63,254 nt of DNA from an uncultured Bacteroidota bacterium (GTDB lineage Bacteria > Bacteroidota > Bacteroidia > Flavobacteriales > Flavobacteriaceae), in the NCBI GenBank assembly GCA_902590705.1, contig CACIXU010000003.1, positions 136,574 through 199,827 of the forward strand, read 5' to 3'. The position numbers and the translations under genes are program-made. The stretch's first letter is position 1, and each line of letters begins with the position of its first letter. The notes under the pieces were generated by a model. The model worked only from the letters and a program-made list of their open reading frames with translations, was not told the DNA's origin and did not search any database. This document shows, in pieces, positions 1-63,254 of the stretch.

Positions 1-2
1 TT

Positions 3-338
3 ACTAATATTATATCAGGAATCGACGATGTTAAGGGTATTGATATAAATTTATTCGACTTGAGAGAAATAGATAATATGGCTTCAAGTTATTTTATTAT
101 TTGTACGGGTAGATCTAATACCCATGTAAATGCAATTGTAAGTTCAGTGAAAAAAAAAGTTAGTAAGGTCTTAAAGGAAAAACCATACAACTCCGAGGGT
201 AACAGCAATTGCGAATGGGTTTTGTTGGATTATGTTAACGTAGTGGTACATGTTTTTCAAAAAAAAATTAGGGAGTACTACAACATCGAAGGGCTTTGGG
301 GAGATGCAAAAAATATAAAAATAGCATCGAATTATTAA
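3..338 (+). CDS. rsfS: Ribosomal silencing factor RsfS (5' end outside window)
   Basis: Iojap/DUF143 family. The protein binds uL14 on the large ribosomal subunit and blocks subunit joining when nutrients run low. The frame is open from the first bases of the window, so the true start lies upstream; an internal TTG at 60 is not the start. Family motifs are clear: DYFIIC-like SYFIICTGRSNTHVNAI, then EWVLLDYVNVVVHVF and the C-terminal LWGDAK. The stop codon lies just before ftsH (ATG at 345), so the two are probably co-transcribed, a common flavobacterial order. Product call is firm; only the missing N-terminus is uncertain. Confidence 0.93.
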   Translation, partial: TNIISGIDDVKGIDINLFDLREIDNMASSYFIICTGRSNTHVNAIVSSVKKKVSKVLKEKPYNSEGNSNCEWVLLDYVNVVVHVFQKKIREYYNIEGLWGDAKNIKIASNY

Positions 339-344
339 TTGAAT

Positions 345-2303
345 ATGAAACAGGATAAAGAAAATAAGTCAAAGTTTAATCCATACTGGGTCTACGGAAT
401 TATTATAACTGTTCTTCTTGCAATGAGTATGTTTGGAGGAGACAATAATTGGCAAACATTAAATAAAACCAATATTTCTGATTTCGAAAGATTTTTAAAT
501 GAAGGAGATGTTTCAGAGGTAAAGGTTATCAATCAGAAACTTGCAAGAGTATCTTTGAATAAAAACGGCCTAGAAAAAAGTGTTCATAAAAATGTCAAGT
601 CCAAAAATATTTTAGGCCAAGAAAACACCTCTGGCCCTCATTATGAATTCGAAGTTGGTAATTTAGAATTGTTTCAGAAAAAGCTTGAAGAAGCTCAGGA
701 CAAGGGTATTCAGTTCAGATACGATTTTATTACTGTAGAAAATCGTTGGATGGATGTCATGCTTGGCTTTCTACCCATCATAATTATCATTGGGGTGTGG
801 TTTTTTCTGATGAGGAGAATGTCAGGAGGTGGAGCGGGAGGACCTGGAGGCCAAATTTTTAATATTGGAAAATCCAAAGCTAAGTTATTTGACCAAAATA
901 CTGAGGTAAAAACTACTTTTAAAGACGTTGCTGGTTTAGAGGGTGCAAAAGAGGAGATACAAGAAATTGTTGATTTCCTTAAAAATCCAAAAAAATATAC
1001 CATTTTAGGTGGTAAAATCCCCAAAGGCGCACTACTTGTCGGATCCCCTGGTACAGGAAAAACATTGCTTGCTAAAGCTGTTGCTGGTGAAGCTAAAGTT
1101 CCATTCTTCTCATTGTCTGGATCAGACTTTGTTGAAATGTTCGTGGGAGTTGGTGCTTCAAGAGTAAGGGATTTATTCAAACAAGCGAAAGATAAATCTC
1201 CCTCTATTATTTTTATAGATGAAATAGATGCTATTGGAAGAGCTAGAGGGAAAAGTAACTTTACAGGTTCTAACGATGAAAGAGAAAATACACTTAATCA
1301 GCTTTTAACTGAAATGGATGGGTTTGGAACTGACACAAATGTAATTGTAGTAGCAGCGACTAATCGGGCTGATGTTTTAGATAAAGCATTAATGCGAGCA
1401 GGCCGATTTGACCGTCAAATTTATGTTGATTTACCTGATCTTAATGAAAGACAGGAGATATTCGAGGTTCACCTTAAACCTCTAAAGACTGTTAAAACTC
1501 TTGACGTAGAGTTCTTGGCAAAACAAACCCCTGGTTTCTCTGGAGCTGATATTGCTAATGTATGCAATGAAGCTGCATTAATTGCTGCAAGAAAAAATAG
1601 AAAATCTGTTGGAAAACAAGATTTCCTTGATGCTGTTGATCGTATTATAGGTGGATTAGAAAAGAAAAATAAAATTGTTACTGTGGAAGAAAAGAAAACT
1701 ATTGCCTTCCATGAGGCCGGTCATGCTTTGGTTAGTTGGTTATTGGAACATGCTGCCCCCCTAGTTAAAGTAACAATCGTTCCAAGAGGTCAATCCCTTG
1801 GAGCTGCATGGTATCTTCCCGAAGAGAGAATGATCGTTAGAACTGAACAAATGTTAGATGAAATGTGTGCAGCACTTGGGGGTAGAGCTGCTGAGAAAAT
1901 AATATTTAATAAGATTAGCACTGGAGCTTTAAGTGATTTGGAGAAAGTAACTCAACAGGCCAGAGCAATGGTGTCAGTATATGGCCTTAATGATACACTT
2001 GGCAATATCACTTATTATGACTCCTCCGGTCAAATGGAAAACAGCTTTACCAAACCTTACTCAGAAAAAACTGCTCAAGTAATAGATAAAGAAATTTCTG
2101 ACATAATTGAACTTCAATACAACAGAGCGTGTACTATTTTAAAGAAAAATAAAAGTAAATTAAAGCAACTTGCCGAGAGACTTCTTGAAAAAGAGGTAAT
2201 TTTTAAAGACGACTTATTCAATATTTTAGGTGAAAGACCTTTTAAGAAAAAGAATGAGGAAATAGATATAGATGGCAAAGACATAAAGGTTGCCATTAAC
2301 TAA
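345..2303 (+). CDS. ftsH: ATP-dependent zinc metalloprotease FtsH
   Basis: Membrane-anchored AAA+ protease that degrades unfolded membrane proteins and short-lived regulators. Counting from a TTG at 339, there are two membrane segments (about residues 19-33 and 141-158) flanking a periplasmic domain, a Gly-rich linker, and the AAA module with Walker A GSPGTGKT (235-242) and Walker [10 protein letters not shown]. The second region of homology ends in RAGRFDR. The zinc site HEAGH is at 458-462. ATG 345 is preferred over the TTG at 339, which abuts the rsfS stop. Odd point: Walker A has Ser where FtsH normally has Pro (GPPGTGKT). Full family length. Confidence 0.97.
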
Positions 2304-2309
2304 TCTATT

Positions 2310-2903
2310 GTGGGTTTTTGGAGTAAATTATTTGGCGCTAAAACTAGAACCAGTAAATTGTCCGGAGACAGTCCTTATCTTCCAAAAAAAAAAGATGAAG
2401 TAGAAGTTACATTTGCAACCCTTTTCACCCAAAAAGGGGGAAAGTTTATTTACAGTGAAGATTGTAAAAGTTCTGATCATTACTTCAAATTAATACTTGA
2501 AGAAAACCATTGGAAAAATGAAAACGTTCTTTGTTTTGATAAAAACTTATCAGACAGATTTCATATCAGTTGCCAACCCATTAATATTGATGCAAATGAA
2601 TTTAAGGTTTTTTTAATCAGTTGTGAATACTTGATTGCTAATAAGGGTTCAATACTTATATGTAATCACCAACTAAAAGATTTTAAATTAGATAATCTAC
2701 CTCCATATATAATTGTTTATTCAGGACTCGACAATTTCGTTAATGACGTAAGTGAAGGAATGACTAATCTTAAAAATAAATACTCGGATAGGCTCCCCTC
2801 TAACATTACAACTTTAAATGTAAAAAATTCAACTGATGAAAAAGATTTTTTATCATATGGTAACAGTGCTAAAAGCCTATATTTATTACTTCAAGAGAGT
2901 TAG
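2310..2903 (+). CDS. LUD-domain protein, LutC/YkgG-like
   Basis: 197-residue protein resembling the LUD (LutC/YkgG) domain found in lactate-utilisation proteins. The visible support is the mixed alpha/beta pattern and the C-terminal segment SAKSLYLLLQES, plus its usual flavobacterial position between ftsH and cdsA. It starts at GTG 2310 (MGFWSKLFG), 6 nt after ftsH. No lutA or lutB lies nearby, so a role in lactate oxidation is not supported by context; the position in an envelope/protease operon suggests another job. The family assignment is moderately sure, the function unknown. Confidence 0.65.
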   Translation: MGFWSKLFGAKTRTSKLSGDSPYLPKKKDEVEVTFATLFTQKGGKFIYSEDCKSSDHYFKLILEENHWKNENVLCFDKNLSDRFHISCQPINIDANEFKVFLISCEYLIANKGSILICNHQLKDFKLDNLPPYIIVYSGLDNFVNDVSEGMTNLKNKYSDRLPSNITTLNVKNSTDEKDFLSYGNSAKSLYLLLQES

Positions 2904-2906
2904 GTC

Positions 2907-3710
2907 ATGAGAGAAATTTATGTTAGAGGCATATCAGGTGTTTTGTATTCTACCTTTATACTTGTTGGTCTATTTAACAATCAAATAACTTTTTCAATAG
3001 TTCTCGTAATTTTCTCAATACTTGCTTTAATTGAATTTCAACGTCTCATAAATTATAAAAGTTATTTCGCTATTGCATTACTCCTACTTCTGGTTTATAA
3101 TTTTTATAAATCACATATCGATCATTCATATCTTAACTATCTTTTAATAGCAAATTTCACTTGTCACTTTTTTTTATTGTATAAACTTTTTAAAAATAAA
3201 AAAATCAAATTTAAATATATTACTAAAAGTATTTTAAGCAGCATATATATTGCCCTGGGCTGTTTTTTTATCATTGCGCTAGCTGGAACTGCAGAAAATT
3301 ACAATCCTATGGAGGTATTACTATTCTACATACTTGTTTGGGTTAATAACTCCTTTGCATTCTTTATTGGAAAAAAAATTGGTAAAAGACCCCTTTTTAA
3401 AACTATTTCTCCAAAAAAAACATGGGAAGGATTTATAGGAGGATTATTATTTACAATAATTGCAGCAAGTATTTTTTATTACTCCAAAGCTTTTTTTTCA
3501 TTAAATTTTTACATTCTTCTTGCAATTTTAATTGCTACCCTTTCCACCTTGGGGGATCTTGTACAATCTAAATTTAAACGCTACGCTGATGTAAAAAATA
3601 GTGGATACTTAATACCTGGTCATGGGGGGTTTTTTGATCGTATGGATAGTGTAATTTTTAGTGCACCTTGGGTATATTTTTTAATAAAATTAAATCATTA
3701 TGTTTCATAA
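2907..3710 (+). CDS. cdsA: Phosphatidate cytidylyltransferase
   Basis: Integral membrane enzyme that makes CDP-diacylglycerol from phosphatidate and CTP, the branch point of phospholipid synthesis. 267 residues with about seven to eight hydrophobic segments. The C-terminal family signature is present: SKFKRYADVKNSGYLIPGHG followed by GFFDRMDS. The usual KD of the signature reads KN here (Asp to Asn), a substitution worth checking. Starts 4 nt after the LUD gene and overlaps psd by 11 nt, consistent with one phospholipid transcription unit. Confidence 0.95.
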   Translation: MREIYVRGISGVLYSTFILVGLFNNQITFSIVLVIFSILALIEFQRLINYKSYFAIALLLLLVYNFYKSHIDHSYLNYLLIANFTCHFFLLYKLFKNKKIKFKYITKSILSSIYIALGCFFIIALAGTAENYNPMEVLLFYILVWVNNSFAFFIGKKIGKRPLFKTISPKKTWEGFIGGLLFTIIAASIFYYSKAFFSLNFYILLAILIATLSTLGDLVQSKFKRYADVKNSGYLIPGHGGFFDRMDSVIFSAPWVYFLIKLNHYVS

Positions 3711-4362
3711 AGAGGGTTATAATATAATCTTAAGTACTCTTCTAATTACAGCTACGATTGTGATAAGCATTGAATATATTACTGAAAATTACTGGATGAT
3801 AAAAATTATTCAACTTATTGCAATAATATTATTTGTTTTGGTACTTCAGTTTTTTAGAAATCCAAAACGGGAAACGGCTCTTAATGAATTTCATATAATT
3901 TCGCCTGTAGATGGGAGAGTTGTCGTTATTGAAGAAGTTTTTGAAAAAGAGTATTTTAAAGATAATCGTTTACAAGTATCAATTTTTATGTCACCTGTAA
4001 ATGTTCATGTAACCAGATATGTCATAAGTGGAGAAGTGGTTTTTAGCAAGTACCACCCTGGAAAATACCTTGTTGCGTGGCATCCTAAGTCTTCTGAATT
4101 AAATGAACGAACAACGGTAGTGGTCGAAAATAAGACTGTAGGAAAAATTCTTTACCGTCAAATTGCCGGCGCAGTCGCAAGAAGAATTGTAAACTATGCT
4201 AAAGTCGGTGAAAAAGTCATTCAAGGAACTGATGCTGGATTCATAAAATTTGGCTCAAGGGTAGACGTTTTTTTACCTATTGGCACTAAAATAACTGTAG
4301 CTATAGACGAAGTCGTAAAGGGGGGTGTAGATAAAATTGGGGCAGTTAATAATTATAAATGA
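3700..4362 (+). CDS. psd: Phosphatidylserine decarboxylase, short (archaetidylserine-type) form
   Basis: Converts phosphatidylserine to phosphatidylethanolamine. 220 residues, the short PSD-A form: N-terminal hydrophobic segments (about 8-26 and 33-51), then a lipoyl/biotinyl-like beta fold with FFRNPKR, SPVDGRV and MSPVNVHVTRY. The self-cleavage site is FGS at residues 184-186; cleavage between Gly185 and Ser186 would create the pyruvoyl group from Ser. Overlaps cdsA by 11 nt, matching sequential steps in lipid synthesis. Its 3' end overlaps the convergent valS gene by 10 nt. Confidence 0.94.
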   Translation: MFHKEGYNIILSTLLITATIVISIEYITENYWMIKIIQLIAIILFVLVLQFFRNPKRETALNEFHIISPVDGRVVVIEEVFEKEYFKDNRLQVSIFMSPVNVHVTRYVISGEVVFSKYHPGKYLVAWHPKSSELNERTTVVVENKTVGKILYRQIAGAVARRIVNYAKVGEKVIQGTDAGFIKFGSRVDVFLPIGTKITVAIDEVVKGGVDKIGAVNNYK

Positions 4363-6974
4363 CTCAAACGCTTGGTTAATAGGGCTATTTTCTGATGGGC
4401 ATCTCCTGCTTTTTTCCGCTCTAATTCAATTACCTTTTCAGGTGCATTGGAAACAAAGAGTTCGTTAGATAACTTTTTTTCTACCGACTTTAAAAACCCT
4501 TTAATATATTCCAACTCTTGCTTTAATTTTTTTCGTTCTTCTTTTGGATCAACTTTCTTGCTAATAGGAATAAAGTACTCTGATTGACCCACACGGAATG
4601 ATCCTAGGGTCGGATTATTTGCAGGAGCAAGCCTTTCAACCTTTTGGATTTGACCCAATTTTTGAATGACCTCAACATAGGGGACTGCTCCCTCAGTAAT
4701 TAGTATAAGTTGTTCCTTTTGTCCAATATTTTTTTCTTTCCTAAATTTTCTAATCCCAGCTATTATCTGCTTGACCATATCAAAATCTTTAATTAACTGT
4801 TCATCTACTTCTTGCACCTTTGGCCAGGGGGAAATAATCAAAGAATCCTTCTTTTTTCTTGTTCTTATAAAATGCCATAGCTCCTCAGTGATAAAAGGCA
4901 TAAAGGGATGCAATAACTTTAAGTTATCCTCGAGCAGGAACTTGACAGCAATCAGTGTTCCCCTGTCAATCGGTTGACCATAACTGGGTTTAATCATTTC
5001 TAAAAACCAAGAGCAAAAATCATCCCAAATCAATTTGTAAAGTGCCATCAAGGCATCAGAAATACGATATTTATTGAAATGATCTTCAACTTTTAGCAGA
5101 GTTTGGGCAAACATTGACTGATACCATTTAATTGCTGAAGCATTCAATGTTGGGATTGTTTGGGTTTCAACTACTTCGAACCCATCTATCAATCGGAAAG
5201 CATTCCAAATTTTATTGGAAAAATTCTTTCCCTGTTGACAAAGGCTTTCATCAAATAAGAGATCATTTCCTGCAGCAGAGCTGAGCATCAATCCAACCCT
5301 TACAGCATCGGCACCGTAATTATCAATTAAACTTAATGCATCGGGAGAATTACCCAACTGCTTGGACATTTTTCTACCTAGTTTGTCACGTACTAGACCT
5401 GTTAAGTAAACATTGGAAAAAGGATGCTGTTCTCTAAGCTCATATCCTGATATTATCATGCGCGCAACCCAAAAAAATAAAATATCCGGTCCAGTAATCA
5501 AGTCTTGCGTGGGATAATAATAATTAATCTCCGGGTTATCAGGTTCTAGCACACCATTAAATACTGATATTGGCCACAACCATGAGGAAAACCAAGTATC
5601 TAGTACATCTTCATCTTGACGCAAATCTGATTTCTTTAAATGTTGATTACCGGTTAATTCTCTAGCCTTATAAAGAGCACTCTCAATATCTTTAGCGACA
5701 ACAAACTCCGACTTATCATTACTAAAATAGTAGGCGGGTATTTGTTGACCCCACCACAACTGTCGTGAAATATTCCAATCGCGAATATTCTCCATCCAGT
5801 TACGGTAAGTGTTTTTAAATTTTTCAGGAACCAACCGAATATTATCACTTTTCAAAACTGCATCGATGGCAGGTTTAGCCAAATCTTCCATTTTTAAAAA
5901 CCATTGATCTGACAACCTAGGTTCTATAATGGCTTTGGTGCGCTCTGAAGTCCCTATTTTATGACTGTAATTTTCTTTTTTTACAAGTTCCCCAGATTCT
6001 TCTAGTACTTTGGCTATTTTTTTACGTGCTATAAATCTGTCCAAACCTTCAAAAGACAGGCAATAATGATTTAATGTTGCATCTTCATTAAAAATATTAA
6101 TTATGGCCAAGTCATGTTTTTCCCCTAAAACTTTATCATTAATGTCATGAGCAGGCGTAACTTTAAGGCATCCTGTACCAAATTCCATATCCACATATTC
6201 ATCCATAATGATGGGAATCTTCCTGTTGGATATTGGAACAATTAGTTTTTTACCTTTTAAATGTGAAAAACGCTCATCATGGGGGTTAACACAAACAGCT
6301 GTGTCTCCAAAAAGAGTTTCTGGCCTTGTGGTTGCAATGATAACTTTTTCCTCGCTATTCACAACTCGATATGCAATGTGATATAATTGTCCTTCACGCT
6401 CCTGGTATATCACCTCCTCATCTGATAAGGTCGTTTTGGCCTCTGGATCCCAATTGACCATCCGAAAACCCCTGTAAATCAATCCTTTGTTGAATAGCTT
6501 TATAAAGGTAGATATAACAGCGGCCGACATCTGCTCATCCAATGTGAATTTAGTTCGATTCCAATCGCACGAGCAACCCAGTTTTTTGAGCTGTTCGAGA
6601 ATAACACCACCGTATTTATTGGTCCAATCCCAGGCATGTTTGAGAAATTCTTCTCTCGATAAGTCTGACTTTTCAATGCCTTGTTCTTTTAATTTCGAAA
6701 CAACCTTGGCCTCCGTAGCAATAGAAGCGTGGTCGGTTCCAGGAACCCAACATGCATTATAGCCTTGCATTCTTGCTCGACGAATAAGGATGTCCTGAAG
6801 TGTATTATTTAACATGTGTCCCATGTGAAGTACTCCCGTTACATTTGGAGGAGGAATAACTATGGTATAAGGGTCTCTTTCATCAGGAATAGAACTAAAA
6901 AATTCATTTTCCATCCAATAAGCATACCACTTCTTTTCAATATTTTTTGAAACAAACTTCGGCGGAATATCCAT
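4353..6974 (-). CDS. valS: Valyl-tRNA synthetase
   Basis: Class Ia aminoacyl-tRNA synthetase charging tRNA-Val. 873 residues, the usual length. PPPNVTGVLHMGH at 41-53 holds the HIGH motif; the editing (CP1) domain follows with TTRPETLFGDTAV. The KMSKS loop reads KMSKQLGNSPD, and a C-terminal coiled coil (PKEERKKLKQELEYIKGFL) closes the protein. An exact -7 box lies 28 nt upstream at 7002-7009. The 3' end overlaps psd. Confidence 0.98.
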   Translation of the reverse strand: MDIPPKFVSKNIEKKWYAYWMENEFFSSIPDERDPYTIVIPPPNVTGVLHMGHMLNNTLQDILIRRARMQGYNACWVPGTDHASIATEAKVVSKLKEQGIEKSDLSREEFLKHAWDWTNKYGGVILEQLKKLGCSCDWNRTKFTLDEQMSAAVISTFIKLFNKGLIYRGFRMVNWDPEAKTTLSDEEVIYQEREGQLYHIAYRVVNSEEKVIIATTRPETLFGDTAVCVNPHDERFSHLKGKKLIVPISNRKIPIIMDEYVDMEFGTGCLKVTPAHDINDKVLGEKHDLAIINIFNEDATLNHYCLSFEGLDRFIARKKIAKVLEESGELVKKENYSHKIGTSERTKAIIEPRLSDQWFLKMEDLAKPAIDAVLKSDNIRLVPEKFKNTYRNWMENIRDWNISRQLWWGQQIPAYYFSNDKSEFVVAKDIESALYKARELTGNQHLKKSDLRQDEDVLDTWFSSWLWPISVFNGVLEPDNPEINYYYPTQDLITGPDILFFWVARMIISGYELREQHPFSNVYLTGLVRDKLGRKMSKQLGNSPDALSLIDNYGADAVRVGLMLSSAAGNDLLFDESLCQQGKNFSNKIWNAFRLIDGFEVVETQTIPTLNASAIKWYQSMFAQTLLKVEDHFNKYRISDALMALYKLIWDDFCSWFLEMIKPSYGQPIDRGTLIAVKFLLEDNLKLLHPFMPFITEELWHFIRTRKKKDSLIISPWPKVQEVDEQLIKDFDMVKQIIAGIRKFRKEKNIGQKEQLILITEGAVPYVEVIQKLGQIQKVERLAPANNPTLGSFRVGQSEYFIPISKKVDPKEERKKLKQELEYIKGFLKSVEKKLSNELFVSNAPEKVIELERKKAGDAHQKIALLTKRLSHL

Positions 6975-7001
6975 TAGTTCATTAGATACTTAATTGCTTA
7001 A

Positions 7002-7009
7002 CAAAAGTA
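7002..7009 (-). promoter_or_regulatory. -7 promoter box for valS
   Basis: Reads TACTTTTG on the minus strand, an exact match to the Bacteroidetes -7 consensus TAnnTTTG, 28 nt upstream of the valS ATG. I see no clear -33 TTTG at the right spacing. Confidence 0.5.
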
Positions 7010-7085
7010 ACATACCTTTTGATATTATAAAATATGTTTGAATTTTGCTTTTGACATTAAAGTTGTAAATTTATGATAATAAACA

Positions 7086-7475
7086 ATGGAAAACATGAAA
7101 CGATTTGCACTACTTATCCTTTTTCTCTTAACTCCCCTATCTATTTTTGCTCAGGGAAAAGGAGCGTTAATCAGTTTTGAAACCGATACTATAGATTATG
7201 GGGAAATTTTAAAAGGCAGCAATGGTGTTCGCACATTTATATTTGAAAATATCGGTGATGCACCAATAGAAATCCAAGGTGTAAAATCCAGTTGCGGGTG
7301 TACAATCCCAAAAAAGCCTAAAGCTCCAATCCTACCGGGAGAAAAAGGTGAGATACAAGTAAAATATGATACAAACCGCTTAGGTGTATTTAGAAAAACT
7401 ATAACCATTAACACTAATGTAGCTAATGCTGCAATAATTGCCCTAAAGATCAAAGGAAACGTATTAGCCAACTAA
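7086..7475 (+). CDS. Secreted DUF1573 protein
   Basis: 129 residues. Signal peptide MENMKRFALLILFLLTPLSI, with likely cleavage after FAQ. The remainder is a single immunoglobulin-like DUF1573 domain: FDTIDYGEI-like TDTIDYGEI, then RTFIFENIGDAPIEI, SSCGCT and ILPGEKGEIQVKYDT. The family is common in Bacteroidetes periplasm or outer surface; the molecular function is not known. It stands alone between valS (divergent) and the next aminotransferase. The alternative start at codon 4 (MKRF) would give a more usual signal peptide. Confidence 0.88.
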   Translation: MENMKRFALLILFLLTPLSIFAQGKGALISFETDTIDYGEILKGSNGVRTFIFENIGDAPIEIQGVKSSCGCTIPKKPKAPILPGEKGEIQVKYDTNRLGVFRKTITINTNVANAAIIALKIKGNVLAN

Positions 7476-7568
7476 ATTATTCATTTAAACATTATTCTCA
7501 ATCATAATTTCTATCTAAGGATTGATTTTAAGGGTTTTTTTTGAATATTTGCAATCACAAAAGTAGAA

Positions 7569-8762
7569 ATGCCAAAAATATCTAAGAAAGCAAAAGAACT
7601 GCCTTCCTCTCCAATAAGGAAATTAGTCACTCATGCAGATTATGCAAAGTCACGCGGAGTAGAAATATTACACCTTAATATTGGACAGCCTGATATTGAA
7701 GCACCTGCTGAGGCTATGGATATTATTCGTCGTCACGATTTTAAACTCCTACCTTATGGATCTTCTCAAGGCTCATTATCATACCGTAAGAAACTTTGTG
7801 CATATTATGAGCAACATAGTATCTCAATTGATCCGGATGATATTATGGTCACGACAGGTGCAAGTGAGGCACTTTCATTTACCTTAAATGTAATTTGTGA
7901 TGCTGGAGATGAAATTATTATTCCAGAACCATTTTACGCCAATTACAACGGATTTGCTGCATCCTCAAGTGTGGAGGTAATTCCAGTAGTCTCTTATTTT
8001 GACAATAAATTTGAGTTGCCTCCAGTGGAGGATTTAAAAAAAAAGATAACTAATAAAACCAGAGCAATACTAATTTGTAATCCGAGCAACCCCACTGGAT
8101 ATTTATACACTGAAATCGAAATAAATGCTCTATTAGACTTAGCAGTTGAAAAAGATATTTTTATCATTGTTGATGAAGTTTATCGAGAATTTATTTACAC
8201 GAATTCGCCACATTACTCTGTACTTCAAAATGAAAAAGGGAGTGAACACGCGGTTATGATTGATTCTGTATCAAAGCGCTATAGTCTTTGCGGAGCTAGA
8301 GTAGGATGCATGATTTCAAAAAATAAGCGATTTATGTCAACTGCCTTAAAATTTGCACATCTTAGATTATCTCCTCCTGCCCTAGCTTTAATGGCTAGTG
8401 AAGCAGCTATCACTGCTCCAAACTCCTACTTAGAGAGGGTCAAGAAAGAATATACCATTCGTAGAAAAGTTACCATTGAAGCCCTTGAAAAAATTAAAGA
8501 TGTTAAAGTTTCTTCGCCTATGGGTGCCTTTTATTGCATTGCCAAACTCCCTGTAAAAAGTGCTGAAGATTTTTCCAGATTTCTACTTACTGACTTTCAG
8601 GATAATGGGCAAACCGTCATGCTTGCCCCTGCGGCTGGGTTCTATTCATCCCCAGAATTAGGGAAAAACCAAGTTAGGTTGGCTTTTGTTTTAGAATCTA
8701 ATAAGCTAATTCGTGCTGCTAAAATTATAGAAAAAGCATTAATTGCCTACAATAATTCCTAG
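7569..8762 (+). CDS. PLP-dependent aminotransferase, class I/II
   Basis: 397 residues of aspartate-aminotransferase fold type I. Visible: NIGQPDIEAP near the N-terminus, the PLP-ring contact region TTGASEALS, NPSNPTG, DEVYREF, and the Schiff-base lysine in SVSKRYSLCGARVG, followed by the phosphate-binding Arg. The substrate cannot be set from sequence; it differs from the two other class I enzymes in the window (25804 and 28966). It is followed 19 nt later by murB on the same strand. Confidence 0.9.
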   Translation: MPKISKKAKELPSSPIRKLVTHADYAKSRGVEILHLNIGQPDIEAPAEAMDIIRRHDFKLLPYGSSQGSLSYRKKLCAYYEQHSISIDPDDIMVTTGASEALSFTLNVICDAGDEIIIPEPFYANYNGFAASSSVEVIPVVSYFDNKFELPPVEDLKKKITNKTRAILICNPSNPTGYLYTEIEINALLDLAVEKDIFIIVDEVYREFIYTNSPHYSVLQNEKGSEHAVMIDSVSKRYSLCGARVGCMISKNKRFMSTALKFAHLRLSPPALALMASEAAITAPNSYLERVKKEYTIRRKVTIEALEKIKDVKVSSPMGAFYCIAKLPVKSAEDFSRFLLTDFQDNGQTVMLAPAAGFYSSPELGKNQVRLAFVLESNKLIRAAKIIEKALIAYNNS

Positions 8763-8781
8763 GCAATTTTTATATTAGAGA

Positions 8782-9792
8782 ATGGATTTAAATTTCCAAA
8801 AAAACTTTTCCCTTAGACCCTACAACACTTTCGGAATAAATGTCCAATCAAAACAGTTTATAGGCGCAAAAACTACTGAGGAACTACAATATATTATTCG
8901 TCAAAAAAAGGATGAAAAAATCCTTATAATAGGCGGTGGCAGTAACCTCTTACTTACTCAAGATTTTGAAGGACTTACGCTGAGAATTGAATCCCGTGGA
9001 ATTGAAATCATAAGAGAAGACAAGGAATCAGTGACTGTAAAAGTAGCCGCAGGAGAAAACTGGCACGAATTTGTACTTTGGTGCTTGGAAAATAATTTAG
9101 GTGGTGTGGAAAACCTAGCTTTAATCCCTGGAAGTGTTGGAGCAGCACCCATTCAGAATATTGGCGCTTACGGAGCAGAACTTAAATACGTTTTTTCCAG
9201 TTGTGAAGCTATTTCTGTCAGCAATGGAGAAATTAAAACTTTTAGCAAAGCAGCCTGTCAATTTAGATATAGAAGTTCCATTTTTAAAAACGAGCTAAAA
9301 GGGCGGTATATCATTACATCAGTGAACTTATTACTTAATAAGGCACCCCATTCAATAAATGACTCTTACAAGGGCCTAAACGAAAAAATGGAAGGAAAAA
9401 GTAAAACCATTCAAAACATTGCCGATGCTGTTATAGCTATTCGTTCAGAAAAACTTCCCAATCCTGAGGAAATTGGTAATAGTGGTAGCTTCTTTAAAAA
9501 TCCCATCATACCAGTTAGTCAATTTAAATCACTACAAAAACAATACACCAATATGCCATATTATCCAGATTCTAAAGGGAAAATAAAAGTCCCCGCTGCC
9601 TGGATGATTGACGTCCTTGGACTTAAAGGTTTTAGAAATGGAGATGCTGGAGTACACGAAAATCAACCCTTAGTTTTAGTCAATTATGGTAACGCCAGTG
9701 GAAAAGCAATTAAAGCTTTGGCAGAAAAAATTCAATCTAAAGTTGCTGAAAAGTTTGGTATAAACTTAACCGCTGAAGTCAATATCATTTAA
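8782..9792 (+). CDS. murB: UDP-N-acetylenolpyruvoylglucosamine reductase
   Basis: FAD enzyme of peptidoglycan precursor synthesis that reduces UDP-GlcNAc-enolpyruvate to UDP-MurNAc using NADPH. 336 residues, type I form. FAD-binding motifs ILIIGGGSNLLL and IPGSVGAAPIQNIGAYGAE; the catalytic serine lies in NSGSFFKNP and the C-terminal glutamate in VHENQPLVLVN. The N-terminal NTFGI motif is present. Ends 1 nt before the convergent dtd stop. Confidence 0.97.
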   Translation: MDLNFQKNFSLRPYNTFGINVQSKQFIGAKTTEELQYIIRQKKDEKILIIGGGSNLLLTQDFEGLTLRIESRGIEIIREDKESVTVKVAAGENWHEFVLWCLENNLGGVENLALIPGSVGAAPIQNIGAYGAELKYVFSSCEAISVSNGEIKTFSKAACQFRYRSSIFKNELKGRYIITSVNLLLNKAPHSINDSYKGLNEKMEGKSKTIQNIADAVIAIRSEKLPNPEEIGNSGSFFKNPIIPVSQFKSLQKQYTNMPYYPDSKGKIKVPAAWMIDVLGLKGFRNGDAGVHENQPLVLVNYGNASGKAIKALAEKIQSKVAEKFGINLTAEVNII

Positions 9793-9793
9793 A

Positions 9794-10246
9794 CTACTCG
9801 CGCTTTTTAGAATCAATAAATATTGTAACGGGACCGTCATTAACCATACTCACTTTCATGTCTGCTCCAAAAACCCCCTTAGATACTTGTTTACCTAATC
9901 CTTTCTCTGCCATTGCTAAAAAATATTCATAAAGCGGAATAGCAGTCTCATGATTAGCAGCACGAATATAAGATGGACGATTACCCTTTTTTGTAGAGGC
10001 CATTAAAGTAAACTGACTAATCACCAATAAATCACCTGTCTCTTGCAGCAAACAACGATTCATTACCCCATCAGTATCATTAAAAATCCGCATATTTAAT
10101 AACTTTTTAACTAGCCAAATTACATCTGTCTTGTCGTCATCACATTCAATCCCCAAAAGCACCAGTAAGCCATTACCGATACTGTCGACCAAGTTATCTT
10201 CTATTTTTACGGTTGCAGCTGAAACCCTTTGAATTACTAATCTCAT
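9794..10246 (-). CDS. dtd: D-aminoacyl-tRNA deacylase
   Basis: Removes D-amino acids wrongly attached to tRNA. 150 residues, full length. The two active-site signatures are present: SQFTLMAST in the middle and NDGPVTIFIDS at the C-terminus (the family's Gly-Pro motif). Lies 2 nt downstream of rsgA on the same strand, so the two are likely co-transcribed as a translation-quality pair. Confidence 0.96.
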   Translation of the reverse strand: MRLVIQRVSAATVKIEDNLVDSIGNGLLVLLGIECDDDKTDVIWLVKKLLNMRIFNDTDGVMNRCLLQETGDLLVISQFTLMASTKKGNRPSYIRAANHETAIPLYEYFLAMAEKGLGKQVSKGVFGADMKVSMVNDGPVTIFIDSKKRE

Positions 10247-10248
10247 TT

Positions 10249-11172
10249 TTATCGGTAGAGGGAATCCTCCTCTAAAAGTTGTAAATAGGATTTATATCGA
10301 CTGTGAGCAATTTCCCCATCCTCAATGGCTTCTTTTATTGCACAATTGGGTTCAGTGGTGTGCAAGCAATTATTAAACTTGCAACCACCTTTTAGCAAGG
10401 CAAACTCAATAAAATAGCCTGATAATTCCTTTGGTTTAATACCCACTAAGCCAAAACCTTTTATTCCTGGTGTATCAATAATCCTCGATGCACCTAGATC
10501 AAACATCTCAGCAAAAGTGGTGGTGTGTTGACCCTGTTGGTTTTGTTTTGATACCATTCCAGTTTTAAGTTTCAAACCTGGAGAAAGTGCATTAACTAAA
10601 GTAGATTTACCGACCCCACTATGGCCACAGAACATACTCACTTTCCCTTTCATTTTAGAATCAATAATATCTAGGGTTTTTGAATCCGTTGCTACCACTT
10701 CATGGCACTCATAACCAATTTTTTGGTAAACTCCCTTTAAACTCGTCATTGCATTTAACTCCTCTTTATTGTAAATATCAATCTTATTGAACAGTAACAC
10801 AACATCGATTTCGTAGGCTTGGGCAGTCACCAAAAAACGATCGATAAAAGCTGGGAAAGTCTGCGGAGTTTTTAGGGTAATCATCAAAAAAACCTGGTCT
10901 ATATTAGCAGCAATTATATGAGTTTGTTTGGAGAGGTTAACAGATTTCCTGATAATATAATTTTGACGAGTTTCTATTGATGTAATTATGCCTTCTGCAT
11001 CTTTTTTAGGTTCAATAACAAAGGAAACCTTATCGCCAACTGCCAATGGATTCGTACTTTTAATACCTTTAATTCTGAATTTACCTTTTATTCTACAGTC
11101 ATAAAATTGACCCTTAGATTTTATACGGTGAATGCTACCTGTAGTACAATAAACAATCCCTTTTTTTATCAT
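10249..11172 (-). CDS. rsgA: Ribosome small-subunit GTPase RsgA
   Basis: Circularly permuted GTPase that helps the 30S subunit mature. 307 residues: N-terminal OB fold, then permuted G motifs in the order G4 NKID (129-132), G1 GHSGVGKS (183-190), G3 DTPG (233-236). A C-terminal zinc finger uses Cys264, Cys269, His271 and Cys277. Overall length and order are standard. Paired with dtd downstream. Confidence 0.97.
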   Translation of the reverse strand: MIKKGIVYCTTGSIHRIKSKGQFYDCRIKGKFRIKGIKSTNPLAVGDKVSFVIEPKKDAEGIITSIETRQNYIIRKSVNLSKQTHIIAANIDQVFLMITLKTPQTFPAFIDRFLVTAQAYEIDVVLLFNKIDIYNKEELNAMTSLKGVYQKIGYECHEVVATDSKTLDIIDSKMKGKVSMFCGHSGVGKSTLVNALSPGLKLKTGMVSKQNQQGQHTTTFAEMFDLGASRIIDTPGIKGFGLVGIKPKELSGYFIEFALLKGGCKFNNCLHTTEPNCAIKEAIEDGEIAHSRYKSYLQLLEEDSLYR

Positions 11173-11256
11173 TAATACAAAGTAACAACAAAAATTTTTT
11201 CTGTATTCATAAAGATCGCAGCCTTGAGTAATTACTATCTTTATAAAAAATTTCTC

Positions 11257-12774
11257 ATGGCTAAGAAAGTTATTTTAATGATTTTGGATGGTTGGGGTTT
11301 TGCTCCCAACCCCAAGGTTTCTGCTGTTGATCTTGCCAAAACTCCAGTAATGGATGATCTCTCTAAAAAATACGCGTGTGCAGAATTATTAACTGATGGA
11401 GAAAATGTGGGATTACCCAATGGTCAAATGGGAAATAGTGAGGTAGGGCACATGAATCTGGGTGCTGGAAGAATTGTTTATCAAGACTTGGTTAAAATTT
11501 CCAAAGCCGTTGAAGATAAAAGTATTGAGAAAAATAAGGTCCTAAATGAAGCCTTTAACCATGCCAAGAAAGCAGGTAAGAAAGTGCATTTTCTAGGATT
11601 GCTTTCTGACGGTGGAGTTCACTCCCATCTTGATCACCTTGAAGCACTATTGGAAATGTGTGCAAAATTTGATTGCCCTAATGTTTTTGTTCACGGCTTT
11701 ACTGACGGAAGAGATGTCGACCCTAAGTCTGGAAAGGGTTATATTGAGAGATTAGAAAAAAAACTCAACGCTACTGGCGGTAAATTAGCTTCCATTACAG
11801 GACGATATTATGCCATGGACAGGGATAAAAGATGGGAACGTATCAAAAAAGCATATGATGCACTGATATATGGAAAAGGGACTCCAACAAAAGATTTTAA
11901 ACAGCAGATTCAATCAAGTTATGACCAAGGAGTCACGGATGAATTTATTGAACCAATGATTGCTGTGAATGAAAAAAACCTACCGATCACAAAAATCAAT
12001 TCAGGAGACGTAATCGTGTTTTTCAACTATCGAACAGACCGGGGTCGTCAACTGACTGAGGCCCTCTCTCAGGTGGCCTTCCCTAAAAATGAAATGGTCC
12101 CGCTTGATTTACACTTTGTAACCTTAACAAATTATAACAAAACTTTTAAAAAGGTAAATGTAGTTTTTGAAAAAGACAACTTAAATGATACCCTTGGGGA
12201 AACTCTTTCCAGAGCAGGAAAATCTCAGATTCGAATTGCTGAAACAGAAAAATATCCGCACGTAACCTTTTTTTTTAATGGTGGCAGGGAAAAACCTTTT
12301 AATGGTGAATCACGAATTATGTGCCCCTCGCCAAAAGTATCAACTTATGACCTCCAACCGGAAATGAGTGCCTTTGATGTTCGTGATTCTATTATACCAA
12401 GAATCGAAAACGATACTCCAGATTTTATCTGTTTAAATTTCGCCAATCCAGATATGGTGGGACATACTGGAGACCTTAATGCTGCTATAAAAGCATGTGA
12501 AACTGTTGATCATTGTGCAGGAGATATTATCGAAGCTGCGCTAAAGCAAAATTATAAAATCATCATTATTTCCGATCATGGAAACTGTGAAACTATGATC
12601 AATGAGGACGGCTCACCAAATACTGCCCATACGACCAATCCAGTACCTGTAATTTTAGTAGACAAAGACTTTACAACCATAAATAACGGGGTACTGGGAG
12701 ATATTGCCCCTACTATCCTAAAGCTGATGTCAGTAGATATTCCTAAATCGATGACAGGAAATCCTTTAGTCTAA
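11257..12774 (+). CDS. gpmI: 2,3-bisphosphoglycerate-independent phosphoglycerate mutase
   Basis: Glycolytic interconversion of 3- and 2-phosphoglycerate by a dinuclear-metal enzyme of the alkaline phosphatase superfamily. ATG 11257 is chosen over a TTG at 11224 because the product then opens with the family start MAKKVILMILDGWG. The catalytic Ser lies in GQMGNSEVGHMNLGAG; metal ligands appear in HGFTDGRD, NFANPDMVGHTG and ISDHGNCE. 505 residues, standard. Followed by the thioredoxin-like lipoprotein on the same strand. Confidence 0.97.
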   Translation: MAKKVILMILDGWGFAPNPKVSAVDLAKTPVMDDLSKKYACAELLTDGENVGLPNGQMGNSEVGHMNLGAGRIVYQDLVKISKAVEDKSIEKNKVLNEAFNHAKKAGKKVHFLGLLSDGGVHSHLDHLEALLEMCAKFDCPNVFVHGFTDGRDVDPKSGKGYIERLEKKLNATGGKLASITGRYYAMDRDKRWERIKKAYDALIYGKGTPTKDFKQQIQSSYDQGVTDEFIEPMIAVNEKNLPITKINSGDVIVFFNYRTDRGRQLTEALSQVAFPKNEMVPLDLHFVTLTNYNKTFKKVNVVFEKDNLNDTLGETLSRAGKSQIRIAETEKYPHVTFFFNGGREKPFNGESRIMCPSPKVSTYDLQPEMSAFDVRDSIIPRIENDTPDFICLNFANPDMVGHTGDLNAAIKACETVDHCAGDIIEAALKQNYKIIIISDHGNCETMINEDGSPNTAHTTNPVPVILVDKDFTTINNGVLGDIAPTILKLMSVDIPKSMTGNPLV

Positions 12775-12802
12775 AAAACAGAGATTCCAAAACTTATTCA
12801 AG

Positions 12803-13345
12803 ATGAAAAAAATACTTTTTTTAAGTTACATTATAATCACAGCTTGCAATTCCAAATCTAAACAATTGCCATTAGAAGTTAATGAGGTTAAGTCTACTAG
12901 TGGAGAAATAATACTTTTGGGGGAGATCAATCTGGCTAATCTGCAAACTTCCAGTGTCACTCCTTGGTTTAATGATGAGTTTGATCGGGTAAATATCAAC
13001 ATCAATAAGGCAAAGGACCTTAAACCCTTTACTAAAGGACTAAAAATTTTGGTATTTATGGGAACTTGGTGTGATGACAGTCATCGAGAACTCCCACCGT
13101 TTTTTAAAATGCTTTTAGCTATGAATTTTGATCAAAAACATTTAAAAATATTTGCAATGTCTGAGGAAAAAAGTACCCCTTCTAATTTTGAACAAGGATT
13201 AGAAATTAACAATATCCCCACCATTATTTTTTTTAAAAATGGGAAGGAAATCAATAGATTTGTAGAATTTCCAGTTGAAACCCTTGAGTCAGATATTCAA
13301 AAAATTATTTCGGGAGCTCCCTATATAAATTCATATGCCTTATAA
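12803..13345 (+). CDS. Thioredoxin-fold lipoprotein with CxxS site
   Basis: 180 residues. N-terminal signal ends in a lipobox-like ITAC (Cys about residue 15), so it is probably lipid-anchored. The thioredoxin-like domain holds FMGTWCDDSHRELPPF and a cis-proline loop NNIPTIIFFKNGKEI. The redox motif is CDDS, not CxxC: the second cysteine is Ser, so a disulfide-oxidase cycle with two cysteines is not possible. The gene ends exactly where map begins. The target is unknown. Confidence 0.82.
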   Translation: MKKILFLSYIIITACNSKSKQLPLEVNEVKSTSGEIILLGEINLANLQTSSVTPWFNDEFDRVNININKAKDLKPFTKGLKILVFMGTWCDDSHRELPPFFKMLLAMNFDQKHLKIFAMSEEKSTPSNFEQGLEINNIPTIIFFKNGKEINRFVEFPVETLESDIQKIISGAPYINSYAL

Positions 13346-14164
13346 ATGGTAAAAATTAAAAGTCCAGAGGAAATCGAATTGATGCGCGAAAGTGCTCAGA
13401 TTGTATCCAAAACTTTGGGGATGCTTGCTAAAGCCATTCAACCGGGGGTAACCACAATAAAATTGGATAAACTTGCAGAGGAATTTATTCACGACCACGG
13501 CGCTAAGCCAGGTTTTTTAGGTTTGTATGATTTTCCAAATACCCTCTGTGTTAGCCCTAACGAGCAGGTAGTACACGGTATTCCTAATGACTCCCCACTT
13601 AAGGAAGGCGACATATTATCAGTAGATTGTGGGGCACTAAAAAATGGATTTTATGGAGATCATGCCTACACTTTTGAGGTTGGTGAAGTCGACCCAGCGG
13701 TAAAAAAATTATTGGAGGTAACAAAAGCATCATTGTATATAGGGATAGCTCAGTTTCGACAAAACAATAGAGTCGGTGATTTGAGCCATGCAATACAAAG
13801 CTATACTGAATCTTTTGGCTATGGAGTAGTTCGTGAATTAGTCGGACACGGATTGGGGAGAAAAATGCACGAATCACCAGAGATTCCTAATTATGGTAAA
13901 AAAGGACATGGAAAAAAGTTTGTTAATGGAATGGTAATTGCCATTGAACCCATGACCAATCAGGGTACCAAGGATATCAAACAGCTAAAAGATGGATGGA
14001 CCATCAAAACAGCAGATGGAAAGCCAAGTGCACATTTTGAACACAATGTTGCCTTAATCAATGGAAAACCTGAACTATTGTCTACTTTTGATTATATCTA
14101 TGAGGCATTGGAAATTGTCTCCAATGAGGAAAATCCATTTAGAAAAAGTAGTCTCAAGTCATGA
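13346..14164 (+). CDS. map: Methionine aminopeptidase, type I
   Basis: Removes the initiator methionine from new proteins. 272 residues. Metal ligands fall in VDCGA, GDHAYTF, LVGHGLGRKMHESPEIPN, AIEPM and HFEHNVAL; the substrate histidine in VVHGIPND is present. The start codon follows the previous stop directly, and the 3' end overlaps the methyltransferase by ATGA, so translation of the three genes is probably coupled. Confidence 0.97.
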   Translation: MVKIKSPEEIELMRESAQIVSKTLGMLAKAIQPGVTTIKLDKLAEEFIHDHGAKPGFLGLYDFPNTLCVSPNEQVVHGIPNDSPLKEGDILSVDCGALKNGFYGDHAYTFEVGEVDPAVKKLLEVTKASLYIGIAQFRQNNRVGDLSHAIQSYTESFGYGVVRELVGHGLGRKMHESPEIPNYGKKGHGKKFVNGMVIAIEPMTNQGTKDIKQLKDGWTIKTADGKPSAHFEHNVALINGKPELLSTFDYIYEALEIVSNEENPFRKSSLKS

Positions 14165-14919
14165 AATGGGTATTAAATACTTTTCACCGTCCCTTTTTGG
14201 TAAGGATCAGCCTTATCTTCCAACCTCTATTGCGTTGGTACTTTAGCGGGAGTCGATTTGAAGACCCAATAGATGGATCAAAGTATAGAAAATTTTTACC
14301 TTATGGCTACGGTGAAGAATTGCGTCAAAACGCCCTTTGTCCAGGCACTCTTTCACTGGAAAGGCACAGACTGTTATGGCTCTATTTGAGTAAAGAAACC
14401 AATTTTCTTAACCAGCCTCTTAAGGTTTTACACCTAGCTCCGGAGCAGGTTTTTTACCGTCTTTTTAAAAAATTTGATCATTGGGATTATACAACTACTG
14501 ACTTATATTCTCCATTAGCTGAAGTGAAAGCGGATATTTGTAAGCTTCCATTTGAGAGCAACATATATGACCTTGTTTTCTGTAATCATGTTTTAGAGCA
14601 TGTCCCAGATGATCAAAAAGCTATGTCAGAATTATATCGCGTACTAAAAAAAGGAGGAACACTAATTGCTCAAGTCCCAATCAAAGAAGATAGGCTAAAA
14701 ACTTTTGAGAATTGGAGTATAACATCACCAGATGAACGCGCTAAAGTCTTTGGTCAATACGACCATGTTAGAATTTATGGTCAGGATTATTATTCTAGGT
14801 TGGAAAAAGTTGGTTTTAAGGCAAAAGCATTTGACTTGATTTCAAAACTTAAACCAGCGGAAATAATATATTTTGGTCTTAAAAAAGAGAAAATACCAGT
14901 AGCGGTAAAAAATCATTAA
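14161..14919 (+). CDS. Class I SAM-dependent methyltransferase
   Basis: 252 residues. N-terminal extension of about 85 residues with basic and aromatic residues, then a Rossmann methyltransferase core: LKVLHLAPEQ (motif I position, without the usual GxGxG), ADICKLPFESNIYDLVFCNH (motifs II-IV) and LEHVPDDQKAMSELYRVLKKGG. The pattern matches Methyltransf_11-type enzymes. Substrate unknown. Its start overlaps the map stop (ATGA) and its stop shares TTAA with apbE on the other strand. Confidence 0.85.
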   Translation: MKWVLNTFHRPFLVRISLIFQPLLRWYFSGSRFEDPIDGSKYRKFLPYGYGEELRQNALCPGTLSLERHRLLWLYLSKETNFLNQPLKVLHLAPEQVFYRLFKKFDHWDYTTTDLYSPLAEVKADICKLPFESNIYDLVFCNHVLEHVPDDQKAMSELYRVLKKGGTLIAQVPIKEDRLKTFENWSITSPDERAKVFGQYDHVRIYGQDYYSRLEKVGFKAKAFDLISKLKPAEIIYFGLKKEKIPVAVKNH

Positions 14920-15935
14920 AAACCTTCAGAGGAAATTATTTTATTTTTTTCATTCTCGTCAACTATCCAAAGTGCTTCAAGTTCAGGGTCATTATCGATC
15001 AATTGTTTTCCCATTTTAAAAGGCATAACCATAAGTGCTGTCGCCCAGGCATCTGCTGTCATACAGTCAGGTGCTTTAACTGAAGTACTCAGGATTTTTG
15101 AAGCAGTGCATAATCCAGTAATGGGATTAATAGAGTGAACATAGCGCTCACCAGTATTTGGGTCAATACGGAATTTTCTATAATTTCCAGAACTGGCCAA
15201 TGCTTGATTTTTTAAATGTAAGGTTTGAATAAATTTCCTTTGGGACCCTTGTAAAGGGTCATCAATTGCGATTTTCCAGGGTTGATTTGTTTTAGGACTT
15301 TTTCCATAGGCTAAGATCTCCCCACCAATCTCCACCATATAATTTGAATGCCCTAATTCTGACAAATAACGACCAATTATATCAACTACATAACCTTTTG
15401 CCAATGCATTAAAGTCGACATAAATGTCTGGATGTTGCTTTTCAATTGTCCCATTAGGTAAAAGTCTTATTTTTTCCCAACCAGTAAGTAACAACAAGCT
15501 ATCTAATTGATATTGATTTACTATACTTAACGATTGCCCAGGACCAAAACCATATGCATTGACCAATGCACCCACGGTAGGGTCAAAATAACCAGATGTA
15601 GCTTTCCACAAAGCTGTAGCCTTTTTAAAAACCTTTCTAAAATGGTTATCTACAATTAGATTAGTATCTCCTCTATTTATTTTAGAAATATCCGAATTAG
15701 GAAGGTAAGTAGAAAGAGATTTATTAAGGAGATATAACAGTGAATCTATTCCTTTTTGGACTTGTCTTTCAGGGATGTCAGAGGTGTATTTGATACTGTA
15801 AGTTGTCCCTAAGGCCAAGCCCTCTAGTTTTTTTTCTGTGCTGGACGTTTCTTTGCAAGAGAGGATCAATAAAATGATCCACCATATTCTACTCGATAAT
15901 TTGAAGTCCGTCAAAATTAACTGCATATTTATCAC
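14916..15935 (-). CDS. apbE: FAD:protein FMN transferase (ApbE), probable lipoprotein
   Basis: Transfers FMN from FAD onto Thr of target proteins such as NqrB and NqrC. 339 residues with a hydrophobic N-terminus ending in LILSC, a plausible lipobox placing it in the periplasm. Family motifs: GTTYSIKY, VGALVNAYGFGPG, VDFNALAKGYVVD, YMVEIGGEI, SSGNYRKF and VHSINPITG. It ends the nqr cluster, where its substrates are encoded. The exact start is uncertain (ATG 15935, ATG 15926 or TTG 15914); all overlap the gene before it. Confidence 0.94.
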   Translation of the reverse strand: MINMQLILTDFKLSSRIWWIILLILSCKETSSTEKKLEGLALGTTYSIKYTSDIPERQVQKGIDSLLYLLNKSLSTYLPNSDISKINRGDTNLIVDNHFRKVFKKATALWKATSGYFDPTVGALVNAYGFGPGQSLSIVNQYQLDSLLLLTGWEKIRLLPNGTIEKQHPDIYVDFNALAKGYVVDIIGRYLSELGHSNYMVEIGGEILAYGKSPKTNQPWKIAIDDPLQGSQRKFIQTLHLKNQALASSGNYRKFRIDPNTGERYVHSINPITGLCTASKILSTSVKAPDCMTADAWATALMVMPFKMGKQLIDNDPELEALWIVDENEKNKIISSEGF

Positions 15936-16242
15936 TTTGGGTTAATGGTAAATCATAGTTCTTTGCATTAGCAAAACCGACACCTGCAAAGTATGTAGTT
16001 GCTTTATATTTTATCCCGTGATCCTTTACCTCCTGAACTAGCTTAAAATTAAAATTTTTTGGGTTTTCAGGATATAAAGACCCACGAACAACAATAAAAT
16101 GCAGCTTTTGGTTTTTTATACAAACAAATTGCGGATCTTTTTTTGGCTTAGAATTTACAGCAAGAAACTCAAAGCCTTCCCTTGTTAGGAAATCACCCAC
16201 TTCTTTCATTGCCAATTTATGAATATCTTCCTGGCGGAGCAT
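15889..16242 (-). CDS. Small protein of unknown function in the nqr operon
   Basis: 117 residues from ATG 16242, which sits 1 nt after the nqrF stop. The nqrF tail codons (GGAGGATAA) give this gene a Shine-Dalgarno-like GGAGG, rare for this window, and that decides the start. Soluble alpha/beta protein with no signal peptide or membrane segment; notable stretches are PQFVCIKNQKLHFIVVRG and TYFAGVGFANAKNYDLP. It has none of NqrF's domains, although homologues in this position may carry the NqrF name. The function is not known; position between nqrF and apbE suggests a role in Nqr assembly or flavin loading (inference). Confidence 0.8.
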   Translation of the reverse strand: MLRQEDIHKLAMKEVGDFLTREGFEFLAVNSKPKKDPQFVCIKNQKLHFIVVRGSLYPENPKNFNFKLVQEVKDHGIKYKATTYFAGVGFANAKNYDLPLTQSDKYAVNFDGLQIIE

Positions 16243-16243
16243 T

Positions 16244-17539
16244 TTATCCTCCGAAATCGTCAAAGCGAATATTCTCAGGTGGAATCCCAAAGTCGTCAGC
16301 CATCTTCTCTATCGCTTGGTTCATCAGTGGAGGCCCACAAAAATAAACTTCAATGTCCTCAGGAGCCTCGTGATAATTAAGATAATTATCAATAACACAC
16401 TGGTGAACAAAACCTTTAAATCCGTCTCCTTCACCATCTAGGCCATCTTTGACTTTCCAGTTGTCTTCATCCATAGGTTCGGAGAGTGCTACATAAAACT
16501 TAAAGTTTTTGAAATCTTTTTCTAATGCCCTAAAGTGATCGAGATAAAACAATTCTCTTTTAGATCGACCTCCATACCAAAAGGTAACCTTTCTTCCTGT
16601 TTTTAGTGTTCTGAATAATTCATAAAGGTGAGAACGCATGGGAGCCATTCCAGCTCCACCACCGACATACAGCATTTCAGCTTCGGAGTGATTAATAAAG
16701 AATTCTCCATAAGGGCCAGAAATAGTAACCTTATCTCCTGCTTTTTTTGAAAATATATAGGAAGAAGCGATTCCTGGATTGACATCCATCCAGTCATTTT
16801 TATTTCTATCCCATGGAGGTGAGGCAATTCTTACGTTTAGCATTATCTCACGTCCTTCAGCAGGGAAAGAGGCCATTGAATAAGCTCTTTCAACTGATTC
16901 TGGATTTTTCATTACCAACGACCATAGATTAAATTTGTCCCACTCCAATTTGAACTTATCTGGTTCACCGGGGTGCTCTTCAGGGTGAGCGCTAATGTCT
17001 ATTTCACTGTATTTAACTTCACACTTCGGAATTTCAATCTGGATATAACCACCTGCCTCATAATCCATCGCTTCTGGAATCTCAACAACAAACTCCTTAA
17101 TAAAGGAAGCAACATTCCAGTTTCTTACAACTGTCGCTTCCCATTTTTTGATACCAAAAACCTCCTCTGGCACCTGAATGACCATATTTTGCTTCACCTT
17201 AACCTGACATCCTAAACGCCATCCTTCTGCAATTTCTTTCCTGGTAAAATGAGGTTCTTCAGTCGGTAAAATTTCACCGCCACCATCTAGTACTTGGCAC
17301 TTACATTGAATACATGTTCCGCCTCCCCCACAAGCAGAGGGTAAAAATATTTTATTGTTCCCTAAGGTTGTTAGTAGTGTACTTCCAGAAGAAACCTCTA
17401 CATCATTTTCTCCATTAATCATCAAACTCACGGGCCCTGAAGGCAACAATTTAGCCTTAGCACCTAAAAGCATACCCACTAATAAGAAAGTAACCGCTAA
17501 AAAAACAATAATGCTCGCTACAACTACAGAATAATCCAT
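16244..17539 (-). CDS. nqrF: Na+-translocating NADH:quinone reductase subunit F
   Basis: Entry point for NADH electrons. 431 residues: one N-terminal membrane helix (about 6-26), a [2Fe-2S] ferredoxin domain with Cys70, Cys76, Cys79 and Cys111, then an FAD domain (RAYSMAS) and an NADH domain (YVGGGAGMAPMRSHL). The C-terminus is FCGPPLMN...FDDFGG. Full length and all cofactor ligands visible. Last core subunit gene of the operon, 11 nt after nqrE. Confidence 0.98.
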   Translation of the reverse strand: MDYSVVVASIIVFLAVTFLLVGMLLGAKAKLLPSGPVSLMINGENDVEVSSGSTLLTTLGNNKIFLPSACGGGGTCIQCKCQVLDGGGEILPTEEPHFTRKEIAEGWRLGCQVKVKQNMVIQVPEEVFGIKKWEATVVRNWNVASFIKEFVVEIPEAMDYEAGGYIQIEIPKCEVKYSEIDISAHPEEHPGEPDKFKLEWDKFNLWSLVMKNPESVERAYSMASFPAEGREIMLNVRIASPPWDRNKNDWMDVNPGIASSYIFSKKAGDKVTISGPYGEFFINHSEAEMLYVGGGAGMAPMRSHLYELFRTLKTGRKVTFWYGGRSKRELFYLDHFRALEKDFKNFKFYVALSEPMDEDNWKVKDGLDGEGDGFKGFVHQCVIDNYLNYHEAPEDIEVYFCGPPLMNQAIEKMADDFGIPPENIRFDDFGG

Positions 17540-17550
17540 CTAAAATATAT

Positions 17551-18168
17551 TTACAATTTAATACCCATAAAACTCATAAAACCCAATGCCATCAAACCTG
17601 TTATAATAAAAGTTATACCCAAACCTCTTAAAGGTGCTGGAACATTTGAATAAATAATCTTTTCTCTAATTGCTGCTATCGCTAAAATTGCCAACAACCA
17701 ACCTACTCCAGATCCCAATCCATATATTGCAGATTCTGTAAGGCCAGAAAAATCTTTTTGTTGCATGAACAGAGACCCTCCGAGAATTGCACAGTTTACT
17801 GCTATCAAGGGCAAGAAGATTCCAAGGGCGCCATATAGAGCAGGAGCAAATCTTTCTACAATCATCTCAACTAACTGAACCATTGAGGCAATAACTGCAA
17901 TGAACATAATGAAACTCAAAAAGCTCAAGTCAATTTCGGTATAAGAGGGATCCAGCCACTGCAGTGCTCCAGGCCGTAACAAGTATGTGTCAAGTAAAAA
18001 GTTAATCGGAACCGTAATAGCCAACACAAAAATAACAGCAAAACCCAAACCAACAGCTGTTTTGACAGTTTTAGATACTGCCAAATATGAACACATACCC
18101 AAGAAATAGGCAAAGATCATATTCTCTATAAAAATGCTTTTGACAAATAGGTTTAAATAGTTCTCCAC
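17551..18168 (-). CDS. nqrE: Na+-translocating NADH:quinone reductase subunit E
   Basis: Integral membrane subunit, 205 residues with six hydrophobic segments. Typical start [26 protein letters not shown]; the early Cys and the Cys in [12 protein letters not shown] are the conserved pair thought to bind the intramembrane iron centre shared with NqrD. Starts 3 nt after nqrD. Confidence 0.98.
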
Positions 18169-18171
18169 AAT

Positions 18172-18864
18172 CTAATTTTTTTCAATTAGTTTTCTATTAC
18201 GAGCCCGCTGAATCCATATAAATACACCTACAGTGATTAATGCCATTGGAGACAAAAGCATTAATCCATTATTTTCATACCCCATTTCGTAAAATGATTC
18301 GGGAATAATTTGAAATCCAAAAAGTTTACCTGAACCAAAGAGCTCCCTAAAAAAGGCAACTACAATTAGAATGAATCCGTATCCTGCGGCATTTCCTATT
18401 CCATCCAAGAAGGATTTCCAAACGCCATTACCTAAAGCAAATGCCTCTAATCGTCCCATAACAATACAATTGGTAATAATTAAACCAATAAAAATGGATA
18501 ATTGCTTGCTTACATCATACGCATATGCCCTAAGAATCTGATCAACTAAAATTACCATAGAAGCAACAACGACTAACTGAACAATTATTCTAATACGGTT
18601 GGGAATCAAATTTCTCAGAAGGGAGATGATCACGTTGCTTGCTCCCATTACAGCTACTACGGATAAACTCATAACCAATGCTGGTTTGAGCTGAACTGTA
18701 ATTGCCAAAGCTGAGCAGATACCAAGTACCTGAACTGTAATGGGATTGTTGTCATCCAAAGGATCGGTTAGTAGAACCCTGTTTTTCTTCGAAAACAGTG
18801 GTTCTGACTCTTTATTTAAAAAAAATAAAGTGGGTTTCTTGGAGTTAGTTTTTTTATCTGCCAT
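18172..18864 (-). CDS. nqrD: Na+-translocating NADH:quinone reductase subunit D
   Basis: Integral membrane subunit, inverted-topology homologue of NqrE. 230 residues from ATG 18864, which overlaps the nqrC stop by 11 nt; the longer frame from 18888 only adds residues read inside nqrC. Conserved Cys residues in [21 protein letters not shown] and [16 protein letters not shown] match the metal-site cysteines of the family. Six hydrophobic segments. Confidence 0.97.
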
Positions 18865-19603
18865 AGTATTTTTGATTAATAGTGGCAACTAGGTTTTTTT
18901 CTTTTTCAAAATAAGGTAAGTAATGATTTAGGCGTTCCATAATCATGTCAGTCACACCATCACCAGTAATAGTAGCTCCTGAGATCGCGTCTACCTCATG
19001 GTCATTTTTATCAATGTCCTTTGGGTCATTATTCGTCTTGGAAACATTAATTCCAACTAATTTCCCAGAGGTGTCAAAAACTTTTTCTTCTTTAAATCGG
19101 TTCATGAACCACTGTTGAGTAATCTCTGCTCCTAGTCCAGCTGTTTCAGCTTTGTGATCAAAAACTGCTCCTTGAATTGTATTGATGTCTGACTTAAGGG
19201 CTATATAGCCCCAGATAGCATCCCACAATCCTGAACCACGTAATGGAATGATGTAATAATTGATATTTTCAACTACCGCTTTATAAAGTGGGAAGCGCTG
19301 CTCATTTGCAGGTTTTTTTATTTCACTGTTTAATTTAATTTGAAATGCATCAACTGTTTTGTCTATATTTCCAAGGTAATCAAGCGCTAAAGTCCCTTTG
19401 ATATAATTTTTATAAAGTTGTTCTGCTTTTTCTCTATCGGTTTGAATTCCAATTGTAGAGAGTATGTTTTGCATTTTTTCTTTACGCACATTATCTGCTT
19501 GAAGAGATTTCAGAGAACTGGCGGTAAAAGCCAAAGTAGAAGCTACAACCAGCACCATAATAGTGGCAAAAATAAAAGTATATGAGTTACTATCTCTATT
19601 CAT
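18854..19603 (-). CDS. nqrC: Na+-translocating NADH:quinone reductase subunit C
   Basis: Periplasmic flavoprotein subunit with one N-terminal membrane helix. 249 residues from ATG 19603, 2 nt after nqrB; the longer frame starts inside nqrB. The covalent FMN site is Thr211 in [12 protein letters not shown], the ApbE recognition pattern. ApbE is encoded downstream in the same cluster. Confidence 0.97.
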
Positions 19604-19605
19604 AA

Positions 19606-20760
19606 TTAAACTGTTTTTAGGGCAGCAGCCCATCTTTTTTTACGCTTAGAAATATTCCCTTGGATTACATAGTGGTCAATGGTAGGTGCAAATACATTCA
19701 TTAGCAATATCGCTAACATTACACCCTCTGGGTAAGCAGGATTAAATACCCTAATCAAAATACAAAAAACCCCAATAAGAAAACCATAAATCCATTTCCC
19801 TTTATTAGTTTGGGCACCGGATACAGGGTCGGTTGCCATAAAAACAAGACCAAATGCAAATCCTCCAACCACCAAGTGATTAATCCAAGAGAAGCTCATT
19901 AAGGCATTAGCACCCCATAGATTAAACAAAAGTCCAACGACAGCAGCACCAAAAATTCCACCTAGCATAATTCTCCAACTTCCCACACCTGTAGCAATTA
20001 GTATTAACGCCCCTATCAAAACAAAAAATGCGGACGTCTCAGCAATAGATCCAGGAATTGATCCTTGAAACATCTCGAAGAAACTGTAATTTATGTTTCC
20101 CCCTGCAGCGAGGGTTCCCAAAATGGTTTCACCTGAAATACCATCCATACTGGAGGCCTCTGAAACCCAAACTTTATTGCCTGACATATATGTTGGATAA
20201 GCAAAAAAGGCAAAAGCCCTTGCCGTTAACGCAGGATTTAAAATATTCATCCCAGTTCCTCCGAAAGCTTCTTTTGCAATTAATACAGCAAAGGCAACAG
20301 AAATTGCAACCATCCACAAGGGGATATCAACAGGCATTATCATTGGAATCAAAAGTCCTGTTACAAGGTAACCCTCATTCACTTCGTGTCCACGGTAAAC
20401 GGCGAAAATGAATTCTATCGTTAAACCCACTACATAAGAAACAATGATCATTGGAAATATTTTCCATGAACCGTGAATGAAGGCATCTACAAAAGTGAAT
20501 GTCTCTCCAGTCTGAGAATAATATTGGTAACCGGTGTTGTAAATTCCATAAATTAATGCAGGAATTAAAGCAATAATAACAGTCACCATTGTTCTTTTTA
20601 AATCCACTGCGTCGCGGATGTGTGCACCAGTTTTAGTGGTGTGATTGGGAACAAATAAAAAAGTATCAAAAGCGTTAATTGCTGGAGCGTACTTTTCCCA
20701 TTTTTGACCTTTCCCAAAAGGTCTTTTTAAATTGTCTAACTTTTTTCTCAAAAAATTCAT
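19606..20760 (-). CDS. nqrB: Na+-translocating NADH:quinone reductase subunit B
   Basis: Largest membrane subunit, thought to form the sodium path. 384 residues with about ten hydrophobic segments. The second covalent FMN site is Thr242 in SIAETSAF. Other family segments: GGTGMNILNPALTARAFAFF and FMATDPVSGAQTNKGKW. Overlaps the nqrA stop by ATGA. Confidence 0.98.
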   Translation of the reverse strand: MNFLRKKLDNLKRPFGKGQKWEKYAPAINAFDTFLFVPNHTTKTGAHIRDAVDLKRTMVTVIIALIPALIYGIYNTGYQYYSQTGETFTFVDAFIHGSWKIFPMIIVSYVVGLTIEFIFAVYRGHEVNEGYLVTGLLIPMIMPVDIPLWMVAISVAFAVLIAKEAFGGTGMNILNPALTARAFAFFAYPTYMSGNKVWVSEASSMDGISGETILGTLAAGGNINYSFFEMFQGSIPGSIAETSAFFVLIGALILIATGVGSWRIMLGGIFGAAVVGLLFNLWGANALMSFSWINHLVVGGFAFGLVFMATDPVSGAQTNKGKWIYGFLIGVFCILIRVFNPAYPEGVMLAILLMNVFAPTIDHYVIQGNISKRKKRWAAALKTV

Positions 20761-22109
20761 CCTACCTCTTTTATCATTAATTCAATTCCATTTCTAATAA
20801 TTTCTTGTGCCTCAATTTTAGATGTACTGGCATAATCAATCAGTCCAAAGTCCTCAGGAATTACCTCATATATTCCGAGTGCTTCCATTTTTTCTATATC
20901 TTCTGCCATGCATGCCTTTAGCAATTGCATTGGGTATATATCCATGGGAAAAACCTTTTCCATTTCCCCTGTTACAACAAATGCTCTTTCTTCACCATTC
21001 ATATTCGTATCAACCTCATACCCTTTGTTTCCAAATAACCAGGAAAGTGATGTTTTAGAAAGACTGGGGATTTTATTGTCCACAAATGGCAACCAACCAA
21101 ACATTCGGTAGTGATTACCCTCAGGAATGATAGTCAGAAGATTATTGTAAAAATCAATATATCCATGTTCTGATTCACTCATACCCGAAAGCACATCACC
21201 ATTGATATAACGATTATGAGATGAATCCTTAACTCCAGTCAAACTGGTTAAAGATGAAATTTTAGCTCCAATTTGGGTTTTAATATATTGGGGTTGAACC
21301 ACAGAACTTCCAGCAACTGCGATTGTTCGCTGCGCGCTATATTCTCCAGAGGAAAATAATTTTCCAATATTGGCAACGTCTTCTGGACGAACCTCCCAAA
21401 CCTTTTCGCCCATATTTATAGGAAGATGCTTTTGCATCTGAACGCTAACATTTCCAGCAGGATGGGGTCCATTTACAAGAAGGATATTAACTCCTTTTAT
21501 TTTTTCTAGAAAACCTGAAAAGGAAGCATCTATACTTAAATTTATTGGCTCCTTAACCAAGGTGTTTAAAACATCAATACCTAATTGGAAACTATCTTTA
21601 TCATTTTTCAGTAAAAACTCAAAGTCAACTCCAAGAGGGGCAGTGCAACAAGAAGACACATATATGGATTTAGGTATAATATCTGGATCAGCTAATATTC
21701 CATAAGGACGTTGCTTGATGAATGGCCAGGCTCCACTGTTAAGCAAAATCTCAACGATGGTTGATCTATCCAATTTGCTTAGCATCTTAATGTCATGCTT
21801 AGTAACAGAATCGTTTTTATTTTCTATAATAACATGTAAAATTTTACGCTTTGATCCCCTTAATATTTCTTTGACAATTCCTGAAACAGGAGAAACAAAA
21901 AGAATTCTAGGATCGTGCTTGGCATAAAAAATTGGAGCACCTTTTGCTACTAAGTCACCTTCCTTAACCAATAAACGTGGGACTACAGCAAAAAAATTAT
22001 CAGGTTTTAAAGCGAATGTTTTTGATGGTTTAGCCTCGGTTAAAAATTTTTCAGCTTCACCTCTCAAATTAATATTTGCACCTCTTTTGATGCTGATGCC
22101 ATTAGACAT
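20757..22109 (-). CDS. nqrA: Na+-translocating NADH:quinone reductase subunit A
   Basis: Cytoplasmic, membrane-associated subunit linked to quinone reduction. 450 residues from ATG 22109 (MSNGISIKRGANINLRGEA, the family start); the longer frame from 22136 runs into the -7 box region and is less likely. Heads the six-gene operon and carries VSSCCTAPLGVDFEF and NMNGEERAFVVTGEMEKVFPM. Divergent from the T9SS plug gene. Confidence 0.97.
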   Translation of the reverse strand: MSNGISIKRGANINLRGEAEKFLTEAKPSKTFALKPDNFFAVVPRLLVKEGDLVAKGAPIFYAKHDPRILFVSPVSGIVKEILRGSKRKILHVIIENKNDSVTKHDIKMLSKLDRSTIVEILLNSGAWPFIKQRPYGILADPDIIPKSIYVSSCCTAPLGVDFEFLLKNDKDSFQLGIDVLNTLVKEPINLSIDASFSGFLEKIKGVNILLVNGPHPAGNVSVQMQKHLPINMGEKVWEVRPEDVANIGKLFSSGEYSAQRTIAVAGSSVVQPQYIKTQIGAKISSLTSLTGVKDSSHNRYINGDVLSGMSESEHGYIDFYNNLLTIIPEGNHYRMFGWLPFVDNKIPSLSKTSLSWLFGNKGYEVDTNMNGEERAFVVTGEMEKVFPMDIYPMQLLKACMAEDIEKMEALGIYEVIPEDFGLIDYASTSKIEAQEIIRNGIELMIKEVG

Positions 22110-22133
22110 AAATGAAGTTTGTAAAAATAAATA

Positions 22134-22141
22134 CAAATTTA
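22134..22141 (-). promoter_or_regulatory. -7 promoter box for the nqr operon
   Basis: Minus strand reads TAAATTTG, an exact TAnnTTTG match, 24 nt upstream of the nqrA ATG. No convincing -33 partner is visible within 17-23 nt. Confidence 0.5.
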
Positions 22142-22279
22142 CTACAAAAGCCTCACCTCTAAAAGTGAATAAATAGCAAAATTATATAATTTATAATTAT
22201 TCTAAATAGTCGTTTAACTTTTAAATCTATTGAGATTGTGTTAAATACTTAAATGCTTTTAAATTCATAACTTTACAAT

Positions 22280-23539
22280 ATGTTCAAAAAGGGACTGCTT
22301 AAACAATTATCTATATTACTGGTTGGCTCCAACTTGATTTTTGGACAAGTAGTTGTAGAAATGAATAGCCCAGATTTTATAAAATCTATCATATTTAAAT
22401 CTCAAAACGAAACATATCAGCTGCCAATTGTCACTTTAGGAGAAACATTTGAAATTTCATTTGACGACCTTAATGCAGATGAGCGAAATTATTATTACCG
22501 CATCAAGTATTTTAATTATGATTGGACTCCCTCGGGTCTTTTCCAAACTGAATTTATTAAAGGTTTTGATAACATACGAATCGAAAATTATCAGACCTCC
22601 TTCAATACCTTGCAGCCTTATACCCATTATAAACTAAAACTACCAAACGATAAAACTCAGTTTTTAATTAGCGGTAATTATATTCTAGAGATTTATAATG
22701 AGGAGGACATAATGGTTTTTTCTAGAAAATTTTTAATTTATAAGGAGAAAGTAAATATTGGAGCAACTATTTATCGGTCACGTGATCTATCATTTTATAA
22801 TAGTCATCAATGTGTTCAGTTTTACATTAGTCCACGAGATGGAGAATTTCTTAGAGATCCAGAAAATCTTGTACACACAGTCATTCTTCAAAACGAACAA
22901 TGGAATACAGCTATTACTGGTATTAAACCACAATATTTCAATGGCAATCGGTTAGAGTATCGTTATGACGAACATACTCGATTTGAAGGTGGTAATGAGT
23001 ATTTATTTTTTGACACTAAAGACATAAGAATAACGGGGTCCAATGTAGGGTCAGTAGAATTAAATAGACTTTATGAAAGCTATTTAAATACAAATTTTTT
23101 AAGGCGTGGATATCCTTACAGTTTTAGTTCTGATATCAATGGGGATTTTTTTATCAGAACAGTTGAGGGAACTGAGGATGAATCTATTGAAGCTGACTAC
23201 AGCTGGGTTCATTTCAGTTTATCCGCACCGAAACTTTTAGAGGGTCAGGAAGTTTACATATTTGGAAAATACAATAATTATAATATCTCAAATGAGAATA
23301 AAATGTATTTTAATCCTAGTTTAGAAATTTATGAGGGAGTGATGCTTCTTAAACAAGGTATTTATAACTATAAATATGTTGTTAAAACACCTGAAAAACT
23401 ATTGATTAATTCCCTAAGCGATTCCCATGCATCAACTGAAAATCGCTACTTAATTTTAGTTTATTATAGTGAATTCGGAACCCGACACGATGCACTAATT
23501 GGATTTAGAGAAACTTCCTCATTTGAGATACTTGATTAA
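22280..23539 (+). CDS. Type IX secretion system plug protein (DUF5103)
   Basis: 419 residues with a signal peptide ending near LIFGQ. Matches the DUF5103 family, now named the plug of the SprA translocon of the Bacteroidetes type IX secretion system: MNSPDFIKSIIFKSQNETYQLPI-like opening, YYRIKYFNYDWTPSGLFQTEFIKGF, then a C-terminal Ig-like part with VYIFGKYNNYNIS and GIYNYKYVV. The core is beta-rich with many Tyr. Implies the organism has a T9SS, which is also needed by the type of large secreted protein found at the end of the window. Confidence 0.85.
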   Translation: MFKKGLLKQLSILLVGSNLIFGQVVVEMNSPDFIKSIIFKSQNETYQLPIVTLGETFEISFDDLNADERNYYYRIKYFNYDWTPSGLFQTEFIKGFDNIRIENYQTSFNTLQPYTHYKLKLPNDKTQFLISGNYILEIYNEEDIMVFSRKFLIYKEKVNIGATIYRSRDLSFYNSHQCVQFYISPRDGEFLRDPENLVHTVILQNEQWNTAITGIKPQYFNGNRLEYRYDEHTRFEGGNEYLFFDTKDIRITGSNVGSVELNRLYESYLNTNFLRRGYPYSFSSDINGDFFIRTVEGTEDESIEADYSWVHFSLSAPKLLEGQEVYIFGKYNNYNISNENKMYFNPSLEIYEGVMLLKQGIYNYKYVVKTPEKLLINSLSDSHASTENRYLILVYYSEFGTRHDALIGFRETSSFEILD

Positions 23540-23796
23540 TTAGTTTTAAAAAGTTTAAAAAAAAATTAATTTTCATTTGAATTCACATTGGAAACTTAGG
23601 TGATAAACTAATCTTTCAATAATTGACCTTGAAAATTAAAGTTTCTAATCAATTAGAATATTAATTTAATTTTTGAAAACAAAACATATTTCGTTGTGAA
23701 TTCAATTTTAATATAGAAATTGAAAACGAAATTAAAAGTGTTGTTAAGCTTTTAACTATTGATTAAAAAATCATGGGATTTTTATCCAGAAATTTA

Positions 23797-23820
23797 AATA
23801 TCAATTGTGATATTATTTTT
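23797..23820 (+). terminator. Hairpin with T-run in the 450-nt gap
   Basis: AATATCA-ATTG-TGATATT followed by ATTTTT: a 7-bp stem, 4-nt loop and T-run, reading plus strand about 260 nt after the plug-protein stop. The rest of the gap (23540-23989) is AT-rich with no ORF or recognised RNA. All-AT stem apart from one pair, so modest support. Confidence 0.35.
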
Positions 23821-23989
23821 AGAAAAACACCGCATACAATTTCATTAATTTAGTAATAAAAGTATAAATATCTGCTTGAACTAGCAATTGGTTTTTTTAT
23901 TTGTTGCTTTTGCTATGTTTCACCACTTGTAAGGAAAAACTTAATGTTTAATCTAAAAATTTTAAACCAAAGTGAGGTCTAGTTTTGTA

Positions 23990-24610
23990 TTAATTCAATG
24001 GAATGTATACAAGGTTTTTAGTTTCAAAAAATTTTTCTTGAAAATAAGTGCTTAGTCCTATTATTTGTTTTGACTTAAATTTTTTTAATTCTTCACTAAG
24101 ATCACCACCCTTAAGACAGATGAAGCCATTTTTCTTCACTTGTCGATGTTTTTTTGAAACATTATCACCCACCCAATTTACCAAAGTCTCCATCGGAGCA
24201 ACAGCCCGACACACAACAAAATCTACAGTCAGGTCAATTTTTTCCATTCTTTCATTATGTGTATTAACATTTTTCAAATTTAATTCTTCTCTTATCACTT
24301 TTATAACATTAATTTTTTTACCAATACTATCGACCAAATGAAAATTAACATCAGGAAAAAAAATAGATAGAGGAATTCCAGGAAACCCTCCCCCGGTTCC
24401 AACATCCATAACTCTACTACCTGATTTAAATTGATAAAACTTTGCGATAGATAAAGAATGAAGGACGTGATGTAAATAAAAATAATTCATGTCTTTTCTA
24501 GAAATCAAATTAATTTTAGAATTCCAATCAGCATAAACGCTATACAACGATTCCAGCTTTTGGAGTTGAAGATTGTTAAGACTTGAAAAGTACTTAGCAA
24601 TTAAATTCAT
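23990..24610 (-). CDS. rsmG: 16S rRNA (guanine527-N7)-methyltransferase
   Basis: Methylates G527 of 16S rRNA. 206 residues. The SAM motif is MDVGTGGGFPGIPLSIFFP; the downstream FHLVDSIGKKINVI and VVCRAVAPMETLVNW are family hallmarks. Full length. Single-gene unit, divergent from the desaturase. Confidence 0.96.
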   Translation of the reverse strand: MNLIAKYFSSLNNLQLQKLESLYSVYADWNSKINLISRKDMNYFYLHHVLHSLSIAKFYQFKSGSRVMDVGTGGGFPGIPLSIFFPDVNFHLVDSIGKKINVIKVIREELNLKNVNTHNERMEKIDLTVDFVVCRAVAPMETLVNWVGDNVSKKHRQVKKNGFICLKGGDLSEELKKFKSKQIIGLSTYFQEKFFETKNLVYIPLN

Positions 24611-24655
24611 TTAAAAGATTTTGTTAAAACTAAAAAGAATACCCTTAAAATTCAA

Positions 24656-24663
24656 TATTTTTG
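24656..24663 (+). promoter_or_regulatory. -7 promoter box for the desaturase
   Basis: TATTTTTG, an exact TAnnTTTG, ends 18 nt before ATG 24682. It overlaps the TTG at 24661, which argues against that codon as a start. Confidence 0.5.
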
Positions 24664-24681
24664 CCAAGCAACAAATTAATT

Positions 24682-25791
24682 ATGTCTAAAAAATTAATCC
24701 CTCGTTTTTCTCGCAAAGAATCCCAAGAATTTTTCAAAATACTTAACAATAGAGTAAACCAATATTTTAAAGATCATAAAATACCTAAAACCGGAAATTG
24801 GCGTTTGTACTCCAAAACGGTGGTAATGTTTGCGCTTTTAATTGCGCCTTATGTACTGATACTCTCATTAAACATTAATGATTGGTTGAAACTGTTCTTA
24901 TCTATAATCACTGGTATTGGAATGGCTGGAGTAGGAATGAATGTAATGCATGATGGGAATCACGGATCTTTCTCTAAACACAAATGGATTAATAAACTCA
25001 TGGGTGGGAGTATTTACATACTCGCTGGAAATGTTTTCAATTGGAAGGTTCAACACAACCTTTTACATCATACCTACACCAATATTCACGGTCATGATGC
25101 AGACCTGGAGGCAGGTAAAATTCTACGTTTTTCAAAACATTCAAAATGGATGCCTCATCATCGTTTTCAGCACCTTTATTCTGTCCTTCTCTATGGTTTG
25201 CTTACAATTAATTGGGCAATATTTGCTGACTTTTTCCAATTGATGGATTATCACAAAAGAAAACTTTCTTATGTAAATAGTAAAAGTCATAAAATGCAAT
25301 GGGTTGGACTGATTATATCAAAAATTATTTATTTCTTTATATGGATCATATTGCCAATATTTATGTTCAATATCCTTTGGTGGAAAGTGATTGTTGGTTT
25401 TGTTGTAATGCATTATACTGCGGGTTTGATCTTAAGCTTGGTATTTCAATTGGCTCACGTTATTGGGGAGGCCGATATGCCATTACCCGATCAGAAAACT
25501 GGAAACCTAAAAAATTCGTGGGTCGTTCATCAATTAAAAACTACTGTTAATTTTTCGACCAAAAATAAAATTGTAAATTGGTTTACAGGTGGCTTAAACC
25601 ATCAAATTGAGCATCATATCTTTCCTCATATCAGCCATATTCACTACACCAAAATATCTGAAATTGTAAAAAAAACAGCTAGAGAATTCAATTTGCCGTA
25701 CAATGAGTACAAAACAACAAGGAGTGCATTGTTATCACATTTTAAATTTCTAAAAAAAATGGGGGTGAAACCCATTTACATCAAATCATAA
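24682..25791 (+). CDS. Membrane fatty acid desaturase
   Basis: Di-iron acyl desaturase introducing a double bond into membrane fatty acids. 369 residues from ATG 24682. Three histidine boxes: HDGNH, HNLLHH and HQIEHH, with four hydrophobic segments between. No cytochrome b5 domain is fused, so an external electron donor is needed. The HxxEHH-type third box places it with front-end/linoleoyl-CoA-like desaturases, but the position of desaturation cannot be told from sequence. Confidence 0.92.
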   Translation: MSKKLIPRFSRKESQEFFKILNNRVNQYFKDHKIPKTGNWRLYSKTVVMFALLIAPYVLILSLNINDWLKLFLSIITGIGMAGVGMNVMHDGNHGSFSKHKWINKLMGGSIYILAGNVFNWKVQHNLLHHTYTNIHGHDADLEAGKILRFSKHSKWMPHHRFQHLYSVLLYGLLTINWAIFADFFQLMDYHKRKLSYVNSKSHKMQWVGLIISKIIYFFIWIILPIFMFNILWWKVIVGFVVMHYTAGLILSLVFQLAHVIGEADMPLPDQKTGNLKNSWVVHQLKTTVNFSTKNKIVNWFTGGLNHQIEHHIFPHISHIHYTKISEIVKKTAREFNLPYNEYKTTRSALLSHFKFLKKMGVKPIYIKS

Positions 25792-25803
25792 TCCTATTTT
25801 AAC

Positions 25804-26988
25804 ATGTTATCGAATAGAATTAATAGCTTACCTGCATCGGCCACACTAGCTATGGCAGCAAAAGCAAGAGAACTGAAAAACCAGGGAATTAATATTATTG
25901 GTCTAAGTTTGGGGGAGCCGGACTTCAATACCCCCGAATTCATTAAAGAAGCAGCTATTCAGGCGGTAAAAGACAATTACAATTCTTACTCTCCAGTTGA
26001 CGGTTATGCTGATCTTAAAGTTGCAATCTGTGAAAAGTTCAAAAGAGATAACGGGTTGTACTATCAACCGCAACAGGTAGTTGTATCAACAGGTGCAAAA
26101 CAGTCCATCGCGAATGTATGTATGGTATTGCTCAATCCTGGAGATGAAGTTTTATTACCTGCTCCTTATTGGGTCAGCTATTCTGCTATCGCAAGATTGG
26201 CAGAGTCTAAGTCTACAATAATACCATCGTTAATTGAAAATGACTTCAAAATAACTCCCGAACAATTAGAAGCAGCTATTACTCCAAGAACTAAACTTGT
26301 AATGTTAAACTCACCCAATAACCCTAGTGGAACAATCTATACAGAGGATGAATACCGGGCCTTGGGAGCGGTTTTAAAAAAGTATCCGAACATATATATA
26401 CTATCGGATGAGATATATGAACATATAAACTATGGCGTACCCCACTTTAGTATTGCTGCTATTTCAGATTTATACGACCGAACGATTACTGTTAATGGTG
26501 TTGCGAAGGCGTTCGCCATGACAGGATGGCGCATTGGTTACATTGGTGCTCCTGAATGGATTGCCAAAGCTTGTAATAAGATACAAGGACAGGTTACTTC
26601 TGGTGCCAATTGTATCGCCCAACGAGCAACTATTGCTGCTGTTTCGGCCCCTACTAGTAAAATTCAATATATGGTCGATGAATTCAAATACCGTAGAGAT
26701 TTAATTTTGAAGTTACTTTCTGAAATTCCTGGATTTAAAATAAATCAGCCCCAAGGTGCATTTTACGTCTTCCCAGATATATCCTCATATTTTGGAAATA
26801 GAATTAATGGGAAGAAAATTGAAAATGCTAATGATTTTGCATTATTTCTACTTGAGAAAGCACACGTGGCTACAGTTACAGGGGAAGCTTTTGGAAACCC
26901 ACACTGCATAAGAATTTCATATGCAGCATCTGTAGATGATATTAAGTTGGCAGTTAAAAGGATAAAAAAAGTATTGGACTCAAAATAA
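25804..26988 (+). CDS. Aspartate aminotransferase-type enzyme (AspC/AatA)
   Basis: 394 residues, class I PLP aminotransferase of the bacterial Ib type: LSLGEPDFNTPEFIKEAA, STGAKQSIANV, NSPNNPSGTIY, SDEIYEHI and the Schiff-base lysine in VNGVAKAFAMTGWRIGY. Very close to flavobacterial aspartate aminotransferases. Starts 12 nt after the desaturase. It converges on the Phe/Tyr operon but is not part of it. Confidence 0.92.
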   Translation: MLSNRINSLPASATLAMAAKARELKNQGINIIGLSLGEPDFNTPEFIKEAAIQAVKDNYNSYSPVDGYADLKVAICEKFKRDNGLYYQPQQVVVSTGAKQSIANVCMVLLNPGDEVLLPAPYWVSYSAIARLAESKSTIIPSLIENDFKITPEQLEAAITPRTKLVMLNSPNNPSGTIYTEDEYRALGAVLKKYPNIYILSDEIYEHINYGVPHFSIAAISDLYDRTITVNGVAKAFAMTGWRIGYIGAPEWIAKACNKIQGQVTSGANCIAQRATIAAVSAPTSKIQYMVDEFKYRRDLILKLLSEIPGFKINQPQGAFYVFPDISSYFGNRINGKKIENANDFALFLLEKAHVATVTGEAFGNPHCIRISYAASVDDIKLAVKRIKKVLDSK

Positions 26989-27014
26989 AAATTCCAAATT
27001 AGAAACTTTTTTAT

Positions 27015-28097
27015 TTATCCGTTTATTACCTTCTGTTGATGATTTATTGACTCTTGATGAATAGATTTAAATACTCGACTTATAAAATCCTCACTTAATC
27101 CTCTTTGTTCACCCTCAATTTTCATTGTATTTAGTATTTGACTCCAACGTTTATTTTGTAAAACTGCGACATTATTATCTTTTTTAATTTTACCAATAGA
27201 GGCCGCTATTTTCATACGTTTACCCAAAGCATCTAAAAGCAATTGATCTGTATCATCAATTTGTTCACGGTAAGTTTCTAGCTGTGTCTGGTAACCAGCC
27301 TCATCAGTAGTCTTCTTCCGAATTTTCAAAGATTTCATTATCTCAGTAAGACGCTTAGGGGTTACCTGTTGTTTAGCATCACTCCAAGCATTATCTGGAT
27401 CCCAGTGTGTTTCAATCATTAAACCGTCAAAGTTCAGGTCTAAAGCCCTTTGACTCAAGTCAAAAATCAAATCCCTGCGTCCTGCAATATGAGAAGGATC
27501 ACAGATCAATGGAATATCAGGAAACTTATTTTGAAATTCCACTGCTATTTGCCATTCGGGATTATTACGATATTTAGATTTATCATAGGTTGAAAATCCT
27601 CTATGTATAACTCCTAAATTTTTGATATCTGCAGTGTACAATCTTTCCAGACCACCCATCCATAATGCTAAATCAGGGTTGACAGGATTTTTTACTAATA
27701 CAATTTTATCTGTTCCACAAAGTGCATCAGCGATTTCCTGAATTATAAATGGACTAACAGTCGTTCGAGCACCAATCCAAAGAATATCTATATCCGCCTC
27801 CAAGGCTAATTTAACATGGTCTTTATTGGCAACCTCAGTAGTAGTCATTAAACCAGTTTCTTCTTTCACTTTTTTAAGCCAGTTTAAACCGATTGCTCCA
27901 ACACCTTCAAACATTCCCGGACGGGTTCTGGGTTTCCATATTCCCGCACGATATACCGTTACATCGGTGTCCTTTAATTCATGTGCGATTTTTAAAACCT
28001 GCTCCTCGGTTTCCGCACTACAAGGGCCTGCTATAACAAGGGGATGATCTAATCCAAAGTTATCTAGCCAAGTTCTCATTTCTTTACTGTTTTCCAT
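27015..28097 (-). CDS. Bifunctional DAHP synthase / chorismate mutase
   Basis: 360 residues. Residues 1 to about 255 form a type I-beta DAHP synthase (first shikimate step): VIAGPCSAETEEQVL, YRAGIWKPRTRPGMFEG, LVKNPVNPDLALW, CDPSHIAGRR. The remaining part is an AroQ-type chorismate mutase (REQIDDTDQLLLDALGKRMKIA). The fusion is known in Bacteroidetes. Last gene of the attenuated Phe/Tyr operon, so the entry step and the chorismate branch are controlled together with the terminal steps. Confidence 0.95.
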   Translation of the reverse strand: MENSKEMRTWLDNFGLDHPLVIAGPCSAETEEQVLKIAHELKDTDVTVYRAGIWKPRTRPGMFEGVGAIGLNWLKKVKEETGLMTTTEVANKDHVKLALEADIDILWIGARTTVSPFIIQEIADALCGTDKIVLVKNPVNPDLALWMGGLERLYTADIKNLGVIHRGFSTYDKSKYRNNPEWQIAVEFQNKFPDIPLICDPSHIAGRRDLIFDLSQRALDLNFDGLMIETHWDPDNAWSDAKQQVTPKRLTEIMKSLKIRKKTTDEAGYQTQLETYREQIDDTDQLLLDALGKRMKIAASIGKIKKDNNVAVLQNKRWSQILNTMKIEGEQRGLSEDFISRVFKSIHQESINHQQKVING

Positions 28098-28102
28098 TTT
28101 TA

Positions 28103-28969
28103 TTAATTGTTTTTTGTGGTTTTGGCAATGCCGTCTAAAATCTGATCAATAGTATTAATAATTTTAATTTTATCGTACAATTCATCGTACTTTTCGTTAT
28201 CAAGAAGTGATTTAAAATTTTTCAAGTTATCTATATATTCTTTAAGTGTTTCACTGATGTTATCTTTATTCTGTTTAAAAATTGGGATCCACATGCTTGG
28301 GGAACTTTTTGCAAGGCGAACAGTAGAAGCAAACCCACTGCCTGCCATATCGAAAATAGTGGCTTGGTCTTTTTCTTTTTCCATTACAGTTTTCCCCAAC
28401 ATATATGAACTAATATGAGATAAATGAGAAACATATGCAATGTGCTGATCGTGCGCAACTGGATCCATTTCCCTTAAATTCATGCCTATTTTTTTAAACC
28501 AGTCTTGTGCCCATTCTAATAAATCTGGACGAGTTTTTTGTGTTTCACAGAGAATTTGAATTTTATTAAAAAATAAATCAGGCAATGCAGCTTCAGGTCC
28601 AGAGTATTCTGTTCCTGCAATTGGATGAGTTGCGAGAAATTGACCCCTTTTGGAATGAAGGGCTACAGCTTGACATATAGGATATTTTGTAGAGCCAAAA
28701 TCGATTACTAAACAGTTGTCATTGACTTCGTCAAGTAAATCAATCAATTGATTCATCGCAATATCTACAGGAACTGCCAACAAAATTATATCCATAGATT
28801 TTATGTCATTTTTTTGTAATTCAAAATCTATTAATCCCATTTTAAGGGACTTTTTAAGGTTGGCCTCGCTTTTATTACTTCCGTAAATTTCAGAATCTGG
28901 GATATGTTCACGTGCAGATAAAGCAAGTGATCCACCAATTAATCCAACACCAATGATACCTATTTTCAT
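28103..28969 (-). CDS. tyrA: Prephenate dehydrogenase
   Basis: NAD-dependent oxidative decarboxylation of prephenate to 4-hydroxyphenylpyruvate, the tyrosine branch. 288 residues. N-terminal Rossmann motif IGIIGVGLIGGSLAL; LLAVPVDIAM; the catalytic His region ATHPIAGTEYSGPEAA and AYVSHLSHISSYML. No regulatory ACT domain is seen. Start overlaps the upstream aminotransferase stop by ATGA. Confidence 0.95.
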   Translation of the reverse strand: MKIGIIGVGLIGGSLALSAREHIPDSEIYGSNKSEANLKKSLKMGLIDFELQKNDIKSMDIILLAVPVDIAMNQLIDLLDEVNDNCLVIDFGSTKYPICQAVALHSKRGQFLATHPIAGTEYSGPEAALPDLFFNKIQILCETQKTRPDLLEWAQDWFKKIGMNLREMDPVAHDQHIAYVSHLSHISSYMLGKTVMEKEKDQATIFDMAGSGFASTVRLAKSSPSMWIPIFKQNKDNISETLKEYIDNLKNFKSLLDNEKYDELYDKIKIINTIDQILDGIAKTTKNN

Positions 28970-30114
28970 TTTTTTGTTATTCGTTTAATGGCTTTTCTAA
29001 TCTGATCTTCCTTTACACAAAGAGAAAAGCGGATATAGCCTTCACCCAGACTGCCAAAGATACTTCCCGGGGTAATAAATAGATTGTATTTTTGTAGAAT
29101 TTGCTCAATTACTTCGACCGAACTTTTATTAGTATTTTTAAGTTTAGCCCAAACAAATAGCCCACTACTATGAAGATCAAATTCTGTATTTAAAAGTGCC
29201 GCTAATTTAAAAATCAACTTTCTTCTTTTGGTGTAAGTATCATTCAATTGTTTAAACCAGACTTCGTTAATACTAAACGCAGCAATTGCCCCCTTTTGGA
29301 TTCCTAAAAACATTCCAGAATCCATGTTACTTTTCACCTTCAACAGTGCTTTAATATTTTCTTTATTACCTAAAACCATTCCTACCCGCCAACCAGCCAT
29401 ATTAAAAGATTTACTTAAAGAGTTTAATTCCATACCCACATCCATTGCCCCTGGCACCGAAAGCATACTCTGGGGGCGATCAGTAAGGATAAAACTGTAA
29501 GGATTGTCATTTACCAAAAGAATCTCTCTCTTTCTCACCCAATCAATTAATTTTCTGAATGTTTCTTGTTTAGCATTAGCTCCAGTTGGCATGTTAGGAT
29601 AATTGACCCACATTATTTTAACACCATCCAAGTCCATTTGATTTAATGCCTCTAGGTCAGGTTGCCAATCATTTTCAGGAATAAGATCATAAAAAACAGG
29701 GGTGGCTTGCAAAAGTCTAGTTACTGATTGGTAAGTTGGATAACCAGGGTTAGGAATCAAAACCTTATCTCCAGGATTTAAAAAGGCCATTGAAATATGC
29801 ATTATACCTTCTTTTGATCCCAAAAGGGGTAAAATTTCACTATCGGGATTTGTGGTAACGTTATAATGCTTTAGGTAAAATTTGGCAATTGCAATTCTTA
29901 GCTCTGGAATTCCCTGATAACTTTGGTACTGATGAACTTTGGGATTGCTAAAACTTTCTTTTAACGCGGTGACTACGTCAGGATGAGCAGGTAAATCGGG
30001 GCTTCCAATACCCATATTTATTATCGGTTTACCTTTAGCAATCATAGCAGACACCTCTCTCAATTTCTTGGAGAAGTAATATTCTTTAACTGTATCTAAT
30101 CTTTTTGCCATCAT
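28966..30114 (-). CDS. Aminotransferase of the Phe/Tyr operon
   Basis: 382 residues, class I/II PLP enzyme: MGIGSPDLPAHPDVV, LGSKEGIMH, VNYPNMPTGANA, VNDNPYSF and the Schiff-base lysine in ELNSLSKSFNMAGWRVG. It resembles LL-diaminopimelate-type aminotransferases, but its position between pheA and tyrA strongly suggests it transaminates phenylpyruvate and 4-hydroxyphenylpyruvate (inference). Overlaps pheA by ATGA; the next codon is also ATG. Confidence 0.9.
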   Translation of the reverse strand: MMAKRLDTVKEYYFSKKLREVSAMIAKGKPIINMGIGSPDLPAHPDVVTALKESFSNPKVHQYQSYQGIPELRIAIAKFYLKHYNVTTNPDSEILPLLGSKEGIMHISMAFLNPGDKVLIPNPGYPTYQSVTRLLQATPVFYDLIPENDWQPDLEALNQMDLDGVKIMWVNYPNMPTGANAKQETFRKLIDWVRKREILLVNDNPYSFILTDRPQSMLSVPGAMDVGMELNSLSKSFNMAGWRVGMVLGNKENIKALLKVKSNMDSGMFLGIQKGAIAAFSINEVWFKQLNDTYTKRRKLIFKLAALLNTEFDLHSSGLFVWAKLKNTNKSSVEVIEQILQKYNLFITPGSIFGSLGEGYIRFSLCVKEDQIRKAIKRITKK

Positions 30115-30935
30115 GATTTATCAGATTTATATTCACCTAACACTTTAAATGAGATTGCCATTATTTTCAACAACGATTTCGCTTTAAAATAATCCGTTGA
30201 ATCATCAAAAGTAACATCTACAAAAAAGGCATACTTACCAGGCGTTTTGATCACAGGTAAGGATTGTATTTTGGTCAAATTTAGATTGCAATCACTCACT
30301 ACATTTAGTGCCGTTGCTAAACTTCCACGTTTATGATCTAACACAAATTTCCAAGCAGCCTTGTTTATATTATGTTGCCGTTCAGGGATTTTCTTTTGAA
30401 CTATTACAAAACGTGTAACATTATTTTTTATAGTCTGAATAGATTTACTTATAATATTTAATCCATAAATCTCAGCTGCCCAAACGCCTGCAATAGCTCC
30501 ACGACTCTTAATTTTTTTTTCACTTATTTTCATCGCCTCTTCTGCAGTATCATGACTTTCAACCAACTTGATGTAGGGATAATCCTGGAAAAAATTTTTA
30601 CACTGTAATATAGCCATAGGGTGAGAATGAACTTCTTCGATATCAGTTATCGATTGCCCTGGAAGAGCCATCAAATTATGCTGAATACTGAGACAAAACT
30701 CACCTACAATGACTAATTCGTATTGGTCTAACAATGCATAGTTAGGCAATATAGATCCTGCAATTGAGTTTTCAATCGCCATGACTGCCTGATCACAATC
30801 ACCCGCTAAAACAGCTTGTGATAAATCATCAAATGTACTACACTCGACAAGAGATAGGTTACTATCATAATATTCACTTACCACCTGATGATGGAAAGAC
30901 CCTTTAATTCCCTGTATGGCTATTTTTCTTATCAT
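30111..30935 (-). CDS. pheA: Prephenate dehydratase
   Basis: Converts prephenate to phenylpyruvate. 274 residues: catalytic domain with AIQGIKGSFHHQV, ENSIAGSILPNY and the TRF motif (NNVTRFVIV), then a C-terminal ACT domain with RGSLATALNVVSDCNLNLTKIQSLP, the ESRP-like Phe-binding region. First structural gene of the operon; its ATG lies 6 nt after the T-run of a terminator, so transcription into it depends on the attenuator upstream. Confidence 0.96.
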   Translation of the reverse strand: MIRKIAIQGIKGSFHHQVVSEYYDSNLSLVECSTFDDLSQAVLAGDCDQAVMAIENSIAGSILPNYALLDQYELVIVGEFCLSIQHNLMALPGQSITDIEEVHSHPMAILQCKNFFQDYPYIKLVESHDTAEEAMKISEKKIKSRGAIAGVWAAEIYGLNIISKSIQTIKNNVTRFVIVQKKIPERQHNINKAAWKFVLDHKRGSLATALNVVSDCNLNLTKIQSLPVIKTPGKYAFFVDVTFDDSTDYFKAKSLLKIMAISFKVLGEYKSDKS

Positions 30936-30941
30936 TTCCTC

Positions 30942-30971
30942 AAAAAAAAAGTCCCGATAAATCAGGACTTT
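30942..30971 (-). terminator. Attenuator terminator before pheA
   Basis: On the minus strand a 10-bp stem AAAGTCCTGA / TCGGGACTTT (one G-U pair) with loop TTTA, followed by nine T. It ends 6 nt before the pheA ATG, so if it forms it stops transcription of the whole operon. Its 5' arm can instead pair with GGACTTT near the end of the leader ORF (30999-31005). Confidence 0.88.
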
Positions 30972-31005
30972 CTTTGTTAACTACAACTAAAATATTACAA
31001 AGTCC
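30965..31005 (-). promoter_or_regulatory. Antiterminator pairing in the Phe/Tyr leader
   Basis: Minus-strand GGACTTT at 31005-30999 (leader codons 20-22) is a perfect complement of AAAGTCC at 30971-30965, the 5' arm of the terminator. The two helices exclude each other. A ribosome finishing the leader at 30995 would cover the first segment and let the terminator form; one stalled at the Tyr/Phe codons leaves it free. Confidence 0.75.
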
Positions 31006-31063
31006 CTATTGCTTCTAAATAGAAGTAAAATAAGGAGGCGTAATATGTATTTATATAATTCAT
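30995..31063 (-). CDS. Tyr/Phe-rich leader peptide of the aromatic operon
   Basis: Short ORF of 22 codons plus TAA, too small for usual gene calling. Tyr is at codons 3, 7, 8, 13 and 15 and Phe at 12 and 14, seven aromatic residues of 22; the core reads TYYASLFYFYLE. It starts 14 nt after an exact -7 box and ends 23 nt before the terminator stem. Composition, position and overlap with the antiterminator arm make it a ribosome-stalling sensor for charged tRNA-Tyr and tRNA-Phe. Confidence 0.85.
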   Translation of the reverse strand: MNYINTYYASLFYFYLEAIGTL

Positions 31064-31077
31064 TTTAAATATCTCGA

Positions 31078-31108
31078 CAAAAGTAAGATAGGTTTTAACA
31101 AAAACAAA
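31078..31108 (-). promoter_or_regulatory. Promoter of the Phe/Tyr operon leader
   Basis: Minus strand: -33 TTTG at 31108-31105, 19-nt spacer, exact -7 box TACTTTTG at 31085-31078. Both elements and spacing match the Bacteroidetes sigma-A consensus. Expected transcript start is a few nt before the leader ATG at 31063. Confidence 0.72.
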
Positions 31109-31265
31109 TGATTTTATAAATTTTTTATAATTTAAAATTTTTTAATCAGTTAAATAAATTTCTTTTCCAAAACTCTATACTTAAGCTTTTATTATTCCCC
31201 TTGGATTCTCTAATTTTAATTAATTTCTTAATAAAATTTAATGAGTTTAATTCTACCTAAAAATT

Positions 31266-32165
31266 ATGGACATTAAGATTGATTTTTTATCTAAAAGTTA
31301 TGGAAGTTTTACGGTACTAAAAAAAATCTCTCTCCATTTTAATCAAAATGGAGTTATAGGGCTTTTGGGACCAAACGGTGCGGGAAAAACAACTTTAATG
31401 AAAATCATTACAGGCTACCTAAACCAATGGGATGGTGAAGTAACGATCGATGGGTTTGATTTAAAAAATGACTTAAAAAAAATACAAGCTCATATTGGTT
31501 ATTTACCAGAAAACAATCCCCTTTACTCAGAAATGTTCGTAAAGGAATACCTAGAGTTCGTAGGACAGTTACATAAAATAAAGACTCCACCAATTGAAGA
31601 GTTGATCGAAAAAATAGGTTTGTCCTCTCAATTTAAAAAAAAAATAGGTGATCTTTCTAAAGGTTTCAAACAAAGAGTAGGGCTCGCTGCAGCATTATTA
31701 CATGACCCTAAATACCTCATATTGGACGAGCCTACTACTGGACTTGACCCTAATCAAATAATCGAAATTCGAAAAATAATTCAAGACTTGGGAAAGAAAA
31801 AAATGGTTTTTATTTCTACTCATATTCTCCAAGAAGTCGAGGCAATGTGTAAGGATGTCGTAATTATACACAAAGGAGAAATAGTATTAAACCAATCCCT
31901 TAAAGAACTTCAATCTAATAAAGAACAAATAATTGAAGTGAGTTTTGACTACAGAGTGGAAAATTTAGCACTAGCAAAAATACCCCAACTCAAAACAGTA
32001 ACGAATACTTTCGACTTTAACTATGAATTGACCTTTCAAAACAGTGAAGATATGAGACCAGCAATCTTTGACTTTGCACACGAAAATGGTCTAAAAATCC
32101 TGGGGCTAAAACAAAAAAATCAAAGTTTGGAAAAAAGATTTAATACTTTGACCAAAGAAATTTAA
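31266..32165 (+). CDS. gldA: Gliding-motility ABC transporter ATPase GldA
   Basis: 299 residues, ABC ATPase: Walker A LLGPNGAGKTTL, Q-loop GYLPENNPLY, signature LSKGFKQR, Walker B YLILDEPTTGLDP, and switch His in STHIL. The C-terminal part (EQIIEVSFDY onward) matches the extension of GldA, which works with GldF and GldG in Flavobacterium gliding. GldF/GldG are not in the window. Could be a related DrrA-like exporter ATPase, but similarity to GldA is strong. Confidence 0.82.
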   Translation: MDIKIDFLSKSYGSFTVLKKISLHFNQNGVIGLLGPNGAGKTTLMKIITGYLNQWDGEVTIDGFDLKNDLKKIQAHIGYLPENNPLYSEMFVKEYLEFVGQLHKIKTPPIEELIEKIGLSSQFKKKIGDLSKGFKQRVGLAAALLHDPKYLILDEPTTGLDPNQIIEIRKIIQDLGKKKMVFISTHILQEVEAMCKDVVIIHKGEIVLNQSLKELQSNKEQIIEVSFDYRVENLALAKIPQLKTVTNTFDFNYELTFQNSEDMRPAIFDFAHENGLKILGLKQKNQSLEKRFNTLTKEI

Positions 32166-32308
32166 ATAATTCAATAGCTATTTTAAATTAACATATTGAT
32201 TTCCCCATCACCAAAATTTTAATTTCATTTATCATTTTCAAATTTGTAGAAACAATCTTTTTATATTAAAATCAAATATAACTATTTGAGTATGCTGATT
32301 TAAGTTTC

Positions 32309-33274
32309 TTAAGTCTTAAATATCTTTCTAAAAATTTTAGATATTGCCTTACTCTCAATTAAAAATGCATCGTGTCCATGAATGGAATTAAGTTCATGAT
32401 AATAAATTTTCTTTTTGAGATTTCTCCCGATTTTAAAAGTCTTCTGATCTTCTTCGGGTGTAAAAAAAATATCGCTATTAATCGCAATTAGATGAATATC
32501 AGATTCAATACTATTAATCACCTTTTCAATAGATTCTCCGTTTCTTGTAATATCAACAGAGGCTAATAAATGATTCATAGTCTTATATGCTTTTAACAAA
32601 AAACGTTTAAAAAGTTTATCACCATGATGGATTAACCAGCTCTCCACATTGTAAATATTCTTCTCAAGGTTTTTAGTTCTCCCGAAACGTTTCGAAAAGG
32701 AGGCTGGAGTTCGATAAGTTAACATTGCATGAATACGAGCATCTCTTATGGGATCATTTGAATTTTCCAATAAACGTTTTTGTAGAAAAGTATTTGCAAT
32801 AATCCAATCTGAAGCTTTCCAATCTGCAGCAACAGGTATCAAATTTTTGGTTAATGAAGGATACAGTGCTGCCATTTCCCATGCAATTCCACCCCCTATT
32901 GAACCTCCAATTAAAGCAAATAATTTTTCAACTCCTAAGACTTGAAGTCCTTTGTAAAATATCTTTGCAATATCACCGGTATGAAAATCTTTATAGTTTT
33001 CAATAATATAGTTTTTTACACCATTTCCAGGTATATTAAATGCCAATATTGCGTAAGTTTTTGTATCGATGGTTAGGTTCGGACCTACAATCTCATTCCA
33101 CCACCCCGAATAACCGGCGACATTTGCATCACCAGTTAGGGAGTGGTTTATGAGAACCACTGGGGCGTTAATACAATTTCTGCCAAAATGCTGATAGTGC
33201 AATTCAACTTTATCGTAATGGCTTCCGCTTGCAGTGGTAAAATTAGGAATCGATATGGTTTTAACCTTCGACAT
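32309..33274 (-). CDS. metX: MetX-like homoserine O-acetyltransferase
   Basis: 321 residues, alpha/beta hydrolase fold. Oxyanion and nucleophile region IGGSIGGGIAWEMA with the catalytic Ser; INHSLTGDANVAG and SGWWNEIVGPN match homoserine acetyltransferases; the acid and base fall in NSDIFFTPEED and SIHGHDAFLIE. Somewhat shorter than classical MetX (about 350-380). It follows metY by 10 nt, fitting acetylation of homoserine before sulfhydrylation. Confidence 0.82.
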   Translation of the reverse strand: MSKVKTISIPNFTTASGSHYDKVELHYQHFGRNCINAPVVLINHSLTGDANVAGYSGWWNEIVGPNLTIDTKTYAILAFNIPGNGVKNYIIENYKDFHTGDIAKIFYKGLQVLGVEKLFALIGGSIGGGIAWEMAALYPSLTKNLIPVAADWKASDWIIANTFLQKRLLENSNDPIRDARIHAMLTYRTPASFSKRFGRTKNLEKNIYNVESWLIHHGDKLFKRFLLKAYKTMNHLLASVDITRNGESIEKVINSIESDIHLIAINSDIFFTPEEDQKTFKIGRNLKKKIYYHELNSIHGHDAFLIESKAISKIFRKIFKT

Positions 33275-33284
33275 TTATTCCATA

Positions 33285-34556
33285 TTAGACTGCTTTAAGT
33301 GCTTGGTCCAAATCTTCTTTTAAGTCTTCAATATTTTCAATTCCAACTGAGATTCTAACCAATTCGGAGGAAACTCCTGTACTTCTTTGCTCTTCTTCAT
33401 TTAACTGAGAATGAGTAGTGCTGGATGGATGAATAATTAAAGATTTAGTGTCACCAATATTTGCTAATAAAGCAAAAATCTTTGTGGACTCAGCAACTTT
33501 CTTTGCAGCCTCAAAGCCTTTTTTAAGTCCAAAAGTAACTATACCGCTTTTTCCATTTGGTAAGTACTTATCAGCTAAATTATGGTATTTAGACGAATTT
33601 AAACCTGGATAATTAACCCAACTTACTTCTTCTCTTGATGATAACCACTCGGCTAGTTCTAAAGCATTCTGAGAATGTTTTTGCATCCGCACCTCAAGAG
33701 TTTCTAGGCCTTGAATGACTTGAAAACTATTTAGCGGACTAGGTGCGCTACCTAGATCTCTTAAGCCCTCTACTCTAACTCTTGCGATAAAAGCAATTGG
33801 ACCTAAAGCTTCATGATACTTCAGGCCATGGTAAGATGGCGAAGGCTCAGTAAATTCAGGGAAATTTCCATTTGAGTAATCAAAAGTTCCAGCATCAATA
33901 ATAATTCCACCCAGAGTAGTTCCATTACCAGTAATGTACTTGGTCAATGAATGGATAACAATATTGGCTCCATATTTAATTGGATTCAGTAAAGCAGGAG
34001 TTGCAATAGTGTTGTCGACAATGAATGGTACTTTAGCCACTTTTGCATGATCACTGATTCCTTTTAAATCAATCACATCCAATTTTGGATTGCCTAAAGA
34101 TTCAGCAAAAAATGCTCTTGTATTTGGCTCAACTGCTTTTGCAAAATTCTCTGTATCATCAGGGTCAACAAAAGTTGTAGTGATTCCAAAACGGGGAAGG
34201 GTATTACTTAACATGTTATAAGTTCCTCCATAAAGGCTGTTAGATGCTACAATATGATCTCCAGACTTTAATAAGGTCATAAAAGTAGTAGCAATAGCTG
34301 CTGTTCCAGAGGCGGTTGCCACTGCAGCGACGCCTCCTTCTAAGGCAGCCAAACGTTGTTCAAGAACATCATTAGTGGGGTTATTTAATCTGGTATAAAT
34401 ATACCCTGCCTCTGTAAGCGCAAATAAATTGGCAGCTTGATCAGAATCATCAAATACATAGGATGTGGATTGATAAATCGGAACAGCTCTTGTTCCTTGT
34501 GTTTTTTTTACATCATGCCCAGCATGAAGTGCGTTAGTTGCTAATTTTAAACTCAT
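33285..34556 (-). CDS. metY: O-acetylhomoserine sulfhydrylase
   Basis: PLP enzyme making homocysteine from O-acetylhomoserine and sulfide. 423 residues, Cys/Met metabolism family: [10 protein letters not shown] opening, [34 protein letters not shown], and the Schiff-base lysine in [34 protein letters not shown] is the family C-terminal motif. Start overlaps the metK stop by ATGA. Confidence 0.94.
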
Positions 34557-35809
34557 AATTCAAAAGTGTTTTTAATTTTATTTAAATAATCTAATTTTTC
34601 CCAAGTAAAAAGCTCTACTTTTTTTTCTACTCTCCCACTGTAGGGAGAGTTAAAAACCTTGGTGATTTTTTGAGGTGATCTCCCCATATGACCATAAGCA
34701 GCTGTTTCAAGATAGATTGGGTTTCTAAGTTTAAGTCTTTGTTCAATTGCGTAGGGGCGCAGATCAAAAATCTGACTTACCTTTTCCGCAATTGCTACAT
34801 CACTTAATGACACTTTCGCAGTATTGAAAGTGTTTACATTTATTGATGTTGGTGCTACCACACCTATTGCATAACTAAGTTGGACTAATATTTCTTTTGC
34901 AACACCGGCAGCTACAATATTTTTAGCGATATGACGAGCCGCATAAGCCGCTGATCGATCAACTTTACTTGGGTCTTTTCCACTGAAAGCACCTCCACCG
35001 TGGGCTCCTTTTCCTCCATAAGTATCAACGATAATTTTCCTGCCTGTTAAACCAGTATCCCCATGAGGACCTCCAATGACAAATTTCCCTGTAGGGTTTA
35101 TATGATAGACGATATCATCATTAAAAAGCTTTTGTATATGCAATGGCTCCTTGCGTATAACGTTTTTAACAACTATATTAACAATATCACTTTTAATTTT
35201 TTTCAAGACTTTCTCATTACTCTTATCAAATGGGTCGTGTTGAGTAGAAACTACAATTGTATCAATTCTGATAGGCTGGTGGTTGTCATCGTATTCTATG
35301 GTAACTTGGGACTTTGCATCGGGACGTAAGTAGGGAATTTGCCTACCATCCCTTCTTAAATCGGCGAGCTCAATCAAAATTTTATGAGATAGATCTAATG
35401 AAAGAGGAATATGGTTATCAGTTTCGTCTGTAGCATAGCCAAACATTATACCCTGATCACCTGCTCCTTGTTCTTCTTTATTATCTCGATCGACCCCTCT
35501 ATTAATGTCTTTAGATTGCTCGTGTATTAAAGAAATAATCCCACATGAATTTCCACTAAACTGATATTCATCTTTAGTATATCCTATATTATTAATTGTA
35601 TCCCTAGCTATCTGTTGAACATCAAGATATGTACTACTTTTAACCTCTCCTGCAAGTACCACTTGACCAGTAGTTACAAGAGTTTCGCAAGCAACTTTGC
35701 TTTCGGGATCAAAAGCAATAAAATTGTCCAGTAATGCGTCACTGATTTGATCAGAAACTTTGTCTGGATGACCTTCGCTTACAGATTCAGAAGTAAACAA
35801 GTATGGCAT
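34553..35809 (-). CDS. metK: S-adenosylmethionine synthetase
   Basis: Makes SAM from methionine and ATP. 418 residues. ATP site [29 protein letters not shown] (family signature 1); [19 protein letters not shown] (signature 2). First gene of the metK-metY-metX operon, so the operon runs from homoserine to SAM. A SAM-II-like aptamer and an exact -7 box lie directly upstream. Confidence 0.97.
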
Positions 35810-35829
35810 TTAAAAATTGCTTTGTGGAG

Positions 35830-35838
35830 GGATCTGAC
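35830..35838 (-). promoter_or_regulatory. Candidate expression-platform segment of the metK riboswitch
   Basis: GTCAGATCC, 20 nt upstream of the metK ATG, can pair with GGATTTGAC (35902-35894) inside the aptamer over 9 bp with one G-U. The pairing is incompatible with the aptamer fold. A separate 7-bp hairpin TAAAGCA-GTAT-TGCTTTA (35868-35851) overlaps the conserved GCTAAA block. Confidence 0.4.
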
Positions 35839-35859
35839 AAAATAAAGTCTTAAAGCAAT

Positions 35860-35909
35860 ACTGCTTTAGCATTTTTTTAAGAGGTTGCAATCAGTCAAAT
35901 CCTTCCTCG
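35860..35909 (-). promoter_or_regulatory. SAM-II-like riboswitch aptamer upstream of metK
   Basis: The minus-strand RNA has the features I recall for the SAM-II class: stem GAGG/CCTC (35908-35905 with 35884-35881) around a loop reading GGATTTGACTGATTGCAA, then an A-rich linker and AAATGCTAAA. The GATTT, ATTGCAA and GCTAAA blocks are the conserved core of SAM-II (and the related SAM-V). It begins within about 10 nt of the likely transcript start and serves a Met/SAM operon. A covariance-model search is needed to settle the class. Confidence 0.72.
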
Positions 35910-35917
35910 TTTGAGCG

Positions 35918-35925
35918 CAAAGTTA
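35918..35925 (-). promoter_or_regulatory. -7 promoter box for metK
   Basis: Minus strand TAACTTTG, exact TAnnTTTG. It would start the RNA about 5 nt before the SAM-II-like aptamer. No clear -33 element. Confidence 0.55.
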
Positions 35926-36079
35926 TTATTTATTTTTAATTTTTAAAAAAAAATTTAATTAAAATTTAATTTGATAATTTGAGATTAATTATTTACAATT
36001 TTTAAGTAAAATTTGAGCTAAAATTAAATGCATCAAAAAGAAAAAGTAATTATCTTGGCATCAAACAAAATATTTTAAA

Positions 36080-36694
36080 ATGCAATTTGCAATTGCTGGA
36101 AATATTGGCGCAGGTAAAACAAGCTTAGCTGAACTACTTTCGAAACACTATAAATGGGAGCCTCATTTCGAGGACGTTATTGATAATCCTTATTTAGACG
36201 ACTTTTATGTTCACATGGAGCGATGGTCGTTTAACCTTCAGGTCTATTTTTTAAATAGTCGTTTTAGACAGCTAATGAGTTTTAATGGATCTAAAAAAAG
36301 CGTAGTTCAAGATAGAACAGTTTATGAAGACGCGTATATTTTTGCTCCAAACCTTCATGCTATGGGGTTAATGAATCAAAGAGACTTTAATAATTATCTT
36401 TCACTATTTGAATTAATGGAATCAATGATTAAAGCTCCGGAGCTTTTAATTTACTTGAGAAGCAGTATTCCAAACTTAGTAAGTAAAATTCATAAAAGAG
36501 GGAGAGAATATGAAAATTCAATAAGTATCGAATATTTAAGCCGCCTCAACGAACGTTACGAAGCTTGGGTATCAACTTATGATAAGGGTAAATTACTTGT
36601 TATTGATGTTGACAATTTAGATTTTGTTCATAATAAAGAAGATCTAGGATTTATTATTGAGAAAATTGATGCAGAGATTAGAGGTTTATTCTAA
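36080..36694 (+). CDS. Deoxynucleoside kinase
   Basis: 204 residues, dNK/dGK family: P-loop IAGNIGAGKTSLAELL, EDVIDNPYLDDFY, the DRT motif in VVQDRTVYEDAYIF, and lid RGREYENSISIEYL. Phosphorylates salvaged deoxynucleosides; which base cannot be told. Standalone on the plus strand between metK (divergent) and hppA. Confidence 0.93.
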   Translation: MQFAIAGNIGAGKTSLAELLSKHYKWEPHFEDVIDNPYLDDFYVHMERWSFNLQVYFLNSRFRQLMSFNGSKKSVVQDRTVYEDAYIFAPNLHAMGLMNQRDFNNYLSLFELMESMIKAPELLIYLRSSIPNLVSKIHKRGREYENSISIEYLSRLNERYEAWVSTYDKGKLLVIDVDNLDFVHNKEDLGFIIEKIDAEIRGLF

Positions 36695-36771
36695 AATTTC
36701 ACTTCACTCTTTTCAACCAAAATATAAATTTTAAAGACATTACAATTCTTTTTTATTCTGAATGGTTTTAC

Positions 36772-36779
36772 TATTTTTG
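36772..36779 (+). promoter_or_regulatory. -7 promoter box for hppA
   Basis: TATTTTTG, exact TAnnTTTG, ends 24 nt before the hppA ATG. No -33 TTTG at the usual spacing. Confidence 0.5.
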
Positions 36780-36803
36780 GTCCCGCTTAAAAAATAATAC
36801 TTC

Positions 36804-39053
36804 ATGGAAATTATAGTTAAATTTTTACCTGCATTTGGAATTATAGGTTTAATATTTGTCTTATTAAAAAACAACTGGGTAAATAAGCAAGAAGTTGGAA
36901 ATGAAAAAATGGCCACAATTGCTGAAAATATTTCAAGCGGTGCAATGTCTTTTTTAAAGGCTGAATATAGAATCCTATCCATATTTGTAGTTTGTTTAGC
37001 CATTTTACTATATATCAAGGGAAGTAAAGAAGAAGGGTCTCATGGTATGGTAGCATTATCATTTATTGTTGGTGCTATTTGTTCTGCCTTGGCAGGCTTT
37101 ATAGGTATGCGAGTTGCTACTAAAGCAAATGTAAGAACTACCAATGCGGCTAGAAAATCTTTAGGGAAAGCTCTCGAAGTGGCTTTTGCCGGAGGTTCAG
37201 TAATGGGGCTTGGAGTTGTAGGGCTTGGAGTTCTTGGATTAAGTGGATTATTTGCAACTTATCAGGAAATCTGGCCAGGTCAAGATAACTTAACTTTGGT
37301 TCTGAATGTATTGACCGGTTTTTCTATGGGTGCTTCTTCCATCGCACTATTTGCAAGAGTTGGTGGAGGTATCTATACCAAAGCTGCTGATGTAGGTGCA
37401 GACCTTGTAGGTAAAGTTGAAGCAGGAATCCCTGAAGATCATCCACTAAACCCAGCTACAATTGCAGATAATGTTGGCGATAATGTGGGAGATGTTGCTG
37501 GAATGGGAGCTGATTTATTTGAATCTTATGTAGGCTCTATTATAGGTACAATGGTTTTGGGTGCTTTTATTATTACACCAGGTGTAGCTGGAGGAATGGG
37601 AGCTGTTTTCCTTCCACTTATTATTGCTGCGCTTGGAATAGTAATGTCTATAATAGGTACACTTTTTGTTAAGGTAAAAGAAGGAGGTAATCCACAAACC
37701 GCACTAAATATTGGTGAATTTGGCTCTGCAGGACTAATGGTAGTTGTTTCATATTTTGTTATTAACGCAATGATTCCAGAATCAACTTCAGGTTTACCAC
37801 ACGGTGCAATAGGAATATTTTTAGCAACAATATCTGGTCTTGTTGCAGGATTGGGTGTTGGAAAAATAACTGAATATTATACAGGAACAGGAACTAAACC
37901 TGTTACTTCAATTGTAAGACAATCTGAAACAGGATCAGCAACCAATATTATTGCAGGACTCGGAGTAGGAATGATGTCTACAATGATTCCAATTTTATTA
38001 ATCGCAGCTGCTATTTTAATCTCTCACCACTACGCAGGTCTATATGGTATTGCAATTGCTGCAGTAGGAATGTTAGCAAATACAGGGATTCAACTGGCTG
38101 TTGATGCCTATGGACCAATTTCAGATAATGCTGGAGGTATAGCTGAGATGGCAGAGTTACCTGCGGAGGTAAGAGAACGAACTGATACATTGGATGCAGT
38201 AGGAAATACAACAGCTGCTATTGGCAAGGGGTTTGCTATTGCATCTGCAGCACTTACTGCTCTGGCCCTATTTTCTGCCTTCATGCAAGTTGCTAACGTA
38301 ACTGAAATAGATGTTTCTAAGCCTAAGGTTATGGCTGGACTTCTGGTTGGAGGAATGTTACCTTTTGTTTTCTCGGCACTTTCTATGAATGCTGTTGGTC
38401 GAGCTGCAATGTCCATGATAGAAGAAGTTAGAAGGCAATTCAAAGATATTCCAGAATTAAAGGCAGCACTAGAGGTTATGCGTAAATACAACGCTGACAT
38501 TTCAAAAGCGAATACTAAAGATCGTTCCATTTTTGATGCTGCATATGGTAAAGCTGACTATGAAAAGTGTGTTGAAATTTCAACCAAGGCTTCCATTAAA
38601 GAGATGGTAATGCCTGGATTATTAGCAATACTTGTTCCAGTTGCAGTTGGTTTCCTGGGTGGGGCTGAAATGCTTGGTGGTCTTTTAGCTGGTGTTACCA
38701 CCTGTGGTATTTTGATGGCCATTTTCCAGTCTAATGCTGGAGGAGCTTGGGACAATGCAAAAAAAATGATTGAATCTGACGGTAGAAAAGGTACAGATGC
38801 TCATAAGGCTGCAGTGGTTGGAGATACTGTTGGAGATCCTTTCAAAGATACTTCAGGGCCTTCTTTAAATATTCTTCTTAAGTTAATGTCAGTTGTGGCA
38901 CTAGTTATTGCACCAAGTATCGCGTTGAATTTAGATACAATAAGCAAAAAAGTTGAAAATAAAGAACACAATATCACATTTGAAGTAAATAAAGATATAA
39001 ATGTAGCTGACAACAGTATTACTTTCGAAACGGATTTTAAAATTAGAAAATAA
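36804..39053 (+). CDS. hppA: Membrane ion-pumping pyrophosphatase
   Basis: Couples PPi hydrolysis to cation export. 749 residues with about 16 membrane segments. Catalytic motifs [39 protein letters not shown] and C-terminal [29 protein letters not shown] carries Ala where K+-independent enzymes have Lys, so it belongs to the K+-dependent class. Sodium versus proton specificity cannot be fixed here. Beyond the last membrane helix is a hydrophilic tail of about 35 residues (KKVENKEHN onward). Confidence 0.95.
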
Positions 39054-39058
39054 TTTTT

Positions 39059-39101
39059 AATGAATGGTTGTTTGAAATTCTTCAAACGTTACTTATTCAT
39101 T
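39059..39101. terminator. Hairpin between convergent hppA and pdhB
   Basis: Inner stem GTTTGAA-ATTC-TTCAAAC (7 bp) inside outer arms AATGAAT / ATTCATT. It sits between two converging genes and could end transcripts from both sides. There is no long T-run. Confidence 0.45.
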
Positions 39102-39122
39102 AAGGAAATCATTACTTTTAAT

Positions 39123-40103
39123 CTAGTTTAAATACATCACCTTTTTAACTGATTTAATCACGTCATTTGCGTTAGGCAGCCACTCTGCGAGTAGAACTGG
39201 TGAGTAAGGAGCGGGAGTGTCAGCAGTATTTATTTTTTCTACTGGTGCATCTAAATAATCGAATATTTGACTCTGTACTTGATAAGTTATCTCAGTAGAT
39301 ATATTTCCAAAAGGCCAGGATTCCTCTAAAATCACAAGTCGATTTGTTTTTTTTACAGATTCAAAAATTGTTTCGTAGTCCATCGGACGAATTGTTCTCA
39401 AATCAATTACCTCGCAATCAATATTTTCCTCTGAAAGAATTTCTGCTGCCTTGTAGGCTTCTTTAATAATTTTTCCAAATGATACAATAGTAACATCTTT
39501 GCCTTTTCGTTTGATCTCAGCTACACCAATTGGTAGAGTAAATTCACCATCTGGAACTTCTCCTTTATCTCCATACATTTGTTCAGATTCCATAAAAATG
39601 ACAGGATCATTATCTCTAATAGCAGACTTTAAAAGTCCTTTAGCATCATATGGGTTAGAGGGCACGATTACTTTTAATCCTGGACAATTTGCATACCAAC
39701 TCTCAAAGGCTTGAGAATGAGTAGCGGCTAACTGACCTGCAGATGCAGTAGGACCTCTAAATACAATGGGACAAGGGAATTGACCCCCTGACATTTGTCT
39801 AATTTTTGCAGCGTTATTAATAATTTGATCTATACCCACCAAAGCAAAGTTAAATGTCATAAATTCTATAATTGGACGATTTCCAGTCATTGTTGAACCA
39901 ACCCCTATTCCAGCAAATCCCAATTCTGAAATTGGTGTGTCAATTACGCGTCTTTCACCGAACTCATCAAGCATTCCTTTTGATGCTTTGTAAGCACCAT
40001 TATACTCTGCAACCTCCTCTCCCATTAAAAAAATGGTATCATCTCTTCTCATCTCCTCAGTCATGGCTTCACATATAGCCTCCCTAAATTGAATTGTTTT
40101 CAT
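39123..40103 (-). CDS. pdhB: Pyruvate dehydrogenase E1 beta subunit
   Basis: Thiamine-pyrophosphate E1 beta chain of the 2-oxoacid dehydrogenase complex. 326 residues from ATG 40103 (MKTIQFREAI, the family start), six codons inside the longest frame. Motifs: FLMGEEVAEYNGAYKASKG, FMTFNFALVGIDQIINNAAK, FRGPTASAGQLAATHSQ, IDLRTIRPMDYETI. The E1 alpha gene is not adjacent. An exact -7 box lies upstream at 40124-40131. Confidence 0.94.
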   Translation of the reverse strand: MKTIQFREAICEAMTEEMRRDDTIFLMGEEVAEYNGAYKASKGMLDEFGERRVIDTPISELGFAGIGVGSTMTGNRPIIEFMTFNFALVGIDQIINNAAKIRQMSGGQFPCPIVFRGPTASAGQLAATHSQAFESWYANCPGLKVIVPSNPYDAKGLLKSAIRDNDPVIFMESEQMYGDKGEVPDGEFTLPIGVAEIKRKGKDVTIVSFGKIIKEAYKAAEILSEENIDCEVIDLRTIRPMDYETIFESVKKTNRLVILEESWPFGNISTEITYQVQSQIFDYLDAPVEKINTADTPAPYSPVLLAEWLPNANDVIKSVKKVMYLN

Positions 40104-40123
40104 CAACAAATATTTTGACAATA

Positions 40124-40131
40124 CAAATTTA
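40124..40131 (-). promoter_or_regulatory. -7 promoter box for pdhB
   Basis: Minus strand TAAATTTG, exact TAnnTTTG, 20 nt upstream of ATG 40103, which supports the shorter start. Confidence 0.5.
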
Positions 40132-40253
40132 AATAATTGCTCTCTGATTATTTGAATTAATACATAAATATTTTATAATGATTCATCCTTTAAAATCCTT
40201 TATTTATCGATGATTTAGTTAAATATTTTACTAATTTGGTAATTCCTTTACTT

Positions 40254-40877
40254 ATGAAGTTAGTACAATTAAACATTAAGGGAATTTCATACAGCGAGAC
40301 CCAAACTGGAGCCTATGCGCTTATATTAAGTGAAATAGATGGAGGTAGAAGACTTCCAATTATTATTGGAGGTTTTGAGGCCCAATCTGTCGCAATTGCA
40401 TTGGACAAAGAATTGAAGCCTAAAAGACCTCTAACCCATGATCTTTTTAAAAATTTTGCTGATCGCTATAGTATTTATATTAAACAAGTAATTATTCATA
40501 AGCTTATTGATGGAGTTTTTTACTCAAGTTTAATTTGCGAAAGGGATAAAATAGAGGAAATTATAGATTCTAGAACATCAGATGCAATTGCCCTAGCTTT
40601 AAGGTTTAGCGCCCCTATTTTTATATATGACTCTATACTGAATCAAGCAGGATTTGATGAGAAAAGTATTCGTAAATCCAAAAAAGATAAAACCGATGAA
40701 AGTTGGATTCAAAATTTTGTTGAAGAACAAAACGAGCAAAAAAGGATTCCTGAGGATTTAAAAAAACTTTCTCTATCTAAACTAAAATCATTACTCAATA
40801 AACTTGTTAATCTTGAAGATTACGAAAAGGCTGTTAAGATTAGAGACGAAATTTCTAAAAGGGAAAACAAAACTTAA
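40254..40877 (+). CDS. Bifunctional nuclease (BFN/DUF151) with UVR tail
   Basis: 207 residues from ATG 40254. The BFN domain covers about 1-135: KLVQLNIKGISYSETQTGAY, LPIIIGGFEAQSVAIALD, RPLTHDLF, and SRTSDAIALALRFSAPIF. The last 35 residues form a UVR-type helical hairpin (LLNKLVNLEDYEKAVKIRDE), which in UvrB/UvrC binds partners. The BFN+UVR arrangement is seen in Bacteroidetes. Nuclease activity is known only for a few members, so the exact role is open. Confidence 0.88.
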   Translation: MKLVQLNIKGISYSETQTGAYALILSEIDGGRRLPIIIGGFEAQSVAIALDKELKPKRPLTHDLFKNFADRYSIYIKQVIIHKLIDGVFYSSLICERDKIEEIIDSRTSDAIALALRFSAPIFIYDSILNQAGFDEKSIRKSKKDKTDESWIQNFVEEQNEQKRIPEDLKKLSLSKLKSLLNKLVNLEDYEKAVKIRDEISKRENKT

Positions 40878-40960
40878 CTGTTAATTTTTTTTTGAAAACT
40901 ATTTAATTTAGAAAGCTAACCTTAAGTAACGATGAGTATTTTTAGTAAAACATTTAATTT

Positions 40961-41785
40961 ATGCAGCAGTATTTAGACCTGATTAGACATATTCAGGAAA
41001 ATGGATTAAAAAAAACTGATCGAACTGGAACAGGTACAAAAAGTATTTTTGGATATCAAATGCGTTTTGATCTTCAAGATGGTTTCCCGCTGGTAACCAC
41101 AAAAAAAATTCATGTAAAATCTGTTATTCACGAACTTCTTTGGTTCCTAAAGGGAGATAGTAATATCAATTATCTAAATGAAAATGGTGTTAGAATTTGG
41201 AATGAATGGGCAGATGAAAATGGAAATCTCGGACCAGTTTATGGACACCAATGGAGAAACTGGAACAGTGAAGGAATAGATCAGATTAAATCTGTGATAG
41301 ACACCTTAAAAAATGACCCTGATAGTAGGAGAATGCTTGTATCAGCATGGAACCCTAGTGTTTTGCCAGACAATTCTATTTCATTTTCTGAAAATGTTGC
41401 AAAAAAAAAGGCAGCTCTCCCACCCTGTCACGCCTTCTTTCAATTTTATGTAGCAGATGGAAAACTTTCTTGTCAACTCTATCAACGAAGTGCAGATGTT
41501 TTCCTTGGTGTTCCGTTTAATATTGCCTCTTATGCCCTACTGAATATGATGGTAGCACATGTTTGTGATCTTTCGCTGGGAGAATTTATTCATTCTTTTG
41601 GAGATGCACATATATATTCCAATCATAACGAACAAATTCAAGAGCAACTTTCTAGGAATCCTAAACCACTTCCAAAGATGACTCTCAATCAGGAAATCAA
41701 AGATATATTTTGTTTTAAATTCGATGATTTTAATTTGACTGGGTATGATCCTCACCCTCAAATTAAGGGAAAAGTCGCAATTTGA
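40961..41785 (+). CDS. thyA: Thymidylate synthase
   Basis: Converts dUMP to dTMP with methylenetetrahydrofolate. 274 residues. Active-site cysteine in [31 protein letters not shown]; the dUMP-binding [21 protein letters not shown]. Compared with the E. coli enzyme there is an insert of about ten residues ([14 protein letters not shown]) before the Cys. Ends 1 nt before the stop of the convergent PLP gene; folA follows that gene and re-makes the folate used here. Confidence 0.97.
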
Positions 41786-41786
41786 G

Positions 41787-42827
41787 TTAGGCAATAGCCA
41801 TTTTTTTAATGACCTCAATTAAGTTTTTGATATCATCTAAAGTGTTATAGAAATGAATAGAAAACCGAATATAATTGCCTCGATGCGCAACCTTTATGTT
41901 TTTTTTCTCTAATAATTTGAAAAAACTTTCATCATAATTAATACTAATAATTGAGCTATTCTTTTTACGTTCGTAACAGGCAGGTTTATAACCATGCAAT
42001 ATTAGGGCATTACGCAATTCATTGCTGAGACTCCGATTGGTTTCGACTAATTTTATAAAGTCATTTTCTTTCAAACGCTCCAATGCAAAAACCAGCGATG
42101 CAGCTCCAAGAATATTGAAATGACCTGCATACACCTTTCCAGCAAATTGTTGAGAACTGGAATTATTTTTAGCTAAAAAAATATCTGATAATGCAACGAA
42201 TCCGTTTCCAAAACCGGCCAATAACCACTTGTAACCGCTGCAAACAACGGCATCAAAGGGAGAATCATTGAAATTGAAGACATCCGTCCCGATATATTGA
42301 GTTGCATCTCCAATAATGGAAAGTCTAGGATATTTTTGTTTTAAATCACTTAAAAAATCAAAATCAACTAGCAATCCATTTGTATACTGAACCATACTGA
42401 TAACCAAAGTTTCAATAGGATTTTTTTCTAATGAAGATGCAATATCTGTTTCAATATTATCCGACATTTCAATCGGGAACAACTTGAATTTCTTCTCCTT
42501 TATTGACGAAACTAAAGAGTGATAATCCTCTTTAATATACATTACGTTTGTGTTTTCTGGAAGTAAATTCATAACATAGCGAATACCTGTAGAAAAATTT
42601 GACACAAAATAGGTCTGCTCTTTTTTTGAACCAATGAATGAAGCAATCAAAGCTTGAGTTTGAGGTAAATTATCGTACGCTCTTAATTTATATTTATCAC
42701 CATCTAGAAGATAGCCTCGTTCAAAATTGACTCTGAAGTTGTATAATGACTCAGACATTAAACCAACGTAAGCTGTATTAAAATACGTACAAGATTTCAG
42801 TAGCGGGAAATCATTTTTAAACTTCAT
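41787..42827 (-). CDS. Class V aminotransferase-fold PLP enzyme
   Basis: 346 residues, NifS/Csd-like fold. MKFKNDFPLLKSCTYFNTAYVGL opening, GDATQYIGTDVF (PLP Asp), and the Schiff-base lysine in VVCSGYKWLLAGFGNGFV. The selenocysteine-lyase/isopenicillin epimerase subgroup is the closest match. No catalytic Cys loop of a true desulfurase is evident, so the substrate is unknown. Lies alone on the minus strand between thyA and folA. Confidence 0.82.
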   Translation of the reverse strand: MKFKNDFPLLKSCTYFNTAYVGLMSESLYNFRVNFERGYLLDGDKYKLRAYDNLPQTQALIASFIGSKKEQTYFVSNFSTGIRYVMNLLPENTNVMYIKEDYHSLVSSIKEKKFKLFPIEMSDNIETDIASSLEKNPIETLVISMVQYTNGLLVDFDFLSDLKQKYPRLSIIGDATQYIGTDVFNFNDSPFDAVVCSGYKWLLAGFGNGFVALSDIFLAKNNSSSQQFAGKVYAGHFNILGAASLVFALERLKENDFIKLVETNRSLSNELRNALILHGYKPACYERKKNSSIISINYDESFFKLLEKKNIKVAHRGNYIRFSIHFYNTLDDIKNLIEVIKKMAIA

Positions 42828-42990
42828 AAATTGTCTAGAAAGTGTACATTTGTTTCAAAATTACTCTATTTAAATCTATTTAGAACGATATTTTTTTTTT
42901 AAGTCTAAAAACAAAAAAAAGTAACTTTAAAATTTTTATTTATCTCGAATAAATATATTAACCAAATTAAACCTTAGTCTTTGAAAATAA

Positions 42991-43509
42991 ATGACTAGCC
43001 ATAAAAAACTAAAATTCTCAAAAGAGAAAGATATCACAATAATAGCCGCTATGTCGGAAAACCGAGTTTTAGGTAAAGATAACAAGTTGATTTGGCACCT
43101 TCCACAGGATCTAAAAAGGTTCAAACTTCTTACCTCTGGACATTCGATTATCATGGGTAGGAAGACTTTTGAATCTCTTCCTAAAGTACTACCTGGTCGG
43201 CATAATATAGTTGTAACTAAAAACAAAGAATTTTCTGCTGCAGGGGTAACAGTTTGTCATAGTTTAATTGAGGCAATTAACGCATCGGGTGATGACCTTC
43301 AGCCATTTATAATTGGTGGAGGGCAGATTTACCATCAAGCAATTGAATTGGCAGATAAAATTGAACTTACTAAAATATTTAAGTCATTCGACGGAGATGT
43401 TTTTTTCCCGGAAATTGATTCTAAATTATGGTATTTGGATAAGCAGGAACACTACGAGTATTCCAATCTCAAATACTCCTATATCACCTATTTAAAAATA
43501 AATAAATAA
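42991..43509 (+). CDS. folA: Dihydrofolate reductase
   Basis: NADPH-dependent reduction of dihydrofolate. 172 residues, slightly long because of about 12 residues before the usual start. ITIIAAMSENRVLGKDNKLIWHLPQDLKRF contains the folate site; MGRKTFESLP and IIGGGQIYHQAIELADKI bind NADPH. Separated by 2 nt from fabD, so the two are probably co-transcribed. Confidence 0.96.
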   Translation: MTSHKKLKFSKEKDITIIAAMSENRVLGKDNKLIWHLPQDLKRFKLLTSGHSIIMGRKTFESLPKVLPGRHNIVVTKNKEFSAAGVTVCHSLIEAINASGDDLQPFIIGGGQIYHQAIELADKIELTKIFKSFDGDVFFPEIDSKLWYLDKQEHYEYSNLKYSYITYLKINK

Positions 43510-43511
43510 CC

Positions 43512-44393
43512 ATGAATGCATATGTTTTTCCTGGTCAGGGATCTCAATTCTCAGGAATGGGTAAAGATCTTTATGATGATTATAAAGTAGCAAAAACACT
43601 TTTTAAATCTGCGAATGAAATTTTAGGTTTTGACATCACCAAAATATTATTTGAAGGTTCTGACGAAGATTTACAACAAACAAGTGTAACCCAACCGGCA
43701 ATTTACATCCACTCGGTTATTATATCCAAAGTTCTGGGAGAAAAATTTCGCCCAGATGCTTTGGCAGGTCATTCGCTTGGCGAATATTCTGCATTAACAG
43801 CAGCAGGAACAATATCATTTGATTCAGGATTGAAACTTGTATCTCAAAGAGCTAAAGCCATGCAAAAAGCTTGCGATCTTGAAGATGGAACTATGGCAGC
43901 TATTTTGGGACTTGAGGATGAGAAAGTGGTTGAAATTTGTGACCAAATAGAGGGATTAGTTGTAGCTGCAAACTTCAACTGTCCGGGACAACTAGTTATT
44001 TCAGGTAGTACCGATGCAATAGTATCAGCCTGTGGAATTATGAAATCATCTGGTGCCAAGAGGGCACTGGTACTACCAGTTGGGGGAGCTTTTCACTCCC
44101 CTCTGATGGAACCAGCTCGGATTGAGTTAGCCAACGCAATTGAAAATACTGATTTTGCTTCGCCCATTTGTCCAGTATTTCAAAATGTTGTAGCTAATGC
44201 TGTCACTGATCCTTTGGCAATTAAAAAAAATCTTGTTGATCAACTAACTGCTCCTGTGAGATGGACCCAAAGTGTAGAAAAAATGGTTGCACTGGGCGTC
44301 AATCATTTTATTGAAGTAGGACCAGGAAAAGTACTTCAAGGATTGATTAAAAAAATTAATCCTCATACCAAGGTTTCTTCAGCAGAGTACTAG
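43512..44393 (+). CDS. fabD: Malonyl-CoA:ACP transacylase
   Basis: Loads malonyl groups onto acyl carrier protein for fatty acid synthesis. 293 residues. FPGQGSQFSGMGKDL opening, nucleophile Ser in AGHSLGEYSALTAAG, catalytic His in GGAFHSPLMEPA, and the C-terminal IEVGPGKVLQGLIKK. Shares the tetranucleotide CTAG as stop on both strands with the convergent aminotransferase. Confidence 0.97.
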   Translation: MNAYVFPGQGSQFSGMGKDLYDDYKVAKTLFKSANEILGFDITKILFEGSDEDLQQTSVTQPAIYIHSVIISKVLGEKFRPDALAGHSLGEYSALTAAGTISFDSGLKLVSQRAKAMQKACDLEDGTMAAILGLEDEKVVEICDQIEGLVVAANFNCPGQLVISGSTDAIVSACGIMKSSGAKRALVLPVGGAFHSPLMEPARIELANAIENTDFASPICPVFQNVVANAVTDPLAIKKNLVDQLTAPVRWTQSVEKMVALGVNHFIEVGPGKVLQGLIKKINPHTKVSSAEY

Positions 44394-45520
44394 GCTAAAA
44401 AAGTCAAAATTTCATCAGTGATTAAGTCGATTTGATCATCAGTAAGCTCTGTATGCATCGGTAAAGAAATTACCTCATTTACAACCTGATTTGTTACCAT
44501 AAAATCAGTTTCCTTATATCGATCACTCATGTAAGCTTTTTGCAAGTGTAACGGAATTGGATAATAAACCCCGCAAGGAATACCCTTTTTATTCAAATAT
44601 TGAACTAATGCGTCCCTATCAGCGTTAATAATCCTAAGTGTATATTGGTGATAGACATGAGAGTCACATTCTCCAATAGTAAAAGGGGTAATGATTTTGG
44701 AGTTATTGGCTAATCTTTGAGTGTATTTAATTGCAGCAGCTTTTCGGCACTCATTATAGTAATCTAAATAACTTAGTTTTATATCCAGAATAGCAGCTTG
44801 AATAGAATCCAGACGAGAATTTACCCCCACCACATCGTGATGATACCTTACGTACATTCCGTGATTGACCATCCCCCTTAGCGTATTTGCTAGTCGGTCA
44901 TCGTCTGTAAAAATAGCGCCTCCGTCTCCATATGCCCCTAGGTTTTTTGAAGGGAAAAAAGAGGTCGTGCCTAAATGTCCTAAGCTTCCTGTTTTCTTTT
45001 TACTCCCATCTGGGAAAGTGTAGTTTGCGCCTATTGACTGGGCATTATCCTCAATTATATATAGATCATTTTTTTCAGCAATCTTAATAATTTCTGACAT
45101 CATTGCAGCTTGACCAAACAAGTGTACTGGAATGATAGCCTTGGTTTTAGGAGTAATTGCCTTTTTAACAGCTGAAACATCAATATTGTAAGTTTTTATA
45201 TCAATGTCGACCAAAACAGGAGTTAATCCTAATAAGGAAATCACTTCGACTGTAGCAGCAAATGTGAAATCCGCGGTAATAATCTCATCTCCTTTCTTCA
45301 GCCCCAATCCCATCAATGCAATCTGAAGAGCGTCAGTTCCGTTTGCACATGGGATGACATGTTTTACCCCTAAATAGTTTTCTAAATGCTCTTGAAATTC
45401 CTTAACCTGAGGCCCATTAATAAATTTAGTAGATTCAATAGTGCTAATAACCGAGGCATTAACTTGGGCTTGAATAGCATCGTATTGACCTTTAAGATCA
45501 ACCATTTCAATCTTTTTCAT
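44390..45520 (-). CDS. DegT/DnrJ/EryC1-type sugar aminotransferase
   Basis: 376 residues, PLP enzyme that aminates keto-sugar nucleotides for surface polysaccharides. FINGPQVKEFQEHLENYLGVKHVIPCANGTDAL-type opening, EDNAQSIGA, and the Schiff-base lysine in SFFPSKNLGAYGDGGAIFT; C-terminal SLPMHTELTDDQ. Divergent from kdtA, which suggests a shared envelope-sugar theme. Exact sugar unknown. Confidence 0.92.
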   Translation of the reverse strand: MKKIEMVDLKGQYDAIQAQVNASVISTIESTKFINGPQVKEFQEHLENYLGVKHVIPCANGTDALQIALMGLGLKKGDEIITADFTFAATVEVISLLGLTPVLVDIDIKTYNIDVSAVKKAITPKTKAIIPVHLFGQAAMMSEIIKIAEKNDLYIIEDNAQSIGANYTFPDGSKKKTGSLGHLGTTSFFPSKNLGAYGDGGAIFTDDDRLANTLRGMVNHGMYVRYHHDVVGVNSRLDSIQAAILDIKLSYLDYYNECRKAAAIKYTQRLANNSKIITPFTIGECDSHVYHQYTLRIINADRDALVQYLNKKGIPCGVYYPIPLHLQKAYMSDRYKETDFMVTNQVVNEVISLPMHTELTDDQIDLITDEILTFLA

Positions 45521-45583
45521 ATCTAATATTACATTATAAAATTAAAAAAAAGGATTCTGCTTTTAGCAATAGATTATAAAAAC

Positions 45584-45591
45584 TATTTTTG
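45584..45591 (+). promoter_or_regulatory. -7 promoter box for kdtA
   Basis: TATTTTTG, exact TAnnTTTG, with only 4 nt between its last base and ATG 45596. If used, the mRNA would start at or next to the start codon (leaderless). No good -33. Confidence 0.5.
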
Positions 45592-45595
45592 AACC

Positions 45596-46846
45596 ATGAT
45601 GTTGTTTAGACTGATTTATAATGTTATCATTGAAATCTCTTTTCCCGTTCTATGGATAGTTGGACTCTTTTCCAAAAAGATAAATCTTTTTACAAGAGGA
45701 CGATCAATAACCTTTAAAATACTAAAATCAAAATCATTGGATCAGGGTCAATGGGCTTGGTTCCATGTTGCCTCATTAGGGGAATTCGAACAAGCAATAC
45801 CATTAATAATAACTTACAAAAAGCATTTTCCTAAAGACAAAATCTTACTTACTTTTTTCTCTCCATCAGGCTATGAGATAAAAAAAAATTTTCCATATGC
45901 TAATTGCATATGTTATCTTCCGTGGGATAGTATTAAAAACGTAAATCGTTTCCTAGATTTTTGTAATTTAAAATTGGCAATTTTTGTAAAATATGAATTT
46001 TGGCCAAATTTTTTTAGTGGCCTTCATAAAAGAAAAATTCCTGTTTATTCTGTTTCTAGCATTTTTAGACCTAAACAACTTTTTTTTCGTTGGTATGGAG
46101 TTGAATACAGAAAACTACTTTATGATGTAAAACACTATTTTGTCCAGAATGATCTTTCTAAAAAGCTATTGAATAATATAGGAATTGAAGCAGTTTCAGT
46201 TAATGGAGATACGAGAATTGATAGAGTTTATCAAATGTTAAAACAAGAAAATAAACTAGAAATAATGGATGATTTTACATCGGGAATAAAATGTTTTGTT
46301 GCAGGAAGTACATGGCCCGATGACCATAACTTAATTGAGGATTTACTTAAAAAAAAAATACCCCTAAAAATAGTTATTGTTCCACACGAAGTTTCTAGAA
46401 AAGTAATCGGAAATTTAGAAAAAAAAATAAAATTACCTTTTGCTAAATGGAGTACATATAATACTGTGAATGATGTAAAAAAGAGAATTCTTATTGTTGA
46501 TAAAATAGGGGAACTGAGCAAAATATACAGTTATGCTGCATTTGCTTATGTAGGAGGAGGTTTTAAGAAAAAAAAATTACACAGCACATTGGAAGCTGCA
46601 GCTTTCAGCATACCGGTAATAATTGGTCCATATTTTAAAACTTTTCAAGAAGCAGAGACCCTTGTTGGCCTTGGGGGTATCTATTCAATTAGAAATAAAT
46701 TTGAACTAAAAAAAGTTTTTGATCAAATTTCATTGAATGACCAAAAAAGAAAAAAGGCAGGAATGATAAATGGTAAATATATTTCAAAAAGTATTGGGGC
46801 AAGCTCAAGATTTATAAATAAATTAAAAGAACTCAATTCAAAGTAA
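45596..46846 (+). CDS. kdtA: 3-deoxy-D-manno-octulosonic acid (Kdo) transferase
   Basis: Adds Kdo to lipid A precursor at the inner membrane. 416 residues. N-terminal membrane anchor; WAWFHVASLGEFEQAIPLI (family motif), LTFFSPSGYEIKKNF, PVYSVSSIFRPKQLFF, AGSTWPDDHNLI and the C-terminal GGGFKKKKLHSTLEAAAFSIPVIIGP. Together with lpxK at 56.9 kb it shows a lipid A-Kdo outer membrane. A second ATG follows immediately at 45599. Confidence 0.93.
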   Translation: MMLFRLIYNVIIEISFPVLWIVGLFSKKINLFTRGRSITFKILKSKSLDQGQWAWFHVASLGEFEQAIPLIITYKKHFPKDKILLTFFSPSGYEIKKNFPYANCICYLPWDSIKNVNRFLDFCNLKLAIFVKYEFWPNFFSGLHKRKIPVYSVSSIFRPKQLFFRWYGVEYRKLLYDVKHYFVQNDLSKKLLNNIGIEAVSVNGDTRIDRVYQMLKQENKLEIMDDFTSGIKCFVAGSTWPDDHNLIEDLLKKKIPLKIVIVPHEVSRKVIGNLEKKIKLPFAKWSTYNTVNDVKKRILIVDKIGELSKIYSYAAFAYVGGGFKKKKLHSTLEAAAFSIPVIIGPYFKTFQEAETLVGLGGIYSIRNKFELKKVFDQISLNDQKRKKAGMINGKYISKSIGASSRFINKLKELNSK

Positions 46847-46857
46847 TCCTCAATTAA

Positions 46858-47901
46858 TTATTTGGTTCTCATCATTTGAATAACTTCTTTTTTAAAAGAT
46901 TTATCATCTTCCATAATGTCGAAAAAACTTGTAAGGAATTCATTGGTACTTTCAAATTCAGCAGTTATTTCAAATTTAGATTTTTGATTATCAACAATTT
47001 CAAAAAATTCATTTTTCTTACTAAGGATTTGGTCTCTTACTTTCTCGAGAAGAGATTCATCTCTTTTAAATCCTCTATATTTTCTATCTCTTACAGAGCT
47101 TATCCCCAATGTACTATTAACTATAGCATAACTTGCATCTACCAAACCACAAAGATCAAAGTCATAGGGCAATGGATGAATCTTTTTGTTAGCATAAAGT
47201 AGTTTCCCATTATGTTGATATGCTACAGAAAAATCGGTATTTCCTATCATAAATTGAAAAATGGAGTTTTGAACAGAAGTCATATCATCCATAGCCTTTG
47301 GATGAATGTATCTTTCAAATGATTTGCCTTCAAATCGATCTGCGACTCTCTTATCATCCTCTATTAAAAAACCTATAAGGTTATGAACTTCCGTTTTCTT
47401 TTTTTTTATCTCTGTGAATTCAATATCTACCAATCGAGTTTTGAAATAATATGGTGAAATCTTTTCGTAAAACTTATAAGCAATAAACTCTTGAAGGATG
47501 TTGTCATTTTTTTCTTTCTTGAGAAGGCAAGGCATTACGAGTTTCAAATTCTTGTTACCTTCAAATAAAGTCCCTTTGGCTGATGATTTTTTTATACGCA
47601 TTTTGATTGGAGGAAAATAACATTTTGATCTTCTAAAATTTCCTCTTGCTCTAAGATTAACATTCAAACTTTCCCATTTATTTTTATTATAGTATTCAAG
47701 ATTTACTTTAATAAATGTTGTATCATCAGTATCCATACGCATTTCAGCATTAGAATAGCTTAATTTAATCTTGAGAATATCTTGATCATTAAAAAGAGAA
47801 TCAGATTTTTGAATAATTTGCGCAGAAGCTACACTGTAAAAAAGTAAACATGCTGAAAAAAACATTTGTATATTCATAATATTAATAATAGTTTTAGACA
47901 T
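46858..47901 (-). CDS. Secreted CotH-kinase-like protein
   Basis: 347 residues with an N-terminal signal (cleavage near SVASAQ). A beta-rich first half (LKIKLSYSNAEMRM, VNLRARGNFRRSKCYFPPIKMRIKK) leads to an alpha part with QEFIAYKFYEKI, FQFMIGNTDFSVAYQHN and HPLPYDFDLCGLVDASYA. Conserved-looking Asn/Asp and DFD in the order seen in CotH/atypical secreted kinases suggest a remote member; the ARGN and DFD elements are the support. Start uncertain: ATG 47901 or 47877. With 47901 only 17 nt separate it from the divergent gene. Confidence 0.7.
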   Translation of the reverse strand: MSKTIINIMNIQMFFSACLLFYSVASAQIIQKSDSLFNDQDILKIKLSYSNAEMRMDTDDTTFIKVNLEYYNKNKWESLNVNLRARGNFRRSKCYFPPIKMRIKKSSAKGTLFEGNKNLKLVMPCLLKKEKNDNILQEFIAYKFYEKISPYYFKTRLVDIEFTEIKKKKTEVHNLIGFLIEDDKRVADRFEGKSFERYIHPKAMDDMTSVQNSIFQFMIGNTDFSVAYQHNGKLLYANKKIHPLPYDFDLCGLVDASYAIVNSTLGISSVRDRKYRGFKRDESLLEKVRDQILSKKNEFFEIVDNQKSKFEITAEFESTNEFLTSFFDIMEDDKSFKKEVIQMMRTK

Positions 47902-47918
47902 CTAATTTAAAAAATTTA

Positions 47919-48665
47919 ATGAAAAGGTACTTATCAATATTAAACCATAGAACATTATTTACCTTAATTCTATCAATAGTAATTCCTTTTCTTGCCTTTG
48001 AGTTTGAGGTTTATTATCACATTGATCTAACACTGATAAGTTTAGCAATAATTTTTCCATTAGTTTTTGCAATAAGGGGTGCTTTCAAAAGAAGAGAAAA
48101 ATCACTACAATTTTTAAGTCAATTTAGAAGCTCTTTAAAAACGATTTACTATTTTTTTAATAGTATTTCTAAATTATCATTTTCAAAAAAGGAAGAGATC
48201 AATAATATACTCCTTGAGATATCCGAATCATTTGTAAATCATTTATCTTCACCCAGTCATAACACCACAGAGATTGACATAAAAACCGAAAATATTTTTA
48301 AATTCATACTTGACAACGAGGAGGATATTCCTAATAGTTCAAAGCAGAAGATTTTAAGGTTTGTAAGAGATCTTCACTTATCGATTGAAAATTTAATTGC
48401 TGTCCACACCCATAGAACTCCAATAAGCTTAAAAGCCTACTGCCTAATATTTATTTATATCTTTCCAACAGTTTATACACCCACAATAATTAATAAAATT
48501 GGGTATGAAAATCCTCATAACATAACTTACTTCATTATTATTCTTAGTGAATTTATTTTGATTTCACTTTACAATATTCAAGATCAAATGGAACATCCAT
48601 TTGACAGAGATGGTTTAGATGATATCAAATTAGATAATTTTAAAATAGATAGAATAGTAGAGTAA
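47919..48665 (+). CDS. Bestrophin-like membrane protein, paralogue A
   Basis: 248 residues. Two hydrophobic segments near the N-terminus (about 10-28 and 35-52), a soluble helical middle, and two more (about 170-188 and 201-220). C-terminal PFDRDGLDDIKLDNFKID recalls the short acidic motif after the last helix in bestrophin-type anion channels. TPISLKAYCLIFIYIFPTVY aligns with the helix after the cytosolic part. A clear paralogue lies at 59955. Channel function is inference. Confidence 0.72.
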   Translation: MKRYLSILNHRTLFTLILSIVIPFLAFEFEVYYHIDLTLISLAIIFPLVFAIRGAFKRREKSLQFLSQFRSSLKTIYYFFNSISKLSFSKKEEINNILLEISESFVNHLSSPSHNTTEIDIKTENIFKFILDNEEDIPNSSKQKILRFVRDLHLSIENLIAVHTHRTPISLKAYCLIFIYIFPTVYTPTIINKIGYENPHNITYFIIILSEFILISLYNIQDQMEHPFDRDGLDDIKLDNFKIDRIVE

Positions 48666-48990
48666 TCTCCTTTATCTCAAAATTGAGTCTAGCATATAAT
48701 TAATCAAGCTAGTGTAATAATTTAGGAATTGGATAAATTTCTACGTTAATACATTTTAAAACTTAACAATGAAGTATGAAATATTATATGATAATTTAAT
48801 TGATTAAAAAACTTTCTTTTATAAATAGAAAAACGATAAATTTATTTTAATAAATTATTAAATTTTACCATTTAGTTATAAATAATTGTATAATAAGTTA
48901 ATATAATACATAACTATGATAATAATATTGAATATAAATTGATAAATCAAATTTATCTTTGTAATAAGTTTAATTTAAAATACAATTGGT
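48666..48990. other. Intergenic AT-rich gap
   Basis: 325 nt of very AT-rich sequence. I see no ORF, tRNA or convincing terminator; only weak AT inverted repeats. Confidence 0.6.
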
Positions 48991-49386
48991 ATGAAAAACC
49001 TCTTTTTAGTGATAATTTTAATCTCATTAACCTCGGTAAATGCTAATGAAACAGTAATTGCCAAAGACAGTCTATCTCTAATTTTAAAAGAAAATAACTT
49101 ATTATCCTCAGAGGAGAAAGCATTAATGGCCATAAAAAGTGATAATTATGCTTACATTGAATCTGTAATTAATCGAGGTCTTTTAAACCCTAAAACAGTT
49201 GTTGATGGCAAGCCACTTATCATACATGCTGCAATTCTTGATAAACCGGAAATGATTTTATTACTTGCTTCATATGGAGCAATGATAATTGATCCTGTTT
49301 GTGAGGATGGTAAAAATATAATGGAATATGCTAAAGAAAATAATTCTATTTTGGCTCAAGCCCAAATCATTGTAATTAGAGCTTAA
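48991..49386 (+). CDS. Small secreted ankyrin-like protein
   Basis: 131 residues. Signal peptide ending near SVNA. The rest reads as about two ankyrin-type helix pairs (ALMAIKSDNYAYIESVINRG and KPLIIHAAILDKPEMILLLA followed by SYGAMIID). Expected to sit in the periplasm and bind a protein. No neighbour explains its role. Function unknown. Confidence 0.75.
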   Translation: MKNLFLVIILISLTSVNANETVIAKDSLSLILKENNLLSSEEKALMAIKSDNYAYIESVINRGLLNPKTVVDGKPLIIHAAILDKPEMILLLASYGAMIIDPVCEDGKNIMEYAKENNSILAQAQIIVIRA

Positions 49387-49488
49387 AGATTGTAAGTCAA
49401 AAAAATTTAAAGGATTTAGCTGTATAATTTATTCTATTCACTAAATATCACTGATTAAATTTTAAAAGCCCTCTAGATATAAAAAACC

Positions 49489-49520
49489 AAAAACCTCTAC
49501 ATTAATGTAAGAGGTTTTTT
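49489..49520. terminator. Strong bidirectional hairpin beside tRNA-Leu
   Basis: AAAAACCTCT and AGAGGTTTTT flank an 11-nt loop (ACATTAATGTA, itself partly self-pairing). A-run and T-run on either side let it end tRNA-Leu on the minus strand and the ankyrin-like gene on the plus strand. Confidence 0.75.
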
Positions 49521-49521
49521 G

Positions 49522-49603
49522 TGCGGGTGAAGGGACTCGAACCCCCAAGCCGTGAAGCACTAGATCCTAAATCTAGCGTGTCTACCAATTTCACCACACC
49601 CGC
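49522..49603 (-). tRNA. tRNA-Leu (anticodon UAG)
   Basis: Minus strand folds as a class II tRNA: acceptor GCGGGTG / CACCCGC with discriminator A, D arm with TTGGTAGAC, anticodon stem CTAGA/TCTAG with loop TTTAGGA (anticodon TAG), variable arm, T arm GGGGTTCGAGTCCC. CCA is not encoded. Confidence 0.95.
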
Positions 49604-49679
49604 TAATTTAAAAGTGAACAAATATAATCAAGTTTTACTAATTTTTTTTTGGTAAAAAAAGAAAAGAGGTAATGTTTTG

Positions 49680-49687
49680 TACTTTTG
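49680..49687 (+). promoter_or_regulatory. -7 promoter box for the M20 dipeptidase
   Basis: TACTTTTG, exact TAnnTTTG, ending 19 nt before ATG 49707. It lies inside the longer frame from 49677, which argues for the shorter start. Confidence 0.5.
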
Positions 49688-49706
49688 CACATCTACCTTT
49701 AACATT

Positions 49707-51089
49707 ATGAAAAATCAAATCCTAAATCAAAAAATAGAATACCTAGACCAGTTGATGGAATTACTTAAAATCCCATCTGTTAGTGCTGATCCAAAATACG
49801 ACCACGCAATTAAAAAGACAGCTGATTGGATAGACAAATCTCTCAATGAAATTGGTTGCGATCATGTTAAAATATATGAAACTGCTGGCCACCCTGTTGT
49901 CTATGGAGAAAAGATTATAAACAAAAATGCACCAACAGTTTTAGTTTATGGTCATTATGATGTCCAGCCCCCTGATCCCGAAGAGCTATGGAAAAGTCCA
50001 CCTTTTGAACCTGTAATTAAAAAAACACCACTTCACCCCAATGGTGCAATATTTGCCCGTGGAGCCTGTGATGACAAAGGACAAATGTTCATGCATATTA
50101 AAGCAGTAGAACTTTTGATTAAAAATAACGCTTTAAACTGTAATGTTAAATTTGTTATTGAGGGAGAAGAAGAAATTGGAAGTGATAATCTTGAACAATT
50201 TATAACTGATCATAAGAATAAATTAACGTCTGATATTATTATAATCTCCGATACTGGAATTCACAGTATGGATAAACCAGCCATAACAACTGGATTACGA
50301 GGTCTAAGTTACATGGAGGTAACTCTAACTGGGCCTAATCGAGACTTACATTCTGGTTTGTACGGAGGAACAGTTGGGAACCCAATAAATATTCTATGTG
50401 GAATGATCGCCTCTCTTCACGATGAAGATAAAAAAGTAAATATCCCTGGGTTTTATGACAAAGTAGTTGAAATTTCGAAAGCTGAGCGTCAAAAAATGAA
50501 TATTAACGCTACTCCAGAAAAGGAATTCCAAAAATCTATAGCTATAAATGCTTCAGTGGGAGAAAAGGGATACACTACTTTAGAACGAAAATCCATTAGG
50601 CCGACACTTGACGTAAATGGAATTTGGGGAGGATATACTGGAGAGGGTGCAAAAACAGTAATACCCAGTAAAGCACATGCAAAAATTTCAATGCGGTTAG
50701 TTCCAAATCAAAACTGGGAAGAGATTAGTGAATTGTTTAATAAACATTTTAGAAACATTGCTCCTAAAGGTGTTGATGTTAAGGTAAAAACTCATCATGG
50801 AGGAGATGCTTACATAACTCCGGATGGGAATAAAGCTTACAAAGCAGCTGAAATTGCTTATCAAGAAGTTTTTGGGGTTATTCCACATGCTAAAAGAGAT
50901 GGAGGAAGTATTCCTATAGTACCCATGTTTGAGAAAATTCTAGGTTGTAAAACTATTCTTATGGGATTTGGATTGGATAGTGATGCCATACATTCTCCAA
51001 ATGAGCATTATGGATTAGATAATTTCTTTAAGGGAATTGAAACTATTTCGAGGTTTTACAAACACTTCTCTAAAGTAAATATTACTTAG
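49707..51089 (+). CDS. M20 family dipeptidase
   Basis: Zinc dipeptidase of the PepV/CNDP-like M20 group. 460 residues from ATG 49707 (MKNQILNQKIEYLDQL). Metal and catalytic residues in VYGHYDVQPPD, RGACDDKGQM, EGEEEIGS and SDTG; dimerisation lid between about residues 200 and 330 with GPNRDLHSGLYGGTVGNPI; C-terminal IHSPNEHYGLDNFFKGI. Cytoplasmic (no signal). Stop shared as TTAG overlap with hemW. Confidence 0.93.
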   Translation: MKNQILNQKIEYLDQLMELLKIPSVSADPKYDHAIKKTADWIDKSLNEIGCDHVKIYETAGHPVVYGEKIINKNAPTVLVYGHYDVQPPDPEELWKSPPFEPVIKKTPLHPNGAIFARGACDDKGQMFMHIKAVELLIKNNALNCNVKFVIEGEEEIGSDNLEQFITDHKNKLTSDIIIISDTGIHSMDKPAITTGLRGLSYMEVTLTGPNRDLHSGLYGGTVGNPINILCGMIASLHDEDKKVNIPGFYDKVVEISKAERQKMNINATPEKEFQKSIAINASVGEKGYTTLERKSIRPTLDVNGIWGGYTGEGAKTVIPSKAHAKISMRLVPNQNWEEISELFNKHFRNIAPKGVDVKVKTHHGGDAYITPDGNKAYKAAEIAYQEVFGVIPHAKRDGGSIPIVPMFEKILGCKTILMGFGLDSDAIHSPNEHYGLDNFFKGIETISRFYKHFSKVNIT

Positions 51090-52213
51090 CTTCTAAGCAT
51101 AAATAGGTCTGAGGCAATTCCATCAGTTAAAAATCTAGCATGTCTACTGACTTTTAAAACATCACCATCCCAAAAAAGACTACGACTCAAAAGATGTTTT
51201 TTTACTTGTTTCTCAAGAAAAACAACATAGTTTGAGCCGAAATACTCATTGACTCCTTGAATTTTAACCCCATTAGTTCTTAGGCCAATCATCACATATT
51301 CATTAAAAACTTCGTGATCTTTTAAAACCTCTTTTGTTTGGGGCAAATATCCCTTTTCTATTGATTTTAAATATTTTAAATTATTGGAAATATTCCAGCT
51401 CCTTGATCGATCACCATCAAAACTATGGGCCGATGGACCAATTCCGAGATAAGGCTTACCGCTCCAATAGTTACTATTATTAACAGAATGAAAACCAAAC
51501 TTTCCAAAATTTGAAAATTCATAATTTATGTATGACTCCTTCTCTAGTTTGGAAATTAAAAGATCGTATTGAAATTTAACAGTTTCTTCATCTAATAATT
51601 TAACTTCACCCTTCTCTACTTGATAAGAAAGTAAAGTTTTAGGTTCAACTGTCAAAGCATAGCTGGAAATATGTGGCGGTTTAAAAGAAATTAAAGTGTC
51701 CAAATTATCAGCCCAACTTGAAATATTACTTTGTGGAAGCCCATAAATTAAATCCACAGAAAAATTATCAAATACCTTTGAAGTCCATTCTATTGCTTTA
51801 AGACTCTGGTTGGCATTGTGAATTCGGTTCATCATTTTTAATTCATCATCCTCGAAAGACTGAACTCCTAAACTAATTCGGTTCACTCCAGATTTTTTTA
51901 AATCTTTCAAATTTTTAAGAGATAAGTCGTTTGGATTAGCCTCCAGTGTAACCTCAATATTATTTTTTAATTCAAAATAATTTTTTATAAATTTAATTGT
52001 TTCATAAAAAAAAGAGGCAGGCAAAAGAGAGGGTGACCCACCTCCAAAATATATACTTTCAATTGGGTTTATTAATTCACTCTTTCTCAAATACAATTCA
52101 GTGATCATAGCCTGCTGCATTTCTTGTGTATATTTTGTTTGGGTAGAAAAATAGAAATTACAATAATTACAGGCTTGGCTACAGAAAGGATAATGAAAGT
52201 ATATACCCGCCAT
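51086..52213 (-). CDS. hemW: Radical SAM heme chaperone HemW
   Basis: 375 residues. Radical SAM cluster CSQACNYCNFYF; GGGSPSLLP; ISLGVQSFEDDELKMMNRIHN; YGLPQSNISSW; C-terminal HemN_C-like domain with GLRTNGVKIQGV. Homologue of HemW (heme carrier), often misnamed coproporphyrinogen oxidase; the CxxxCxxC spacing and lack of a fourth Cys directly after support HemW. Start overlaps the ruvC stop by 1 nt (TAATG). Confidence 0.9.
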   Translation of the reverse strand: MAGIYFHYPFCSQACNYCNFYFSTQTKYTQEMQQAMITELYLRKSELINPIESIYFGGGSPSLLPASFFYETIKFIKNYFELKNNIEVTLEANPNDLSLKNLKDLKKSGVNRISLGVQSFEDDELKMMNRIHNANQSLKAIEWTSKVFDNFSVDLIYGLPQSNISSWADNLDTLISFKPPHISSYALTVEPKTLLSYQVEKGEVKLLDEETVKFQYDLLISKLEKESYINYEFSNFGKFGFHSVNNSNYWSGKPYLGIGPSAHSFDGDRSRSWNISNNLKYLKSIEKGYLPQTKEVLKDHEVFNEYVMIGLRTNGVKIQGVNEYFGSNYVVFLEKQVKKHLLSRSLFWDGDVLKVSRHARFLTDGIASDLFMLRS

Positions 52214-52773
52214 TAGCCCGACTTTATTTTTTTTGGATTCTGACTAATAAAAGTCTTCCATCCAGAATAGGTTTTGGAATTATCAGGTCTGCCTTGATTA
52301 TAAAAGTGGCAAACTGCAGCAGCCAATCCATCAGTTGCATCAAGATTCTTTGGTATTTCTTTAATCAAAGAGAGGCTTTGTAACATTTTAGCAACTTGTT
52401 CCTTTGTAGCATTTCCATTACCGGTTATAGACATTTTGATTTTTTTTGGGGAATACTCAGTAATTGGAATCTGTCTCGATAATCCAGCAGCCATAGCAAC
52501 TCCCTGAGCTCTTCCTAATTTCAACATTGACTGAACATTTTTTCCAAAAAATGGAGCTTCAATAGAAATTTGATCAGGGTGAAATTGATCAATTATTCCT
52601 ATGGTGGAATTGAAGATTTTTTCAAGTTTAAGATAGTGATCATTGTATTTTTTAAGCTGAAGCTCATGTAATTGAATTAATTCCATAGCCTGGTTATTAA
52701 CTCGAATCAAACCAAAACCCATTATATTAGTTCCAGGATCAATTCCCAAAATGATCATGTCTTTCAAACTCAT
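52213..52773 (-). CDS. ruvC: Holliday junction endonuclease RuvC
   Basis: 186 residues. First catalytic Asp in ILGIDPGTNIMGFG (Asp12 from ATG 52773), second acidic in ISIEAPFFGKNVQSMLKLGRAQG, and C-terminal DATDGLAAAVCHFY. Cuts crossover junctions with RuvAB. Overlaps the lipoprotein stop by 1 nt (TAATG) and hemW start likewise, so three genes are tightly coupled. Confidence 0.95.
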   Translation of the reverse strand: MSLKDMIILGIDPGTNIMGFGLIRVNNQAMELIQLHELQLKKYNDHYLKLEKIFNSTIGIIDQFHPDQISIEAPFFGKNVQSMLKLGRAQGVAMAAGLSRQIPITEYSPKKIKMSITGNGNATKEQVAKMLQSLSLIKEIPKNLDATDGLAAAVCHFYNQGRPDNSKTYSGWKTFISQNPKKIKSG

Positions 52774-53261
52774 TAAAGCGGTTGAGCACTAATATGTACA
52801 GGCATTGTGAACTGGGAGTCAACATAGACTCCAACATTTGTTTTTGTTGCAGGAAGAGCTAAAGGCAAATTAGCAACAGCTAGTGTAAGAATCTGTTCGA
52901 GCTCTGGCATAGCATCTCTAACAGTATTTGGTATTTTAGCATCTAATAGGCTAAAAACACCCTCTTTATCAATCTTAATTTGAACAATAATTTCATGATT
53001 CAAAGGTTCTACAGCAATTATATCGAAATCCGAAATAGCTAATTTTAGTTGATCTGAAATAATACTTTGAAAACATTTTAGTTGTTCTTTTTTCTCGACT
53101 TCCTCACATTCTGGAAAACTCGGTGGTTGATCTTTTGAGGACCAACTCGAGGCTTTCTTAATTTCAGAACTGGATACTTTAGTAGATGAAAATAGCTCAC
53201 ATGAGCTTGAAGAGATGATTAAAATTACTATCGGGAATAATAAAATGTTTTTAGGCCACAT
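52773..53261 (-). CDS. Lipoprotein with TonB-C-like domain
   Basis: 162 residues. Lipoprotein signal with ISSSSC (Cys about residue 21). After a Ser-rich spacer comes PPSFPECEEVEKKEQLKCF, a pattern seen before TonB C-terminal-like domains in Bacteroidetes, then IIVQIKIDKEGVFSLLDA and LPLALPATK followed by a VYVDSQFTMPVHI strand. No energising transmembrane helix as in true TonB. Function unknown; it leads the ruvC-hemW unit. Confidence 0.72.
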   Translation of the reverse strand: MWPKNILLFPIVILIISSSSCELFSSTKVSSSEIKKASSWSSKDQPPSFPECEEVEKKEQLKCFQSIISDQLKLAISDFDIIAVEPLNHEIIVQIKIDKEGVFSLLDAKIPNTVRDAMPELEQILTLAVANLPLALPATKTNVGVYVDSQFTMPVHISAQPL

Positions 53262-53360
53262 TGATTTAATGTTTGAACTATTTCTTAAAATTACGAACTT
53301 TTAATTTAAAAGTTTATTTAGAATTTTAAATATTATTAATTAAATATAAAATAAAATAAC

Positions 53361-53861
53361 ATGAATCTAGTGTTAATTACTATTGGCTTTTTACTTATTT
53401 TAACTGGAATAGTAGGGAGTTTTATACCGATAATACCTGGGCCTATAGCAGGATGGCTTGGGCTGTTCGTTGTTTATCAAAGCTCATTTTTAAATTTAGA
53501 CTATTTCTTTCTTGGGACAACATTTATCATTGCTATTTCCGTTTTTATTTTGGATTATATTATCCCCTCAATTGGAGCTAAAAAGTTTGGAGGTTCTAAA
53601 TCAGGAGTTATTGGCTCGACTCTGGGGACAATTATTGGGATTATTTTTTTAGGTCCAATTGGAATCATAATTGGTGCTTTTTTGGGTGCATTTGTAGGTG
53701 AATTATCTAAAAATCGATCCAATAAACTAATTGCATTTAAAGCCGCAATAGGGACATTAATTGGTTATTTAGGGGGAATTATTTTAAAGTTGTCTATAGC
53801 AATTGTATTCTCAATTAAATTTTTCAAAATAATCCTCAATAATTGGAATGAAATTCTTTAA
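53361..53861 (+). CDS. DUF456 membrane protein
   Basis: 166 residues, almost wholly hydrophobic, with glycine-rich repeats: GIVGSFIPIIPGPIAGWLGL near the start and GTIIGIIFLGPIGIIIGAFLGAFVGEL in the middle. These match the DUF456 family, known widely but without a set function. Single gene between the divergent lipoprotein unit and the sigma-factor unit. Confidence 0.86.
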   Translation: MNLVLITIGFLLILTGIVGSFIPIIPGPIAGWLGLFVVYQSSFLNLDYFFLGTTFIIAISVFILDYIIPSIGAKKFGGSKSGVIGSTLGTIIGIIFLGPIGIIIGAFLGAFVGELSKNRSNKLIAFKAAIGTLIGYLGGIILKLSIAIVFSIKFFKIILNNWNEIL

Positions 53862-53866
53862 GTAAT

Positions 53867-53910
53867 AAATATTGAGGTATATGGGATCATCTGATCAAAC
53901 TCAATATTTT
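53867..53910 (+). terminator. Terminator-like hairpin after DUF456
   Basis: AAATATTGAG (53867-53876) pairs with CTCAATATTT (53900-53909) over 10 bp; the loop holds a smaller GATCA/TGATC stem; a T-run follows. It begins 5 nt after the stop codon. Confidence 0.55.
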
Positions 53911-54051
53911 AATTATAGCCTGTGGTGATTTTTTTAGATATTGATTTTAAAAATTAATGTTTAAAAATTAATTTATCATTCTCTTCAGAAAAGGGTAAAT
54001 TTTTAAAATACAACGTTAGAGCATATTTTTTTTAATTTTGTATAAAAGCTT

Positions 54052-54258
54052 ATGAAGTTATTTTTAATCACATTTATTCTATTAGGCATAGCAATTGCTG
54101 GAATCGCAATTAAAATTTGGGCAAAAAAAGGTGGAGAATTTTCAGGTACGTGTGCAAGTCAGAGCCCATTCCTAAACAAAAAAGATGAGCCCTGTGGTTT
54201 TTGCGGTAAGCTCCCCTCCGAGCAAGACTGTCCTAAGCCAAACCCGCAGCACAATTAA
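54052..54258 (+). CDS. Small membrane protein with four cysteines
   Basis: 68 residues. One N-terminal hydrophobic helix (about 3-23), then a short exported or cytoplasmic tail GTCASQSPFLNKKDEPCGFC and GKLPSEQDC. Cys spacing C-x14-CxxC-x9-C could hold a metal or disulfides. It lies 17 nt before the sigma-factor gene, on the same strand, so co-expression is likely. Function unknown. Confidence 0.72.
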   Translation: MKLFLITFILLGIAIAGIAIKIWAKKGGEFSGTCASQSPFLNKKDEPCGFCGKLPSEQDCPKPNPQHN

Positions 54259-54275
54259 TCTTTTTAAAATAAGTA

Positions 54276-54833
54276 ATGAAAGACGTGCAATTTGCTATCA
54301 ATAGGGCTAAAAATCAAGATCAAAAAGCATTTAATGAGATATTTCATTCACACTGGGAATACCTTTACAACTTTCAGTTAAAGAGGACTGCGAATTCTGA
54401 ACTAGCTGAGGAAATTTCAATAATGACATTTGCCAAAGCATTTGATAGAATTGAAACTTTTGACAGTAGCTATGATTTCAAAACTTGGCTTTCAACAATA
54501 TCAAAAAATATTCAAATCGATCTTATTCGAAAAAAAAATAAAAAATCAGCAATTAAAACAATATCAATTGATGATGACTACGAATCATCAAGCATAAATT
54601 CTAATCCATCTCCAGAAGAAATATTAATTACCAACCAAAATGTTGAGACTCTTCTAAGTAATATTAAAACCTTAAAACAAGACTATCGAATGATTTTAAA
54701 ATTACGTTTTTTCGAAGATCTTAGCTACAAGGAAATTAGTAAAAAATTAGATCAACCTATAAATACCATTAAAGTTAAATTACTTAGGGCAAAAAATCTT
54801 TTGCTAGAAAAAATCGAAAAAGATCTTGAATAA
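54276..54833 (+). CDS. ECF-type RNA polymerase sigma factor
   Basis: 185 residues. Region 2: AFNEIFHSHWEYLYNFQLKRTANSELAEEIS then FAKAFDRIETFDSSYDFKTW. Region 4: YRMILKLRFFEDLSYKEISKKLDQPINTIKVKL, a helix-turn-helix. No separate anti-sigma gene follows; the next gene is an Nramp-like transporter that overlaps it by 8 nt. The target promoters are not visible. Confidence 0.93.
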   Translation: MKDVQFAINRAKNQDQKAFNEIFHSHWEYLYNFQLKRTANSELAEEISIMTFAKAFDRIETFDSSYDFKTWLSTISKNIQIDLIRKKNKKSAIKTISIDDDYESSSINSNPSPEEILITNQNVETLLSNIKTLKQDYRMILKLRFFEDLSYKEISKKLDQPINTIKVKLLRAKNLLLEKIEKDLE

Positions 54834-56037
54834 TTTAAAAAAGCTTGGCCCGGGATTGTTGTTTGCAGGAGCGGCAATAGGCGTTTCACATTTGGTTCAA
54901 TCTACAAGAGCTGGAGCTGACTTTGGCTGGGGTCTAATTTGGGCACTGATTTTAGTAAATCTATTCAAGTATCCTTTTTTTCAATTCGGACCTAGATATG
55001 CCCTTGCAACTGGTGAAAGTTTATTAGATGGATATAAAAAATTAGGGGGAAGTTATCTGTGGGTTTATTTTTTCTTAAACCTTGCTACCATGTTTACTAT
55101 TCAAACAGCAGTTACAATCGTTACTGCTGGCTTGGCATCAAATCTATTTGGAATTTCAACAGATATGGTTTATTGGAGTATTGCTATTACTATTATTTGT
55201 CTTGTGATTCTTTTATTAGGAAAGTATCAATTTCTAGATAAAGTTATTAAGGGTATAATTTTAATTTTGACCATTAGTACAATTCTGGCCCTAATTATTG
55301 CATTTTCTAAACAAGAAGGTTCGATTGGTTTTACTCAGGTTTTTCCTAGTGGTAGTGAATTACTCTTTTTAATTGCATTTATGGGATGGATGCCAGCACC
55401 AATGGACATATCAATTTGGCACTCAATTTGGGTAATAGAAAAAAAACAAACATTAAATAATAAACTTTCTGTAAAAGATGGATTATTCGATTTTAATGTA
55501 GGATATTTAACAACCGTGTTTTTGGGAATTTGTTTTGTTGGCCTGGGGGCACTTGTAATGTACGGTTCAGGTTTGGATTTCTCTAATAAGGGAGGGGAAT
55601 TTGCAGGGCAACTAATTGATCTTTACACTATAAACCTAGGCGAGAGTTCATATTTAGTCATTTCAATTGCTGCTTTTACAACAATGTTTAGCACCACTAT
55701 AACAACCTTAGATGCCTCACCTCGTTCAATGTCTAAGGCATTACAATTAATTTTAAATAAAAAAAATAAAGATTTTTACTTATTATGGATTTGTATTCTG
55801 GCGGTAGGAACTTCATTAGTTTTTTTACTGCTGCTCACAGAAATGGGTCTTTTAGTTAAAATCGCAACCGTTTTATCATTTATTACAGCTCCTTTCTATG
55901 CTTTTCTGAATTATCGCTTAATTTACAGTAGTCATATGCCTGTAAATGAGCGCCCTGGGTTGAAAACTAAAATACTTAGTATATCCGGGATCCTATTTCT
56001 TTCTGGATTTTCAATAATATACCTTTTGAGTCTGTAA
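54826..56037 (+). CDS. Nramp-like transporter with atypical metal site
   Basis: 403 residues, about eleven hydrophobic segments, Nramp/LeuT fold. It starts at TTG 54826 inside the sigma-factor gene; no ATG is in a usable place. The opening LKKLGPGLLFAGAAIGVSHL aligns with Nramp helix 1, but the metal-binding DPGN motif is replaced by GVSH, and the helix-6 MPHN-like site reads GWMPAPMDISIW. Therefore Mn/Fe transport by the usual ligands is doubtful. Related transporters for other cations exist in this fold. Confidence 0.82.
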   Translation: MNNLKKLGPGLLFAGAAIGVSHLVQSTRAGADFGWGLIWALILVNLFKYPFFQFGPRYALATGESLLDGYKKLGGSYLWVYFFLNLATMFTIQTAVTIVTAGLASNLFGISTDMVYWSIAITIICLVILLLGKYQFLDKVIKGIILILTISTILALIIAFSKQEGSIGFTQVFPSGSELLFLIAFMGWMPAPMDISIWHSIWVIEKKQTLNNKLSVKDGLFDFNVGYLTTVFLGICFVGLGALVMYGSGLDFSNKGGEFAGQLIDLYTINLGESSYLVISIAAFTTMFSTTITTLDASPRSMSKALQLILNKKNKDFYLLWICILAVGTSLVFLLLLTEMGLLVKIATVLSFITAPFYAFLNYRLIYSSHMPVNERPGLKTKILSISGILFLSGFSIIYLLSL

Positions 56038-56055
56038 ATTAAGTTAGTATCTTTG
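56025..56055 (+). promoter_or_regulatory. Promoter of lipA
   Basis: -33 TTTG at 56025-56028, 19-nt spacer, exact -7 box TATCTTTG at 56048-56055. The lipA start codon TTG 56063 follows after 7 nt, so the transcript is probably leaderless or nearly so. Confidence 0.68.
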
Positions 56056-56062
56056 TAATGTT

Positions 56063-56932
56063 TTGGAAACGATAGAAAAGAAAAATAATGGCGTAGGTAA
56101 ACCAAAATGGATTAGGGTCAAACTCCCAACGGGTAAAAAATACACGGAACTTCGAGGATTAGTTGATCAATATAAATTAAACACCATTTGTACATCTGGC
56201 AGCTGCCCCAATATGGGAGAATGTTGGGCAGAGGGTACAGCAACTTTTATGATACTAGGTAATATCTGTACTCGCTCCTGTGGCTTTTGTGGAGTAAAAA
56301 CAGGTAGACCTGGAAATGTAGATTGGGAGGAGCCTGAAAAGGTTGCTAGGTCAATTAAAATCATGAAAATAAAACATGCTGTCATTACTTCTGTTGATCG
56401 TGACGATTTAAAAGATATGGGCTCTATTATTTGGAGTGAAACAATTCAAGCAATTAGAAGATTAAATCCTGAAACAACTTTAGAAACTTTAATTCCTGAT
56501 TTTCAAGGTAATCAAAGGAATATTAACCGAATAGTAGAAGCTGCTCCCGAGGTAGTTTCTCATAATGTAGAAACTGTTAGACGACTTACAAGAGAGGTGA
56601 GAATTCAGGCCAAGTATGACCAAAGCTTAGAAGTTTTACGTTACTTAAAAGAAATGGGAGTTAATAGAACAAAATCTGGTATAATGTTGGGCTTAGGAGA
56701 AACAGAGGAAGAAGTTTTTGAAACTCTTCATGATCTTCGCAAATCCGGAGTAGATATTGTAACAATCGGACAATACTTACAGCCAACCAAAACTCACTTA
56801 CCCGTGAAATCTTTCATTACACCAGATACTTTTCAAAAGTATGAAGCAGTTGGAAAAGATCTCGGATTTAGACATGTTGAAAGTGGACCATTAGTTCGAT
56901 CGTCATATAAAGCCCACAAGCATATCCATTAG
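56063..56932 (+). CDS. lipA: Lipoyl synthase
   Basis: Inserts sulfur into octanoyl groups to make lipoate, the cofactor needed by the 2-oxoacid dehydrogenase whose E1 beta is encoded at 39 kb. 289 residues. Auxiliary cluster CTSGSCPNMGECW; radical SAM cluster CTRSCGFC; SVDRDDLKDMGS; C-terminal GPLVRSSYKAHKH. Start codon is TTG; the nearby ATG codons at 56058 and 56086 are out of frame. Stop overlaps lpxK as TTAG. Confidence 0.96.
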   Translation: METIEKKNNGVGKPKWIRVKLPTGKKYTELRGLVDQYKLNTICTSGSCPNMGECWAEGTATFMILGNICTRSCGFCGVKTGRPGNVDWEEPEKVARSIKIMKIKHAVITSVDRDDLKDMGSIIWSETIQAIRRLNPETTLETLIPDFQGNQRNINRIVEAAPEVVSHNVETVRRLTREVRIQAKYDQSLEVLRYLKEMGVNRTKSGIMLGLGETEEEVFETLHDLRKSGVDIVTIGQYLQPTKTHLPVKSFITPDTFQKYEAVGKDLGFRHVESGPLVRSSYKAHKHIH

Positions 56933-57942
56933 ATTGCATCTAGTATGATTTCGTCAAATTGTCTTTTTTCTTCATCGAAAATGAAATCAAGCGAGATTTT
57001 TATATAAAATAATTTGTCATCATTTATTAGGGGTGAAAGTCTTCCATAATCTTTCTCAGTAGTCACAATAATTTTATTTTTTGAGGCCTTTAATATTTTT
57101 TGAATATCATCATTAGAGAAATGATGATGATCTGGAAATTTGAGATGTGTGAAGCTGTTGAACTTAGTTTCCAAATAGGCAATCATTTGAGAAGAATCTG
57201 CAATACCAGTAACCAAAATAAAGTTACCGTTATTTAACTCGAGATCAGAATTGTTGTAATCTTTTTTATAAAGAAACTTGTCATATTTAATTGTTGTAAA
57301 AAAAATGGGGATATTTAATTTTATACCTTCTAAAAATTCATCTTTTTTGAACCTCGATAAACCTCTAGGTGATCGCGTAATTAAAATTAAATCAGCTCGA
57401 TTTACTCCTGACCTAAATTCCCTTAACCTTCCAACTGGTAAGATGTGATCCTCAAAATAGGGGTTATTATAATCAGTTGTCATTATTAATAGTCCTGGTT
57501 TAACCCAACGATGTTGCATAATATCATCCATGATTACAACTTCAGGAACTGGATTTAATGTCTTAAGCGACTCCATTCCTAGTACCCTATTTTCTGAAAC
57601 AATTACATTAAGATTCGAAAAACGATTTAAAAATTGAAAAGGTTCATCACCCAAGGTAGAGGCATTATCATTATTGTTTGCAATTCTTAGACCTTTCGTT
57701 TTACGTCCATACCCACGGCTAAGCGTTGCAAGAGTTTTAGTCTTTTGAAGAAGATCTATTAAATAGGTTACTACTACTGATTTTCCTGTACCTCCCATTG
57801 AGAGATTTCCTACTCCCAAACTTGGAGTGTTAAATTTTTTAGAGCTAAAAAAGCCCATATCAAAAAATAAATTTCTCATTTGGACAACAGCACCATACAA
57901 TAGTGCGAATGGAAAAAGAAGTAGCCTAAAATATTTTAACAA
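56929..57942 (-). CDS. lpxK: Tetraacyldisaccharide 4'-kinase
   Basis: Phosphorylates lipid A precursor at the inner membrane. 337 residues starting at TTG 57942. Hydrophobic N-terminus; Walker A GNLSMGGTGKSVVVTYLID; LSRGYGRKTKG; GDEPFQF; the D-x-M-Q pattern IMDDIMQHRWVKP; C-terminal TTEKDYGRL. An exact -7 box TAAATTTG lies at 57965-57972. Confidence 0.94.
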   Translation of the reverse strand: MLKYFRLLLFPFALLYGAVVQMRNLFFDMGFFSSKKFNTPSLGVGNLSMGGTGKSVVVTYLIDLLQKTKTLATLSRGYGRKTKGLRIANNNDNASTLGDEPFQFLNRFSNLNVIVSENRVLGMESLKTLNPVPEVVIMDDIMQHRWVKPGLLIMTTDYNNPYFEDHILPVGRLREFRSGVNRADLILITRSPRGLSRFKKDEFLEGIKLNIPIFFTTIKYDKFLYKKDYNNSDLELNNGNFILVTGIADSSQMIAYLETKFNSFTHLKFPDHHHFSNDDIQKILKASKNKIIVTTEKDYGRLSPLINDDKLFYIKISLDFIFDEEKRQFDEIILDAI

Positions 57943-57964
57943 AACTATTTTTTAAATTGACAAC

Positions 57965-57972
57965 CAAATTTA
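57965..57972 (-). promoter_or_regulatory. -7 promoter box for lpxK
   Basis: Minus strand TAAATTTG, exact match, 22 nt upstream of the TTG start. No -33 partner at normal spacing. Confidence 0.45.
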
Positions 57973-58033
57973 GGAAAAACAAAAACTCATTTTTGCTTAA
58001 TTAGTTGAAGTTTCTTCGCATGAAAGATAATAT

Positions 58034-58041
58034 TATATTTG
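58034..58041 (+). promoter_or_regulatory. -7 promoter box for the Nif3-like gene
   Basis: TATATTTG, exact TAnnTTTG; only 5 nt separate it from ATG 58047. It lies inside the longer frame from 58005, which argues that 58047 is the true start and that the message is leaderless. Confidence 0.5.
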
Positions 58042-58046
58042 CAACA

Positions 58047-59165
58047 ATGAGGATTCAAAAAATCATTGATGTCATTGAGGAATGGGCACCACCTTCTCAT
58101 GCTGAGGATTTTGATAATGTGGGGCTTATTATTGGTGATCCTTTGTTAGAATGTAAAGGAATATTAGTCACCCACGACACACTGGAAAATGTTGTTGAGG
58201 AATGTATTAATAAAGAATTCAATCTTATAGTAAGCTTTCACCCAATAATATTTTCAGGATTAAAAAAATTAACGCAATCAACTTATGTTGAAAAAGCGGT
58301 AGGCAAGGCCATCAAAAACGATATTTGCGTTTATGCAATCCATACGGCTCTTGACAACCATCAATTTGGAGTAAGTCATGCTTTAGCTGAAAATCTAGGT
58401 CTAAATAACATAGAAGTTCTATCTCCAAAAGAGAAAACAATTAGAAAGTTAACTACTTATGCTCCAAAAAATGAAGCACCTATGTTATTAAAAAAGCTAT
58501 ATGATGCTGGTGCTGGCAAAATAGGTAATTACAAGGAATGTAGTTTTATCACCACTGGTAAGGGCACATTTAAAGGAAACGAGAAAAGTAATCCAAATCT
58601 AGGAACAAAAGGTGAAAAAACGGAAGTCGACGAGATTCAAATAAATTTAATCTTTGACTTCAGTTCTCAACAAAAAATCCTTCATACCCTTTTCGAAGCT
58701 CATTCATATGAAGAAGTTGCATATGAAGTATTTAGCCTTGAAAATAAAAACCAAACAATAGGAATGGGAAGTCTAGGCCAGCTAGAAAATGAAATGGATG
58801 AGGAAGAATTTATAAACTGGGTGCAAAATAAATTGAATATTGACATGATTAGGCATTCAAAAAAAACAGGGAAAAAAATTAAAAAAGTTGCCGTTCTCGG
58901 GGGATCTGGAAGCTTTGCAATCACTACAGCTATTGGCGCTAGTGCTGACGTATTCATTACTGCTGACCTTAAATATCATGATTTTTTTCAAGCTGAAAAT
59001 AAAATTTTACTAATTGATGCAGGTCATTATGAAACTGAGCAATTCACAAAAAAATTGATCCATGATAATCTTATCAAAAAATTACCTAATTTTGCGATCG
59101 CTTTATCTGAGTCTATAACCAACCCAGTAAATTATTCATTGAAATGGCAAAAAAAACCGAAGTAA
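58047..59165 (+). CDS. Nif3-like dinuclear metal protein (DUF34)
   Basis: 372 residues from ATG 58047 (MRIQKIIDVIEEWAPPSHAE). Nif3 core in two halves: ENVGLIIGD-like DNVGLIIGDP, SFHPIIFSGLKKL, VYAIHTALDN, and the C-terminal VAVLGGSGSFAI, DVFITADLKYHDFF and LIDAGHYETEQF. An inserted PII-like domain occupies about residues 130-230. Widespread protein of uncertain activity (GTP cyclohydrolase-like claims exist). Its stop lies 22 nt inside the next gene, a known partner arrangement. Confidence 0.92.
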   Translation: MRIQKIIDVIEEWAPPSHAEDFDNVGLIIGDPLLECKGILVTHDTLENVVEECINKEFNLIVSFHPIIFSGLKKLTQSTYVEKAVGKAIKNDICVYAIHTALDNHQFGVSHALAENLGLNNIEVLSPKEKTIRKLTTYAPKNEAPMLLKKLYDAGAGKIGNYKECSFITTGKGTFKGNEKSNPNLGTKGEKTEVDEIQINLIFDFSSQQKILHTLFEAHSYEEVAYEVFSLENKNQTIGMGSLGQLENEMDEEEFINWVQNKLNIDMIRHSKKTGKKIKKVAVLGGSGSFAITTAIGASADVFITADLKYHDFFQAENKILLIDAGHYETEQFTKKLIHDNLIKKLPNFAIALSESITNPVNYSLKWQKKPK

Positions 59166-59923
59166 CCCTAGAAGACAAACTAAGAGCACTTTATGACCTA
59201 CAACTTATTGATTCCAGAGTTGATGAAATAAGGAACGTGAGAGGTGAATTACCACTTGAAGTAGAAGATCTTGAAAATGAAATTGCTGGAGTGGAAAGTC
59301 GTTTAGAAAGTTTTCAACAGGAGGTTAGTGATTTTGATTTCCAAACTAAAGAGCAGAAAAACAAAATTGAGGTTGCCAAAGAGGAGCACAAAAAATACGA
59401 GAAAAATCTCAAAAACGTCAGAAATAATAGAGAATATAACTCTATTGTCAAAGAACAGGAATTTCAAGAACTTGAAATTCAACTAGCAGAAAAGCGCATA
59501 AAAGAATTTATAAGCAAAAAAGAGCTTAAACAAGAGGCTATTGAACAACTTACTGAAAAATTAAATGAGCGTAAAACTCATTTAAAGGCTAAGAATGAGG
59601 AGTTGGAGGAAATTTTGAAAGAAACTGAAAAAGAAGAAGCCGTTTTAGCTAAAAAATCGAAGGAGTTTGAGGCCAAAATAGAGGAACATCTATTTCAATC
59701 TTACAAAAAAATTAGAAAAAATGTTAAGAATGGGTTGGCAATTGTAGCAATTGAAAGAGGTGCTTCTGGAGGTTCGTATTTCTCAATCCCCCCTCAGATC
59801 CAGATGGAAATTGCTTCTAGACAAAAAATAATCACTGATGAACATAGTGGCCGAATTTTAGTTGATGCTGAACTTGCAGCAGAAGAAAAAGAAAAAATGA
59901 ACAAAATTTTTTCCTCAAAGTAA
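59144..59923 (+). CDS. Coiled-coil protein with cysteine-less zinc ribbon
   Basis: 259 residues of the CT398/zinc-ribbon family usually next to Nif3. Residues about 10-185 are a long coiled coil. The C-terminal ribbon normally has two Cys pairs in ACGGC and VCEHCGR; here they read ASGGS (Ser208, Ser211) and TDEHSGR (Asp232, Ser235). The fold context IPPQIQMEI and GRILVDAEL is kept, so only the metal ligands are gone. Zinc binding is therefore not expected. Overlaps the Nif3 gene by 22 nt. Confidence 0.9.
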   Translation: MAKKTEVTLEDKLRALYDLQLIDSRVDEIRNVRGELPLEVEDLENEIAGVESRLESFQQEVSDFDFQTKEQKNKIEVAKEEHKKYEKNLKNVRNNREYNSIVKEQEFQELEIQLAEKRIKEFISKKELKQEAIEQLTEKLNERKTHLKAKNEELEEILKETEKEEAVLAKKSKEFEAKIEEHLFQSYKKIRKNVKNGLAIVAIERGASGGSYFSIPPQIQMEIASRQKIITDEHSGRILVDAELAAEEKEKMNKIFSSK

Positions 59924-59954
59924 TCTATAATTTTTAAGAAAATTTTAGATAAAA

Positions 59955-60731
59955 ATGTTTAAACAATCCATTTTTTCTGTAATAAATAGACGGGTAGCTA
60001 TCGTAGTTTTAGATGCACTTTTTGTTTTTTGGCTTTATAGTGCTTATGAATTAAAAATGACGGTTGATCTATACATAATTAGTATTGCAATTATTTTTCC
60101 ATTAGTCTTTACAATCACAAGTGCATATAACAAAAGGCAAGAATCACTTGCTCATTTTTCTGAAATACGAACTAAAATAATTGAACTTAGTAATATTTTT
60201 TCCGCGGTTAAAGAGATTCCAAGTACTAAAAAGAAAACATTTAATCAGCTGTTATTAAAAACACATGAAGAAGTTCATATTACTTTAAGTAATAGTTCAA
60301 AGGAGATTAACAAAAATATTTTACGTCGTCGTTCTAAAGAAATCTATGATTTTATAATCAATAATATTGAGCACTTATCAGAAATTGAAAAGAATAGATC
60401 TTTTGTTGTTAAAAACGAAATTTTTTCAAAAATAGAATTGTTAACTGCTTTAGAATCACATGGAACACCCATTTCATTGAGGAATTATTGTTTGGTTTTT
60501 ATTTATCTTTTTCCTTGGATTTATACACCATCACTTATTCAAGACACTGAATCTCTAAGTCAAGATTACAGTGTATACATGGCTATTACATTTTCAGTGT
60601 TTATCAGTTTCATTTTAATGGCACTGTTTAATGTCCAAAGTTTTATCGAAAACCCATTTGATCAAAAAGGATTGGATGATATAAAATTGAATGAATTTGA
60701 GATTGACAAGTCAGAATTGGGGGAGCTATAA
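59955..60731 (+). CDS. Bestrophin-like membrane protein, paralogue B
   Basis: 258 residues, same layout as the 47919 gene: two hydrophobic segments near the N-terminus (about 15-30 and 38-52), helical soluble middle (about 55-165), then FIYLFPWIYTPSLI and a last helix (about 213-232). The signature PFDQKGLDDIKLNEFEIDKS is nearly identical to paralogue A, as is GTPISLRNYCLVF. The middle parts differ greatly. Function unknown; anion channel is inference. Confidence 0.72.
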   Translation: MFKQSIFSVINRRVAIVVLDALFVFWLYSAYELKMTVDLYIISIAIIFPLVFTITSAYNKRQESLAHFSEIRTKIIELSNIFSAVKEIPSTKKKTFNQLLLKTHEEVHITLSNSSKEINKNILRRRSKEIYDFIINNIEHLSEIEKNRSFVVKNEIFSKIELLTALESHGTPISLRNYCLVFIYLFPWIYTPSLIQDTESLSQDYSVYMAITFSVFISFILMALFNVQSFIENPFDQKGLDDIKLNEFEIDKSELGEL

Positions 60732-60805
60732 TTTTCTCTAAATTTTCCGAATTTAGGCCTATTTTACGAAATAATTTCCAAAAAAAACCTCCGATTACTG
60801 TTTAC

Positions 60806-60825
60806 TGCTCAAAGCAGCTTTTTGC
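60806..60825 (+). terminator. Weak hairpin after paralogue B
   Basis: CTGCT-CAA-AGCAG (5-bp stem) followed by CTTTTTG, about 75 nt after the stop codon. Short stem, so low certainty. Confidence 0.35.
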
Positions 60826-60845
60826 TTCACCAGAGGAATTTTATG

Positions 60846-60920
60846 TGGGCGCGAAGGGATTCGAACCCCTGACCCCTTGGGTGTAAACCAAGTGCTCTGA
60901 ACCAACTGAGCTACGCGCCC
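60846..60920 (-). tRNA. tRNA-Val (anticodon UAC)
   Basis: Minus strand: acceptor GGGCGCG / CGCGCCC with discriminator A, D arm GCTCAGTTGGTTCAGAGC, anticodon stem CTTGG/CCAAG with loop TTTACAC (anticodon TAC), T arm GGGTTCGAATCCC. 75 nt including the discriminator. CCA is not encoded. Confidence 0.95.
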
Positions 60921-61296
60921 AAAAGTCTGGGCTTAATTGATAAAAAAGAATACTATATAATAATGGTTTCCTTTTTAATAAATCATATACCAGAATCAAC
61001 TTTTGCGTGGCAAATATAAAATATTTACACAACACATACGCACTGATTTGTTTAATATTGTCGACCATTTTAAAATGTATTCTGTTTTTTTTACACTTGA
61101 TAAAATTTACTAATTATCCATATTTTTGGGTGAAATAAAATTTTATTAAAAAATCATTTTAAATATTTAAAAATGAGAATTTTAACGCTTTTTATTTAAA
61201 TCCTAAAAATATTATTGAAATAAGTAATATTTTAATTAAATAAATTAAACTTATAGTTGATTTTGTCATAAATTGGCAATACCATAAACCCTCTTT
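60921..61296. other. Intergenic AT-rich gap before the large secreted gene
   Basis: About 375 nt, very AT-rich, with no ORF or RNA I can support and no exact TAnnTTTG close to the next ATG. It may hold the promoters of tRNA-Val and of the large gene. Confidence 0.55.
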
Positions 61297-63254
61297 ATGA
61301 ATTTTCAATTCTTAAAAAAAATTAACCCATTAGTTTTTAGAAATTGTCTCTTCATAATTTCTATAACCCTCCCCTATTTTTGTGCTCAATCTCAAATAGT
61401 CGCTAATGGACTAGTATTGCATCTTGATGCTAGCAACCCAAGTTCTTATGATGGTTCTGGAACGCAATGGGATGATATTAGCGGAAATGGTAATCACGTA
61501 ACAATGCAAAATGCGGGAAGCATTAGTTATGATTCGTCGAATAAATTTTTTGATACTGGAGCCAATGGTTATTTCAGCAGGGCTTCCGGGACTAATATAC
61601 CTGTAGGAAATAGTAATTATACCATGATCGTTTATGTTAATCAACCACAGTGGCAATCGGGTAATGGATTTATTTCAATTGGTGGGTTTGGTTCAACTAA
61701 TAGGTCAAATGCACTAAGAATTCAAAGTGGAGGACTTGGAAGATTAGTCCACTATTGGTGGGGTAATGACATAAATTTAACATCCAATCAGGCGTCAATA
61801 AATAACTGGTTATATATAGTTGCCAAGTTTGATGGTACTACAAGGTCTGTATGGGTCAATGGAGTACTTGCAGGCCAGGATACTCCAAGTGGTCATAACG
61901 TAAATTCCTCTTTAATTCAGATTTCTAAAACCTATGGTTCTGAATATCAGAGGGGTAAAATAAAAGTTGCTATGATATATAATCGCGCTTTATCATCAAA
62001 TGAACTCTCCCAAAATTATACTGCAATAACAAATCCTAACAGTGCTCCAACAGATATAACATTATCCTCAATGTCTTTTAATGAAAATATTTCATCTGCA
62101 TCAACAGTAGCTTCACTTTCTGCAACAGATTCAGATAATGGAGATACTCACACTTTTACACTTGTTAGTAGCGGTGATGACCGTGATGATGACAATGGAA
62201 GCTTTACTATTAATGGAAATAATCTAAAAATAAATTCATCACCGAATTATGAATCAAAGTCCTCCTACAAAATTTATTTAAGTGTAAATGATGGTTCAGC
62301 TAATTATGCAAAGGCTTTTACATTAAGTGTTTCTGACCTTTATGAGGCTCCTCCTACCAATTTATCTTTCGCTACAGTTTCAAACATTGACTACCTTATA
62401 GTAGCCGGGGGTGGTGGTGGCGCTGGCGGCGGCGGCGGCGGCGGCGGTGTTCTTAAGGCAGATGATGTTTCTGTAAGTTCAATCTCCTCAAATACGTCGC
62501 TTTCAATTTCTGTGGGTAGTGGCGGAGCTTATGGATGGGCAAGAAATAAAAATGGAACTAGTGGAGGAAATTCCTTAATCGAAAACCTAGTAGCTATTGG
62601 TGGCGGTGGTGGCGGATCAAGAAATCTTGGAGTTAGTGTAAATGAAAGTGGACTTAGTGGAGGATCAGGTGGTGGTGGATCATGGGATGAACCAAATATT
62701 GCTTACTCAAGTGGAATAGCCGGTCAAGGAAATAGAGGAGGTAGAAGTGATAGATCAAGTTATGGAGCCTCTGGTGGTGGTGGTGGAGCAGGCGCCGTTG
62801 GAGGAAATGCAAGAGGCCAACATATTGGTGGTCATGGAGGTAACGGTATACAATCCTCGATAACTGGAACAGCCACATATTATGGCGGCGGCGGCGGCGG
62901 CGGAGTAAATAATAATAACGGCTCTAATGTTTCAGGTCATGCAGGTAGCGGCGGGCTTGGTGGTGGTGGAAGAGGTAGCTCTCTTGCAATTACTGGATGG
63001 CCAAATAGTTCATCAAATGCTGAATCAGGAGCGGCAAATACTGGTGGTGGCGGTGGTGGAACAGATCCAGAATCAAATGTTGCAGGTAATGGTGGCTCCG
63101 GAATAGTAGTTATAAGATACCTAGGAGATCCATTAGCATCGGGTGGAACTGTGACTCAAAATGGTGGATATACAATTCACTCCTTTACTCAGGTCGGAAC
63201 AACATCAATTACATTTTTTGGGGGATCTTCTTATACCCCTTCATTTGACGAGGG
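61297..63254 (+). CDS. Large secreted LamG/cadherin/glycine-rich protein (3' end outside window)
   Basis: Open frame of 652 codons with no stop at the window edge. Signal peptide ends near YFCAQ. Residues about 38-245 look like a concanavalin/LamG domain (VLHLDASNPSSYDGSGTQWD, NYTMIVYVNQ, VWVNGVLAGQD, YNRALSSNELSQNY). About 248-345 form a cadherin-like repeat (NSAPTDITLSSMSFNENISS, DSDNGDTHTFTLVSSGDD). About 365-640 form a glycine-rich domain (YLIVAGGGG opening, SGIVVIRY and GGYTIHSFTQ closing). Typical of flavobacterial surface adhesins exported by T9SS; the sorting domain would lie beyond the edge. Confidence 0.85.
   Translation, partial: MNFQFLKKINPLVFRNCLFIISITLPYFCAQSQIVANGLVLHLDASNPSSYDGSGTQWDDISGNGNHVTMQNAGSISYDSSNKFFDTGANGYFSRASGTNIPVGNSNYTMIVYVNQPQWQSGNGFISIGGFGSTNRSNALRIQSGGLGRLVHYWWGNDINLTSNQASINNWLYIVAKFDGTTRSVWVNGVLAGQDTPSGHNVNSSLIQISKTYGSEYQRGKIKVAMIYNRALSSNELSQNYTAITNPNSAPTDITLSSMSFNENISSASTVASLSATDSDNGDTHTFTLVSSGDDRDDDNGSFTINGNNLKINSSPNYESKSSYKIYLSVNDGSANYAKAFTLSVSDLYEAPPTNLSFATVSNIDYLIVAGGGGGAGGGGGGGGVLKADDVSVSSISSNTSLSISVGSGGAYGWARNKNGTSGGNSLIENLVAIGGGGGGSRNLGVSVNESGLSGGSGGGGSWDEPNIAYSSGIAGQGNRGGRSDRSSYGASGGGGGAGAVGGNARGQHIGGHGGNGIQSSITGTATYYGGGGGGGVNNNNGSNVSGHAGSGGLGGGGRGSSLAITGWPNSSSNAESGAANTGGGGGGTDPESNVAGNGGSGIVVIRYLGDPLASGGTVTQNGGYTIHSFTQVGTTSITFFGGSSYTPSFDE
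62425..62448 (+). repeat. In-frame GGC tract 1
   Basis: Seven GGC followed by GGT, all Gly codons in the frame of the large secreted gene. Loss or gain of units would change the Gly run without a frameshift. The GC content is extreme for this AT-rich window. Confidence 0.9.
62884..62904 (+). repeat. In-frame GGC tract 2
   Basis: Six GGC followed by GGA in the same frame. With tract 1 it suggests recent slippage expansion in the Gly-rich domain. Confidence 0.9.

Follow-up and report, generated by a model that had tools for sequence, protein, structure and literature searches.

The aromatic amino acid operon on the minus strand of this DNA is preceded by a leader that is very probably a ribosome-mediated transcription attenuator, built on three helices (1:2, 2:3 and 3:4) and measuring charged tRNA-Tyr and tRNA-Phe. 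The window, by which we mean the whole stretch of 63,254 nucleotides analysed, has at this position a short open reading frame (ORF) belonging to a set of leaders with an in-frame bias toward Tyr and Phe codons, three helices with matched changes, and a conserved placement of the aromatic codons relative to those helices. An earlier note on the same DNA had interpreted the site as a Tyr/Phe attenuator, and this interpretation is supported. The claim is thus correct and has good support, and the switch it describes is of a familiar, ordinary type.

Table 1. Features of the leader and of the operon behind it, in window coordinates.
Feature	Position	Strand	Description	Basis
-33-type promoter element	31105..31108	-	TTTG; predicted	read from sequence
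-7-type promoter element	31078..31085	-	TACTTTTG; predicted	read from sequence
Leader ORF	30995..31063	-	MNYINTYYASLFYFYLEAIGTL, then stop; 22 codons, 5 Tyr + 2 Phe	sequence, translation
Region 1	31029..31046	-	codons 6-12; partner region 2 (protector/pause hairpin 1:2)	fold
Region 2	30992..31010	-	last leader codons + stop; core GGGACTTT (31006-30999) = antiterminator strand	pairing, stall model
Region 3	30962..30971	-	terminator 5' arm AAAGTCCTGA; partner region 2 or region 4	sequence, 8-mers
Region 4 + T-tract	30942..30957	-	terminator 3' arm TCGGGACTTT, then T	sequence, fold
pheA	30111..30935	-	prephenate dehydratase	Pfam PDT, E 6.8e-56
Class I/II aminotransferase	28966..30114	-	script label aspC	Pfam Aminotran_1_2, E 1e-59
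tyrA	28103..28969	-	prephenate dehydrogenase	Pfam PDH_N + PDH_C
DAHPS/CM	27015..28097	-	DAHP synthase fused to chorismate mutase	Pfam DAHP_synth_1 + CM_2

Both elements of the promoter described in the earlier note are found on the minus strand, judged against the promoter consensus. They are separated by 19 nt, and 14 nt lie between the end of TACTTTTG and the leader ATG. The TTTG is identical in nine aligned relatives. The pattern TTG-N17-23-TAnnTT[TA][GA] occurs within 80 nt upstream of 90 of 123 family leaders, compared with 101 of 2460 mononucleotide shuffles, and 117 of 124 leaders have a -7-like box no more than 60 nt from the ATG.

The leader is a short ORF lying between this promoter and the first structural gene. 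Seven of its 22 codons are Tyr or Phe, with Tyr at positions 3, 7, 8, 13 and 15 and Phe at 12 and 14, and these control codons match the Phe/Tyr operon that follows. Between leader and operon is a predicted intrinsic terminator with a 10-bp stem (30971-30962 with 30957-30948) and a TTTA loop; after GGGAC comes a run of nine T that ends at 30942, leaving 6 nt before the pheA start at 30935. Direct reading confirms the earlier note on the leader and on the terminator alike. The terminator is absent from the list returned by a generic scan, although sequence and fold both show the hairpin clearly; terminators were called by folding and by a rule of our own. The leader region folds with -35.2 kcal/mol (z -4.87), and none of 200 shuffles was as good. 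The alternative pairing that had been claimed, of GGACTTT (31005-30999) with AAAGTCC (30971-30965) in the terminator 5' arm, is perfect, and a G.U pair extends it to eight. Terminator and antiterminator of the earlier note both stand; the third helix, 1:2, with which the standard arrangement is complete, had been overlooked.

The genes behind the leader are closely packed, with 4-nt overlaps between pheA and the aminotransferase gene and between the latter and tyrA, and a short gap before DAHPS/CM. PheA has only the Pfam PDT domain, at residues 5-182, and no match to an ACT domain at E 0.001 or better; feedback inhibition of PheA by Phe is therefore uncertain. In 128 of 130 family genomes DAHPS/CM is on the strand of pheA and begins no more than 4.5 kb downstream of the pheA start; in ten of the 128 it follows pheA without room for either middle gene. 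The two exceptions are G023 and a genome in which a contig end interrupts the locus. Among 80 loci from named records the full order pheA, aminotransferase, tyrA, DAHPS/CM is found in 77, and the first two or three genes in the other three.

The layout of the leader suggests how it would work. When both charged tRNAs are plentiful, the ribosome would reach the leader stop and cover region 2, so that regions 3 and 4 pair and transcription ends before pheA. If Tyr or Phe tRNA is scarce, the ribosome would stall at an aromatic codon among codons 7-15. Its body would break helix 1:2 with its front edge just short of region 2, which would then grab region 3 before region 4 is made, giving read-through into pheA, the aminotransferase gene, tyrA and DAHPS/CM. 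On a leader without a ribosome, 1:2 would form and hold the antiterminator strand, and the terminator would win. We infer that termination does occur here in the cell, that the supply of Tyr and Phe alters read-through, and that the ribosome and the polymerase are coupled at this site.

This scheme was modelled by folding the window leader with a ribosome covering it to 14 nt past the first A-site base. With the modelled ribosome stalled at Tyr7, Tyr8, Phe12, Tyr13, Phe14 or Tyr15 the best fold contains 2:3, in agreement with the claim that a stall at codons 7-15 frees the antiterminator, and with the ribosome at the stop codon region 2 is covered, as had also been proposed. Helix 1:2 remains in the modelled stall at Tyr3, which thus falls outside the antitermination zone. 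Across 124 family leaders the zone contains 1119 of 1186 aromatic codons (94%) but 788 of 1690 others (47%), a contrast that is partly one of layout because the aromatic run always precedes region 2. The aromatic share exceeds that of other codons in all 124. Of Trp codons 84/85 lie in the zone; the stop codon lies there in 0/124. In 98 of 124 leaders even the start codon belongs to the zone, and therefore only its 3' edge is informative.

At that edge the result depends on where the front of the ribosome is placed. With a front edge at +11, the zone takes in the codon that closes the longest aromatic run in 124 leaders; at +14 it does so in 117, and at +17 in only 13 of the 124. The second codon after this one falls in the zone in 13 leaders at +11 and in none at +14. 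Measured from the first base of the codon that ends the aromatic run, region 2 begins after 12-13 nt in 98 of the 124 and after 2 to 21 nt overall, where region 2 was set by pairing and not by distance from the codon. The middle half of its starts spans 12 to 13 nt measured from this codon, versus -20 to -15 measured from the stop. A distance of 12-15 nt to the ribosome front is usual. The codons are thus placed such that a stall would free the antiterminator, a reading that hinges on the assumed front edge.

The earlier note had proposed comparing relatives. Across the family sample this comparison shows conservation of the leader and of its aromatic codons, and also of the alternative helices, with matched changes. 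pheA is present in 130 of 149 family genomes (129 of 148 genera). The rule applied was an ORF of 8-45 codons followed within 90 nt by a terminator, in up to 500 nt before pheA. It finds a leader in 124 of the 130, all with 6 to 10 Tyr/Phe per 10 codons, and inspection of the six misses (L054, L092, G013, G128, G023 and G035) brings the number to 128. L054 and L092 are leaders by eye, the L054 contig starting inside the leader, and in G013 and G128 the leader terminator ends 0.5 and 0.9 kb before pheA. There is no leader before pheA in G035, where the upstream sequence is 379 nt only, and none in G023, where pheA is split from DAHPS/CM; from the latter we take it that the leader goes with the operon. 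At loci L311 and L312 about 0.9 and 0.5 kb of DNA separate the attenuator from pheA, and the pheA-proximal part looks repeat-rich. Among 80 named records, mostly Flavobacterium, ORF and terminator are found in all 80, with at least 6 Tyr/Phe in 79; the single record below 6 contains N letters.

In 19 family genomes there is no match to pheA, and 17 of these have some DAHPS-like match. We examined 16 of the 17, omitting G079 for its weak match. In 15 of the 16 the sequence examined before DAHPS/CM has no pheA, aminotransferase gene or tyrA, and in L301, at a contig end, a piece of tyrA precedes DAHPS/CM. No leader of this pattern was found in these 16 genomes, of which four offered short stretches (L298, L301, L305 and L308). 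A weak match to the rule in L302 (42 codons, 60 nt spacing) was judged unrelated.

Could the ORF be there by chance, next to a terminator that is constitutive or belongs to the upstream gene, with no regulation at all? AT-rich DNA readily yields Tyr and Phe codons, and a chance ORF with a terminator does occur, in 16 of 130 reverse complements and 19 of 650 dinucleotide shuffles when no aromatic threshold is applied. At a threshold of at least 6 Tyr/Phe per 10 codons these controls fall to 0/130 and 1/650, with 2/650 shuffles at 5 or more. Within the window itself, 20 of 484 tiles of 520 nt on both strands have some small ORF with a terminator, and the only one with at least 5 Tyr/Phe in 10 codons is that containing this leader. 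The upstream neighbor, by eye an ABC transporter ATPase gene, is divergent and therefore sends no transcript along this strand into the leader terminator. The helices and the codon placement are moreover conserved. The aromatic leader with its terminator is not a product of chance, and we regard the explanation without regulation as very unlikely.

The coding frame of the leaders carries the bias. In 124 leaders Tyr and Phe make up 38% of codons in frame versus 12% and 18% out of frame, and the two other frames contain 163 and 223 stops. The peptides themselves drift. Six near relatives, with PheA 72-95% identical, have rather different ones, for example MIYNNTYYTFFFYFYSEAVGAL and MNIKNIYYIPFYFYIDVERTL, although aromatic run, promoter boxes and terminator all persist (N letters mask the leader of one of the six). 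This bears on the proposal that the leader makes a functional small peptide, or feeds ribosomes to pheA by reinitiation. Reinitiation from leader genes near structural genes has been proposed, with a peak of distances in Bacteroidetes, in the portion of PMC4833913 available. Here, however, aromatic content stays while the peptide changes, a terminator stands between the two ORFs, and the distance from terminator to pheA ranges from 6 to 343 nt across the 124 leaders. We consider a function of this kind extremely improbable.

Each of the three helices shows matched changes, in statistics that treat related genomes as independent and ignore kinship. In helix 3:4 each of the eight core pairs is standard in 114 to 124 of the 124 leaders, with changes on both sides at every position. 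Helix 2:3 has a mean of -12.4 kcal/mol with its own pairing, compared with -9.5 when region 3 is taken from other genomes and -7.9 for codon-shuffled leaders, and the own partner is better than the mean of the others in 119 of 124. The test is weaker for single leaders: the own partner has a median rank of 0.16, many foreign regions 3 pairing equally well, and only 79 of 124 beat 95% of their own codon shuffles. A MAFFT alignment of 29 of the 124 leaders, chosen greedily by dissimilarity, aligns regions 3 and 4 but gives region 2 no single register, and anchored 8-mers were therefore used to count pairs. Ungapped 8-mers of 2:3 form 6.64 of 8 pairs with the own partner and 6.20 with others, a small gap, the own being better in 105 of 124. 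Of the 124 leaders, 66 form at least 7 pairs, and the outermost positions, 1 and 8, are paired in only 62 and 51; these counts are inflated, since region 2 was positioned by best pairing. Position 5 of region 3 illustrates its double pairing. With region 2 it forms T-A in 68 leaders, C-G in 53 and T-G in 3, and with region 4 C-G in 53, T-A in 36 and T-G in 35 (n = 124 for both). Helix 1:2 has at least 5 pairs in 119 of 124 leaders and averages -15.6 kcal/mol, versus -11.3 with partners from other genomes, the own being better in 107 of 124; against codon shuffles the median z is -2.33, with z below -1.65 in 87 of 124. This supports a mutually exclusive antiterminator conserved with matched changes, more weakly so by the ungapped 8-mers and with kinship ignored.

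In other phyla, T-boxes and riboswitches upstream of aromatic genes likewise work through terminator/antiterminator pairs, and an RNA that bound uncharged tRNA or the free amino acid would make the ORF incidental. Searching the whole window with Rfam at the gathering threshold gave only SAM-II and two tRNAs, and hence no family, T-box included, at this site. What is conserved is the in-frame aromatic run with short helices, and the alignment of 29 of the 124 leaders contains no conserved aptamer-like core. We give a T-box or amino-acid riboswitch very little credence. The Rfam amino-acid leader families, such as Phe_leader and Trp_leader, likewise include none that matches the site at gathering score. 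This lowers the likelihood that the leader belongs to one of the curated leader families; it does not lower that of the attenuation mechanism. The SAM-II riboswitch (75 bits, 35856-35914, minus strand) lies upstream of an ORF resembling SAM synthetase (34553-35809), after which come two ORFs that by eye resemble metY and metX.

The same genome has comparable leaders before other amino acid operons. Its trpE is preceded by MRYKIEDISWWNDLI (translated by eye), with Trp codons and a terminator after it, and its hisG by MILLNVHTHLLTFAQMR, with His codons and again a terminator. Of 14 trpE loci, counting that of the window's genome (20 loci less six weak matches), 12 have a Trp-containing ORF with a terminator before trpE, and a His-containing one precedes hisG in 13 of 15 relatives' loci; for both, the script picked the ORF richest in Trp or His, and the counts have no shuffled baseline. 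Judging by these leaders, amino acid operons in this lineage may commonly be controlled by leader attenuation. They also bear on the idea that a protein, TRAP-like or of ribosomal-protein type, chooses between the helices, translation mattering little. The helices alone could serve such a switch. It would leave unexplained the aromatic codons in frame, their 12-13 nt spacing to region 2, and the Trp and His leaders at trpE and hisG, and we hold it to be highly improbable.

The description of the leader as one for Tyr and Phe holds for the window, where no Trp codon occurs among the 22. The earlier note overlooked the Trp codon found in 84 of 124 family leaders, in most cases immediately ahead of the final aromatic run. 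The 124 leaders together have 85 TGG in frame versus 9 and 15 out of frame; in the named records only 5 of 80 leaders have Trp. Reading of Trp would make sense because DAHP synthase feeds all three amino acids. By an eye tally no link was seen between leader Trp and a second or third DAHPS-like match (16 of 24, versus 84 of 124 overall), in genomes with a leader found by the rule, where the extra matches need not be DAHP synthases.

Beyond the sample described so far we inspected 48 further loci, taken from the best 30 of 56 matching genomes in the order and the best 30 of 102 in the phylum, some shared or already in the sample, a survey in which distant families are under-sampled. An aromatic leader is present at 13 of 13 loci from the same family, four of them in genomes already counted. 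Other families of the order gave 4/5 (f15, three with only 5 Tyr/Phe per 10), 2/3 (f2) and 0/8 (f16). Other orders of the class gave 3/3 (f17), 3/3 (f18), 2/2 (f19), 1/3 (f22) and 0/1 (f23), and families elsewhere in the phylum 1/1 (f28), 1/1 (f31), 0/3 (f35), 0/1 (f42) and 0/1 (f26). All eight f16 loci (L149, L150, L152-L156 and L158) keep pheA without leader and terminator in genomes of 0.6 Mb, a size which suggests endosymbionts that lost the control. An aromatic-rich small ORF without a rule-level terminator precedes pheA at L151 (f2), L173 (f23) and L153 (f16), and control might operate otherwise at L173 and L151. Two loci of the phylum outside the class, L162 and L167, have a Bacteroidia-like pheA (44-45% identity) together with an aromatic leader and terminator, which may reflect transfer or deep ancestry. 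A wider proposition has about an even chance of being right: that a leader found across much of the class Bacteroidia senses Tyr and Phe together, and in many genera also Trp, to set DAHP synthase, the shared entry enzyme, and both the Phe and Tyr branches, with a ruler that puts the antiterminator at the front of a ribosome on the last aromatic codon.

The textbook account of attenuation rests on Proteobacteria, and Bacteroidota ribosomes largely initiate without the usual Shine-Dalgarno pairing. If the present reading is true, close coupling of ribosome and polymerase also holds in Bacteroidota, and the 124 leaders provide a ready ruler for ribosome position.

The earlier note regarded a leader of this kind in a flavobacterium as little described, a remark to be qualified by prior art (PMC1173090 and PMC9723704, each in the part available). 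In the first (2005, its Table 7) a putative attenuator is placed before pheA > hisHb > aroAIbeta-aroQ > tyrA of Bacteroides thetaiotaomicron. That operon is from the same phylum, with nearly the same gene set and a predicted attenuator ahead of it; there, unlike in the window, DAHPS-CM precedes tyrA, and the available part of the paper gives no leader peptide, codons or conservation. The second (2021), on Flavobacterium psychrophilum, reports strong clues for leader-peptide attenuation before amino acid operons and a conserved 5' element of pheA in other Flavobacteriaceae genera, without an Rfam hit. Gene and family are those of the window, whereas the codons, the helices and Trp are not named in the portion available, unlike in the present description. 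Small ORFs in 5' UTRs of B. thetaiotaomicron have been called reminiscent of leader peptides (PMC7366714, in part). In the available section of PMC2965389 (2010) the authors knew of no leader-peptide system shown outside Proteobacteria and Actinobacteria, to which they add Firmicutes. In the open-licence PMC literature searched, as far as its text was available, nothing was found that states the codons or helices for this pheA element in Bacteroidota. Vitreschak 2004 and Lopatovskaya 2010 may cover Bacteroidetes attenuators.

The pheA and trp attenuators of Escherichia coli likewise have a leader ORF with control codons, alternative helices and a terminator before the first gene. The likeness considered here is one of design. 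The window leader differs in reading Tyr and Phe together, with Trp too in many relatives, in standing before an operon that holds both branches as well as DAHP synthase, and in having its antiterminator strand inside the last leader codons. The enteric ilv and thr leaders similarly let one leader read several amino acids that share a pathway; their codons are branched-chain or Thr/Ile, whereas those of the window leader are aromatic.
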